47,254 nucleotides of DNA from an uncultured Eubacteriales bacterium (GTDB lineage Bacteria > Bacillota > Clostridia > Oscillospirales > CAG-272). Below the pieces are notes generated by a model. The model saw only the letters and a list, made by a program, of their open reading frames with translations. It had not been told where the DNA came from and did not search any database. The stretch spans positions 1-47,254 of the forward strand of contig CASTST010000005.1 of assembly GCA_949451655.1 (NCBI GenBank). The letters are read 5' to 3'. The first letter of the stretch is position 1; every line of letters starts with the position of its first letter. Below are positions 1 to 47,254 of the stretch, piece after piece. The position numbers and the translations under genes are program-made.

Positions 1-155
1 TTGTGCAAAGGGGGGTGGGTTTTGCGTAGCAAAACTCGGGGGGATTGTTTGCATATACTGCCGATTTACTGTTCATGCAAAATAAAAGTTAAACAATCCC
101 TCAGTCACCGTCGCTTCGCTTGGCGACAGCTCCCTTTGCACAAGGGAGCCTTTTT
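1..155. repeat. Dispersed palindromic intergenic element, copy A (left edge cut by window)
   Basis: TTGTGCAAAGGGGG ... GGGGGATTGTTT-gcATATACTGCCGATTT...AACAATCCCTC ... AGCTCCCTTTGCACAAGGGAGCCTT; the same scaffold recurs at 6619, 24441, 39527, 43164, 44560 and 47105. Confidence 0.9.
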
Positions 156-224
156 AAATTAGGGAGCGCTATCGCGGCACCTCCCCATTTACTGGATACT
201 GGATCTTACAAAGTATGTACTGCC

Positions 225-2144
225 TCACGCATCCATATCTTCCGCTGTGGAGAAGCTTTCTTCCTCCTCATACAACTGCATAAGCTGATCCTCAACGTAT
301 ATCCGCTGATCCTCCAGCTCCGCTGCTTTCACATAGTCCGTAGCGTCCTCGCCGTACAGCCGGTCGGTAATATCTGCAAGCTCTTTTTCCAGGCGGACGA
401 TTTCCGCGGCTACTTTTTTCCGCCGTGCTTCCTTGCGCCGTGCTGCCGCTTGCTCTTCTTTCTTTTTTAAATACTGTTCCTTACCACTTGGAACTGGTGC
501 AGCTGCTGCCGGCACTTTCTCCTCCGGCGCCGCCTGGGATGCGGCGATATATTCCGCATATCCGCCTCTAAAATCCCTCACCGGATTTTCCAGCGACAGG
601 ATTCTTGTGGCAAGCCGCCGGATAAAATACCGGTCATGGGACACGGCGATGACAGTACCTTCAAATGCCTCCAGTGCATTTTCCAACGCTTCCCGGGAGT
701 CAATATCCAAGTGGTTGGTGGGCTCGTCCAGAATAAGCACATTCACTTTTGATAAAATCAGCTTTGCAAGGGTAAGCCGGGCGCGCTCCCCGCCGGACAG
801 AACGGATACGGTTTTTTCCACGTCCTCTCCACGGAACATAAACACGGCAAGGACCGAGAAAAGCTCCTTCCTGCCGATGGTGGGATATGCGTCCCAGAGC
901 TCATCCAACACAGTTTTATCCGGGGACAGATTCTGATTTTCTTGATCGTAATATCCTACGTGCACATTGTAGCCAAACTCTACCCGTCCCGCCCGGGGTG
1001 TCAGCTTGCCCAGCAGGGTTTTCAGCAGGGTGGATTTTCCGCATCCGTTGGGGCCTGCAATAATCAGGCGTTCTCCCCGTTTTACGGAAAAGGATAGATC
1101 GGAAAACAGGTCTTTACTTCCAAATCCCACCGCCAGCTTTTTTACGTCCAGCACATCGTTTCCAGAGCGGACTGCTTTGGAAAAAGCAAATTGTAAGGTT
1201 TTGGGTGCGTCCTCCGGTTTTTCTATCTTGTCCATGCGGGCAATGGCTTTTTCCCGGCTTTCTGCGGCAATGATATTTTTCTCTCGGTTCCATCTCCGCT
1301 GCTGCTCAATAAATGCTTCCAGCCGGGCGATTTCTCTCTGCTGGATGATGTATTGCTTTTCCAGCGCGGCGCGCTGTTCTTCCTTTTGTTTCTTGTATTC
1401 TGTGTAGGCGCACTTATACAGCTTTGCCTTGTGATTTTCTATGTCCAGCGTTTTGTTTGTCACCCGATCCAGAAAATACCGGTCGTGGCTTACAAGAAGC
1501 AGCGTTTTTTTGTATCCTGCCAGATGTCCCTCCAGCCAGGTCATGGTTTCGATATCCAGATGGTTGGTAGGTTCGTCCAGGATCAGTATGTCCGGTTCCC
1601 GGAACAGAAGTCGGGCAAGGGCAAGTCTTGTGCGCTGCCCGCCGGACAGGGTGGTGATGCTTCGGGAAAAAGTATCCTCTCCAAAGCCCAGCTTTGCCAG
1701 AAGGCTTTTGCATCGAGATTTATAGTGCAGCCCCCCCGCCTGTGTAAAGCGGGTGTTCAGCCGTTCGTATTCTGCGCTTAGGGACAACAGCCGATCCTGG
1801 GGCGCAGTTTCCATTTCTGCTTCCAGCTGGGCGAGTCGTGCTTCGTCCCTGCAAAGTTCCGGAAACGCCGCATACATTTGTGCAAGAACGGTGTCGTCTC
1901 CTTCCAGCACCTGAAAGGAATCATCCTGCCGCATCATGCCCACGATTTTGTCTTTGGCAAAATACACGCCACCCTCATCCGCTTCCTCCGTACCGGTAAT
2001 CAGCCGGAGCAGGGTGGTTTTTCCGCTTCCGTTTACGCCTACGATGCCCAGTCGGTCGCCTTCTTCTACGGAGAAGGTGACCCCGGACAGTATATTTTTT
2101 GTTCCAACACTATAAGACAGGTTGCTCACACTCAATGCGATCAT
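225..2144 (-). CDS. ABC-F family ATP-binding protein (two ABC domains)
   Basis: 639 aa; two Walker A motifs (GVNGSGKTT, GPNGCGKST), two LSGG signatures, two LDEPTNHLD motifs, no TM segments, C-terminal coiled coil. Confidence 0.95.
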   Translation of the reverse strand: MIALSVSNLSYSVGTKNILSGVTFSVEEGDRLGIVGVNGSGKTTLLRLITGTEEADEGGVYFAKDKIVGMMRQDDSFQVLEGDDTVLAQMYAAFPELCRDEARLAQLEAEMETAPQDRLLSLSAEYERLNTRFTQAGGLHYKSRCKSLLAKLGFGEDTFSRSITTLSGGQRTRLALARLLFREPDILILDEPTNHLDIETMTWLEGHLAGYKKTLLLVSHDRYFLDRVTNKTLDIENHKAKLYKCAYTEYKKQKEEQRAALEKQYIIQQREIARLEAFIEQQRRWNREKNIIAAESREKAIARMDKIEKPEDAPKTLQFAFSKAVRSGNDVLDVKKLAVGFGSKDLFSDLSFSVKRGERLIIAGPNGCGKSTLLKTLLGKLTPRAGRVEFGYNVHVGYYDQENQNLSPDKTVLDELWDAYPTIGRKELFSVLAVFMFRGEDVEKTVSVLSGGERARLTLAKLILSKVNVLILDEPTNHLDIDSREALENALEAFEGTVIAVSHDRYFIRRLATRILSLENPVRDFRGGYAEYIAASQAAPEEKVPAAAAPVPSGKEQYLKKKEEQAAARRKEARRKKVAAEIVRLEKELADITDRLYGEDATDYVKAAELEDQRIYVEDQLMQLYEEEESFSTAEDMDA

Positions 2145-2171
2145 AGAACTTTATCCTTTATGTTTTATAAA

Positions 2172-2205
2172 AAGGGTCTGTGTCCGTGGACGCAGACCCT
2201 CGTGA
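2172..2205 (-). terminator. Rho-independent terminator downstream of the TPM-protein gene
   Basis: Minus strand AGGGTCTGCGTCCacggACACAGACCCTTTTTATAAAA: GC-rich stem followed by a T tract. Confidence 0.75.
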
Positions 2206-2221
2206 TTTCTTTTCTCTTTCT

Positions 2222-3184
2222 TCAGCGCCGTCCGCCGCCGGCTCCGCGGCTTCCGCCGCCGCCAAAACCACCAAACCCGCCGCCTCTGCCGCCGCCGAAT
2301 CCGCCGGTGTGTCCCCCGCCAAATCCGCCCGGACGGGGACCGCCGGGTCGTGGACCAGGTCTGGGACCGGGACCCGGTCCGTAGTGGTGATGATGGTGAT
2401 GGTATCCTCCCCAGAAGGGGCGACCGTATCTGTATCGGTATCCGCCGCCTGGTCCGCCGCATGTGAAACAGGAGGAGCGGAGCAGGGCAAAAATCACAAT
2501 TGCAATGACTGCAACGGTAATCAGCAGTCCGATAATTCCGGAAAAGATGGTTCCAATGATACTGGCAGCTGTGCCGGTGCTTCCGCCGCCGGCAGGACCT
2601 GCTGCGTCTGCGGCGGATCCGTAATGATAGGTAACGCCGTCCCAGCTTCCCGTGTCGATATCATAAATCTGTTCCAGCGTTTCTGTCATTTTTTCACAGA
2701 AAATTTTCGCAGCGCTGTCGTACTCCTTTTGATCAAAGGCGCTTTCCATGCCGCTGTCGAAAATACGCTGGAGCACGGCGGACGTGACAGTTTTCTCTAA
2801 TCCTTGCCCAAGCGCCGCCCAATATTTATAGGTGGAAATTTCCATAACAAACAAAACGCCGTTGTTATGTTCCTTACTGCCGATTTTCCAATCGTTGAAC
2901 AGATCGTTTGCGTATTCACTCAAATCAGAATATCCGGTTTTGTCTACCGCTACAACAATAATTTGCGCGCCGGACAGGGCATATAATGCGTTTGACGTCT
3001 GATTGATCTGCTGCTCTGTTTCCGCTTCAATTACGCCGGCAGGGTCGTAGACGCAGGATGTAGGAGGATCGGGCAGCTTGCCGGCTGCGCAGATTTGCAG
3101 AGTGCAGCCCAAAAGTATCAATATGCTCAAAACGAAAGCAAGGGATTTTTTTGCAGCAGTGTACATGCTGTTGTTTCCTTTCAA
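2222..3184 (-). CDS. TPM-domain (YgcG-like) membrane-anchored protein with Gly-rich/His tail
   Basis: Signal peptide; LPDPPTSCVYDPAGVIEAETEQQINQ...GAQIIVVAVDKTG...LFNDWKIGSKEHNNGVLFVM is typical of TPM phosphatase domains; C-terminal TM, then HHHHHH and a GGFGGG tail. Confidence 0.85.
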   Translation of the reverse strand: MKGNNSMYTAAKKSLAFVLSILILLGCTLQICAAGKLPDPPTSCVYDPAGVIEAETEQQINQTSNALYALSGAQIIVVAVDKTGYSDLSEYANDLFNDWKIGSKEHNNGVLFVMEISTYKYWAALGQGLEKTVTSAVLQRIFDSGMESAFDQKEYDSAAKIFCEKMTETLEQIYDIDTGSWDGVTYHYGSAADAAGPAGGGSTGTAASIIGTIFSGIIGLLITVAVIAIVIFALLRSSCFTCGGPGGGYRYRYGRPFWGGYHHHHHHYGPGPGPRPGPRPGGPRPGGFGGGHTGGFGGGRGGGFGGFGGGGSRGAGGGRR

Positions 3185-3190
3185 AACAGA

Positions 3191-3721
3191 TCAGTCGAAC
3201 ACAATCGCCTGTTTTTTGGCGAAAAAGGAAGCAGGGAACAGATCTGTCAGTTTGTTGTATTTTTTAGCTGCGTCGTTGTAATCATCGTATTTTTGCAGGA
3301 TAGAAATATCACTGCACACCGCCATGTGCGCCGCGCGCACATCGTCTTTGTATTTGCCGGACGTTAAAAGCCGGTTAAACAGTGTTTCTGTATTGCGTTC
3401 GATGATGGTGTATTCACAGCCAAGCTTAGTAGGATGCGCACCGCGGTTTTCTATTTCCGCGGCGGCACGGCGCAGCGCTGCGCAGCTTTCGTCCTTTTCC
3501 AGCGCCTGTTCATATAAGTCGGCAAACAGTGTGCTGTGATACGCAAGGTCGGATAGGGTGGCGGACACAGTTTCTCCAAACTGATCTTTTTTTGTAAATT
3601 CTTTTTCCACCCGTCCTGCCTGGACAGCCACACTGCGCCATGTTCCGAAAATCGGCGTAATGAGGATAATAACAGCAAGTATCACGCCCGCCCGGACTCT
3701 GTTTTCCAGAAAAAACTTCAT
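3191..3721 (-). CDS. LemA-like protein (divergent)
   Basis: N-terminal TM helix; C-terminal DYNDAAKKYNKLTDLFPASFFA resembles the LemA YNxxVxxYNxxxxxFP motif; adjacent to a TPM protein, a known LemA neighbour. Confidence 0.65.
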   Translation of the reverse strand: MKFFLENRVRAGVILAVIILITPIFGTWRSVAVQAGRVEKEFTKKDQFGETVSATLSDLAYHSTLFADLYEQALEKDESCAALRRAAAEIENRGAHPTKLGCEYTIIERNTETLFNRLLTSGKYKDDVRAAHMAVCSDISILQKYDDYNDAAKKYNKLTDLFPASFFAKKQAIVFD

Positions 3722-3747
3722 ATTAAAAGGATTCCTTTTCCCCGGGA

Positions 3748-4929
3748 TTACTTGTTATTCTGCATCAGCTTCGCACGCAGTTCGCCTTCAATACGACCAA
3801 GCTCTTTTTCCGCCTGCGCCCGCTTTGTTTTGCCTTCTGCCTGAATTCGCTGCACTTCATCCAGCGTGGCGATCAGCTGCTGGTTGGTATTCTGCAGTGT
3901 TTCCAGTTCTACAACGCCCCGCTCGGATTCCTTTGCGATATCAATAGATCCCTGTTTCAGTGTTTCCGCATTCCGGCGCAGCAGTTCGTTGGTCATGTCG
4001 GTGACAGCACGCTGCGCTTCCATAGCCTGGTTGGAATGCTCGATTCCCAGAGAGAGGATCATTTGGTTTTTCCACAGGGGAATGGTGGAAACGATGACGG
4101 ATTGGATCTTTTCCGTCATCAGAGTGTCGTTGTTTTGTACCAGACGGATCTGAGGCGCCATCTGAATGCAGATCATTCTGGTTAGCTCCAGATCATACAG
4201 CTTTTTCTCAAATCTGGTCAGCTGGGCTTCAAAATCGTTTACTGCCTGGGCGTCCTCCGGCAAACCGGATTTTTCCGCTTTTTCCCGGAGCGCAACAAGG
4301 GTGGTTGCCCGCTCAGCTTCCAGCTTTTTCTTTCCTGCCAGAATGTACATGGTCAGTTCCTTGAAATAGGCAAGGTTCATTTCGTACATCTTATCCAGCA
4401 TGGCGACGTCCTTCATGAGAATGATCTGATGCTGCTCCAGAGACTCTACAATATTATTAACGCTTGCTTCGGCAGAATCGTATTTTGCCTTCATTGTGGC
4501 AATTTTGTTTTTCTGCTTTTTGAAGAATCCGAAAAATCCTTTTTCGTCTTCATCGTCTGTGATGCCTTTAAGCTGGGTAACAAGCCCCGCGATCATATCG
4601 CCAAGCTCGCCGAAATCCTTTGTTTTAACCGACTCTAGAGCGGAATCGGAAAATGCGGAAATTTTCTGCTGTGCAGCGGCGCCGTACTGAAGAATTGCAG
4701 TACTGTCCGTAACGTCGATTTTTTCTGCAAAGGCTTCTACAACCTTCTTTTCTTCTTCTGTCAATGCGGAATCGTTCAGCTCCTGTCCTTCTGTTTCTGC
4801 TTCCTTTTCCGGTTCTGCTTGGGGTGCGGGAGCCGCTGCGGCAGCTGCGGTTCCAAAGGGATCCAGTGTAAGAGAAGGAATCTGTTCGTCAAAGTTTTGG
4901 TTATCCATAATACGCTCCATTCCTGCCAT
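3748..4929 (-). CDS. Toxic anion resistance protein, TelA/KlaA family
   Basis: 393 aa, helical; C-terminal IPLWKNQMILSLGIEHSNQAMEAQRAVTDMTNELLRRNAETLKQ is characteristic of TelA. Confidence 0.9.
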   Translation of the reverse strand: MAGMERIMDNQNFDEQIPSLTLDPFGTAAAAAAPAPQAEPEKEAETEGQELNDSALTEEEKKVVEAFAEKIDVTDSTAILQYGAAAQQKISAFSDSALESVKTKDFGELGDMIAGLVTQLKGITDDEDEKGFFGFFKKQKNKIATMKAKYDSAEASVNNIVESLEQHQIILMKDVAMLDKMYEMNLAYFKELTMYILAGKKKLEAERATTLVALREKAEKSGLPEDAQAVNDFEAQLTRFEKKLYDLELTRMICIQMAPQIRLVQNNDTLMTEKIQSVIVSTIPLWKNQMILSLGIEHSNQAMEAQRAVTDMTNELLRRNAETLKQGSIDIAKESERGVVELETLQNTNQQLIATLDEVQRIQAEGKTKRAQAEKELGRIEGELRAKLMQNNK

Positions 4930-4949
4930 GCGGCATGTTACTCTGTATT

Positions 4950-5615
4950 TCAGTCGTCTGCAAGTCCGTCCCGGCGCAGCATCTGACTCAGTACGTCTAT
5001 ATCGGTGGAAATATCTAAATCATCATTTTTATATAATGCGTCCAACTGCTTTTTCAACGCGCTGTCGATTCCGGCAAAAGCGTCCTCAATTTTTGCTTCG
5101 ATATCGGCAAGCGTCTGCGCGCCTTCCGTATCTCCTCCGGATTGCTTCAGTAGAAATATATATTTATCACACAGCTTGCGCATTACCGGGAGGTAATATC
5201 CGGCGAGCCGCCGACATTGCGGAAAATCGGATGGATCCGCTTGGAGATTTTTTGCGATCTTTTCAAGAACTGTCCCCACGGACTGGAGCCGTGCAGCAAA
5301 TGCGGCGCGTTCTGCCGGCAGCAATTCTGCTGCCGCACGCAGATGGGCGACCTCCGATTCAAGCTGCATACACAACGCGTCTGCGTCAGCATTGCCCGAG
5401 GTGGGGCGGGGCGCGTCTACATATTCTTTGTATTCCGGCGCGATGATCCAGGTGATCAGCCATGCGACAAGGCTTACCACCGCTACAATGAGAATATCCA
5501 ACGTTCTGTACATAGGGTAAAACAGTCCCGCCAGCACCCAAACTGTCGCGCACGCCCAAAGGGGCAGGGCGGATTTTCTTTTCACGCAGATTTTTCCTGT
5601 ATTCTCTTTTTTCAT
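4950..5615 (-). CDS. XpaC-like protein (5-bromo-4-chloroindolyl phosphate hydrolysis family)
   Basis: 221 aa; N-terminal TM pair; C-terminal KLCDKYIFLLKQSGGDTEGAQTLADIEAKIEDAFAGIDSALKKQLDALYKNDDLDISTDIDVLSQML is XpaC-like; next to telA. Confidence 0.7.
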   Translation of the reverse strand: MKKENTGKICVKRKSALPLWACATVWVLAGLFYPMYRTLDILIVAVVSLVAWLITWIIAPEYKEYVDAPRPTSGNADADALCMQLESEVAHLRAAAELLPAERAAFAARLQSVGTVLEKIAKNLQADPSDFPQCRRLAGYYLPVMRKLCDKYIFLLKQSGGDTEGAQTLADIEAKIEDAFAGIDSALKKQLDALYKNDDLDISTDIDVLSQMLRRDGLADD

Positions 5616-5618
5616 ATT

Positions 5619-6464
5619 TTATTCAGCACCTTCCTCCGGGGATTTCAGCGCAACCGAATCGGACAGCGCCAGCGTCAGCAACCGACACAGGGCATAAACC
5701 GTCATGATAAAGCAGAACATAATTTGAGAAGGCACCATATTATATCCGGGCGTTCCGGTTGCAAGTCCCAGAACCGCGCTGACGGAAACAGCGCCGCCGA
5801 TGGCAACGGTGCAGATCAGGGAAAACACGTACCGGGGAAAAACGGTCCCCCGCTTCAGGGAAAGTCCGGCTGCACCGGTAAGGAAAAGCATAAAGGTAAT
5901 ATACATAAGCTGCTGCAGAATTTTTACGGGACTGTTTGCGGCAGCAGTCAGATCCAGATAAATGATAAACAATCGGGTCGCCGCATAAAAAGGCGGAAAA
6001 AAGCTCAGGCATGCCGTCAGCGGACTTTGCCGGATTTTTCCCGGCACGCTGTCGCAGACAAGATAAACAATAAACAGCAGTGCCAACAAGTCAGAAACCA
6101 AAATCAAACTCCAGTGGGGGAGCAGAGGATTGTCGTGGGGAATGTGCAAAAGGTCAGTTGCCGTTTGCCACAGCAGCGTGAGAATCAATGCCGCGGAAAC
6201 AATTTTTGTATAGATAGGCGTAGGAATATCCAGGTTCTCCGGAACAGATTTCCGGAAGAGAAGCCAGGAAACAGCGGCAAGAATGACGCCGACCGACAGC
6301 ACCGCATAAAGCACTCCGGCTTTAACGGATCCTTTTTCAAAATAGCCAAGCTCCGGAGAATAGTCGCCAACTATGGCAAGAAACATACAAAATGCGCCGA
6401 TGAGAGCAACAAGCACCGCGCCGCACAGAAGATAAGCCAAAATTGTTTTTTTGTTTTTCACCAT
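5619..6464 (-). CDS. Polytopic membrane protein of unknown function
   Basis: 281 aa with multiple predicted TM segments; 3 nt from the XpaC-like gene, same strand. Confidence 0.7.
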   Translation of the reverse strand: MVKNKKTILAYLLCGAVLVALIGAFCMFLAIVGDYSPELGYFEKGSVKAGVLYAVLSVGVILAAVSWLLFRKSVPENLDIPTPIYTKIVSAALILTLLWQTATDLLHIPHDNPLLPHWSLILVSDLLALLFIVYLVCDSVPGKIRQSPLTACLSFFPPFYAATRLFIIYLDLTAAANSPVKILQQLMYITFMLFLTGAAGLSLKRGTVFPRYVFSLICTVAIGGAVSVSAVLGLATGTPGYNMVPSQIMFCFIMTVYALCRLLTLALSDSVALKSPEEGAE

Positions 6465-6618
6465 AAAAAGCGCCTTCCCATGCCAATCAATTTTTTACCT
6501 ATTATATAGGGTAACACAAAACCGGTTTTAAATCAATATATTTCCCGAAAAATTCACCGGGTCTGTGATGTTCGTTCATAATTGCAGGGCGGGGGGAGCT
6601 GGCGGCGTAGCAAAACGA

Positions 6619-6802
6619 AAAAGGCTCCCTTGTGCTGGAGCCGCGTAGCGGATCCTAGGGTGCTGTCGCCAAGCAAAGCGACAGCGACTGAGGGATTGTC
6701 TCTTCTATCATTTTGAATAATGTATAAATCGACAGTCTATCGAAACAATCCCTCCGACTCGCTTACAGCGAGCCACCTCCCTTTGCACAAGGGAGGCTAA
6801 AA
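6619..6802. repeat. Dispersed palindromic element, copy B (core inverted relative to A/C/G)
   Basis: AAAGGCTCCCTTGTGCTGGAGC ... GAGGGATTGTC..TATCATTTTGAATAATGTATAAATCGACAGTCTAT..AACAATCCCTCC ... CCTCCCTTTGCACAAGGGAGGCTAAAA. Confidence 0.9.
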
Positions 6803-7029
6803 GGACAGAGTTCGCGCCGTGTCATCTCCTTTTACACAGGGGGCTTAAAAAATTGAACTTTGCGGCTGATTTAAAGTTAAAATAGAAGGCTTTGCATTTG
6901 TGCGCACATATTGTGCTGGTTCTATACCCAAACACAACATATATAAAGTTTCGTTAAAATATACAAAAAAACACACAAAAATTCTATAAAATTTTCCGAA
7001 TTTTTCTCCGTTAAATTTATGCACATCCG

Positions 7030-7058
7030 TTGCAATACAATGGAAATTATGGTAAAAT
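7030..7058 (+). promoter_or_regulatory. Putative sigma-A promoter of the S10 superoperon
   Basis: TTGCAA - 17 bp - TAAAAT, ~310 nt upstream of the rpsJ GTG. Confidence 0.55.
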
Positions 7059-7375
7059 TACAAGGCTTGATGTGCGATGAAACGGAAGGTTGCCGCCCTT
7101 TTTGCTACAGAGGACGGGGAATTTCCGCGGAGTATGTCCGTTTTTGAAAACGGGCGAAGCGAACGCGAGCGCAGGCGGGCAGCCGATGTGTGTAAGGCTG
7201 ACCTGCGGATCTCTGCTCTGCTGTGGCAGGCGGAATATGTCCGGATGAAAAGTACGGCGGATTTGTGGTTGCACCGCCGGGACGCTTTTTGATCCGGTTT
7301 CCTTCAGGAGATCTTGGAAACGCCCGGGCGCGTGTTCGTCGCCTCGGCAAGTAAAAAAATTTAGGAGGCAAACAA

Positions 7376-7687
7376 GTGGCAACAAAGATCAAGGTTCGGC
7401 TCAAAAGTTATGAGCACACGCTGGCAGACAGCGCAGCAGCTAAAATTGTGGAAGTTGCAAAAAGAGCAGGCGCACAGGTTTCTGGTCCGATTCCCCTTCC
7501 GACTGAAAAGGAAATCGTAACCATCCTGCGTGCAGTACACAAATATAAGGATAGCCGCGAACAGTTTGAACAGCGCACGCACAAGAGACTGATCGTCCTT
7601 GAAAACGCTGATGCAAAGGTTGTTGAATCCCTTCTGGGTGTTGAACTTCCCGCAGGCGTTGAAATTGAAGCGAAGGAAGTAAAATAA
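7376..7687 (+). CDS. rpsJ: 30S ribosomal protein S10
   Basis: 103 aa, GTG start with AGGAGG; S10 family sequence and position. Confidence 0.98.
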
Positions 7688-7885
7688 GTCCCTCGCAAAA
7701 AAACAGCCGATTTTCCCCGTACAGAGCATATCGCTCGTTGCACTCGCTTGCACATGCTGCGCATGTGATGTCGCCTATGCAATGTTTGTTTGGTGCTTGA
7801 TGGCGGAAAGGTCAAGTTGGCGGCTGCGGCGTGGCTGCCGCGCAAAACAAAAGACGTCAACCAATAACCTTATTTGGAGGAAAAA

Positions 7886-8518
7886 ATGAAAAAAGGAATC
7901 ATTGGAAAGAAGCTGGGCATGACCCAGATCTTCGCTGAAAACGGCGCTGCGATCCCTGTAACAGTGATTGATGCCGGTCCGTGTTTCGTTGTACAGAAGA
8001 AAACACAGGCTACAGACGGCTACAGCGCAGTACAGCTTGGTTATGAAGACATCCGGGAAAAGCTGGTTACAAAACCCCGCGCCGGACACTTCAAAAAAGC
8101 AAACGTGCCCGCAAAGCGGCACCTGAAAGAATTCCGTCTCGAAAACGCTGAAGAAATGAACGTGGGCGACGTAGTGGCCGTCGATACCTTCGCCGCAGGC
8201 GAAAAGGTCGACATCACCGGCATTACAAAGGGTCGCGGATATACCGGCGCAGTTAAGAGATGGGGTCACCACATTTTAAGAATGACACACGGTACAGGAC
8301 CGATTCACCGTCAGGTGGGTTCCATGGGCGCATGTTCCACTCCGTCCCGTGTCATGAAAAATAAAAAGATGGCAGGACAGTACGGTAACGAACAGGTAAC
8401 CGTTCTGAATCTGGAAGTTGTTAAAATCGACGCGGAAAAAGGTCTGATTGCCGTAAAGGGTGCCGTTCCCGGCGCTAAAGGCGGAATCGTGTTTATCCGT
8501 GACAGCGTGAAAGCATAA
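7886..8518 (+). CDS. rplC: 50S ribosomal protein L3
   Basis: [21 protein letters not shown]...; ATG after GGAGG (the ORF track start at 7874 is a TTG). Confidence 0.98.
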
Positions 8519-8537
8519 GGGGAAGGAGGAAGAACAA

Positions 8538-9164
8538 ATGCCAGAGATTAAAGTAGTAAATATGGCAGGTGCCGATGCAGGCACAATGAAACTGTCTGAT
8601 AAAGTGTTTGGCGCCGAGGTAAAACCCAGCATCCTCCATTCTGCTGTAAGAATGTATCTGCTGAACCAGCGCCAGGGTACCCAGTCCACCCTGACCCGTA
8701 CAGAAGTATCCGGCGGCGGCAAAAAGCCCTGGAGACAGAAGGGAAGCGGACGTGCAAGACAGGGTTCCACCCGTTCTCCCCAGTGGACACACGGCGGCGT
8801 AGCCCTTGGACCGAAGCCCCGCTCCTACCGGGTGACAATGAACAAGAAGGCAAGACAGAAGGCGCTCTTCGGTGCATTGACATCCAAAGTGGCAGGCAGC
8901 GAAATGATTGTTGTAGATCAGATCGCAGCCAGCGAATATAAAACCAAAGTGATGGTGAAAATGCTCTCCGATATCGGCGCAGCAAAGAAAACCCTTGTTG
9001 TGCTCCCTGAGGTAGACTGCAAGGTTATCGCAAGCCTGCAGAACATCGAGGGTGTGAAGGTTGCACAGTACAACGCCATCAACGTATACGACATACTGAA
9101 CTGCGATTCCCTGGTTGCCAGCAAGGCTGCTGTGGAGAAAATCGAGGAGGTATACGCGAAATGA
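8538..9164 (+). CDS. rplD: 50S ribosomal protein L4
   Basis: GGGKKPWRQKGSGRARQGSTRSPQWTHGGVALGPKPR. Confidence 0.98.
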   Translation: MPEIKVVNMAGADAGTMKLSDKVFGAEVKPSILHSAVRMYLLNQRQGTQSTLTRTEVSGGGKKPWRQKGSGRARQGSTRSPQWTHGGVALGPKPRSYRVTMNKKARQKALFGALTSKVAGSEMIVVDQIAASEYKTKVMVKMLSDIGAAKKTLVVLPEVDCKVIASLQNIEGVKVAQYNAINVYDILNCDSLVASKAAVEKIEEVYAK

Positions 9165-9454
9165 AATTAGCACAGGACATTATCTTGAAGCCGATTATCA
9201 CTGAGAAGGCTATGGACGATATCTCCATGAAGAAATACACCTTCAAAGTGGCTACGGACGCAACAAAGCCTGAAATTGCAAAAGCAGTGGAAGAGCTGTT
9301 CGGCGTGAAGGTAGCGGCTGTAAATACAATGAACATGAAAAGAAAACCCAAAAGACTCCGTTACAGCAGCGGTTACACCGCAGCATGGACCAAGGCGATC
9401 GTAACACTGACCGCTGACTCCAAGACGATTGAGTTCTTTGAGGGAATGAACTAA
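9161..9454 (+). CDS. rplW: 50S ribosomal protein L23
   Basis: DIILKPIITEKAMDDI...KYTFKVATDATKPEIAKAVEELFGVKV. Confidence 0.98.
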   Translation: MKLAQDIILKPIITEKAMDDISMKKYTFKVATDATKPEIAKAVEELFGVKVAAVNTMNMKRKPKRLRYSSGYTAAWTKAIVTLTADSKTIEFFEGMN

Positions 9455-9468
9455 GGGAGGAGTAGAAA

Positions 9469-10299
9469 ATGCCTACAATTAAGTATAAGCCTACGACGCC
9501 GGCAAGAAGAAATATGTCGGTTTCCTCCTTTGTGGAAATCACAAAGAAGACTCCTGAAAAAAGCCTTCTGGAAGTTAAGAAGAAGCATGCTGGTCGTAAC
9601 AGCTATGGCCGCATCACCGTTCGCCATAAGGGCGGCGGAAACCGTCAGAAATACCGTGTGATCGACTTCCGCCGTACTTCTGATAAGCCCGCAACTGTAA
9701 TCGGCGTTGAGTACGACCCGAACCGCTCTGCTTACATCGCTCTGGTGCAGGACGATGAAGGCAAGAAGAGCTATGTACTCTGTCCTGTCGGCGTTACCGA
9801 CGGTATGGTGTTGCATAACGGCGCAGGCGCAGATATCAAACCGGGTAACACCCTGGAAATCGCTGATATCCCCGTTGGTACCTTCATTCACAACATTGAG
9901 CTGTATCCCGGCAAGGGCGGTCAGCTGGTTCGTGCAGCAGGCACCCAGGCACAGCTCATGGCAAAAGAAGGATCCATGGCACAGGTTCGTCTGCCTTCCG
10001 GCGAAGTGCGTTATATCCGGATGAACTGCAAGGCAACCATTGGTCAGGTGAGCAACATCGAACACGATACTGTGAAAATCGGTAAAGCAGGTCGTAAGCG
10101 TCACATGGGTATCCGCCCAACAGTGCGCGGTTCCGTAATGAACCCCTGCGATCACCCCCACGGTGGTGGTGAAGGACGTTCTCCCATCGGTCGTCCGGGT
10201 CCTGTAACTCCTTGGGGTAAACCTGCTCTGGGTTATAAGACACGGAAAAAGAAGAACACCACTGACAAGTTCATCGTAAAACGCAGAAACAGCAAGTAA
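9469..10299 (+). CDS. rplB: 50S ribosomal protein L2
   Basis: 276 aa; [39 protein letters not shown]. Confidence 0.98.
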
Positions 10300-10316
10300 G
10301 GAAGGAGTAAGTTTTC

Positions 10317-10601
10317 ATGAGCAGAAGTTTGAAGAAAGCCCCCTTCGTCGAAGCGAAGCTGTACGCGCGCGTATGTGCTATGAATGAGAAGGGTGAGAAA
10401 AAGGTGCTCAAAACATGGTCGAGAGCATCCACCATATTCCCTGAGTTTGTTGGACACACCTTTGCTGTACACGACGGAAGAAAACACATCCCCGTATACG
10501 TAACAGAGGACATGGTCGGTCATAAGCTGGGTGAGTTCGCACCCACCCGTACCTTTAAAGGTCACGCCGGCTCCAAAACATCCAACTCAGGTAAGAAATA
10601 A
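10317..10601 (+). CDS. rpsS: 30S ribosomal protein S19
   Basis: [12 protein letters not shown]...[26 protein letters not shown]. Confidence 0.98.
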
Positions 10602-10620
10602 TTAGGGAGGAAATGTAGAA

Positions 10621-10968
10621 ATGGAACAGACCAAAGAAGCAAGATCCTATCTGAAGTTTGTGCGCATCTCCCCCCGGAAGGTTAAAATCGTTCTGGATTT
10701 GATCCGCGGCAAGGATGTGAAGGTAGCGCGCGGTATTTTGAAGAATACCCCCAAGGCTGCATGCGAACATCTGATTAAGCTGCTGGATCGTGCTGTTGCA
10801 GATGCAGACAACAACTTCGGAATGGATACAGACAGACTGTATGTGTCCGAGTGCTTTGTAACCCCCGGCATGACGCTGAAAAGAATGATGCCCAGAGGTA
10901 AGGGAAGCGCAGACAGAATTCTGAAAAGAACCAGTCACATCACCCTCGCGGTGAAAGAAAAGGAATGA
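10621..10968 (+). CDS. rplV: 50S ribosomal protein L22
   Basis: [24 protein letters not shown]...[23 protein letters not shown]. Confidence 0.98.
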
Positions 10969-10984
10969 AGGAGGCAAGGAGACA

Positions 10985-11842
10985 ATGGGTCAGAAAGTAA
11001 ATCCCCACGGCTTTCGCGTGGGAGTCATTAAAAACTGGGACTCCAGATGGTACGCCAAGGACGAAGTGTTCGGCGATACTCTGGTAAACGACTACAACGT
11101 AAGAAAATACCTGAAGAAACGTCTCATGAACGCCGGCATTCCGAGAATTGAGATCGAACGGGACAACACCGGCAAAATCCGCGTTTATATTCACTGCGCA
11201 AAGCCCGGCATGATTATCGGTCGTGACGGCGCGGAGATCGAAAAGCTGCGCGTTGATCTGGAAAAGATGACCGGCGCACCTGTGTCCGTGAACGTAATCG
11301 CAGTAAAACCTGTGGAAATGAGCGCACAGCTCGTTGCAGAAAACATCGCAAGCCAGCTGGAACGCCGTATCGGCTTCCGCCGTGCTATGAAGCAGTCCAT
11401 CGGACGTACCATGCGCATGGGCGCAAAGGGTATCAAGATTACTGTGTCCGGTCGTCTGGGCGGCGCGGAAATCGCCCGCAGCGAGCACTACCATGAGGGT
11501 ACCATTCCGCTGCAGACACTGCGTGCCGATATCGATTACGGTTTTTGGGAAGCAAATACCACTTACGGTAAAATCGGCGTTAAAGTTTGGATCTACAAGG
11601 GCGAGGTTCTCCCCGAGGTAGCAAGAGTGCAGACAGGCGCATCAGAAGAACGCCGTCAGCAGAACAACCGCCGTGATAACCGTGGTCGTGGAGACCGCAG
11701 AGACAACCGCGGACGCGGAGATCGTCGCGATAACCGCGGCGGACAGCGTCGTGACGGCGGCAGACCGGGCACAGGCCGCGCAGGCGGTCAGGGTCGGCAG
11801 GGTCAGGGCCCCAGAAATAACAGTGAAGGGGGCGCAAAATAA
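10985..11842 (+). CDS. rpsC: 30S ribosomal protein S3 with a ~65-aa Arg/Gly-rich C-terminal extension
   Basis: [24 protein letters not shown]...; after the normal S3 end (~residue 220) comes [25 protein letters not shown].... Confidence 0.97.
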
Positions 11843-12273
11843 TGTTAATGCCGAAAAGAGTTAAGTACAGACGTGTACACAGAGGTCGTATGAAAGGTCG
11901 CGCAACCCGCGGTAACAGAATTACCAGCGGTAATTTCGGTCTGATTGCACAGGAACCCGCATGGATCACCAGCAACCAGATTGAAGCAGCCCGTATTGCG
12001 ATGACCCGTTACACCAAGCGTGGCGGTAAAGTATGGATTAAGATTTTCCCCGATAAACCGATCACTGAGAAGCCGGCTGAAACCCGAATGGGTTCCGGTA
12101 AAGGTTCTCCCGAATATTGGGTGGCTGTGGTTAAACCGGGCCGCGTAATGTTCGAAATGGACGGCGTATCCGAGGAAGTAGCAAGAGAAGCAATGCGTCT
12201 TGCAATGCACAAGCTCCCCATTAAGTGTCGTTTCGCGACCAAGGAGCAGCTTGACAAGGAACTGGAGGGATAA
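11842..12273 (+). CDS. rplP: 50S ribosomal protein L16
   Basis: [25 protein letters not shown]. Confidence 0.98.
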
Positions 12274-12276
12274 GCT

Positions 12277-12465
12277 GTGAAAGCAACTGAACTGAGAAAA
12301 ATGTCGGAAGCAGATCTGGGCACCAAGCTGTTGGACCTGAAAAAGGAACTGTTCAATCTGCGTTTCCAGCACGCAATCAATCAGCTTGACAACCCCCACA
12401 AGATTGCGGATGTAAAGAAAGATATCGCACGGGTTATGACCATAATCCGTGAGAAGAAAGCGTAA
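12277..12465 (+). CDS. rpmC: 50S ribosomal protein L29
   Basis: GTG start; [32 protein letters not shown]. Confidence 0.97.
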
Positions 12466-12479
12466 GGGGGTACTGACGA

Positions 12480-12743
12480 ATGGCAGACGAAACACGCGCA
12501 CTGAGAAAGACCAGAGTGGGCAAGGTAGTCAGCGATAAAATGGACAAGACCATTGTTATTGCGATCACCGATCACGTAAAGCATCCCACTTACGGCAAAA
12601 TCATTAAAAGAACTGTAAAACTCCATGCCCATGACGAGGAAAATGCATGCGGCATCGGAGATACCGTAAAGGTAATGGAAACCAGACCGCTGTCCAAATC
12701 CAAGAGATGGCGTCTTGTGGAAATCATCGAGAAGGCGAAGTAA
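12480..12743 (+). CDS. rpsQ: 30S ribosomal protein S17
   Basis: [47 protein letters not shown]. Confidence 0.98.
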
Positions 12744-12815
12744 TCTTCACCGCTCCTAAAAAAAGGATATGTCAAAGCGCATACCGAAAAATTCAACAGG
12801 AGGACTTGCTATAAA

Positions 12816-13184
12816 ATGATTCAGCAGCAGTCACTAATGAAGGTAGCTGACAACACCGGTGCAAAAGAACTGATGTGCATCCGTGTGCTGGGCGGCTCCG
12901 GCAGACGTTACGGCAACATCGGCGATGTGGTCGTATGTGCTGTAAAGAAAGCAGCTCCCGGCGGCGTTGTGAAAAAAGGCGATGTTGTCCGCGCTGTTAT
13001 AGTAAGAAGCGTTAAGGGACTTCGCCGTGCCGACGGTTCTTACATTAAATTTGATGAAAACGCAGCCGTTATCATCAACGACGATAAAAACCCCAAGGGA
13101 ACCCGTATCTTTGGACCGGTGGCGCGCGAACTGCGTGAGCACGAGTACACCAAGATCCTGTCCCTTGCACCGGAAGTACTGTAA
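12816..13184 (+). CDS. rplN: 50S ribosomal protein L14
   Basis: [37 protein letters not shown]. Confidence 0.98.
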
Positions 13185-13199
13185 AGGAGGCACACTGAA

Positions 13200-13514
13200 A
13201 TGAAAAAAGTTCATGTAAAGCGCGACGATACAGTTATTATCGTGTCCGGAGATGACAAGGGCAAAACCGGTAAGGTTTTACAGGTAGCACCCAAGGAAGG
13301 CAAAATCATTGTCGAGGGCGTTAACATTGTGAAAAAGCATGTAAAACCCCGTCCGCCCCAGGAAAACGGCGGCATCGTAGAAGCAGAAGGCGCTTTCTAC
13401 GCTTGCAAGGCACAGCTGTACTGCAGCAAGTGCAAAAAGGCAACCCGTCCTTCCATCAAGATCGACGGCGACCAGAAAAAAAGAGTCTGCGCAAAATGCG
13501 GCGCAGAAATTTAA
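13200..13514 (+). CDS. rplX: 50S ribosomal protein L24
   Basis: KRDDTVIIVSGDDKGKTGKVLQVAPKEGKIIVEGVNIVKKHVKP. Confidence 0.98.
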   Translation: MKKVHVKRDDTVIIVSGDDKGKTGKVLQVAPKEGKIIVEGVNIVKKHVKPRPPQENGGIVEAEGAFYACKAQLYCSKCKKATRPSIKIDGDQKKRVCAKCGAEI

Positions 13515-13529
13515 GGGAGGAAAACGTAA

Positions 13530-14084
13530 ATGGCTAGAATCAAAGATTTATATCAATCCGACGTTGCTCCCGCTCTGATGAAAAAATATCAGTATGAAAG
13601 CGTTATGCAGATTCCGAAGCTTGACAAGATCGTTGTCAACGTTGGAGCCGGTGACGCGAAGGACAATGGAAAGGTAATTGATACCATCATCAGCGAACTT
13701 ACCGCAATCACAGGACAGAAGGCAGTTCCTACCTTTGCCAGAAAGTCCGTTGCAAACTTTAAACTGCGTGAAGGCATGAAGATCGGCGCAAAGGTTACTC
13801 TGCGCGGTCAGAACATGTACGAGTTTGTAGACAGACTCTTCAACTTTGCGCTGCCCCGCGTGCGTGACTTCAAGGGCATCAATCCCGATGCGTTTGACGG
13901 CCGCGGCAACTACGCGCTGGGTCTGAAAGAACAGCTCATCTTCCCGGAAATCGAATATGATAAAATCGACAAAATCCGCGGAATGGATATTGTGTTCGTA
14001 ACAACAGCAAACACAGACGCTGAAGCAAGAGATCTGCTCAGCATGCTGGGTGCACCCTTTGCAAAGGAAGGAGCAGAGAAGTAA
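13530..14084 (+). CDS. rplE: 50S ribosomal protein L5
   Basis: [20 protein letters not shown]...[29 protein letters not shown]. Confidence 0.98.
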
Positions 14085-14085
14085 G

Positions 14086-14271
14086 ATGGCTAAGAAAGCG
14101 ATGGTTCTGAAACAGCAGAAAAAGCAGAAGTATTCCACCAGAGAGTACACACGCTGCAAAATTTGCGGACGTCCCCATTCTTACCTGCGCAAGTACGGTA
14201 TCTGCCGTATCTGCTTCAGAGAACTTGCTTATAAGGGTGAAATCCCCGGTGTTCGCAAGGCAAGCTGGTAA
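14086..14271 (+). CDS. rpsZ: 30S ribosomal protein S14, zinc-binding type
   Basis: 61 aa; [25 protein letters not shown] (CxxC...CxxC). Confidence 0.96.
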
Positions 14272-14412
14272 GCAGTAAACGAGGACAAAAACCCGGCGCC
14301 GACGGCGCCACCCATCCCCACGGATAGGAATTCATAGAAGAATTAACCGTCTGTGTGCGGCCGCACAGTGCGGCAGCAAGAAATTATACTTGCATGACAG
14401 GAGGAAAAAACA

Positions 14413-14811
14413 ATGCAAATGTCAGACGTAATTGCGGATATGCTGACGAGAATCAGAAACGCAAGCAACGCAAAGCACGATACCGTAGACATCCCCGCTT
14501 CCAACATGAAGAAAGCAATCGCAGATATTCTGCTCAGCGAGGGATACATCAAAGGCGTCCAGATCATCGAGGACGGCAAACAGGGTGTGATCCGCGTGTC
14601 TCTGAAATATGAGGCAGGCAAGCAGAAGGTCATCCATGGCCTGCGCAGAGTATCCAAGCCCGGTCTGCGTATCTATTCCAACTACGAGGATATGCCCAAG
14701 GTTATGAACGGTCTGGGCATCGCAATCGTATCCACTTCCAAAGGCATCATGACCGACAAAAAGGCAAGACGCGAAAAAGTCGGCGGCGAAATTCTCGCCT
14801 TTGTATGGTAA
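14413..14811 (+). CDS. rpsH: 30S ribosomal protein S8
   Basis: [42 protein letters not shown]. Confidence 0.98.
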
Positions 14812-14829
14812 GAAAGGGGGAGAATTGAT

Positions 14830-15369
14830 ATGTCAAGAATTGGTAGAGAACCTATTACCATTCCCTCCGGCGTTGAGGTTACTCTGGGTGCAGAAAACGA
14901 AATCACCGTAAAGGGTCCTCTGGGAACTCTGTGCGAAAAAATGCACAGCAGCATGACCATTGCCCGGGACGGCGATGTACTGACTGTTACCCGCCCCAAC
15001 GACGATAAGGAAATGAGAAGTCTCCACGGACTGACCCGTGCACTGCTGTTCAATATGGTGCAGGGCGTAACCCAGGGATATTCCAAGAAACTGGAAATCA
15101 ACGGCGTAGGCTACCGTGCTGAAAAATCCGGCACAAAGCTGAACCTGAAGCTGGGCTTCTCCCACGATGTTGTGTTCGAGGAAGGCGACAGCGTAACCTT
15201 TGAAGTACCGGATGCAAACACTGTAATCGTAAAAAGCCCCAGCAAGCAGAAATGCGGGGAGATCGCAGCGCAGATCCGGAAGAAGAGACCGCCGGAACCG
15301 TACCTTGGTAAGGGCGTGAAGTATGAAACCGAGCGTATCCGCCGTAAGGCCGGAAAAGCTGGTAAATAA
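14830..15369 (+). CDS. rplF: 50S ribosomal protein L6
   Basis: MSRIGREPITIPSGVEV...PEPYLGKGVKYETERIRRKAGKAGK. Confidence 0.98.
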   Translation: MSRIGREPITIPSGVEVTLGAENEITVKGPLGTLCEKMHSSMTIARDGDVLTVTRPNDDKEMRSLHGLTRALLFNMVQGVTQGYSKKLEINGVGYRAEKSGTKLNLKLGFSHDVVFEEGDSVTFEVPDANTVIVKSPSKQKCGEIAAQIRKKRPPEPYLGKGVKYETERIRRKAGKAGK

Positions 15370-15387
15370 TGAAAGGAGGCGACAGGT

Positions 15388-15747
15388 ATGGTAGCAAAAA
15401 GGGACAAAAATCAGCAGCGGCTGAGAAGACACCGCCGTGTGCGCGGTAAGATCAGCGGCACAGCAGCACGGCCCAGGCTGTGTGTATACCGTTCCAATAA
15501 GAACATCTACGCACAGATCATCGACGATGTGAAGGGCGTAACCTTAGTCTCCGCATCCACTGTAGAAGCAGGCTTCGAGGGCACAACCAGCAATAAGGAA
15601 GCAGCAAAGAAAGTGGGTCAGAAGGTGGCTGAGAAGGCACTGGCAGCAGGAATTGAAACAGTTGTATTTGACCGCGGCGGTTATATCTATCACGGACGTG
15701 TATCGGAGCTTGCAGAGGGCGCAAGAGAAGCAGGACTGAAGTTCTGA
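15388..15747 (+). CDS. rplR: 50S ribosomal protein L18
   Basis: [31 protein letters not shown]...[26 protein letters not shown]. Confidence 0.98.
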
Positions 15748-15820
15748 TTCTCCCCTCCCATTTATCCGGTTTGTACACTGTTTAATTAACTTCAATTAAA
15801 CAAATTCAAGGAGAAAAGAC

Positions 15821-16327
15821 ATGGCAAAGAATTTTGACGCATCAACCGTGGAGCTTCAGGAGCGCCTGGTTGCTGTAAACCGCGTGTCCAAAACAGTAAA
15901 AGGCGGACGTATTGCCCGCTTTGCAGCCCTGATGGTTGTCGGCGATGGCAACGGTCACGTTGGCTTTGGTCTCGGTAAGGCTGCAGAAGTGCCGGAGGCA
16001 ATCCGCAAAGGCATTGAGGATGCAAAGAAAAATATGATCGAAGTACCCCTCAACGAAACCACCATTCCCCACGAGGTGCTTGGTGAGTTCGGCGCAGGCA
16101 AAGTATTGCTGAAGCCCGCCGCAGAAGGTACCGGAATCATTGCTGGTAAAACCGTTCGTGCAGTTGTAGAGCTTGCAGGCGTAAAGAATATCCGTGCAAA
16201 ATGCTTGCGTTCCAACAACCCCACAAACGTAATCAAAGCTACACTGGAAGGTCTGAAGTCTCTTCGTTCCGCAGAACAGGTAGCGAAAACCCGCGGCATT
16301 AGCGTGCAGCAGGTTACAAAAGGCTGA
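15821..16327 (+). CDS. rpsE: 30S ribosomal protein S5
   Basis: [54 protein letters not shown]. Confidence 0.98.
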
Positions 16328-16341
16328 GGGAGGGTAACGAC

Positions 16342-16515
16342 ATGACAAAAGTAACACTTTCAAGAAGCCTAATCGGAGCAAATCCGAAGCAGAAAGCAAC
16401 TGCTGCGTCTCTGGGTCTGAGAAAGATCGGAGACAGCATTACCCATCAGGACGGACCCGTGCTGGATGGAAAGGTCAAGGTGATCTCTCACCTTGTAACC
16501 GTGGAGAAGGCGTAA
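16342..16515 (+). CDS. rpmD: 50S ribosomal protein L30
   Basis: Absent from the ORF track (57 aa); translated by eye: MTKVTLSRSLIGANPKQKATAASLGLRKIGDSITHQDGPVLDGKVKVISHLVTVEKA*. Confidence 0.96.
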   Translation: MTKVTLSRSLIGANPKQKATAASLGLRKIGDSITHQDGPVLDGKVKVISHLVTVEKA

Positions 16516-16592
16516 ACCACTCCAGACAGAAATATGTGCATCCGTAAGAGAGGCACAAAAAAAGAATGATTTCAACGTAAGGAGGAAAAACC

Positions 16593-17039
16593 ATGAAGCT
16601 CCATGAACTTTCACCGGCACCAGGATCTGTAAAGCAGGTATGGCGCAAAGGCAGAGGCCCGGGAAGCGGCAACGGCAAAACAGCCGGTAAAGGCCATAAG
16701 GGTCAGAACGCCCGCAGCGGCGGCGGAGTACGTCTTGGATTCGAAGGCGGACAGCTGCCTCTTTATAGAAAGCTTCCGAAGAGAGGCTTTAACAACATTC
16801 GTTTTGCAACACAGTATGCGATCGTCAATGTAGGCACACTGAACGATAAGTTTGCAGACGGTGAAACAGTCAATTTGGAAACACTTCTGGACAAGAAAAT
16901 TGTCCGCAAGGGTCTGGATGGACTGAAAGTGCTGGGAAGCGGCGAACTCACTAAGAAATTAACTGTTGAAGCGGCTGTCTTTTCAGGTACGGCAAAAGAA
17001 AAGATCGAAGCGGCAGGTGGAAAGACTGAGGTGAAGTAA
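16593..17039 (+). CDS. rplO: 50S ribosomal protein L15
   Basis: [45 protein letters not shown]. Confidence 0.98.
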
Positions 17040-17040
17040 G

Positions 17041-18342
17041 ATGTTCCAGACGATAAAAAACGCTTGGAAAATCGATGATTTGCGTCGGAAAATCGTATTT
17101 GCATTGTTCATTCTGCTTCTTTACAGAATCGGCGCACAGATTCCTGTTCCGTTCCTGACGGGGGATCTTGCAGCAAGTATGAATACGCAAACAGCAGGCT
17201 CCATCCTGCAGTATCTGAACATCTTGTCCGGTGGCGCGTTTGCACAGGCAACATTGTTTGCACTGGGTATCTCGCCCTACATCACAGCATCCATCGTGGT
17301 TCAGCTGCTCACCGTTGCTATTCCTCCTCTGGAGCGTCTCGCAAAAGAGGGTGAAGACGGTAAAAAGAAACTGAACCAAATCACACGGTATGTTACCGTA
17401 GCACTTGCACTCCTCACCGCAGTAGGATATTACTTCATGCTGCGCGGATATGACTATCTGACAGACAGAGGTGTGTTTGCAGCAATCGTTATCATCGCTT
17501 GCTACTGCGCCGGATCTTCTCTGGTTATGTGGCTGGCGGAAAAAATCAACGAGAGCGGAATCGGCAACGGTATCTCCCTGATCCTGTTTGCCAACATCGT
17601 TTCCCGGGGTCCCAGCATTGTGGCTCGTCTGTGGGCGTATGCTTCCGGTCAGGTTGAAGGCACCGCACAGTGGTTGGGCATCATCATCGCCGTTGCATCT
17701 GTTGTCATCGGTATTTTGATGGTAGCGCTGATCGTATTCATTACAAATTCCGAACGCCGCCTGCCTGTGCAGTATGCAAAGAAGGTTGTCGGACGGAAGA
17801 TGTACGGCGGTCAGAATTCTACATTGCCCATTAAGCTGAACAACACCGGTGTAATGCCGATTATCTTTGCAAGCTCCATTGTCAGCATTCCTGCAACAAT
17901 CGGCATGTTTGTAAACTACAAAGATTCCAAATTCTGGACCGGATTTTTCAACTTGTTTGACAGCAGCTCCGTTGTCTATATGATCCTCACGTTCTTCCTC
18001 ATCATCGCGTTTGCATATTTCTATATCCTGATTTCCTTCAATCCGGTGGAAGTATCCAACAACCTGAAGAAAAACGGCGGATCAATCCCCGGTATTCGTC
18101 CCGGAAAGCCTACTTCTGATTATATCAAACGTGTTCTGAACAGAATTACGCTGATCGGTGCAATCTTCCTTGGCTTTATCGCTGTATTCCCCATGATTCT
18201 CAATCTGGCGTCCGGCGGAAAAATGGCAGGTCTCGCATTCGGCGGATCTTCCATCATCATTATCGTCGGCGTAATCATTGAAACCGCACGGGAAATCGAA
18301 GGCCAGATGACCATGCGCCACTACAAAGGATTTTTGGAGTAA
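17041..18342 (+). CDS. secY: Preprotein translocase subunit SecY
   Basis: 433 aa, 10 TM-like segments; ERRLPVQYAKKVVGRKMYGGQNSTLPIKLNNTGVMPIIFASSI. Confidence 0.98.
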   Translation: MFQTIKNAWKIDDLRRKIVFALFILLLYRIGAQIPVPFLTGDLAASMNTQTAGSILQYLNILSGGAFAQATLFALGISPYITASIVVQLLTVAIPPLERLAKEGEDGKKKLNQITRYVTVALALLTAVGYYFMLRGYDYLTDRGVFAAIVIIACYCAGSSLVMWLAEKINESGIGNGISLILFANIVSRGPSIVARLWAYASGQVEGTAQWLGIIIAVASVVIGILMVALIVFITNSERRLPVQYAKKVVGRKMYGGQNSTLPIKLNNTGVMPIIFASSIVSIPATIGMFVNYKDSKFWTGFFNLFDSSSVVYMILTFFLIIAFAYFYILISFNPVEVSNNLKKNGGSIPGIRPGKPTSDYIKRVLNRITLIGAIFLGFIAVFPMILNLASGGKMAGLAFGGSSIIIIVGVIIETAREIEGQMTMRHYKGFLE

Positions 18343-18411
18343 GAAGAATGACGGTCTGAAAGAAACAATCAGACGTTTGGCTTCTTTCAGGCGGGAAAGG
18401 CATGGTACAAC

Positions 18412-19050
18412 ATGAAAACCATTAAGCTGATCCTTCTTGGCGCGCCGGGTGCCGGCAAGGGAACCCAGGCAAGCGTCATATCGGAAAAGTTTCACATCCC
18501 ATCTATATCGACCGGCGCCCTGATCCGCGAAGCGATTGCGGCGCAGACGCCCCTTGGCGTGAGCGCTAAATCATTCATCGACACCGGTGCGCTGGTGCCG
18601 GATGAAGTGGTAATCGGAATGATCCGGGAACGGCTTGCCGAACCGGACTGCGCAGACGGCTTTATTCTGGACGGGTTTCCCCGTACAGTGCCTCAAGCCC
18701 AGGCGCTGGAGAAAATGGGTGTTGATGTCACAGACGTGATCAGCATTGAAGTATCTGACGAAAAGATCCAGAAGCGAATGGGAGGCAGGCGCGTTTGCAA
18801 AACCTGCGGCGCCACCTTCCATGTGGAGTATAACCCTTCTCCGGCAGGGGATATGTGCCCCTGCGGAGGCAAGCTCACGATCCGCAGCGACGACGAACCG
18901 TCTGTTGTGGCAAGCCGGCTGGCTACCTATCACAGCATGACGGAACCCTTAAAGGATTATTATTCCCAAAAAGGACTTTTGAAAATCGTCCACGGACAGG
19001 AGCAAATCGCAGATACCACCGCCCTCACGTTAGCCGCACTTGCGGACTGA
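18412..19050 (+). CDS. adk: Adenylate kinase
   Basis: LILLGAPGAGKGTQA; DGFPRTVPQAQAL; zinc-lid CKTCGATFHVEYNPSPAGDMCPCGG. Confidence 0.98.
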   Translation: MKTIKLILLGAPGAGKGTQASVISEKFHIPSISTGALIREAIAAQTPLGVSAKSFIDTGALVPDEVVIGMIRERLAEPDCADGFILDGFPRTVPQAQALEKMGVDVTDVISIEVSDEKIQKRMGGRRVCKTCGATFHVEYNPSPAGDMCPCGGKLTIRSDDEPSVVASRLATYHSMTEPLKDYYSQKGLLKIVHGQEQIADTTALTLAALAD

Positions 19051-19076
19051 GGGGATGGATGAAAAAAGGTACTATC

Positions 19077-19832
19077 ATGATTTTTATTAAAAATCCTGAA
19101 CAAATCAAAAAGATGCAGCGTGCCGGCAGAATTACCGGCGAAGCACTGGCGCTTGCCGGTGAAGCAGTACGGGAAGGGATCACAACCGCGGCACTGGATA
19201 AGATCATACGGTCTTATATCGAAAAGTGCGGTGCCCGTCCTTCCTTTCTGGGATACGGCGGATTTCCCGGCAGCGCATGTATCAGCATCAATGAGGAAGT
19301 TATCCACGGTATTCCGTCGGCGAAGCGGTACCTGGAGGAAGGGGATATTGTGAAAATCGACGTGGGCGCCTATATCGACGGCTTCCACGGAGACAGCGCA
19401 AATACCTTCCCTGTAGGAAAAATCAGCAGTGAAGCCCAGAGACTCATTGACGTGACAAAGGAATCCTTCTATTGCGGTGTCCGCGCCGCCCAGCAGGAAC
19501 ATGCCCGGATCGGCGACATCGGCGCCGCAGTAAACGGGTGTGTGTCCAAGGCGGGATTTTCCGTTGTCCGGAAATATGTTGGGCACGGCGTGGGAAAGGA
19601 TCTCCATGAAGATCCCAATGTTCCCAATTACGGAACCGCCGGACGCGGTCCCCGGATCAGCCGGGGCATGGTCATCGCTATTGAACCAATGGTGAATGCA
19701 GGCGTTAGCGGGGTAATCGACCAGCCGGACGGCTGGACTGTGATAACTGCCGACGGAAAGCTGTCCGCTCATTATGAGCACACGGTGGCAATCACCGACG
19801 AGGGAGCCCTGCTCCTGACAAAGGTGGACTGA
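19077..19832 (+). CDS. map: Type I methionine aminopeptidase
   Basis: MIFIKNPEQIKKMQRAGRITGEAL...YVGHGVGKDLHEDPNVPNYG...; start placed at the M before IFIKNPEQ, not the longer ORF start 18855 that overlaps adk. Confidence 0.95.
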   Translation: MIFIKNPEQIKKMQRAGRITGEALALAGEAVREGITTAALDKIIRSYIEKCGARPSFLGYGGFPGSACISINEEVIHGIPSAKRYLEEGDIVKIDVGAYIDGFHGDSANTFPVGKISSEAQRLIDVTKESFYCGVRAAQQEHARIGDIGAAVNGCVSKAGFSVVRKYVGHGVGKDLHEDPNVPNYGTAGRGPRISRGMVIAIEPMVNAGVSGVIDQPDGWTVITADGKLSAHYEHTVAITDEGALLLTKVD

Positions 19833-19835
19833 TCC

Positions 19836-20084
19836 ATGTGCATCGGAGCGGTGGTCAAAAGCAAAACCGGCCGGGACAGATACAGGCTGTATGTAATTGT
19901 CGGCGTGACGGAGGACGGTCGTGCGCTTATAGCAAACGGAAGACTCCATACGCTGGATAAGCCAAAGAAAAAGAATCTGCGGCATCTTGCGGTGCTCCGG
20001 CAGGGAGCAGCGCAAGCGTCCCCCTGTTGGGGGACAGACGATGCATTGCATGCCTATCTGCAGGATTTTGAAAAACAGGCATAA
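19836..20084 (+). CDS. KOW-domain RNA-binding protein (L14e-like), in the map-infA gap
   Basis: 82 aa; IGAVVKSKTGRDRYRLYVIVGV...ALIANGRLHTLDKPKKKNLRHL; a KOW gene in this position is common in Firmicutes. Confidence 0.85.
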   Translation: MCIGAVVKSKTGRDRYRLYVIVGVTEDGRALIANGRLHTLDKPKKKNLRHLAVLRQGAAQASPCWGTDDALHAYLQDFEKQA

Positions 20085-20190
20085 AAATCATGAAGAGACT
20101 CCAAGCAAGTCAGCGCAAAATGGTAAATGAAAGAGCATTTCGCACAGCGAAAACCGGCAAAAAGCCTGAGAAAGGTATGGACTTTTATTT

Positions 20191-20409
20191 ATGCCAAAAG
20201 ATGATGTAATCGAATTTGAAGGCGTTGTTGTTGAGGCACTGCCAAACGCAACCTTCAAGGTAAAGCTGCCCAATGAAATGATTGTGACCGCACACATTTC
20301 CGGAAAGCTGCGCATGAACTATATCAAGATTTTGCCCGGCGATAAGGTGACGGTGGAGGTTTCCATCTACGATCCCACCAAGGGCAGAATCACATGGCGT
20401 ACGAAGTAA
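20191..20409 (+). CDS. infA: Translation initiation factor IF-1
   Basis: [56 protein letters not shown]. Confidence 0.98.
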
Positions 20410-20446
20410 ACGCAAATCGGCAAATCAAAGAAAGGCGGTTGTTACT

Positions 20447-20560
20447 GTGAAAGTAAAACCTTCTGTAAAAAAGATCTGCGAAAAGTGCAAAATCATTAAA
20501 AGACATGGCCGCGTAATGGTCATTTGCGAAAACCCCAAGCACAAGCAGAGACAGGGCTGA
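20447..20560 (+). CDS. rpmJ: 50S ribosomal protein L36
   Basis: Absent from the ORF track; GTG start: [37 protein letters not shown] (37 aa, C+ form). Confidence 0.97.
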
Positions 20561-20627
20561 GTGCCCGTAAAGAGAGCGCCCTGCGGGGCACCGAACCAAT
20601 CAAACCCGAAAGAGGTGAAAATAAGCT

Positions 20628-20996
20628 ATGGCTCGTATATCAGGTGTTGATATTCCCAACCAGAAGCGTGTTGAGATTGCATTGACCTATATCTACGGAA
20701 TCGGACTGAAAAGTTCCAAGGATATTCTTGCAAAAACCGGCATCAACCCCGACACACGCGCAAAGGACCTGACTGAGGAAGAAATTGCAAAGCTGCGTGA
20801 TGAAATCGAAAACAACTACACAGTAGAAGGTGAACTTCGCCGTGAGGTTGCACTGAACATCAAGCGTTTGGTAGAAATCAACTGCTACCGCGGTATCCGG
20901 CACAGAAAAGGCCTTCCCGTACGTGGACAGAGGACCAAAACCAATGCAAGAACCAGAAAGGGTCCGGCAAAGACCATCGCCAATAAGAAGAAGTAA
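20628..20996 (+). CDS. rpsM: 30S ribosomal protein S13
   Basis: [34 protein letters not shown]. Confidence 0.98.
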
Positions 20997-21013
20997 AGGA
21001 GTGAGCTGATTTC

Positions 21014-21406
21014 ATGGCAAATGTAAAGAAAACGATCAAGAAGCGCCGCGACCGTAAAAACATTGAAAGCGGGGCCGCACATATCCGCTCCAGCTTCAAC
21101 AATACGATCATCACCATCACAGACCTGCACGGAAACGCAGTTTCCTGGGCGTCTGCTGGTGAAATGGGATTCAAAGGTTCCAGAAAATCCACACCGTACG
21201 CAGCGCAGACTGCAGCAGAAACTGCAGCAAAGCTGGCTATGGAGCATGGAATGAAAACGGTAGAGGTATACGTAAAGGGTCCTGGAAGCGGACGTGAGGC
21301 TGCAATCCGTGCATTGCAGACAACCGGCTTGAACATTACCCTGATCAAAGACGTAACACCCATCCCGCATAACGGTTGCCGCCCTCCGAAGCGCCGCCGT
21401 GTATAA
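21014..21406 (+). CDS. rpsK: 30S ribosomal protein S11
   Basis: [42 protein letters not shown]. Confidence 0.98.
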
Positions 21407-21427
21407 CCTTTAAGGAGGAAGAATTTA

Positions 21428-22054
21428 ATGGCAAGATATACAGGACCTTCCTGCAAGCTCTGCCGCAGAGAAGGAAAGAAGCTGTTCCTGAAGGGAGACC
21501 GTTGTCTCTCTGACAAATGTGCAGTATCCAGACGTGCAACTGTTCCCGGTCAGCATGGCGCAGGTCGTAAGACTGTAAAGGAATACGGCATGCAGCTGCG
21601 GGAAAAACAGACTGCCCGCCGTTATTATGGCGTACAGGAAAAGCAGTTTAAGAAATACTATGTAAAAGCGGATAAAAAGAGCGGTATCGCCGGTGAAAAC
21701 CTGCTGTCCATTCTGGAAAGCCGTTATGACAACGCAGTATACAGAATGGGTCTCGCATCCAGCCGTAAGGAAGCAAGACAGCTGGTTCGTCACGGTCACT
21801 TTACCTTGAATGGTAAAAAGGCGGACATTCCGTCCATTATCCTCAAGGTTGGCGATGTGATCGAACTGCGTGAAAAGAGCCGTTCCAGCGAGAAGTTCAA
21901 AGGGCTCATCGAAGACATGGCAAATGTAACCGCACCCAAGTGGCTGGATCTGAACAAGGATGCAGTAAGTGCTAAGGTGATTGCAATGCCTGCCCGCGAT
22001 GACGTTGACTTTGACTTCAACGAGCAGCTGATTATCGAGCTTTATTCTAAGTAA
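21428..22054 (+). CDS. rpsD: 30S ribosomal protein S4
   Basis: MARYTGPSCKLCRREGKKLFLKGDRCLSDKCAVSRR... Confidence 0.98.
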   Translation: MARYTGPSCKLCRREGKKLFLKGDRCLSDKCAVSRRATVPGQHGAGRKTVKEYGMQLREKQTARRYYGVQEKQFKKYYVKADKKSGIAGENLLSILESRYDNAVYRMGLASSRKEARQLVRHGHFTLNGKKADIPSIILKVGDVIELREKSRSSEKFKGLIEDMANVTAPKWLDLNKDAVSAKVIAMPARDDVDFDFNEQLIIELYSK

Positions 22055-22207
22055 TAACCTGCCATGCTGCAATGGTGCAAACGGCAGTGGTAGAAAAGCA
22101 GGAGTCAAGGCAGCTCCGGTGCGCCGCGCGTATATTGCAGCAGCGTTCCTGCCCTGTTTGATGGGGCGCAAAAGGATCAACGAATTAAATAATAGGAGGT
22201 TGTTACA

Positions 22208-23179
22208 ATGATCGAAATAGAAAAGCCGAATATCATGACGCTGAATATGAGCGAGACAGGAGAATCGGGAACTTTTGTGGTCGATCCTCTGGAAAGAGGC
22301 TACGGTATCACTTTGGGTAACTCCCTGCGCCGCGTTCTGCTCAGTTCCCTCCCCGGCGTCGCTGTTACAAGTATCAAAATCGATGGCGTGCTTCACGAAA
22401 TCTCCACTATTGACGGTGTAAAAGAAGATGTAACGGAAATTGTCCTGAATATAAAAGGAATTACGGCAAAGCTGCATTCTGTAACCACCAAAACGGTTAT
22501 GCTGGATATGACCGGTCCCTGTGATGTCAAGGCCGGCGATATCAAGCAGGATGCAGACATAGAAATTCTGAATCCGGATCATCACATTGCTACTCTGGGC
22601 GATAATGTTCGCCTGCACATGGAGCTGAACTTTGCCAGAGGCAGAGGCTACTCCTCCCAGCAGAGAAACAAGCAGTGCTATCTGGATGAAAACCAGGGCG
22701 TGAGTGCTCCGGTGGGCACAATTTTCACCGATTCTATTTTCACACCGGTATACAATGTGAACTACAACGTGGAAAACACCCGTGTTGGAAATATCACAGA
22801 CTTTGATAAACTGACAATTGAGATTTTGACCAATGGTACAATCTCGGCCAAGGAAGCGGTTTCTTTGGGCGCCAAGATACTCAACGAACATCTCAACCTG
22901 TTCGTGGATCTTTCGGACGAGGCGAAAAACGCTGAAATTATGGTGGAAAGCGTTGCAACTGTCAAAGAAAAAGTTCTTGAGATGACCATTGAGGAGCTTG
23001 ACATGTCCGTGCGCAGCTTCAACTGCCTGAAGCGCGCGGGCATTGATACGGTGGAAGACCTGATCAATCGGACAGAGGATGAAATGATTCGGGTTAGAAA
23101 CCTTGGAAAGAAATCGCTGGAGGAAGTTATCGCAAAATTGAATTCTCTCGGTCTTGAACTGAGAAAAGACGACGAGTGA
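22208..23179 (+). CDS. rpoA: DNA-directed RNA polymerase subunit alpha
   Basis: [38 protein letters not shown]-type N-terminus; [42 protein letters not shown]-terminus. Confidence 0.98.
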
Positions 23180-23216
23180 TAAACTGCCCCAAAAATAGTA
23201 TTGCGAAAAGGAGGAT

Positions 23217-23579
23217 ATGAACATGCCCGGAACAAGAAAGCTTGGCAGGCCAACGGCCCACAGAAACGCCATGCTCCGTGGAATGGTAACCTACCTGCTG
23301 GAGAACGGTACAATCGAAACGACACTGACCCGTGCGAAAGAAGTACGTTCCATGGCAGAGAAGATGATAACACTCGGCAAGAAAAATACCCTTGCCTCCC
23401 GCCGTGCGGCACTTGCTTACATTACAAAGGAAGATGTGGTGAAGAAGCTGTTTGATCAGATCGCACCCAAATATGCTTCCAGAAACGGTGGATATACACA
23501 GATTTATAAACTCGGACCCCGCCGCGGTGACGCTGCGGAAATGGCAATGATCAAATTGATCGACGAAGCCGCTGAGTAA
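23217..23579 (+). CDS. rplQ: 50S ribosomal protein L17
   Basis: [50 protein letters not shown]. Confidence 0.98.
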
Positions 23580-23585
23580 TAAGAG

Positions 23586-23621
23586 AACAGGACGCTTTCC
23601 GATTGGAAGGCGTCCTGTTTT
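23586..23621 (+). terminator. Rho-independent terminator of the ribosomal superoperon
   Basis: AACAGGACGCtttccgattggaagGCGTCCTGTTTTG. Confidence 0.85.
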
Positions 23622-23679
23622 GTATATAAAAAACGCAATTGGGAAATCCTAATAAAAATGGATGAATCTGGAGGACCCA

Positions 23680-24201
23680 ATGCAAAAAAGGTATAATTTA
23701 TGTATCATGCTTTCATGTGTTATAATACTAGCCAGTCTGTGTTTGACGGCAACCGTTTGCGGTGCTGCATATATCAATGATGAGTCAGCGGAAAAGAAAA
23801 TTGCCTGTATTGCTGATGGGAAATATAAAAAATCCGCATCTGTAGTACTCACCGAAGGGGAAAAGGCATTGCTATGCCGATTTGTCAGTGCGGAGTGCAG
23901 GGATGAACCGTATATTTGTCGGGTTGCCGCCGCGGCAGTGATTCTGAATCGAATAAAAAGCGATGGATTCTCAAATGGAGTGGAAAAGGTGATTTTTTCA
24001 GGCTGTGAATTTTCCAGTGTTCTAAATAATACACTTGGACAGGATATTTCTGAAGAAAACTGGGATTTGTCCATGCAGGCTGTCCGCCAAGCTATTGCCG
24101 GAGAGGATCCCGCCGGCGGCGCGCTGCATTTTGCCAGGGAAGGGGATGCAGCCATAACAAGCATAAGCTTTCGTGCCGGAGATATGGTGTTTGGTTGGTG
24201 A
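23680..24201 (+). CDS. SleB-like cell-wall hydrolase (spore cortex-lytic hydrolase family)
   Basis: GGAGG upstream of ATG; N-terminal TM/signal; LCRFVSAECRDEPYICRVAAAAVILNRIKSDGFSNGVEKVIF...AVRQAIAGEDPAGGALHFAR is typical of SleB C-terminal domains. Confidence 0.85.
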   Translation: MQKRYNLCIMLSCVIILASLCLTATVCGAAYINDESAEKKIACIADGKYKKSASVVLTEGEKALLCRFVSAECRDEPYICRVAAAAVILNRIKSDGFSNGVEKVIFSGCEFSSVLNNTLGQDISEENWDLSMQAVRQAIAGEDPAGGALHFAREGDAAITSISFRAGDMVFGW

Positions 24202-24440
24202 ACAAGCTTCCGATCTTACAGGAACGATAAAAGCCACCCCTGTAGGTAAGCATAAATGAAAAAGGTATTACGCTGCGCGGTTCCAAGGGATCTGGCACGA
24301 CGCACAAACTATATAAGGCTCCCCAACAAAGGGATTTCTGCACCGCACACCACCTTAAGCCCCCTTGTGTTGGAGCCACAGCTTCCCCCAATAAAAAGGC
24401 TTCCCAGCAAAGAGAGTTCTCACACTGCACCCAAAACTAT

Positions 24441-24665
24441 AAAGGCCCCCTTGTGCAAAGGGGGCTGGCTCCGCATAGCGGAGGCTGGGGGATTGTTTGC
24501 ATATACTGTCGATTTGTAGATTATTCAAATGATAGCAAGGACAATCCCTCCGACACGATCGTTGCGCTTGACTGTGCCACCTCTCCGGGAGTTCGCGCAG
24601 CGAATCTTCTCCACTGGGGAGGCTTTGGTTTGGAGGGGCTCCTCTTTGGTGGGGGGAGCCTTTTT
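24441..24665. repeat. Dispersed palindromic element, copy C, with degenerate half-units to its left (~24300-24440)
   Basis: AAAGGCCCCCTTGTGCAAAGGGGGCT ... GGGGGATTGTTTGCATATACTGTCGATTTGTAGATTATTCAAATGATAGCAAGGACAATCCCTCCGAC ... GGGGGGAGCCTTTTT. Confidence 0.85.
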
Positions 24666-24770
24666 CAGTCGGAGCCTGTTTCCATCGCTCATATTTATAC
24701 AAAGGACTTCCTATCTTCCTTACACCCGATTGTGCACATCAACAAATCAAGGCTGTTCACGGATTATACC

Positions 24771-24805
24771 TTGACAAGTACATTTATAGGATGTATAATT
24801 ATACA
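24771..24805 (+). promoter_or_regulatory. argC promoter with overlapping candidate ArgR (ARG box) operator
   Basis: TTGACA (24771-24776) - 17 bp - TATAAT (24794-24799); perfect palindrome TGTATAATTATACA at 24792-24805 covers the -10. Confidence 0.8.
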
Positions 24806-24879
24806 AATATACTGATTAAATAATCGAAAATATACATACGGACTGCATAAGCAGATCCAATAGAAAGCGGGTACATAAA

Positions 24880-25812
24880 ATGACAAAGGTATTTATCGAC
24901 GGAAAAGAAGGAACAACCGGTCTGCAAATTTGGGAGCGGTTAGCAGGACGGGACGATCTGGAACTGCTGGTTCTGCCGGAAGAACTTCGTAAGGATCCCG
25001 CTGCCCGAAAGGACGCACTGAACAGTTGCGATATTGCATTTTTCTGCCTGCCGGATGCCGCGGCAAGAGAAGCGGCAGCTATGATTGAAAATCCCGCAGT
25101 TCGCGTGATTGACGCGTCGACCGCGCACCGTACCGCACCGGGTTGGACATATGGATTCCCGGAGCTTTCCACCGATATCCGAAAATCTGTGGAAACTGCA
25201 TCCAGAGTCGCCAATCCAGGATGCCATGCCAGCGGATTTATCGCCCTAATCCGTCCCCTTGTGGACGCAGGACTCCTTGCAAAAGATGCCGCCCTTTCCA
25301 GTTTTTCCATCACAGGCTATAGCGGAGGCGGCAAGGGCATGATTGCCGGATATGAAAACGCAGAGCGGGATAGCCTGCTGGATTCTCCCAGACAGTACGG
25401 TCTGTCTCAAAATCATAAACATCTGCCGGAAATGCAAACCCTGTGCGGACTTTCCCAGGCGCCTGTATTCTGCCCCATCGTATCCGATTATTATTGCGGC
25501 ATGGAAGTCACCGTTCCCCTGTTTGCCGGCATGCTTCGCGGCAGCGCGGCAGATGTGCGGGCAGCTTACGCAGCACTGTATACCGGACCCATTGTACGCT
25601 ATACCGATCATGCAGATGAATCCGGGTTTCTCTCTGCGGGAAAATACGCCGCATGGGACGGTATGGAAATCTCCGTCCACGGAAATGATGAACGGATTCT
25701 CCTGTGTGCACGGTACGATAACCTTGGAAAAGGTGCGTCCGGTGCCGCTGTGCAAAGCTTCAATATTATGACCGGACAGCCGGAAACGAAGGGTTTGCGG
25801 CTGGGAGACTGA
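24880..25812 (+). CDS. argC: N-acetyl-gamma-glutamyl-phosphate reductase, short (type 2) form
   Basis: KVFIDGKEGTTGLQIWERL; IAFFCLPDAAAREA; VIDASTAHRTAPGWTYGFPEL; ANPGCHASGFIALIRPL. Confidence 0.95.
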   Translation: MTKVFIDGKEGTTGLQIWERLAGRDDLELLVLPEELRKDPAARKDALNSCDIAFFCLPDAAAREAAAMIENPAVRVIDASTAHRTAPGWTYGFPELSTDIRKSVETASRVANPGCHASGFIALIRPLVDAGLLAKDAALSSFSITGYSGGGKGMIAGYENAERDSLLDSPRQYGLSQNHKHLPEMQTLCGLSQAPVFCPIVSDYYCGMEVTVPLFAGMLRGSAADVRAAYAALYTGPIVRYTDHADESGFLSAGKYAAWDGMEISVHGNDERILLCARYDNLGKGASGAAVQSFNIMTGQPETKGLRLGD

Positions 25813-25849
25813 AATTACTCTAAAATATGTTGAAGTTGCAGGACAATTG

Positions 25850-25878
25850 TTGACTTATAGCGTGAAACAAAGTATAAT
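25850..25878 (+). promoter_or_regulatory. Putative sigma-A promoter for argJ
   Basis: TTGACT - 17 bp - TATAAT ahead of argJ, in the argC-argJ gap. Confidence 0.65.
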
Positions 25879-25912
25879 ATAAGGAAGGAATTTTAGAAGA
25901 TTGGTGACCGAT

Positions 25913-27127
25913 ATGAATTTTGTGTCAGGCGGTGTTTGCGCCGCAAAAGGATTCAAAGCGGCAGGGGTGCATTGCGGCATCCGGAAGAATAAAACAAAGA
26001 AAGATCTTGCATTGATCGTCAGCGAGAAAAAAGCGGCGGCGGCGTGCGTATATACAAGAAATCTGGTGAAGGGTGCCCCCATTGCAGTCACCAAAGCCCA
26101 TGTGGCAGACGGAACTGCCCAGGCGATGATCTGCAATAGCGGAATCGCCAATACATGCGCCAGCGATGGCATAGAAACAGCAAACGGCATGTGTCAGCTT
26201 GCGGCAAAGGCACTGAACATTCCGGCAGAGGATATTGTGGTAGCATCCACCGGTGTGATCGGACCGTCTCTCCCGCTGGAGCCGATTGAATCTCATATGG
26301 GCGAGCTTGTGGCAAACCTGTCTGCGGAGGGCAGTGGGGACGCAGCAACAGCGATTATGACGACAGATACGGTAAAAAAAGAGGTTGCAGTCTCTTTTGA
26401 AATAAACGGCGTGGAATGCAAAATCGGTGGCATCGCCAAGGGAAGCGGTATGATTCATCCCAATATGGCGACTATGCTGGTGTTCGTGACTACCGACTGT
26501 AATATTGCTCCTGAAACGCTGCAAAAAGCGTTGTCCGCGGACGTGGTGGATTCCTTCAACATGATCAGCGTGGACGGAGATACCTCTACCAACGATATGG
26601 TAACAGTCCTTGCCAACGGCATGGCAGGAAATACACAAATTACAGAGGAAGGTCCTGCCTTCACCGCCTTCTGCGAAGCGCTGGCGGCAGTAACCCGCAC
26701 CTTGTGCAGAATGCTTGCGGCAGACGGAGAGGGCGCAACCAAATTGCTGGATTGTACCGTTTCCGGTGCATCCGATGTTGCTACTGCGAAAACAGCGGCA
26801 AAAAGCGTTATTTGCTCTTCTCTTGTAAAAACAGCTATGTTTGGCGCAGACGCCAACTGGGGGCGTGTCCTTTGTGCCCTTGGATATGCCGGCGTAGATT
26901 TGGACGTAGAAAAAATCAATGTATCCTTTAAAAGCGCGGCAGGGGAAATTCCAGTGTGCAGGAACGGTGCAGGCATTCCCTTTGATGAAGACACGGCAAA
27001 AAAAATCCTTTTGGAAAATGATATACAGATTCTCATAGATCTGCAAAGCGGCGATGCCAGCGCCCAGGCGTGGGGCTGCGATCTTACCTATGATTATGTG
27101 AAAATAAACGGAGATTACCGGACATGA
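25913..27127 (+). CDS. argJ: Bifunctional glutamate N-acetyltransferase / amino-acid N-acetyltransferase
   Basis: MNFVSGGVCAAKGFKAAGVHCGIRKNKTKKDLALI...; autocleavage-type KGSGMIHPNMATMLVFVTTD. Confidence 0.96.
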   Translation: MNFVSGGVCAAKGFKAAGVHCGIRKNKTKKDLALIVSEKKAAAACVYTRNLVKGAPIAVTKAHVADGTAQAMICNSGIANTCASDGIETANGMCQLAAKALNIPAEDIVVASTGVIGPSLPLEPIESHMGELVANLSAEGSGDAATAIMTTDTVKKEVAVSFEINGVECKIGGIAKGSGMIHPNMATMLVFVTTDCNIAPETLQKALSADVVDSFNMISVDGDTSTNDMVTVLANGMAGNTQITEEGPAFTAFCEALAAVTRTLCRMLAADGEGATKLLDCTVSGASDVATAKTAAKSVICSSLVKTAMFGADANWGRVLCALGYAGVDLDVEKINVSFKSAAGEIPVCRNGAGIPFDEDTAKKILLENDIQILIDLQSGDASAQAWGCDLTYDYVKINGDYRT

Positions 27128-27990
27128 GTAGTACAAAGCCCAGCGCAGAAGTCACCTCCCAGGTGCTGATTCAGGCGCTGCCGTATATACAGAAATATAA
27201 AGATAAAGTCATAGTTGTCAAATATGGCGGAAACGCTATGATCAATGAGGAACTGAAGGACGCGGTCATGGGAGATATCGTCCTCCTCCATGCAATCGGC
27301 ATTAAGGTGGTGCTGGTGCACGGCGGCGGTCCGGAAATCACTGATATGCTCCGGCGGGTCGGCAAGAAAAGCGAGTTTGTAGACGGTCTGCGGGTTACCG
27401 ATAAGGAAACGGCGGAGCTTGTACAAATGGTCCTTGCCGGAAAAGTCAATAAAAGTCTCGTGGATCTGGTTTCCCGCAAGGGTGGCAGAGCCATCGGTCT
27501 GTGCGGTATCGATGCAGGCATGATCCGCGCCCGTATGGCGGACAGCCGGCTGGGATATGTAGGTGAGATCACCGATATAGATATCCGCCTCATTGCCGAT
27601 GTGCTGGAAAAGGGATATATTCCTATAATCTCCACTGTGGGCAGCGATGACGAAGGAAATGTATACAATATCAACGCAGACACCGCAGCGTCCCGGATTG
27701 CCGGCGCACTTCAAACAGAGTCTCTCATTATCATGACCGATGCGCCCGGCGTTCTCCAGGAAAAAACAGACCCCACCACGCTGATTCCGAAAATTTTCGT
27801 GTCCGATACTCTGCGCCTTGCCAAAGAAGGGGTGCTGGACGGCGGCATGATCCCCAAAGTGGATTGCTGTAAGGACGCGATCCGCCGGGGTGTAAACCGA
27901 GTGTTTATATTGGACGGAAGAGTGCCTCACTCCATTTTGATTGAAATATTTACGGACGCCGGACTGGGCACTATGTTTGTCGGCGGCTGA
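27124..27990 (+). CDS. argB: Acetylglutamate kinase
   Basis: VIVVKYGGNAMINEELKDAVMGDIVLLHAIGIKVVLVHGGGPEI; ATGA overlap with argJ. Confidence 0.97.
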   Translation: MSSTKPSAEVTSQVLIQALPYIQKYKDKVIVVKYGGNAMINEELKDAVMGDIVLLHAIGIKVVLVHGGGPEITDMLRRVGKKSEFVDGLRVTDKETAELVQMVLAGKVNKSLVDLVSRKGGRAIGLCGIDAGMIRARMADSRLGYVGEITDIDIRLIADVLEKGYIPIISTVGSDDEGNVYNINADTAASRIAGALQTESLIIMTDAPGVLQEKTDPTTLIPKIFVSDTLRLAKEGVLDGGMIPKVDCCKDAIRRGVNRVFILDGRVPHSILIEIFTDAGLGTMFVGG

Positions 27991-28023
27991 AATACTGAAA
28001 AGAAAGAAGTTGTTCTCGCTGTT

Positions 28024-29193
28024 ATGGAAAACATACAGGAACTGACCAATACATATATTGCAAAAACCTATAACCGTGCTCCCCTGCAACTGATCCGGGG
28101 AGAGGGTTCCCTCGTATACGATACGGAGGGTAAACGGTATATTGATCTTGGAACAGGCATTGCGGTAAACCAATTTGGCATTGCAGATCCCGCATGGATT
28201 CAGGCAGTGACCGCACAGCTTTCCTGCCTGCAGCATACCTCCAATATCTATTACAGCGCACCCGGCGCTGCGTTGGCGCAGATGCTCTGTCAGCGTACCG
28301 GAATGGAGCGGGTGTTTTTCTCCAACTCCGGCGCAGAGGCAAACGAGTGTGCCATCAAAACAGCCCGCAGACGGGCATACCAAACCTACGGAGACGAATC
28401 CCATAGCACCATTATTACCCTGCAGGGCTCCTTCCATGGACGCACCATCACCACTCTGTCCGCAACCGGACAGGACTGCTTCCATACGGAATTCGGTCCC
28501 TTCACCGGCGGATTTGTGCACGCCCGTCCCGGGGATATTGAAGACTTGCATCGTTTGGCGGACAGCTGCGGCTGCTGCGCCGTAATGTTGGAGACCATCC
28601 AGGGAGAGGGTGGCATCAACGTGCTGGATCGGGAGTATGTCCGGGCGGCATGGGAACTGTGTCAAGAACGGGATATGCTGCTGATCGTGGACGAGGTCCA
28701 GACCGGCAACGGCAGAACCGGCAAGCTGTATTCTTATATGCATTATGATATCACCCCGGATATTGTTACCACTGCAAAGGGACTTGCGGGGGGGCTACCT
28801 ATGGGCGCAACCCTGCTTGGCAGCCGTTGTGCAGACGTGCTTACTCCCGGATCCCACGGCTCTACCTTTGGCGGTAATCCGGTCGCAGCGGCAGGCGCAG
28901 TCAGCATCATCGAACGGATCGACGATGCACTTCTTGAAGCTGTGCTTCAAAAGGAACAGCTTATCCGTACCGCCCTTGCAGACGCGCCCGGCGTAATCGG
29001 TGTGAGCGGACGGGGACTGATGCTGGGCATCCGGTGCGAAAAGAAAGCTGGGGATATCATGTCCCGTGCAGCGGAGGAAGGCGTGCTGGTGCTGACCGCA
29101 AAGGATAAAGTCCGGCTGCTGCCTGCACTGAATATTCCGGATGATTTGCTGCTGGAAGCTATGGAAATTCTGAAAAGGGTGATTGCAGAATGA
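28024..29193 (+). CDS. argD: Acetylornithine aminotransferase
   Basis: YIDLGTGIAVN; FFSNSGAEANECAIKTAR; LLIVDEVQTGNGRTGKLYSY; ITPDIVTTAKGLAGGLPMGA. Confidence 0.96.
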   Translation: MENIQELTNTYIAKTYNRAPLQLIRGEGSLVYDTEGKRYIDLGTGIAVNQFGIADPAWIQAVTAQLSCLQHTSNIYYSAPGAALAQMLCQRTGMERVFFSNSGAEANECAIKTARRRAYQTYGDESHSTIITLQGSFHGRTITTLSATGQDCFHTEFGPFTGGFVHARPGDIEDLHRLADSCGCCAVMLETIQGEGGINVLDREYVRAAWELCQERDMLLIVDEVQTGNGRTGKLYSYMHYDITPDIVTTAKGLAGGLPMGATLLGSRCADVLTPGSHGSTFGGNPVAAAGAVSIIERIDDALLEAVLQKEQLIRTALADAPGVIGVSGRGLMLGIRCEKKAGDIMSRAAEEGVLVLTAKDKVRLLPALNIPDDLLLEAMEILKRVIAE

Positions 29194-30038
29194 AAAATTT
29201 TCTCACCATGTCGGATTTGCAGCCTAAGCAAATCCATGAAATTCTGAATCTGGCAGATCAGTTGAAATATGAAAAACAGCATAGAGTGGGACACCCTATG
29301 CTCCAAGGGAAAACGCTGGGCATCGTGCCGGGAAGTTCCTCTTCCCGCACCCGGATTTGTCTGGAAGTGGGAATGTATGACCTGGGCGGTCAGGCAGTGT
29401 CCCTGCCGGCAGACAGCCTGCGGGAGCAGGACGGATCCCGGATCCGGGAAAGCGCACAGTGCTATTCCCGTTTTGTGGATGTGATTGCTCTGCGTGCTCT
29501 GCCCCATACAGTGCTCACCGATTTCGCACAGGAAAGCGGCGTACCTGTTCTTAACGGAGCTTCCGATCTGGCGGATCCCTGCGGAACTCTTGCGGATCTC
29601 ATGACGATCCGGGAGCGGTGCGGATCCTTTAAAGGGCTTCGCCTTTGCTATGCCGGACCCACCGGCGCCGCGGCAAACAGTCTCATTGCAGGTGCGTTGG
29701 CACTGGGAATGGACGTTGCAACCATGACTGCGCCCTGTGCGGAAGAAACCGGCGCGCCCCTGGATTGCGGCGGCTGGAAGAAATTTGATAACCTTGCCGA
29801 CGCCGCAGCCGGCGCCGACGTGTTATATACAGGTCCCCTTTCTTCATGGGGAGAAATTGACAGCGCAGTTGTATCTGCCGGAAAACCCGACATGCTGGTG
29901 CTTCACAGACAGCCGGCAAAGCGGGGCGGCGAGGTTTCCGAAGACGTTTTTGCCGCCCATACGGAAGAAATTTACGATCAGGCGGAGAACAAGCTCCATG
30001 TGATAAAAGCGCTCCTTGTAAAGCTGCTGCTGCAGTGA
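29190..30038 (+). CDS. Ornithine-carbamoyltransferase-like protein with divergent active site
   Basis: 282 aa transcarbamylase fold signatures (PGSSSSRTRICLEVGMYDLGG; NGASDLADPCGTLADLMTI; LVLHRQPAKRGGEVSEDVF; AENKLHVIKALL) in the argF operon position, but HPxQ, DxxxSMG and HCLP motifs are replaced. Confidence 0.8.
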   Translation: MKNFLTMSDLQPKQIHEILNLADQLKYEKQHRVGHPMLQGKTLGIVPGSSSSRTRICLEVGMYDLGGQAVSLPADSLREQDGSRIRESAQCYSRFVDVIALRALPHTVLTDFAQESGVPVLNGASDLADPCGTLADLMTIRERCGSFKGLRLCYAGPTGAAANSLIAGALALGMDVATMTAPCAEETGAPLDCGGWKKFDNLADAAAGADVLYTGPLSSWGEIDSAVVSAGKPDMLVLHRQPAKRGGEVSEDVFAAHTEEIYDQAENKLHVIKALLVKLLLQ

Positions 30039-30080
30039 GGATATAAGCAGGATGGGAAAAGAAGCCAAAGAAAGGTGTAA

Positions 30081-31166
30081 ATGGATAGTATGAAAAAAGC
30101 GTATTTGATTTTGGACGGGGGACAGGTGTTCGAGGGCTACCGGTTCGGTGCCGAGACGGACACTGTAGGCGAATTGGTATTCACCACCGGTATGGTGGGG
30201 TATATCGAAACGCTTACCGACCCCAGCTACTTTGGACAGATTGTGCTGCAAACCTTCCCTCTGATCGGGAACTATGGCATAATCAGCGAAGATTTTGAAG
30301 GGAAGCCCGCCGCAAAAGGATACGTGGTGCGGGAATGGTGTGATACACCTTCCAACTTCCGCAGTGAAGGAACGGTAGACGCGTTCCTCAAAAAAGCAGG
30401 TATCCCCGGCATCTGGGGTGTAGATACCCGGGAAATCACCCGGATTATCCGTGAGGAGGGCGTTATGAACGCCATCATTACCGATAAGATTCCTGAAGAT
30501 TTGACGGATGTGCATACATATACCATCAAGGACGCAGTAAAAAGCGTGTCCTGCCAGTCTCCGACCACCTATCCGGCAAACGGAGAAGAAAAATTCAAGG
30601 TAACACTGATCGACTACGGCTTTAAAATGAATATTGTCCGGGAGCTTACCAAACGGGGCTGTACCGTAACGGTCGTTCCCTATGATACAACAGCGGAAGA
30701 AATCCTTGCCGGCAAACCGGACGGCGTCATGCTTTCCAACGGTCCTGGGGATCCCACGGAAAATACAGGCTGTATCCGGGAAATTCAGAACTTGCTGGGG
30801 AAGGTGCCGATTTTTGGAATCTGTTTGGGTCACCAGCTTTTGGCGCTTGCAAACGGTGGTAAAACTGTCAAACTGAAATACGGTCACAGAGGCGCCAACC
30901 AGCCTGCCAAAGAGCTTTACGGAAAGCGGACGTATATTACCTGCCAGAACCACGGCTACGCAGTGGTGTCCGACAGCATCGGCGATGTGGGCAGAGTTAC
31001 GATGATTAACGCAAACGACGGCACCTGCGAGGGAGTGGAATATCCTGCCCTCCATGCCTTCTCTGTTCAGTTCCACCCGGAGGCTTGTTCCGGTCCGCTG
31101 GACACAAACTATTTGTTCGACCAGTTCTTTGCATGGATGGGAGGTTCAGACAATGCCGCTGAATAA
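30081..31166 (+). CDS. carA: Carbamoyl-phosphate synthase small (glutaminase) subunit
   Basis: AYLILDGGQVFEGYRFGAETDTVGELVFTTGMVGYIETLTDPSY...; VPIFGICLGHQLLALANGGKTVKLKYGHRGANQP; FSVQFHPEACSGPLDT. Confidence 0.97.
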   Translation: MDSMKKAYLILDGGQVFEGYRFGAETDTVGELVFTTGMVGYIETLTDPSYFGQIVLQTFPLIGNYGIISEDFEGKPAAKGYVVREWCDTPSNFRSEGTVDAFLKKAGIPGIWGVDTREITRIIREEGVMNAIITDKIPEDLTDVHTYTIKDAVKSVSCQSPTTYPANGEEKFKVTLIDYGFKMNIVRELTKRGCTVTVVPYDTTAEEILAGKPDGVMLSNGPGDPTENTGCIREIQNLLGKVPIFGICLGHQLLALANGGKTVKLKYGHRGANQPAKELYGKRTYITCQNHGYAVVSDSIGDVGRVTMINANDGTCEGVEYPALHAFSVQFHPEACSGPLDTNYLFDQFFAWMGGSDNAAE

Positions 31167-34100
31167 GAATATTAAAAAGGTACTGATGATCGGAAGCGGT
31201 CCGATTGTGATCGGTCAGGCAGCAGAGTTCGACTACGCAGGCGCACAGGCGTGCCGTGTGCTGAAAAAGGCAGGCGTCAACGTGGTGCTGGTCAACTCCA
31301 ACCCGGCTACCATTATGACGGACAACGCCCTTGCGGATGAAATCTATCTGGAACCCCTGACGGTGGAAACGGTCAAACGTATCATCGAAAAAGAACGTCC
31401 CGACAGCCTTCTTGCAGGACTTGGCGGACAAACCGGTCTGACTCTTGCAATGCAGCTCTCCAAAGACGGATACCTGGAGGAGCAGGGCGTGCGCCTGCTT
31501 GGTACGGACGCACGCGCTATTGACCGGGCAGAGGACCGGCAGATGTTCAAGGATACCATGGCAAAAATCGGACAGCCGGTGGTGCCCTCCGACATTGCAA
31601 ATACAGTAGAGGACTGCCTGGAAGTGGCAAAACGCATCGGCGGATATCCCGTAATTGTACGCCCCGCCTTTACCCTTGGCGGCGGCGGCGGCGGTGTTGC
31701 CTACAGCGAGGAAGAGCTGCGGGTCATCGCACGGACCGGCTTGGATGTGTCCCCCATTACCCAGGTACTCATCGAACGGTATATCGCCGGATGGAAAGAA
31801 ATCGAATTTGAAGTGATGCGGGATGCTGCCGGCAACGCCATTGCAATCTGTTCCATGGAGAACTTTGACCCGGTTGGCGTGCATACCGGAGATTCCATCG
31901 TTGTGGCACCCGCACTGACTTTGTCGAATACAGAGTATCAGATGCTCCGTTCCGCATCCCTGGATATCGTGTCCGAACTGGGCATCGTGGGTGGCTGTAA
32001 CTGTCAGTTTGCTCTGAACCCGGATTCCTTTGAATATGCAGTAATCGAAGTAAATCCCCGTGTGTCCCGTTCATCCGCCCTTGCATCTAAAGCAACCGGA
32101 TATCCCATTGCAAAGGTTACTACCCAGCTTGCTCTTGGCTATACGCTGGATGAAATTCAGAACGAGATCACCGGCAAAACCTGCGCCTGCTTTGAACCTA
32201 CTGTAGACTATGTGGTGCTGAAATTCCCCAAATGGCCCTTTGATAAATTTGTCAATTCCAGCCGGAAGCTGGGTACCCAGATGAAAGCCACCGGTGAGGT
32301 TATGTCTATTGCGCCCTCCTTTGAAATGGCTGTTATGAAAGCAATCCGTGGCGCGGAGATTTCACAGGATACCCTGAATATGGAGCCGAAAACGGCGCTT
32401 CCTCTGAAGGAACGTCTTGCAGCCCAGGACGATGTGCGGATTTTCACTGTGTTTGAAGCCTTGAAGAACGGCATGGACATGGATGAAATCTTCAGTATCA
32501 CAAAGATCGACCGCTGGTTTTTGAACAAACTGAAGCGGCTTGCAGATTTTGAAAAGAAAATCGCCGGCGGACTGTCCGATGAAGACTACTATACTGCAAA
32601 GAAACTGGGCTATACAGACGCTTCTATTACCGCTCTCAGCGGACGGAAGGATCTGCCGGAGTCCACTGCGGTATATAAAATGGTGGATACCTGCGGCGCA
32701 GAGTTTGCCGCACAGACTCCCTATTTCTATTCCACTTATGATAAGGAATGTGAATCCCGTTCCTTCCCCAAAAGCGGAAAACCGGTTATTATGGTACTGG
32801 GAAGCGGTCCCATCCGAATCGGGCAGGGAATCGAATTTGACTATTCCTCTGTACACTGCGTATGGACGCTGAAGGAATTGGGCTATGACGTGGTTATTGT
32901 CAACAACAACCCGGAAACCGTTTCTACAGACTATGATACTGCAGACCGACTGTACTTTGAGCCTCTGTGCCCCGAAGATGTTATGAACATCATCAAGGCG
33001 GAAAATCCTGTGGGCGTGGTGGTTGCATTCGGCGGACAAACGGCGATCAAGCTCACAAAGCTTTTGGACGAAAATGGAATCCAGATTCTGGGTACCTCCG
33101 CAGACGGCATTGATATTGCCGAGGACAGAGAACGGTTTGACGCACTTCTGGAGGAATTCTCCATCCGCCGTCCGAAGGGGCATGGCGTTATGTCCTGTGA
33201 GGAAGCCCTTGCAGCGGCAAACGAGCTGGGATATCCCGTGCTGCTCCGCCCCTCCTACGTAATCGGCGGTCAGAATATGACCATTGCTTACGACGACGAA
33301 AGCGTGCGCCGGTATATGAAGATCATTCTGTCCGGTGAGATTGACAACCCTGTGCTGGTTGATAAATATATGATGGGTACAGAACTTGAGGTAGACGTAA
33401 TCTCCGATGGCAAGGATGTGCTTATCCCTGGTATCATGGAGCATATCGAACGGGCAGGCGTTCACTCCGGCGACTCCATTGCCGTGTACCCGCCTTATAA
33501 CCTCAACGACCTGATGCTGGAAAAAGTTATCGACTGTTCCACAAAGTTGGCGCTTTCTCTTGGCACCAAAGGGCTTGTCAACATCCAGTACCTTATTTAT
33601 CACGGGGAACTGTATGTAATCGAAGTGAACCCCCGCGCGTCCCGTACCGTTCCTTATATCAGTAAGGTTACCGGTGTGCCGCTGGTGGATATCGCCAGCC
33701 GGGTTATGACCGGCGCAGCCCTTGCGGATCTTGGCTACGGCACAGGTCTGTATAAGACTCCGCCGTATTTCGCGGTAAAAGTGCCTGTGTTCTCCTTTGA
33801 GAAGCTGTCTGATGTAAACTCCATTCTTGGTCCTGAAATGAAATCTACCGGTGAAGTGCTGGGTATCGGACGAACCATGGCAGAAGCCTTGTTCAAGGGA
33901 CTTACTTCCGCAGGCTTTGATCTGAAGCTCCCCAGCCACGGAAAAATCGGCGCGCTGATCAGCGTGTGCGAGCATGACAGCTTTGAGGTTGTAACTCTGG
34001 CAAAGAAATTCCACGATCTGGGTATTGAGATTTATGCAACGCCCGACACGGCAAAAACCATCGCCCAGCTTGGTATCGAAGTAAATACCGTTTGCAGTAT

Positions 34101-35184
34101 GGATCAGGGCGATGATATGATGCAGCTCCTGGAATCCGGCAAGGTCAGCTATGTAATCTATACCGGCGCTGTTCATGACGATACAGTAGGAGATTACATT
34201 ACCTTGCATCGCCGTGCAATTCAGCTTTCTATCGCATGTCTCACCTCTCTGGATACGGCAAACGCCCTTGCAGATATTTTTGCGTCCCGTTATAATCAGC
34301 AGAATACTGAGACAGTGGATATCAACAACATGCGCACTAAGCGGCAGAAGGTGCACTTCTCCAAAATGGAAGGCAGCGGCAACGATTATATCTTCATTGA
34401 TAACTTTGACGAAAAGATTACCTGTCCCGAATCTCTCTGCGTGGCACTGTGCGACCGCAACTGCGGCATCGGCGGCACCGGTATCGTCCTTATGGAAAAA
34501 TCTCACATTGCAGATGCAAAAATGCGGATTTTCAACCAGGACGGCAGTGAAGGTAAAATGGCGGGCAACAGTATCCGCTGCGTGGCAAAATATCTGTATG
34601 ACACCGGCGTGACATCGAAAAAAGTAGTGCAGATTGAAACGGCAAGCGGCGTTCGGACCCTGCGTCTGTATACCATGAACGGAAAGGTTTCTTCCGTTTC
34701 TGTTGATATGGGTCAGGCAAGTCTGAATCCCGCGGATATCCGCACGACCCTTACCGGAGATGAAATCGTCAATCGCCCGGTAACAATCGGCGGTGAGGAA
34801 TTTGCAATCACCTGTGTTTCTGTGGGTAACCCACACTGCGTAGTATTTTGCAGCCGCGTGGATGATGTGGATATTGAAACGGTAGGTCCTCAGTTTGAAA
34901 ACGCGGATATTTTCCCGGATCGTATCAATACGGAGTTTGTTCGTGTAGTCAATGAAGCAACCCTGAAAATGCGTGTGTGGGAGCGCGGCAACGGCGAAAC
35001 CCTTGCCTGCGGTACCGGCGCGTGCGCAGCGGTAGTGGCTGCTACCCGTCTGGGATACTTCAAGAAGGGCACAGACGTGACCGTGAAGCTGCCCGGCGGC
35101 GATTTGATCGTGCGCTATACGGATGAGGGGGTTACTCTCACCGGGGAAGCAAAGCTGGTATACGAAGGGGAAGTAGAGCTGTAA
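31153..35184 (+). CDS. Fusion: carbamoyl-phosphate synthase large subunit (about 31153-34329) + diaminopimelate epimerase (about 34330-35184)
   Basis: One ORF with no stop: MPLNKNIKKVLMIGSGPIVIGQAAEFDYAGAQACRVLKKAG ... both CPSase halves ... LADIFASRYNQQNTETVDINN | MRTKRQKVHFSKMEGSGNDYIFIDNFDE ... GNSIRCVAKYLYDTG ... ETLACGTGACAAVVAA. Confidence 0.95.
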   Translation: MPLNKNIKKVLMIGSGPIVIGQAAEFDYAGAQACRVLKKAGVNVVLVNSNPATIMTDNALADEIYLEPLTVETVKRIIEKERPDSLLAGLGGQTGLTLAMQLSKDGYLEEQGVRLLGTDARAIDRAEDRQMFKDTMAKIGQPVVPSDIANTVEDCLEVAKRIGGYPVIVRPAFTLGGGGGGVAYSEEELRVIARTGLDVSPITQVLIERYIAGWKEIEFEVMRDAAGNAIAICSMENFDPVGVHTGDSIVVAPALTLSNTEYQMLRSASLDIVSELGIVGGCNCQFALNPDSFEYAVIEVNPRVSRSSALASKATGYPIAKVTTQLALGYTLDEIQNEITGKTCACFEPTVDYVVLKFPKWPFDKFVNSSRKLGTQMKATGEVMSIAPSFEMAVMKAIRGAEISQDTLNMEPKTALPLKERLAAQDDVRIFTVFEALKNGMDMDEIFSITKIDRWFLNKLKRLADFEKKIAGGLSDEDYYTAKKLGYTDASITALSGRKDLPESTAVYKMVDTCGAEFAAQTPYFYSTYDKECESRSFPKSGKPVIMVLGSGPIRIGQGIEFDYSSVHCVWTLKELGYDVVIVNNNPETVSTDYDTADRLYFEPLCPEDVMNIIKAENPVGVVVAFGGQTAIKLTKLLDENGIQILGTSADGIDIAEDRERFDALLEEFSIRRPKGHGVMSCEEALAAANELGYPVLLRPSYVIGGQNMTIAYDDESVRRYMKIILSGEIDNPVLVDKYMMGTELEVDVISDGKDVLIPGIMEHIERAGVHSGDSIAVYPPYNLNDLMLEKVIDCSTKLALSLGTKGLVNIQYLIYHGELYVIEVNPRASRTVPYISKVTGVPLVDIASRVMTGAALADLGYGTGLYKTPPYFAVKVPVFSFEKLSDVNSILGPEMKSTGEVLGIGRTMAEALFKGLTSAGFDLKLPSHGKIGALISVCEHDSFEVVTLAKKFHDLGIEIYATPDTAKTIAQLGIEVNTVCSMDQGDDMMQLLESGKVSYVIYTGAVHDDTVGDYITLHRRAIQLSIACLTSLDTANALADIFASRYNQQNTETVDINNMRTKRQKVHFSKMEGSGNDYIFIDNFDEKITCPESLCVALCDRNCGIGGTGIVLMEKSHIADAKMRIFNQDGSEGKMAGNSIRCVAKYLYDTGVTSKKVVQIETASGVRTLRLYTMNGKVSSVSVDMGQASLNPADIRTTLTGDEIVNRPVTIGGEEFAITCVSVGNPHCVVFCSRVDDVDIETVGPQFENADIFPDRINTEFVRVVNEATLKMRVWERGNGETLACGTGACAAVVAATRLGYFKKGTDVTVKLPGGDLIVRYTDEGVTLTGEAKLVYEGEVEL

Positions 35185-35227
35185 GGGATCTATTTCAAAT
35201 TAGTATAAAGAAAAAATCAAAAACTGC

Positions 35228-35256
35228 TTGATTTTTTCACACGGATGTGATATAAT
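35228..35256 (+). promoter_or_regulatory. Putative tRNA-Ser promoter
   Basis: TTGATT - 17 bp - TATAAT, ~39 bp upstream of the tRNA. Confidence 0.65.
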
Positions 35257-35294
35257 AACAGGGCACTTTAGAGAGACCATAGAGTGCCCTATAT

Positions 35295-35386
35295 GGAGAA
35301 GTCGCGTAGCTGGTCGAGCGCGCACGATTGGAAATCGTGTAACCGTCAAAAGCGGTTCGAGAGTTCGAATCTCTCCTTCTCCGCCA
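35295..35386 (+). tRNA. tRNA-Ser (anticodon GGA)
   Basis: GGAGAAG...CTTCTCC acceptor stem; CACGA-TTGGAAA-TCGTG anticodon arm (GGA); long variable arm; GAGAG-TTCGAAT-CTCTC T-arm; encoded CCA. Confidence 0.95.
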
Positions 35387-35388
35387 AA

Positions 35389-35431
35389 AAGAGACAAACT
35401 TGTTTTAGAGCTGGTTTGTCTCTTCTTTTAC
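35389..35431 (+). terminator. Rho-independent terminator after tRNA-Ser
   Basis: AAGAGACAAACttgttttagagctgGTTTGTCTCTTCTTTT. Confidence 0.8.
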
Positions 35432-35608
35432 CCACAAATAGGCTAAAAATAGAATGATAGCATTGATAACGACTTGATTTTGATGAAAATCAGGTCGTTT
35501 TTTCTTTTGCTTATTAAAATTATAAGCCATAAATATACTAATTTGCAGGTTATGGCTATAAGAAAAAAGCCAAAGAAAGTTTTAAATCCACTAATATTTA
35601 TTTTATTC

Positions 35609-35637
35609 TTGTGAAACCCACAAATTAATGATATAAT
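35609..35637 (+). promoter_or_regulatory. Putative promoter of the tRNA-Ser island operon
   Basis: TTGTGA - 17 bp - TATAAT, followed by AGAAAGGAA and ATG at 35656. Confidence 0.6.
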
Positions 35638-35655
35638 TAGAAAGGAATTTATAAT

Positions 35656-36051
35656 ATGAAGTTGTCTTATATAGAATCAAAGATTTTTGGCAAAGTTTGT
35701 TATGGATTTCGTCGAAATAAAGACGGCATTGTTGAAACAATACCGGACAAGGCTGAAGTTGTTAAAATGATATTCTCACTTTATTTGGATGGAAACAGCT
35801 TAGAGAATATCCAATATTACTTGCTGGATGCCAAGATCCCTTCTCCATCTGGAAAAGAAAAATGGAGTCGAGATGTATTGAATAAGTTATTAAATAACTA
35901 CAAATACACTTTTGGTATCGTTAGTCATGAACTGTTTGAAGCTGTAGAATGTTTAAAGGAAAGTAATTGCCGAAATCCAAATCGAAGTGTAGAGGATGTA
36001 GATGAATGGGACGAGCAACAAGAACGGAACTACTGTGGGCTTATGCTATAA
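35656..36051 (+). CDS. Free-standing serine-recombinase 'Recombinase' domain protein (no catalytic domain)
   Basis: FGKVCYGFRRNKDGIVETIPDKAEVVKMIFSLYLDGNSLENIQYYLLDAKIPSPSGKEKWSRDVLNKLLNNYKYTFG matches the DNA-binding Recombinase domain of large serine recombinases; the N-terminal resolvase domain is absent; own promoter and RBS. Confidence 0.75.
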   Translation: MKLSYIESKIFGKVCYGFRRNKDGIVETIPDKAEVVKMIFSLYLDGNSLENIQYYLLDAKIPSPSGKEKWSRDVLNKLLNNYKYTFGIVSHELFEAVECLKESNCRNPNRSVEDVDEWDEQQERNYCGLML

Positions 36052-36605
36052 CACGTGAGGAGTTTCTAAAACGCGTGAATGATAAAGTTGAACTTCATCC
36101 AGAGGAGTGGGAAGATATCCGCGATACTCTATTTAAGGCGATGAGCAAAGAGAAAACTCCTATATATGAGCCTAAAATGAATGCATATCTGGAAGACACA
36201 GTATACAAATATTTACGTCCGACGGATGAGCCTATGTCACTGACGGATATTGCGAGAAGGTTTGAACCAGAAAATCCGAGTTATTTGATTCAAAGCTGGC
36301 TTCGCAATAGAAATACGATTGAGTTTCTCGGAGAATGGGAACGCAATAACAATAAGGAATTCAACGAGGAAGCTTTTCAAAAATTACTGAAAGATGTTCG
36401 CTCGCCGTCCTATACGCTGACTCCAAAGAGATGGATTGAAACTGTGAATGCTATTGGACTTGAATCCAAGCGTGGCAAAAACGGAGGCACGATGGCACAT
36501 CCGTTTATTGCCTGTGATTTTGAAATGTGGAATGATATGCAGCTTCGATATAAGGTGCTGAAGCATTTTATGAGTTCAAGGGTTGAAACGGACGATGAGG
36601 AATAA
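36006..36605 (+). CDS. KilA-N domain protein
   Basis: SYLIQSWLRNRNTIEFLGEWERNNNKEFN...SYTLTPKRWIETVNAIGLESKRGKNGGTMAHPFIACDFEMWN is KilA-N-like; extra ~65-aa N-terminus. Confidence 0.75.
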   Translation: MGRATRTELLWAYAITREEFLKRVNDKVELHPEEWEDIRDTLFKAMSKEKTPIYEPKMNAYLEDTVYKYLRPTDEPMSLTDIARRFEPENPSYLIQSWLRNRNTIEFLGEWERNNNKEFNEEAFQKLLKDVRSPSYTLTPKRWIETVNAIGLESKRGKNGGTMAHPFIACDFEMWNDMQLRYKVLKHFMSSRVETDDEE

Positions 36606-36634
36606 AGGCAATAAGAACATAAGGAGGATGCATT

Positions 36635-39349
36635 ATGAATGAGTTTGATCGCAACATTTTGATAGTCAACGAAAATATATGTAAAAATATTGCAAGTATC
36701 ACTAAAGAAGACAGAGGTTTTAGATCACAAAATATTTTGAATAATCTGCGTCATTTAGTAGAAGCAATTGCACAGCGTATTTATAGCGAAAAAGAAACAA
36801 TTACGCTTAACAAATATGATGATATAGAACGCTCTGTTTCATATGTTGCATCCAGAGGAGAATTGCGCTTCCTGAACCGTTTTCACTATTTTCTTCAAGC
36901 AGCAGTTTCGCATTTTATCCCTGATGAAGATGGAGCAACGCGCCTCATGCTAAAATATTATGAGTGGCTTATCAGGATTCGGGAATATGCAAAAAGCACT
37001 TTCAATCTTGATATTTTAGAAAATCTGGAGGATTACCCTTACGATCAAGATGATTCATTGTTTGAATATTATGAAAAAATTGCGTTTTGCTTAGACCGTG
37101 CACAGTACACGCATAAGTCACCCCAAAGTAGGTTTTATGTTCAAAAAAGCAAAACCTTCTTTGTCAGCGGGAAAATATATTATGAAATTACTGTCACGCC
37201 TGCAGATGATTACTCGAGTAAATTTAACAGGTTTACTGTATTTTCTAACAAAGAAATACCGACGTATTATGCTATAAAACTGAGTTTTATTGATGACGAA
37301 ATCGAGATTTTAGGACGCCGTATGCCAATCAGGATGATTAACACATATTTTGTTGCAATTCGCCCAGTGGAATTCGAAGATTTTTCTCGAATTCTGAACA
37401 TGCAAAAAGTGAGCACAGGAACCAAAGAATACCATGCCATGATGGAATATCTCACTGTATCTGGAATTAGTCTGTCCGAATTGGTAACTATGGCTGACGA
37501 ATATTATGATGTTGTTAAAACAGAAATCCAAAATTCAAGCAACTCTAATAACCTATTTAACTCCCTGGATAGATGCAGGCAACTCATTAAATCAAAAGCC
37601 CCCGGTAGCAACATTATGCGGTATATTTTGCTAAAAATGCGACATCATATTATGAAACGCCAGATAGCTGACCGCGCTAACAACTGGCTATCTTACTTAT
37701 GCTTATGGAATGAGTGTCTTCCTTTCGACAAAATGCCTTTTGATGCTTCTTTGGTTTACCATAACCCTACCTTGTTTGATGTTTTTTCTTGTATCAGTAG
37801 CAAAGGACGCGAGCATGAGATATTATCGCGGAAAATTCGAAGTAACACCGAGCGAAATGTCCAATTGTTTACACCCACCAAAGATGTTGAATATATTGGT
37901 AATGTTCCAGAACTTGCAAATAAGTTCAATTCGTTGCTTATTCGCAAGCACATTCCAGTTAGGAGTCTAATAGTCGAGAATGAGCGAGTATATATAAACG
38001 GATACGAGTCTGACACCGTTGATATTATTAATAACCTCATTGGACGTACCGGCAGTGGTTTGACAGGATACCATAATACAATGGTTGCTTGGCTTCAAGA
38101 AATGCCTGTTGTTGACTGTGATGAAAAGAAAACTATACTGCTTGACATGTTTGCAAAACATGATCTTGCTATGATATATGGGGCAGCTGGAACGGGAAAA
38201 ACAACGTTGATAAAGCACTTGTCAATGTATTTTGCAGATTCCAGTAAATTGTATTTAGCGAATACAAATCCTGCAAAGGAAAACCTTCGTCGACAGATAA
38301 AAGTAAGCAATAGCGAATTTAGCACTATAGCAAGTTGTGGCCCTCTTGTTGATGGGCGTAGATATGATATTGTTTTTATTGACGAGTGTAGTACAGTCGA
38401 TAATTTTGCAATGAAGGAATTGCTGAAAAAGTTACAATGCCGGTTACTTGTGCTAGTAGGGGATGTATATCAGATACGTTCCGTTAAATTTGGAAACTGG
38501 TTTAGTTTGGCACGCTACTTTTTAAAGTCGGAAATCATTTACGAGTTAACCACCCCATTTCGCAGTAGGAATAGTGGAATGAGAAAACTTTGGGATAAAG
38601 TTCGCCATTTAGACGAGCGATCAGAGGAATTCATAGCAATACATCATTATGCCTCTGAATTAGACGATAGTATTTTTGAGCATGAAGATCAGGATGAAGT
38701 TGTTCTATGTTTAAATTACGACGGCCTTTACGGTGTTAATAACATCAATCGTTTTCTGCAGAATGATAACCCAAATCCTGCGGTGTATTGGGATTCGTGG
38801 ATATATAAAATTGGAGATCCGGTTATATTCAACGAATACAACCATTTTTATCCGACGTTATACAACAATCTGAAGGGTTGGATTCGTCATATAGAAAGAA
38901 CAGATACAGTTATAAAGTTTGATGTGGAAGTAGATATGCCGTTAACTGAATTTGCTGCAATGACTGCAGGTTTTAGTTTGCTTGAATGCGATGTTCCTGG
39001 TCATTCATTGATTCATTTTTCAGTTGATCGTTATGTTGATGATGACGGACGCGAGAGACAGAACGCAGAAGTAGTTCCGTTCCAAGTTGCATACGCTATT
39101 TCTATCCATAAAGCACAAGGACTGGAGTATAACTCTGTTAAGGTCGTTGTTACTAACGAAATTGAAGAGTTAATAACCCACAACATTTTCTATACAGCCA
39201 TTACAAGAGCGCGTGAAAAACTGAAAATTTATTGGACGCCAGAAACTCAGCATAAGGTGCTAACCGAAATGAAGCTCATTTCTTGTAAGAAGGATGCATA
39301 TATTATTTCCAATAAGCATAACATTCCTGTTATAAACAGATACGACTAA
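36635..39349 (+). CDS. Large SF1 (UvrD/RecD-like) helicase with a ~500-aa N-terminal extension
   Basis: 904 aa; Walker A MIYGAAGTGKTTLIKHL, Walker B IVFIDECSTVD, motif III LLVLVGDVYQIRS, ELTTPFRSRN, AYAISIHKAQGLEYNSVKVV, FYTAITRAREKLKIYW. N-terminal region not recognised. Confidence 0.85.
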   Translation: MNEFDRNILIVNENICKNIASITKEDRGFRSQNILNNLRHLVEAIAQRIYSEKETITLNKYDDIERSVSYVASRGELRFLNRFHYFLQAAVSHFIPDEDGATRLMLKYYEWLIRIREYAKSTFNLDILENLEDYPYDQDDSLFEYYEKIAFCLDRAQYTHKSPQSRFYVQKSKTFFVSGKIYYEITVTPADDYSSKFNRFTVFSNKEIPTYYAIKLSFIDDEIEILGRRMPIRMINTYFVAIRPVEFEDFSRILNMQKVSTGTKEYHAMMEYLTVSGISLSELVTMADEYYDVVKTEIQNSSNSNNLFNSLDRCRQLIKSKAPGSNIMRYILLKMRHHIMKRQIADRANNWLSYLCLWNECLPFDKMPFDASLVYHNPTLFDVFSCISSKGREHEILSRKIRSNTERNVQLFTPTKDVEYIGNVPELANKFNSLLIRKHIPVRSLIVENERVYINGYESDTVDIINNLIGRTGSGLTGYHNTMVAWLQEMPVVDCDEKKTILLDMFAKHDLAMIYGAAGTGKTTLIKHLSMYFADSSKLYLANTNPAKENLRRQIKVSNSEFSTIASCGPLVDGRRYDIVFIDECSTVDNFAMKELLKKLQCRLLVLVGDVYQIRSVKFGNWFSLARYFLKSEIIYELTTPFRSRNSGMRKLWDKVRHLDERSEEFIAIHHYASELDDSIFEHEDQDEVVLCLNYDGLYGVNNINRFLQNDNPNPAVYWDSWIYKIGDPVIFNEYNHFYPTLYNNLKGWIRHIERTDTVIKFDVEVDMPLTEFAAMTAGFSLLECDVPGHSLIHFSVDRYVDDDGRERQNAEVVPFQVAYAISIHKAQGLEYNSVKVVVTNEIEELITHNIFYTAITRAREKLKIYWTPETQHKVLTEMKLISCKKDAYIISNKHNIPVINRYD

Positions 39350-39353
39350 TCTC

Positions 39354-39383
39354 TTCGAGAGTTCAAATCTAACTTCCAAAAAG
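39354..39383 (+). repeat. Degenerate direct repeat of the tRNA-Ser 3' end (attR-like)
   Basis: TTCGAGAGTTCaAATCT-aacttc-CAAAAAG versus tRNA 3' end TTCGAGAGTTCgAATCT-ctccttctccgc-CAAAAAG (35356-35391). Confidence 0.75.
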
Positions 39384-39416
39384 CCGAAAATATCTTTTTC
39401 ATGTGGCTCTTACATC

Positions 39417-39453
39417 AAAAGAAACGACAACAAAGTTGTCGTTTCTTTTTTTG
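39417..39453 (+). terminator. Rho-independent terminator at the island's right end
   Basis: AAAAGAAACGACAACaaaGTTGTCGTTTCTTTTTTTG. Confidence 0.85.
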
Positions 39454-39526
39454 TTTCAGAAAGACATGCAGTCAGATTCAAGCCTCCCCCAGCAAAGGGA
39501 GCTCCCACGTATGCACAAATTTTACA

Positions 39527-39695
39527 AGGCTCCCATGTGAGGATCCACTGCGTGGCTCCATAGGGAGCTGTCGCGGCTTAGCCGTGACTGAGGGATTGTT
39601 ATGTAATACTGTCAAATTGGAAATACTACAAAATGATCGTAGGAACAATCCCCCCGCCGATTACATCGGCACCCCCCTTTGCACAAGGGGGGCTT
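39527..39695. repeat. Dispersed palindromic element, copy D
   Basis: AAGGCTCCCATGTGAGG...GAGGGATTGTTA..AATACTGTCAAATT..AAAATGAT..GGAACAATCCCCCCGCCGATTACATCGGCACCCCCCTTTGCACAAGGGGGGCTT. Confidence 0.85.
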
Positions 39696-39971
39696 CGTTG
39701 GTAGAAGCCTACGGTGTGCCCCCTTTACTGAGGAGAGGCATAAAGAGAGACGGAGTTTACGCTGTATCGCCCCTTGGAACTGCGTAGCAGGTCCTCACAT
39801 GGGGGCTATTGCTTAGTAGCCGTCAACAGCACGCTTCTGCCATTTACTTTGCTACGCGGCTCCAGCCGGGGGAGCCGATTGCTTGTAAGATGCTTTTGCT
39901 GGGAGGAGGGCATTAACTGCCTGCGCACAGGATATACTAAAAACACAAACAAAAGAAGGGAAGTAGTAACA

Positions 39972-40280
39972 ATGTCCGTTATAAACGTAGATAAAAATAA
40001 TTTTGATTCTGTAAAAAACAGCGATAAACTGGTTCTTCTCGATTTTTATGCAGATTGGTGCGGTCCGTGCCGCATGGTATCTCCGGTGGTGGATGAAATT
40101 GCGGAGGAAAATCCGCAGATTCTCGTGGGTAAAATCAATGTGGACAATGAACCGGAGCTTGCAGGGGAGTTTAACGTGGCGAGCATCCCTACACTGGTTG
40201 TAATGAAGCACGGCAAAGTCGTGCAGCAGTCTGTCGGGGCAAAACCAAAGCCGCAGATTCTTGCCATGCTAGAGGAATAA
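39972..40280 (+). CDS. trxA: Thioredoxin
   Basis: 102 aa from ATG; VLLDFYADWCGPCRMVSPVVDEIAEE; the longer ORF start (39774) runs into repeat sequence. Confidence 0.95.
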   Translation: MSVINVDKNNFDSVKNSDKLVLLDFYADWCGPCRMVSPVVDEIAEENPQILVGKINVDNEPELAGEFNVASIPTLVVMKHGKVVQQSVGAKPKPQILAMLEE

Positions 40281-40292
40281 TTTGAGGCAAAA

Positions 40293-41216
40293 ATGCAGCA
40301 TCTGTATGATATGATTATTATCGGCGGAGGTCCTGCCGGATATACAGCCGCTTTGTATGCAGTCCGCGCGGGATTGGATACCCTTGTAGTGGAGCGGATG
40401 TCCCCGGGTGGGCAGATGGCACTCACCGGAGAAATTGACAATTATCCGGGGTTTGACACGGGCATAGACGGGTTTGCGCTTGGTATGCAAATGCAGAAGG
40501 GAGCAGAACGGTTTGGCGCAAAAACTGCATATGCAGAGGTAGTAAAGGTCGATTTTTCTAAAAAAATCAAAACTATAGAAACAACAAGCGAAATCCTGCA
40601 GACTAAAACCGTTGTTATCGCTGCCGGTGCAAATCCCCGTCGATTGGGTGTGCCAATGGAAGAAGAATGGACAGGCAAAGGCGTGCATTATTGCGCGCAC
40701 TGTGATGGCAGATTTTATAAGGATAGAACTGTTCTTGTTGTTGGCGGCGGCAATTCTGCTGCGGCTGACGCATTGTATCTTTCTCACCTTGCCGCAAAAG
40801 TATATGTGGTGCATCGCAGAGACAGTCTCAGAGCCACAAAAATTTATCATGTGCCTTTAATGCAAGCAAAAAATGTGGAATTTCTATGGAACAGCACCGT
40901 GTCCGAACTGCTTGCAGACAGCCGGATTACCGGCGCGAAGATTCAAAATGTGCATACCCACGACTGTACGGATATCACTTGCGATGGTATTTTTATCAGC
41001 ATCGGCAGAGAACCGGCAACAGAATTTTTAAAAAATAGCGTTACTTTGGATTCCGCCGGCTATGTGGTTGCCGATGAGAGCACCAAAACGAATGTAGACG
41101 GCGTTTTTGCCGCAGGCGATATTCGCACAAAAGTCCTCCGGCAAATCGTAACTGCAACCTCTGATGGTGCTGTTTGCGTGCATTATGCCCAGGAATATCT
41201 TGCAAAAACAGAATGA
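40293..41216 (+). CDS. trxB: Thioredoxin reductase-like FAD/NAD(P)-dependent oxidoreductase
   Basis: DMIIIGGGPAGYTAALYAVRAGL; VHYCAHCDGRFY (CxxC); VVGGGNSAAADALYLSHLAAKVYVVHRRDSLRAT; VDGVFAAGDIRTKVLRQIVTATSDG. Confidence 0.92.
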   Translation: MQHLYDMIIIGGGPAGYTAALYAVRAGLDTLVVERMSPGGQMALTGEIDNYPGFDTGIDGFALGMQMQKGAERFGAKTAYAEVVKVDFSKKIKTIETTSEILQTKTVVIAAGANPRRLGVPMEEEWTGKGVHYCAHCDGRFYKDRTVLVVGGGNSAAADALYLSHLAAKVYVVHRRDSLRATKIYHVPLMQAKNVEFLWNSTVSELLADSRITGAKIQNVHTHDCTDITCDGIFISIGREPATEFLKNSVTLDSAGYVVADESTKTNVDGVFAAGDIRTKVLRQIVTATSDGAVCVHYAQEYLAKTE

Positions 41217-41332
41217 TTTCGTTATAGGAACGAAAAACGGAAAACTGTATCTTTTTCCTTGTAATTTTGTCTGCCGGCGCGTATAATTGTTTAGGAAAAT
41301 GACAGAAAAGACAAAGAAGAAGGTTAAGGACA

Positions 41333-42949
41333 GTGAAAACGTACTGGCAGGATCTAAAAAAAGAATTTACCGGGTATAACAGCGGCAAGCTGATGAAGGA
41401 CTTGATGGCTGGATTGACGGTGGCGGCGGTGGCGCTCCCGTTGGCATTGGCTTTTGGTGTGAGCAGTGGAGCAACGGCAGCAGCGGGACTGATCACCGCT
41501 ATTGTAAGCGGATTTGTAATCAGTCTTTTGGGCGGGGCATTTTATCAGATTTCCGGTCCTACAGGCGCAATGGCTGCTATATTGATTTCGATTATCGCAC
41601 AGTATGGTATGGCTGGTGTTTTTACCGCTACCATTATGGCTGGTATTTTGCTGGTTCTGGCAGGTGTTCTGCATCTCGGACGATTGACAGCGTTCATACC
41701 TATGCCGGTCATTGCGGGCTTTACCTCAGGTATTTCGGTGATCATTGCCCTTGGTCAATTGGATAATCTTTTCGGCGTTACTTCGACAGGCAGCTCTGCG
41801 GTAGCAAAGTTTGCAAGCTATTTTACAGGCGGATTTTCTCCTGACTGGATTTCTCTTGCAATCGGCGGTCTTGTCATTTTGTTTATTATCTTTTATCCGA
41901 AAAAGTGGAACGCTGTAGTTCCCGCGTCCCTGATAGCGATTATTCTTTCCACGGCGGCTGTTATGCTGCTGCATTTGGATGTTGGTTCTGTAGGTAAAAT
42001 TCCTTCCTCCCTTATGCTGGATGAACGGTTTTCCTTTGCGGGATTCGAATTATCCAGTATCAAAGGACTTCTTGCCCCGGCAGTCAGCATTGCAGCCCTT
42101 GGTATGGTGGAAAGTCTGCTGTGCGGCGCCAGCGCCGGACGGATGACCGGCGTGCCTTTGAATAACAACCGGGAATTGATTGCCCAGGGCGTGGGCAATA
42201 TCCTGTCGCCTCTGCTTGGCGGGATTCCTGCGACAGCGGCGATTGCACGTACAAGTGTGGCAATAAAATCCGGTGCGCAGACAAGACTCACGGGAATGTT
42301 CCATTCTGTATTCCTGCTGATTTCGATGCTCGCTTTGGGGCCCATTATGTCACGGATCCCCTTGTCCGCATTGGCAGGGGTGCTGCTTGTTACGGCATGG
42401 CGAATGAATGAATGGGATACGATAAAATATATCTTTCAGGGGAAATTTAAAGGCGCTATTTTAAAGTTCCTTGCAACTATGGCGGCAACGATTCTGTTTG
42501 ACTTAACAGTTGCAATCCTGATCGGTGTAGTGATTGCGCTGCTTTTGTTGGTGTCCCGCCTGTCCAAGCTGGAAATCCATTACGATCAGGTAGATCCCGG
42601 ACGTTTGAAAAATCAAAAAACGCCTCTGGCACCTGTGTATGATCATGCGCAGGTGGTGTACATAACGGGAGCGGTTATCTTTGCGAATACCCAAAGCATT
42701 ACCGACATGGCGGAGCACCTAATCGACAAATCTGCTGTTCTGTTTTCCATGCGCGGCGCTTCCTATATGGATATTTCCGGTGCGCAGGTGTTTTTGGAGC
42801 TGCTCCAGGAGCTTCGAGAAAAAGAAATCCCGGTCTATATCTGCGGTGTGTCCGATGGTGTAAAGGAAATGATGGAGCGCAGCGGTATTGTAAGCTGCAT
42901 CGGCGCGGAAAACTTTTACTGGAGTGTGGAGCGTGCGCTGAGTCATTGA
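41333..42949 (+). CDS. SulP-family anion transporter with C-terminal STAS domain
   Basis: 538 aa; DLMAGLTVAAVALPLALAFGVSSGATAAAGL...; STAS region VYITGAVIFANTQSITDM...LFSMRGASYMDISGAQVFLELLQEL. Confidence 0.9.
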   Translation: MKTYWQDLKKEFTGYNSGKLMKDLMAGLTVAAVALPLALAFGVSSGATAAAGLITAIVSGFVISLLGGAFYQISGPTGAMAAILISIIAQYGMAGVFTATIMAGILLVLAGVLHLGRLTAFIPMPVIAGFTSGISVIIALGQLDNLFGVTSTGSSAVAKFASYFTGGFSPDWISLAIGGLVILFIIFYPKKWNAVVPASLIAIILSTAAVMLLHLDVGSVGKIPSSLMLDERFSFAGFELSSIKGLLAPAVSIAALGMVESLLCGASAGRMTGVPLNNNRELIAQGVGNILSPLLGGIPATAAIARTSVAIKSGAQTRLTGMFHSVFLLISMLALGPIMSRIPLSALAGVLLVTAWRMNEWDTIKYIFQGKFKGAILKFLATMAATILFDLTVAILIGVVIALLLLVSRLSKLEIHYDQVDPGRLKNQKTPLAPVYDHAQVVYITGAVIFANTQSITDMAEHLIDKSAVLFSMRGASYMDISGAQVFLELLQELREKEIPVYICGVSDGVKEMMERSGIVSCIGAENFYWSVERALSH

Positions 42950-42956
42950 GAATCTA

Positions 42957-42990
42957 AGAAAAAGAAGCTGCTACAAGCAGCTTCTTTTTC
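42957..42990 (+). terminator. Rho-independent terminator after the SulP gene
   Basis: AGAAAAAGAAGCTGCtacaaGCAGCTTCTTTTTCT. Confidence 0.85.
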
Positions 42991-43163
42991 TGCGTTCTGC
43001 CAAACAATAGCAAGGGTATCCAAACAATTCCCCGTCACAGCCTGCACTGTGCTGCCTTCCTTTGTTGGGGGTATAGGAAGCTGCGCAGAACGCATCCCTA
43101 TGGAGGACCCGAAGAGATTGGCAGACTCCCCAAGTAAAAGGAACTGTCGCAAGGCAAAAATCA

Positions 43164-43300
43164 AAAGCCCCCTTGTGCGGTGGTTCGAAAACGAACCACT
43201 GGGGGCATGTCACAGTTTACTGTGACTGGGGGATTGTTTAAGTATACCTCTGGATTTATAACTCTGCAAAATGATAGCACTACATCCCCCAGCAATCAGC
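43164..43300. repeat. Dispersed palindromic element, copy E (right arm missing)
   Basis: AAAGCCCCCTTGTGC-GGTGGTTCGAAAACGAACCACTGGGGGC-GTCACAGTTTACTGTGAC-TGGGGGATTGTTTAAGTATACCTCTGGATTT...CAAAATGATAG. Confidence 0.8.
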
Positions 43301-43317
43301 TCGATGGCATGACTAAT

Positions 43318-44200
43318 TTATACCGACCACGTGCTGACCCCGGTGATAATTTCCAGAAGGAAGAGTCTGTCGTAGATGTCCAGGATTCCGTCCTGATTTA
43401 CGTCAGCAATGGATACATCCGGACAGGTGGCAGGGTCGTTTACATATCCGATCATCATTGTATAATCGTCTGCATTTACCGTGCCGTCTTTGTTCAGATC
43501 CCCCAGCAGAGCACCGCAGACGGAGCATGCACCGCTGGAAAATACGTAATTTTTACAGACGAGAGAAGCAAAAGCAAAACCATGTTCTTCAGCATATGCC
43601 TGCGCTGCAGAACCGGTGTAACCAACAATTGTAAGAAGATTGCTGTTGTACAGGTAGAAGCATTGCGCATGTATGGACGTAACAGAAGCCGGTATGCGGA
43701 TATATGCAAGATCAGAACAAAGTCCGAATACTGCGCAATTCAGCGTTGTCAATGAGGCGGGCAAATTTATATAGGTAAGCTTGGTACCGAAAAATGCACC
43801 ATCCCCGATAAATGCTACATTGTTTGGCATTTTGAAATCCCGCAGAACGGTTTCCATAAATGCGCATGCACCAATTGTTGTCAGGCTTTCAGGTGCAGAT
43901 ACTGTGTGCAGATGATTGCAGCTTGCAAAGGCATACTCTGCAATCGTTTCAATAGAATCCGGAAGGATTATTTTTTCGATTGCATCATTTCCAAAGAAAG
44001 CATGCTCCCCAATTGCCGTTACAGTATATCCGTCAAATTCTCCGGGAACCGTTACCTCTGCGTCACTGCCTGTGTTGCGTTTCCATCCGTAACCTCATAT
44101 GTAAAATTACCTGCCGTCGCAGCAGATGCGGGCAGAGGTACAAGAACCAGAGCGGAAAGCACAGACAAAACGACTATAATGGATAAAGCTTTTTCTTCAT
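43318..44200 (-). pseudogene. Secreted BspA-type leucine-rich-repeat protein with C-terminal type I dockerin-like module, apparently frameshifted twice
   Basis: GDLNKDGTVNADDYTMMIGYV...ADVNQDGILDIYDRLFLLEII = paired dockerin Ca-binding repeats; LRR_5-like repeats upstream; signal peptide ALSIIVVLSVLSALVLVPLPASA out of frame with ATGAAGAAAAA start; second frame change near 44060-44080. Confidence 0.75.
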
Positions 44201-44493
44201 GATTATACCTCTTTCTTTTAATAATAATTGATTTACTGAAAAGATAGTCAAGCTTAACTTATATTATCCCTATTTCGGTTTTTGCTGATTTTTGTCGGCT
44301 TCCATAAAAATTATAACAGGTGTATAATCTGATCCATTTGATTGAATTTATACCATTAAAAAAAGCTTGTCCCAATAAAGGAAACTCCTACGAAGCAGGT
44401 AAGGGATTGTGAAGTATCGTGCCGCCTCCTTATGGGATCTGCTACGCAGCTCCATAGGGGGCACAATGCCAATAAAAAAGCTCCTCCAGTAAA

Positions 44494-44587
44494 GGAAACT
44501 TCCGCGTAACACTAACTATAAAAAGACTCCCTTGTGCAAAGGAAACTCCCGCGTAACACTAACTATAAAAAGGCTCCCTTGTGTAAA
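44494..44587 (+). repeat. Two tandem 47-bp half-units of the dispersed element
   Basis: GGAAACTtCCGCGTAACACTAACTATAAAAAGaCTCCCTTGTGcAAA followed by GGAAACTcCCGCGTAACACTAACTATAAAAAGgCTCCCTTGTGtAAA. Confidence 0.9.
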
Positions 44588-44716
44588 GGGAGCTCCCGCG
44601 TTAGCGGGTGAGGGATTGTAAAACTATCATTTTGCAGGATCAATAAATCAGCAGCAGGTACGAACAATCCCCCCGCCGATTACATCGGCACCCCCCTTTG
44701 CACAAGGGGGGCTTTT
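44560..44716. repeat. Dispersed palindromic element, copy F (core inverted)
   Basis: AAAAGGCTCCCTTGTGTAAAGGGAGCT-CCCGCGTTAGCGGG-TGAGGGATTGTAAAACTATCATTTTGCAGGATCAATAAATC...GAACAATCCCCCCGCCGATTACATCGGCACCCCCCTTTGCACAAGGGGGGCTT. Confidence 0.88.
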
Positions 44717-44980
44717 TGTTTGGTGCCGCACACCCCTTACACAAGGGATCTTTCGTTTAGCGGAATTTTATGCCGTACGAACCCTGCACAAGGGGGCTTT
44801 TATTTGACGGAATCTGTGTTGCATAAAACCCACCTCCCTTTGCTGGGGGGAGGCTTGAATCGAGTGTAGATTACGGCATGACACCCCCTACACAAGTAGG
44901 GCTTTTTGTTTGGCAGAATTTAATACCGCACGAACCCCGCACGAGGAGACTTTTTATTCGGAAAAATGTGTTTTACAAAA

Positions 44981-46402
44981 TCAGCCCTGCTCTGTGACTG
45001 TCTCAGCAGCGGTAACAGCTTCCGTTTCTGCTGCTTGCGCTTTTCGAATGTGATACCGTTTCATCATTCGTTTTTTCACAATGATAAAGCATACGACCTG
45101 CGCCGCAAAGCTGATGAACCAGGAAACCGGATAAGAAACATACAATGAGGTAAGAGAGTGATAGGTGGGGAAAATGAGAAATACCCAGAGGATTCTTGTA
45201 CCGCAGATTCCGATAATCGATATAAGCGTCGGTGCAATAGAGGAGCCCATGCCTCGAAGCACGCCGGTCATAACGTCTGTTCCGGCACACAGACAGTATG
45301 TGGAGCAAATCACAAGAAGCCGCTGAATTCCATATGCTACTGCTTCTTCCGAATTGGGTATGTATATGTGCAGAAGAGGCTCCCGTGCCAGCAGGAACAC
45401 GCCGCCCATGACAATGCTGATTGCCGCCGCCATGGAGAGGGCGGTCCGCATGATTTTGCTTGCCCGCTTGTATTTTCCCGCTCCGATATTTTGTCCGGTG
45501 AAGGAGACGGAAGATTGGTGGAAAGCGTTGACAGACAAATACATAAAGCCTTCCAGATTGGCAGCTGCAGTGTTTCCGTTCATGGCAATTGAGCCAAAGG
45601 AGTTGATGGAGGACTGAAGTACAACATTGGATATGGAAAATACTGTGCCCTGTAATCCGGCAGGAAGTCCAATGCTGATAATTTTTGCCAGCTTTTCCGG
45701 ATAGATTTTCAGCTTTTTCCAGGAGAATTTATACCACTCATCGCTGCGTGTCATATGCACAAGAATCAAAACGGCGGACACGATCTGGGAAATTACCGTT
45801 GCAATGGCAACACCCGCTACATCCAACTGGAGCAGGATTACAAAAAACAGGTTCAGGATGATGTTGACAACCCCGGAAATTGTAAGGAAATACAGCGGGC
45901 GCTTAGTATCGCCGGCGCTGCGCATAATAGATGCGCCGAAGTTATATATCATCATTGCGGGCATGCCAAGGAAGTAGATTTTCATATAAGAGGACGCCTG
46001 ATCTATTACGTCATCAGGGGTGCCCATAAGATGGAGCGCCGGCGTAGCTACAACAATGCCGATAATCGTTACAAGAATGCCGGTAACAGCGGCGGCAAGG
46101 ATGGAGGTGTGCACAACCTGCTGCACGCCTTTGCGGTCACCCGCACCGTAGCAGTGTGCTGCAATCACGCTGGAGCCTACGGAAAGCCCCATAAACAAGT
46201 TGACAATAAGTGTGATCAGCGCGCTGGTCGAACCAACCGCACCGATTGCGGTTTCGCTGCCGTAATGCCCGACTACGACTGTATCGGCAGCATTAAACAG
46301 AAGTTGGAGCACGCCGGAAAGCATAATCGGGATGGAGAAAAGAATCAGTCCCCGTCCGATAGGACCGTTTACCATATCAATGGTTTTGCTATGTTTTGCC
46401 AT
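44981..46402 (-). CDS. MATE family efflux transporter
   Basis: 473 aa; IGRGLILFSIPIMLSGVLQLLFNAADTVVVGHYGSETAIGAVGSTSALITLIVNLFMGLSVGSSVIAAHCYGAGD. Confidence 0.95.
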   Translation of the reverse strand: MAKHSKTIDMVNGPIGRGLILFSIPIMLSGVLQLLFNAADTVVVGHYGSETAIGAVGSTSALITLIVNLFMGLSVGSSVIAAHCYGAGDRKGVQQVVHTSILAAAVTGILVTIIGIVVATPALHLMGTPDDVIDQASSYMKIYFLGMPAMMIYNFGASIMRSAGDTKRPLYFLTISGVVNIILNLFFVILLQLDVAGVAIATVISQIVSAVLILVHMTRSDEWYKFSWKKLKIYPEKLAKIISIGLPAGLQGTVFSISNVVLQSSINSFGSIAMNGNTAAANLEGFMYLSVNAFHQSSVSFTGQNIGAGKYKRASKIMRTALSMAAAISIVMGGVFLLAREPLLHIYIPNSEEAVAYGIQRLLVICSTYCLCAGTDVMTGVLRGMGSSIAPTLISIIGICGTRILWVFLIFPTYHSLTSLYVSYPVSWFISFAAQVVCFIIVKKRMMKRYHIRKAQAAETEAVTAAETVTEQG

Positions 46403-46464
46403 TTGGTTTCCTCACAGGATAAGATAAGTAGGATGCTGTTTGCTTTTTACAAAGGTCCGCAATA

Positions 46465-46495
46465 AAGCTCCGCAGATGTTTTCTGCGGAGCTTTT
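46465..46495. terminator. Bidirectional-looking terminator between the ArsC-like gene and MATE
   Basis: AAAGCTCCGCAGAtgttTTCTGCGGAGCTTTT. Confidence 0.75.
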
Positions 46496-46572
46496 ATATA
46501 TGTGCGCGCAAACATTTCATAATAATATATTATACTATGGAAAGGCTTGCAGCGTCAATAGATTTGCAAATT

Positions 46573-46941
46573 TTATATGGTGTTTTTCCCATTTGTTTTT
46601 AAAATTTCCCATGCGTCGCTTTTGAATCCTACCAGTACGGTGTCCCCGTTTATAAGAATCGGGCGCTTTACCAGCATACCGTCTGTTGCCAAAAGGCGGA
46701 GCTGTTCTTCTTCAGACATTGCAGGCAGCTTGTCTTTCAGCCCCATGGATTTATATAAAAGCCCGCTGGTATTAAAAAATCTGCGCAAAGGCAGTCCGCT
46801 TTTCGCGTGCCATTCCCGCAATTCCTTCAGTGTAGGGGGATTTTCCTTAATGTGCCGATCTGTATACTCCAGTCCGGCTTCATCCAACCATTGCTTTGCC
46901 CGTTGACAGGTAGTGCATTTAGGATATTGTAAAAACAACAT
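46573..46941 (-). CDS. ArsC/Spx/MgsR-family thioredoxin-fold protein
   Basis: 122 aa; MLFLQYPKCTTCQRAKQWLDEAGLEYTDRHIKENPPTLKELREWHAKSGLPLRRFFNTSG...KRPILINGDTVLVGF. Confidence 0.9.
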   Translation of the reverse strand: MLFLQYPKCTTCQRAKQWLDEAGLEYTDRHIKENPPTLKELREWHAKSGLPLRRFFNTSGLLYKSMGLKDKLPAMSEEEQLRLLATDGMLVKRPILINGDTVLVGFKSDAWEILKTNGKNTI

Positions 46942-47104
46942 ATGTTTGTTCTCCTTTATGTTAGCTGCTTACATTGTAGCACAGGGCAAGTTGTCTTGCA
47001 AGGGCTGGTTCGGGGTTTTGTCGGGAAAGAGAGTGCTGATATAAAAACACAAGCTAAAAAGGCTCTATGTATAAAGGGGCATGTCGTGTAGCACACTAAC
47101 TTTT

Positions 47105-47254
47105 AAAAGACTCCCCTTGTGCAAAGGGGGGGCTGACGCAGTCAGCGGGGGGATTGTCTCTATATACTACCGATTTGCAGATTATTCAAAATGATAAAAT
47201 AACAATCCCTCCGAGTTTTGCTGCGCAAAACCCACCTCCCTTTGCACAAGGGAG
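47105..47254. repeat. Dispersed palindromic element, copy G (right edge cut by window)
   Basis: AAAAGACTCCCCTTGTGCAAAGGGGGG-GCTGACGCAGTCAGC-GGGGGGATTGTCTCTATATACTACCGATTTGCAGATTATTCAAAATGATAAAATAACAATCCCTCCGA-GTTTTGCTGCGCAAAAC-CCACCTCCCTTTGCACAAGGGAG. Confidence 0.9.

Follow-up and report, generated by a model that had tools for sequence, protein, structure and literature searches.

The locus studied here is very probably an integrative element of ~4.03 kb (about 35,387-39,420), lodged at the 3′ end of a tRNA-Ser(GGA) gene, with a backbone of two small genes placed between a left and a right end and a PDC-S53 helicase carried as cargo. The backbone encodes a protein consisting of a serine-recombinase 'Recombinase' DNA-binding domain with no catalytic domain (rec-only) and a KilA-N protein, and this pair belongs to a widespread, apparently undescribed bacterial element family that docks behind tRNA genes. 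The window, namely the whole stretch of 47,254 nucleotides that was analysed, is from an uncultured Eubacteriales bacterium, and all features given below lie on its plus strand.

Three tightly packed ORFs occupy the locus: ORF 1 (35,656-36,051, 131 aa), ORF 2 (36,006-36,605, 199 aa) and ORF 3 (36,635-39,349, 904 aa), with a 46-nt overlap between the first two and a 29-nt gap between the second and the third. A previous sequence-only reading had described them as intact and co-oriented at exactly these coordinates, and its domain assignments were borne out by Pfam, as ORF 1 matches the Recombinase domain alone (PF07508, E 1e-11) and lacks the Resolvase catalytic domain, ORF 2 matches KilA-N (PF04383, E 3e-9), and the SF1 helicase domains of ORF 3, with their motifs intact, begin only at residue ~500. 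The promoter that it named, TTGTGA-17-TATAAT, is also present (35,609-35,637), as a consensus match only (10/12), and in so AT-rich a stretch promoter-like matches of this kind are nothing unusual (22 observed versus 15.2 ± 4.6 expected). The tRNA-Ser(GGA) gene just upstream and the ends of the element had been overlooked in that reading.

The tRNA-Ser(GGA) gene (35,295-35,386; ARAGORN, Rfam RF00005), the integration target, is kept intact, and the insertion begins directly at its 3′ CCA. At the left junction the window reads CCAAAAAG (35,384-35,391, the attL core), where the empty site of the closest relative, G013, reads CCAAAAAGAAACGAC. In G013, whose flank is 93% identical, the tRNA is followed by CCAAAAAGAAACGACAAC, and the right flank of the window resumes at CAAAAGAAACGACAAC, from 39,416 on; this empty site is known from a single contig that ends in repeat-rich sequence, and G013, like G137, is split across contigs. 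The same comparison places the right junction at CAAAAG (39,416-39,421, the attR core) and points to a hairpin at 39,417-39,449 as the original tRNA-Ser terminator, pushed downstream by the insertion, its homolog lying directly behind the tRNA in G013. The G+C content of the element is 36.7%, versus 51% and 47% in the flanks. The left end (LE; 35,390-35,424), identified by pattern scan and alignment, is a conserved inverted repeat, AGAGACAAAC...GTTTGTCTCTT, which recurs directly behind other tRNAs and doubles as a terminator-like hairpin for tRNA-Ser; a second terminator-like hairpin (35,468-35,499) has a sibling counterpart, CACATTTTGAGTGAAATCAAGATGTG, just before ORF 1. The right end (RE; 39,354-39,370) is a T-arm mimic, TTCGAGAGTTCAAATCT, identical to the tRNA-Ser T-arm at 16/17 positions, against a background maximum of 13/17 in 31 other stretches. 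A matching RE is present in the viral contig L263, and the mimic is clear only in the window, L263 and the faecal contig L303, so that the RE is less well defined than the LE. The case for insertion and mobility is wholly a comparative one.

At the level of the class, the exact LE pattern was found in 8 of 392 genomes and a control pattern in none, and a tRNA gene lies directly upstream of the LE in six of the eight (Ser-GGA, Ser-TGA, Lys-TTT, Met, Lys-CTT and Cys). The LE inverted repeat was found behind the 3′ ends of Ser, Lys, Met, Cys and Ala tRNAs, and related units stand behind Leu, Pro and tmRNA genes, while some elements occupy non-tRNA sites (G110, G379 and probably G164). Stand-alone rec-only ORFs from the first recombinase search have a tRNA or tmRNA gene just upstream at 5/8 loci (Ser, Lys, Ala, tmRNA and Leu), and recombinases without a rec-only partner at 0/6; these counts are small, and the chance adjacency of ~0.5% per locus is a rough estimate. 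Most of the compared genomes are drafts. Among viral contigs, the LE pattern scan gave a single match, L263; searches with a stricter LE pattern, with the pattern of a sister element and for KilA-N all gave none.

Further copies of the rec-only/KilA-N pair are present in G104, G110, G238, G164, G111, G137, G190, G258, G782 and L303; in other Clostridia the pair is conserved in the absence of this helicase, accompanied by different cargo or by no cargo at all, and rec-only retains the same neighbours across families. A truncated gene or pseudogene fragment was ruled out for ORF 1, because the protein is conserved at 131 aa, with a homolog of that length at 84% identity elsewhere, and its dN/dS against G104 is 0.11, indicating purifying selection. 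Across the phylum, the rec-only alignment recovered G782 and G625 among what were mainly ordinary recombinases, and no rec-only relative was found in plasmids.

Behind the module genes, the sibling elements carry defence systems, either known ones or candidates: Gabija (G238), TIR-TM with PDC-S02 (G379), PDC-S13 (L303), a TOTE primase with a helicase-PLD (G234), Avs2 (G117), an MTase with a HATPase (G058), AbiLi with RloB (G625), PDC-S45 with a dCTP deaminase (G110), SpbK (G111), IetAS (G137) and AIPR (G090). This cargo scan covered elements that looked complete and were not randomly drawn; among ten chromosomal genes taken from the window as a control, nine gave no PADLOC match. About half of the siblings encode a catalytic serine recombinase (295-517 aa in G110, G111, G137, G234 and two G117 elements, the G110 enzyme having 511 aa and a G117 one 301 aa; split in G164). 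Such a recombinase is absent from the window element, and this copy is therefore non-autonomous or stranded.

The cargo of the window element matches PADLOC PDC-S53 (PDLC05035) with 1149.6 bits, residues 1-896 of 904 aligning with profile positions 1-895 of 900. Its motifs (Walker A GAAGTGKT, DEC, GDxxQ, SIHKAQG and TAITRA) show little or no variation among 45 relatives, and its best folds are RecD2/RecD, followed by Pif1 and Dda, which marks it as a RecD2/Dda-like SF1B helicase with a novel N-terminal region (residues 1-~490). This region is modelled confidently (pLDDT 89.7) and has no PDB relative at E <= 0.001 by sequence or fold; the HEPN-like domain that had been suggested for it, as a speculation, found no support, with no HEPN protein among the 50 listed hits, and residues 165-240 give weak, non-significant OB-fold-like matches (SSB, LEF-3). 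Relatives are thinly scattered over the bacterial phyla and frequently adjoin restriction systems, with type I restriction, methylase and Abi-like genes grouped around them; in two prophages they are reversed inserts, in one of them beside a type IIS restriction system. Bioinformatically, the helicase is thus supported as a candidate anti-phage effector, and no experimental work, phage assay or paper naming PDC-S53 was found in our literature search. The earlier proposal of an anti-phage or mobile-element role therefore survives for the helicase, as a candidate effector, and for the mobile element, but not for a coherent module.

The helicase could instead serve the element itself, by replicating or processing its excised circle, rather than host defence, as SF1B helicases of the RecD2/Dda/Pif1 type have roles in recombination and replication and as relatives occur on phages and plasmids, among them a 10.7-kb plasmid of Lactiplantibacillus on which the helicase gene adjoins a replication initiator. 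We regard this as rather unlikely, given that siblings with the same backbone carry known defence systems in place of the helicase, and given the defence neighbourhoods and prophage inserts of its relatives.

KilA-N is used by the BstA prophage defence proteins, and KilA-N and Bro-N genes are among the PADLOC candidates (PDC-S22 and PDC-S13), the KilA-N protein of the window (36,006-36,605) matching PDC-S22 in part. A defence role of the BstA kind for this protein, with rec-only acting as autoregulator, is nevertheless improbable: KilA-N recurs ahead of a second, complete defence system in G238, L303, G111 and G137, it often lies directly before a recombinase gene, and the 199-aa protein, in which KilA-N was the sole domain matched, comprises little beyond this domain and a short, conserved, helical N-terminal region. 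The PDC-S22 candidate may mark mobility, not defence. KilA-N is also listed in PMC8585504.

A decayed tyrosine-integrase island in tRNA-Ser, which would have lost its integrase and kept rec-only and KilA-N as unrelated phage leftovers, could account for the insertion at a tRNA 3′ end and for the T-arm repeat at the far end, and a tyrosine integrase does occupy the same tRNA-Ser in the relative G006. However, it is very improbable in view of the purifying selection on rec-only and its constant neighbours; moreover, BLAST with two tyrosine integrases found none in 16 spans (the window element and 15 siblings), a far-end duplication of a tRNA fragment, which tyrosine-integrase islands require, is absent from the ten other elements tested, and a T-arm-like end also occurs in the L263 element, which is not at a tRNA.

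Highly improbable, finally, is the coherent three-gene anti-phage operon of the sequence-only reading, with rec-only and KilA-N recognizing DNA for a helicase effector, for although the ORFs are intact, tightly packed and behind a common promoter-like site, and KilA-N partly matches PDC-S22, many genomes have the pair but not the helicase, and in them it is accompanied by a recombinase or by unrelated defence cargo. The pair is adjacent at 0 of ~107 other helicase loci, and in G318, whose helicase has an 83% identical N-terminus, the genes upstream are unrelated. The genome-neighbourhood comparison that this reading had called for thus found that homologs of the trio never co-occur at the sampled loci, and the three genes form two modules rather than one three-gene system.

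Based on these findings, we propose that the serine recombinase of an autonomous sibling could integrate such elements at tRNA 3′ ends, with crossover in CAAAA, and that rec-only and KilA-N would bind the element ends as helpers or regulators of recombination. The copy in the window, having no recombinase, would have been moved in trans or stranded, and its excised circle would bear the RE-LE junction ...ACATCAAAAGAGACAAAC.... The helicase may load on phage DNA that is forked or single-stranded and disrupt its replication or recombination. More broadly, we lean, with some reserve, towards an undescribed family of small elements in Clostridia and related Bacillota, in which a serine recombinase with rec-only and KilA-N docks at many tRNA/tmRNA 3′ ends, each element carrying interchangeable anti-phage cargo, and in which integrase-less copies, including that of the window, move in trans as satellites do and can accumulate in tandem at a single tRNA; tRNA genes would then be demonstrated for the first time as targets of a serine-recombinase family. 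If this is right, docking behind tRNA genes is how defence systems are passed singly among gut Clostridia, and an LE behind a tRNA together with rec-only and KilA-N could serve as a search key, behind which new defence systems would lie.

To our knowledge, serine integrases are not known to target tRNA genes. Recognition of tRNA 3′ ends has been stated in print to be confined to tyrosine integrases; a serine recombinase with this property would contradict that statement and could serve as an integration tool. Our literature search, made outside bioRxiv and most subscription papers, found no description of such elements. The helicase shares its core, fold and motifs with the SF1B helicases RecD2, RecD, Dda and Pif1, and differs in its ~490-aa N-terminal region; phrog_325 'Dda-like helicase' and PDC-S53 match it over its full length, including that unassigned N-terminus, and here it is the cargo of a tRNA-docked element. 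The Gamma-Mobile-Trio reportedly belongs to Gammaproteobacteria and has a tyrosine recombinase at its core, a kind of enzyme found neither in the window element nor in the 15 sibling spans. In pairing a small recombination module with defence cargo that rotates, Gabija among it (Mahata et al., 2024, cited in PMC12715929), it resembles the present elements, whereas here Clostridia and others, serine-recombinase parts, KilA-N and tRNA docking are involved. Islander-type islands (PMC4383910) likewise use a tRNA gene as docking site and leave the tRNA intact, but they do so with tyrosine integrases and a displaced tRNA fragment, and no tyrosine integrase was found here. Large serine recombinase elements, multi-targeting ones included (PMC10083194, in whose main text tRNA is unmentioned), have several targets per family, as is the case here, where the autonomous siblings encode a catalytic serine recombinase. 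In contrast to these elements, the family described here has a separate catalytic-less recombinase domain together with KilA-N, and integrase-less copies such as that of the window.

The three ORFs described by the sequence-only reading are confirmed. They lie in one orientation and encode a 131-aa rec-only protein (ORF 1, 35656-36051, +), a 199-aa KilA-N protein (36006-36605, +) and a 904-aa helicase (36635-39349, +), with a 46-nt overlap followed by a 29-nt gap, and in Pfam the first matches a Recombinase domain with no catalytic domain, the second KilA-N, and the third SF1 helicase domains, these from residue ~500 onwards. The promoter proposed ahead of them, TTGTGA-17-TATAAT, is a real consensus match, but no rarer than expected by chance within this stretch. 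ORF 1 is under purifying selection: its dN/dS was 0.11 against its G104 homolog and 0.13 between those of G110 and G258.

A protein search of 196 class genomes identified an ORF 1 homolog in G104 (131 aa, 84% identity), as well as more divergent homologs in G110, G238, G164 and G111; the KilA-N search matched the same places, and therefore the two genes constitute a conserved pair. The helicase was absent from all these pair loci, and among 108 helicase-bearing loci from several phyla the pair adjoined the helicase only in the window. By this co-occurrence, the earlier proposal that the three genes form one system is not supported, and the important finding is an element family rather than the trio.

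The tRNA-Ser(GGA) gene ends at 35386, 270 nt upstream of ORF 1, and the 4.03-kb segment behind it (~35387-39420) is an insertion. The tRNA of the closest relative (G013) is followed by CCAAAAAGAAACGACAAC..., its own terminator hairpin, and then by AAGAAAGACTTACAGTCAG; in the window the tRNA continues straight into CCAAAAAGAGACAAAC, and the G013-type hairpin and flank are shifted ~4 kb downstream, from CAAAAGAAACGACAAC (39416) on. The G+C content of the insert is 36.7%, with 51% and 47% in the adjoining flanks, and a T-arm-like 17-mer at 39354 near its right end is identical to tRNA-Ser at 16 of 17 positions (maximum 13 in 31 other window stretches). Within the genus, the region 3′ of this tRNA varies, with ordinary genes in G001 and G017 and a tyrosine integrase in G006, where the integrase and a cI-like repressor (L183, 2233-3577) occupy the same tRNA; the site thus serves two unrelated kinds of element. 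G009 carries different sequence behind this tRNA and ahead of the thioredoxin gene, both at contig ends (L178, L179), possibly another insertion. Between the window's element and the thioredoxin gene lie intergenic repeats (CAAAGGGAGCT..., CCCCCCTTTACACAAGGGGGGC; 39450-39960), which occur in several copies in G013 (L176, L177) and probably break its assembly. On the other side of the tRNA, one 1376-aa ORF (31054-35184, +) is an apparent fusion of carbamoyl-phosphate synthase large subunit (CarB) and diaminopimelate epimerase (DapF), as named by eye from the sequence; the same joined frame occurs in G001 (L181), G006 (L183) and G017 (L180), and an 824-aa open frame antisense to it (32362-34836, −) is probably a codon-usage artefact.

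The rec-only/KilA-N pair marks an element family with a common left end. The inverted repeat AGAGACAAAC...GTTTGTCTCTT behind the window's tRNA was found in 8 of 392 class genomes, its own included (reversed control, 0/392), and in six of the eight it starts directly 3′ of a tRNA CCA (Ser-GGA, Ser-TGA, Lys-TTT, Met, Lys-CTT and Cys). Across the eleven aligned left ends conservation begins at the CCA, while the tRNA portions differ. Rec-only or KilA-N units that are related but have diverged ends follow the genes for tRNA-Ala, -Leu, -Pro and -Thr, a further tRNA-Ser and a tmRNA; among the loci of the rec search, a tRNA or tmRNA lies just upstream of 5/8 stand-alone rec-only ORFs and 0/6 recombinases without a rec-only partner. 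Non-tRNA sites are also used, as the G110 element lies between ~55-bp imperfect repeats ending AAAGCCA|AAA and that of G379 is flanked by similar ones. A literature search of partial coverage returned no description of this family, and its novelty is therefore provisional.

Elements of G110, G111, G137 and G234, and two of G117, encode a catalytic serine recombinase together with the module, and G164 has one that is split; none was found in the elements of the window, G238, G379, G625, G058, G190 and L303. BLAST detected no tyrosine integrase in 16 element spans, and none of ten sibling elements carried a duplicated tRNA fragment. The simplest reading is that the serine recombinases of autonomous siblings could serve the integrase-less copies. 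L303 (MT838532.1, 1-5161), a human faecal contig labelled 'Bacteriophage sp.' in GenBank, contains two tandem rec-only/KilA-N units behind one tRNA-Pro (junction ...CATGAC|AAATTAGGC), and therefore is probably no phage. A minimal copy on the viral contig L263 comprises a left end, one 333-aa ORF and a right end like the window's.

Behind the module genes, selected elements, which form no unbiased census, carry Gabija with GajA split (G238), TIR-TM and the YhcG nuclease PDC-S02 (G379), a PDC-S21-like gene and PDC-S13 (L303), a TOTE-type primase and helicase-PLD (G234), Avs2 (G117), a methylase and HATPase (G058), AbiLi and an RloB-like gene (G625), the protease PDC-S45 and a dCTP deaminase (G110), SpbK (G111), IetAS (G137) and AIPR (G090). 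No match was obtained for two cargo sets, namely the first gene of G164 and, in the tRNA-Ser element of G117, a 679-aa protein. To control for false positives, ten chromosomal window genes were scanned: nine gave no PADLOC hit, and the tenth, a double-ATPase, gave cross-matches.

The defence function suggested for the whole trio is supported only for the helicase, a candidate defence gene by its full-length membership in the PADLOC phage-defence candidate family PDC-S53; it also matches phrog_325 over almost its entire length. This family is sparse (9/392 class genomes) and scattered across many phyla. Relatives occur on plasmids and, as reversed inserts, in two prophages, one adjoining a type IIS restriction system; others adjoin type I restriction genes at several loci, and that of G044 is flanked by cytosine methylases on one side and by an AAA ATPase/RloB-like pair on the other. 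Among PDC-S53-like helicases, a longer branch of ~1100 aa (L009, L010 and L011 in G443, G207 and G088) bears an additional N-terminal extension of ~190-270 aa. The HEPN-like N-terminus once considered is not supported, as the N-terminal 492 residues have a confidently predicted fold (pLDDT 89.7) with no PDB match at E ≤ 0.001 and weak OB-fold-like hits only. The structure model of the helicase (pLDDT 86.5) best matches RecD2 and RecD, followed by Pif1 and Dda, and we infer that the protein may be an ssDNA-loading translocase attacking phage replication or recombination intermediates.
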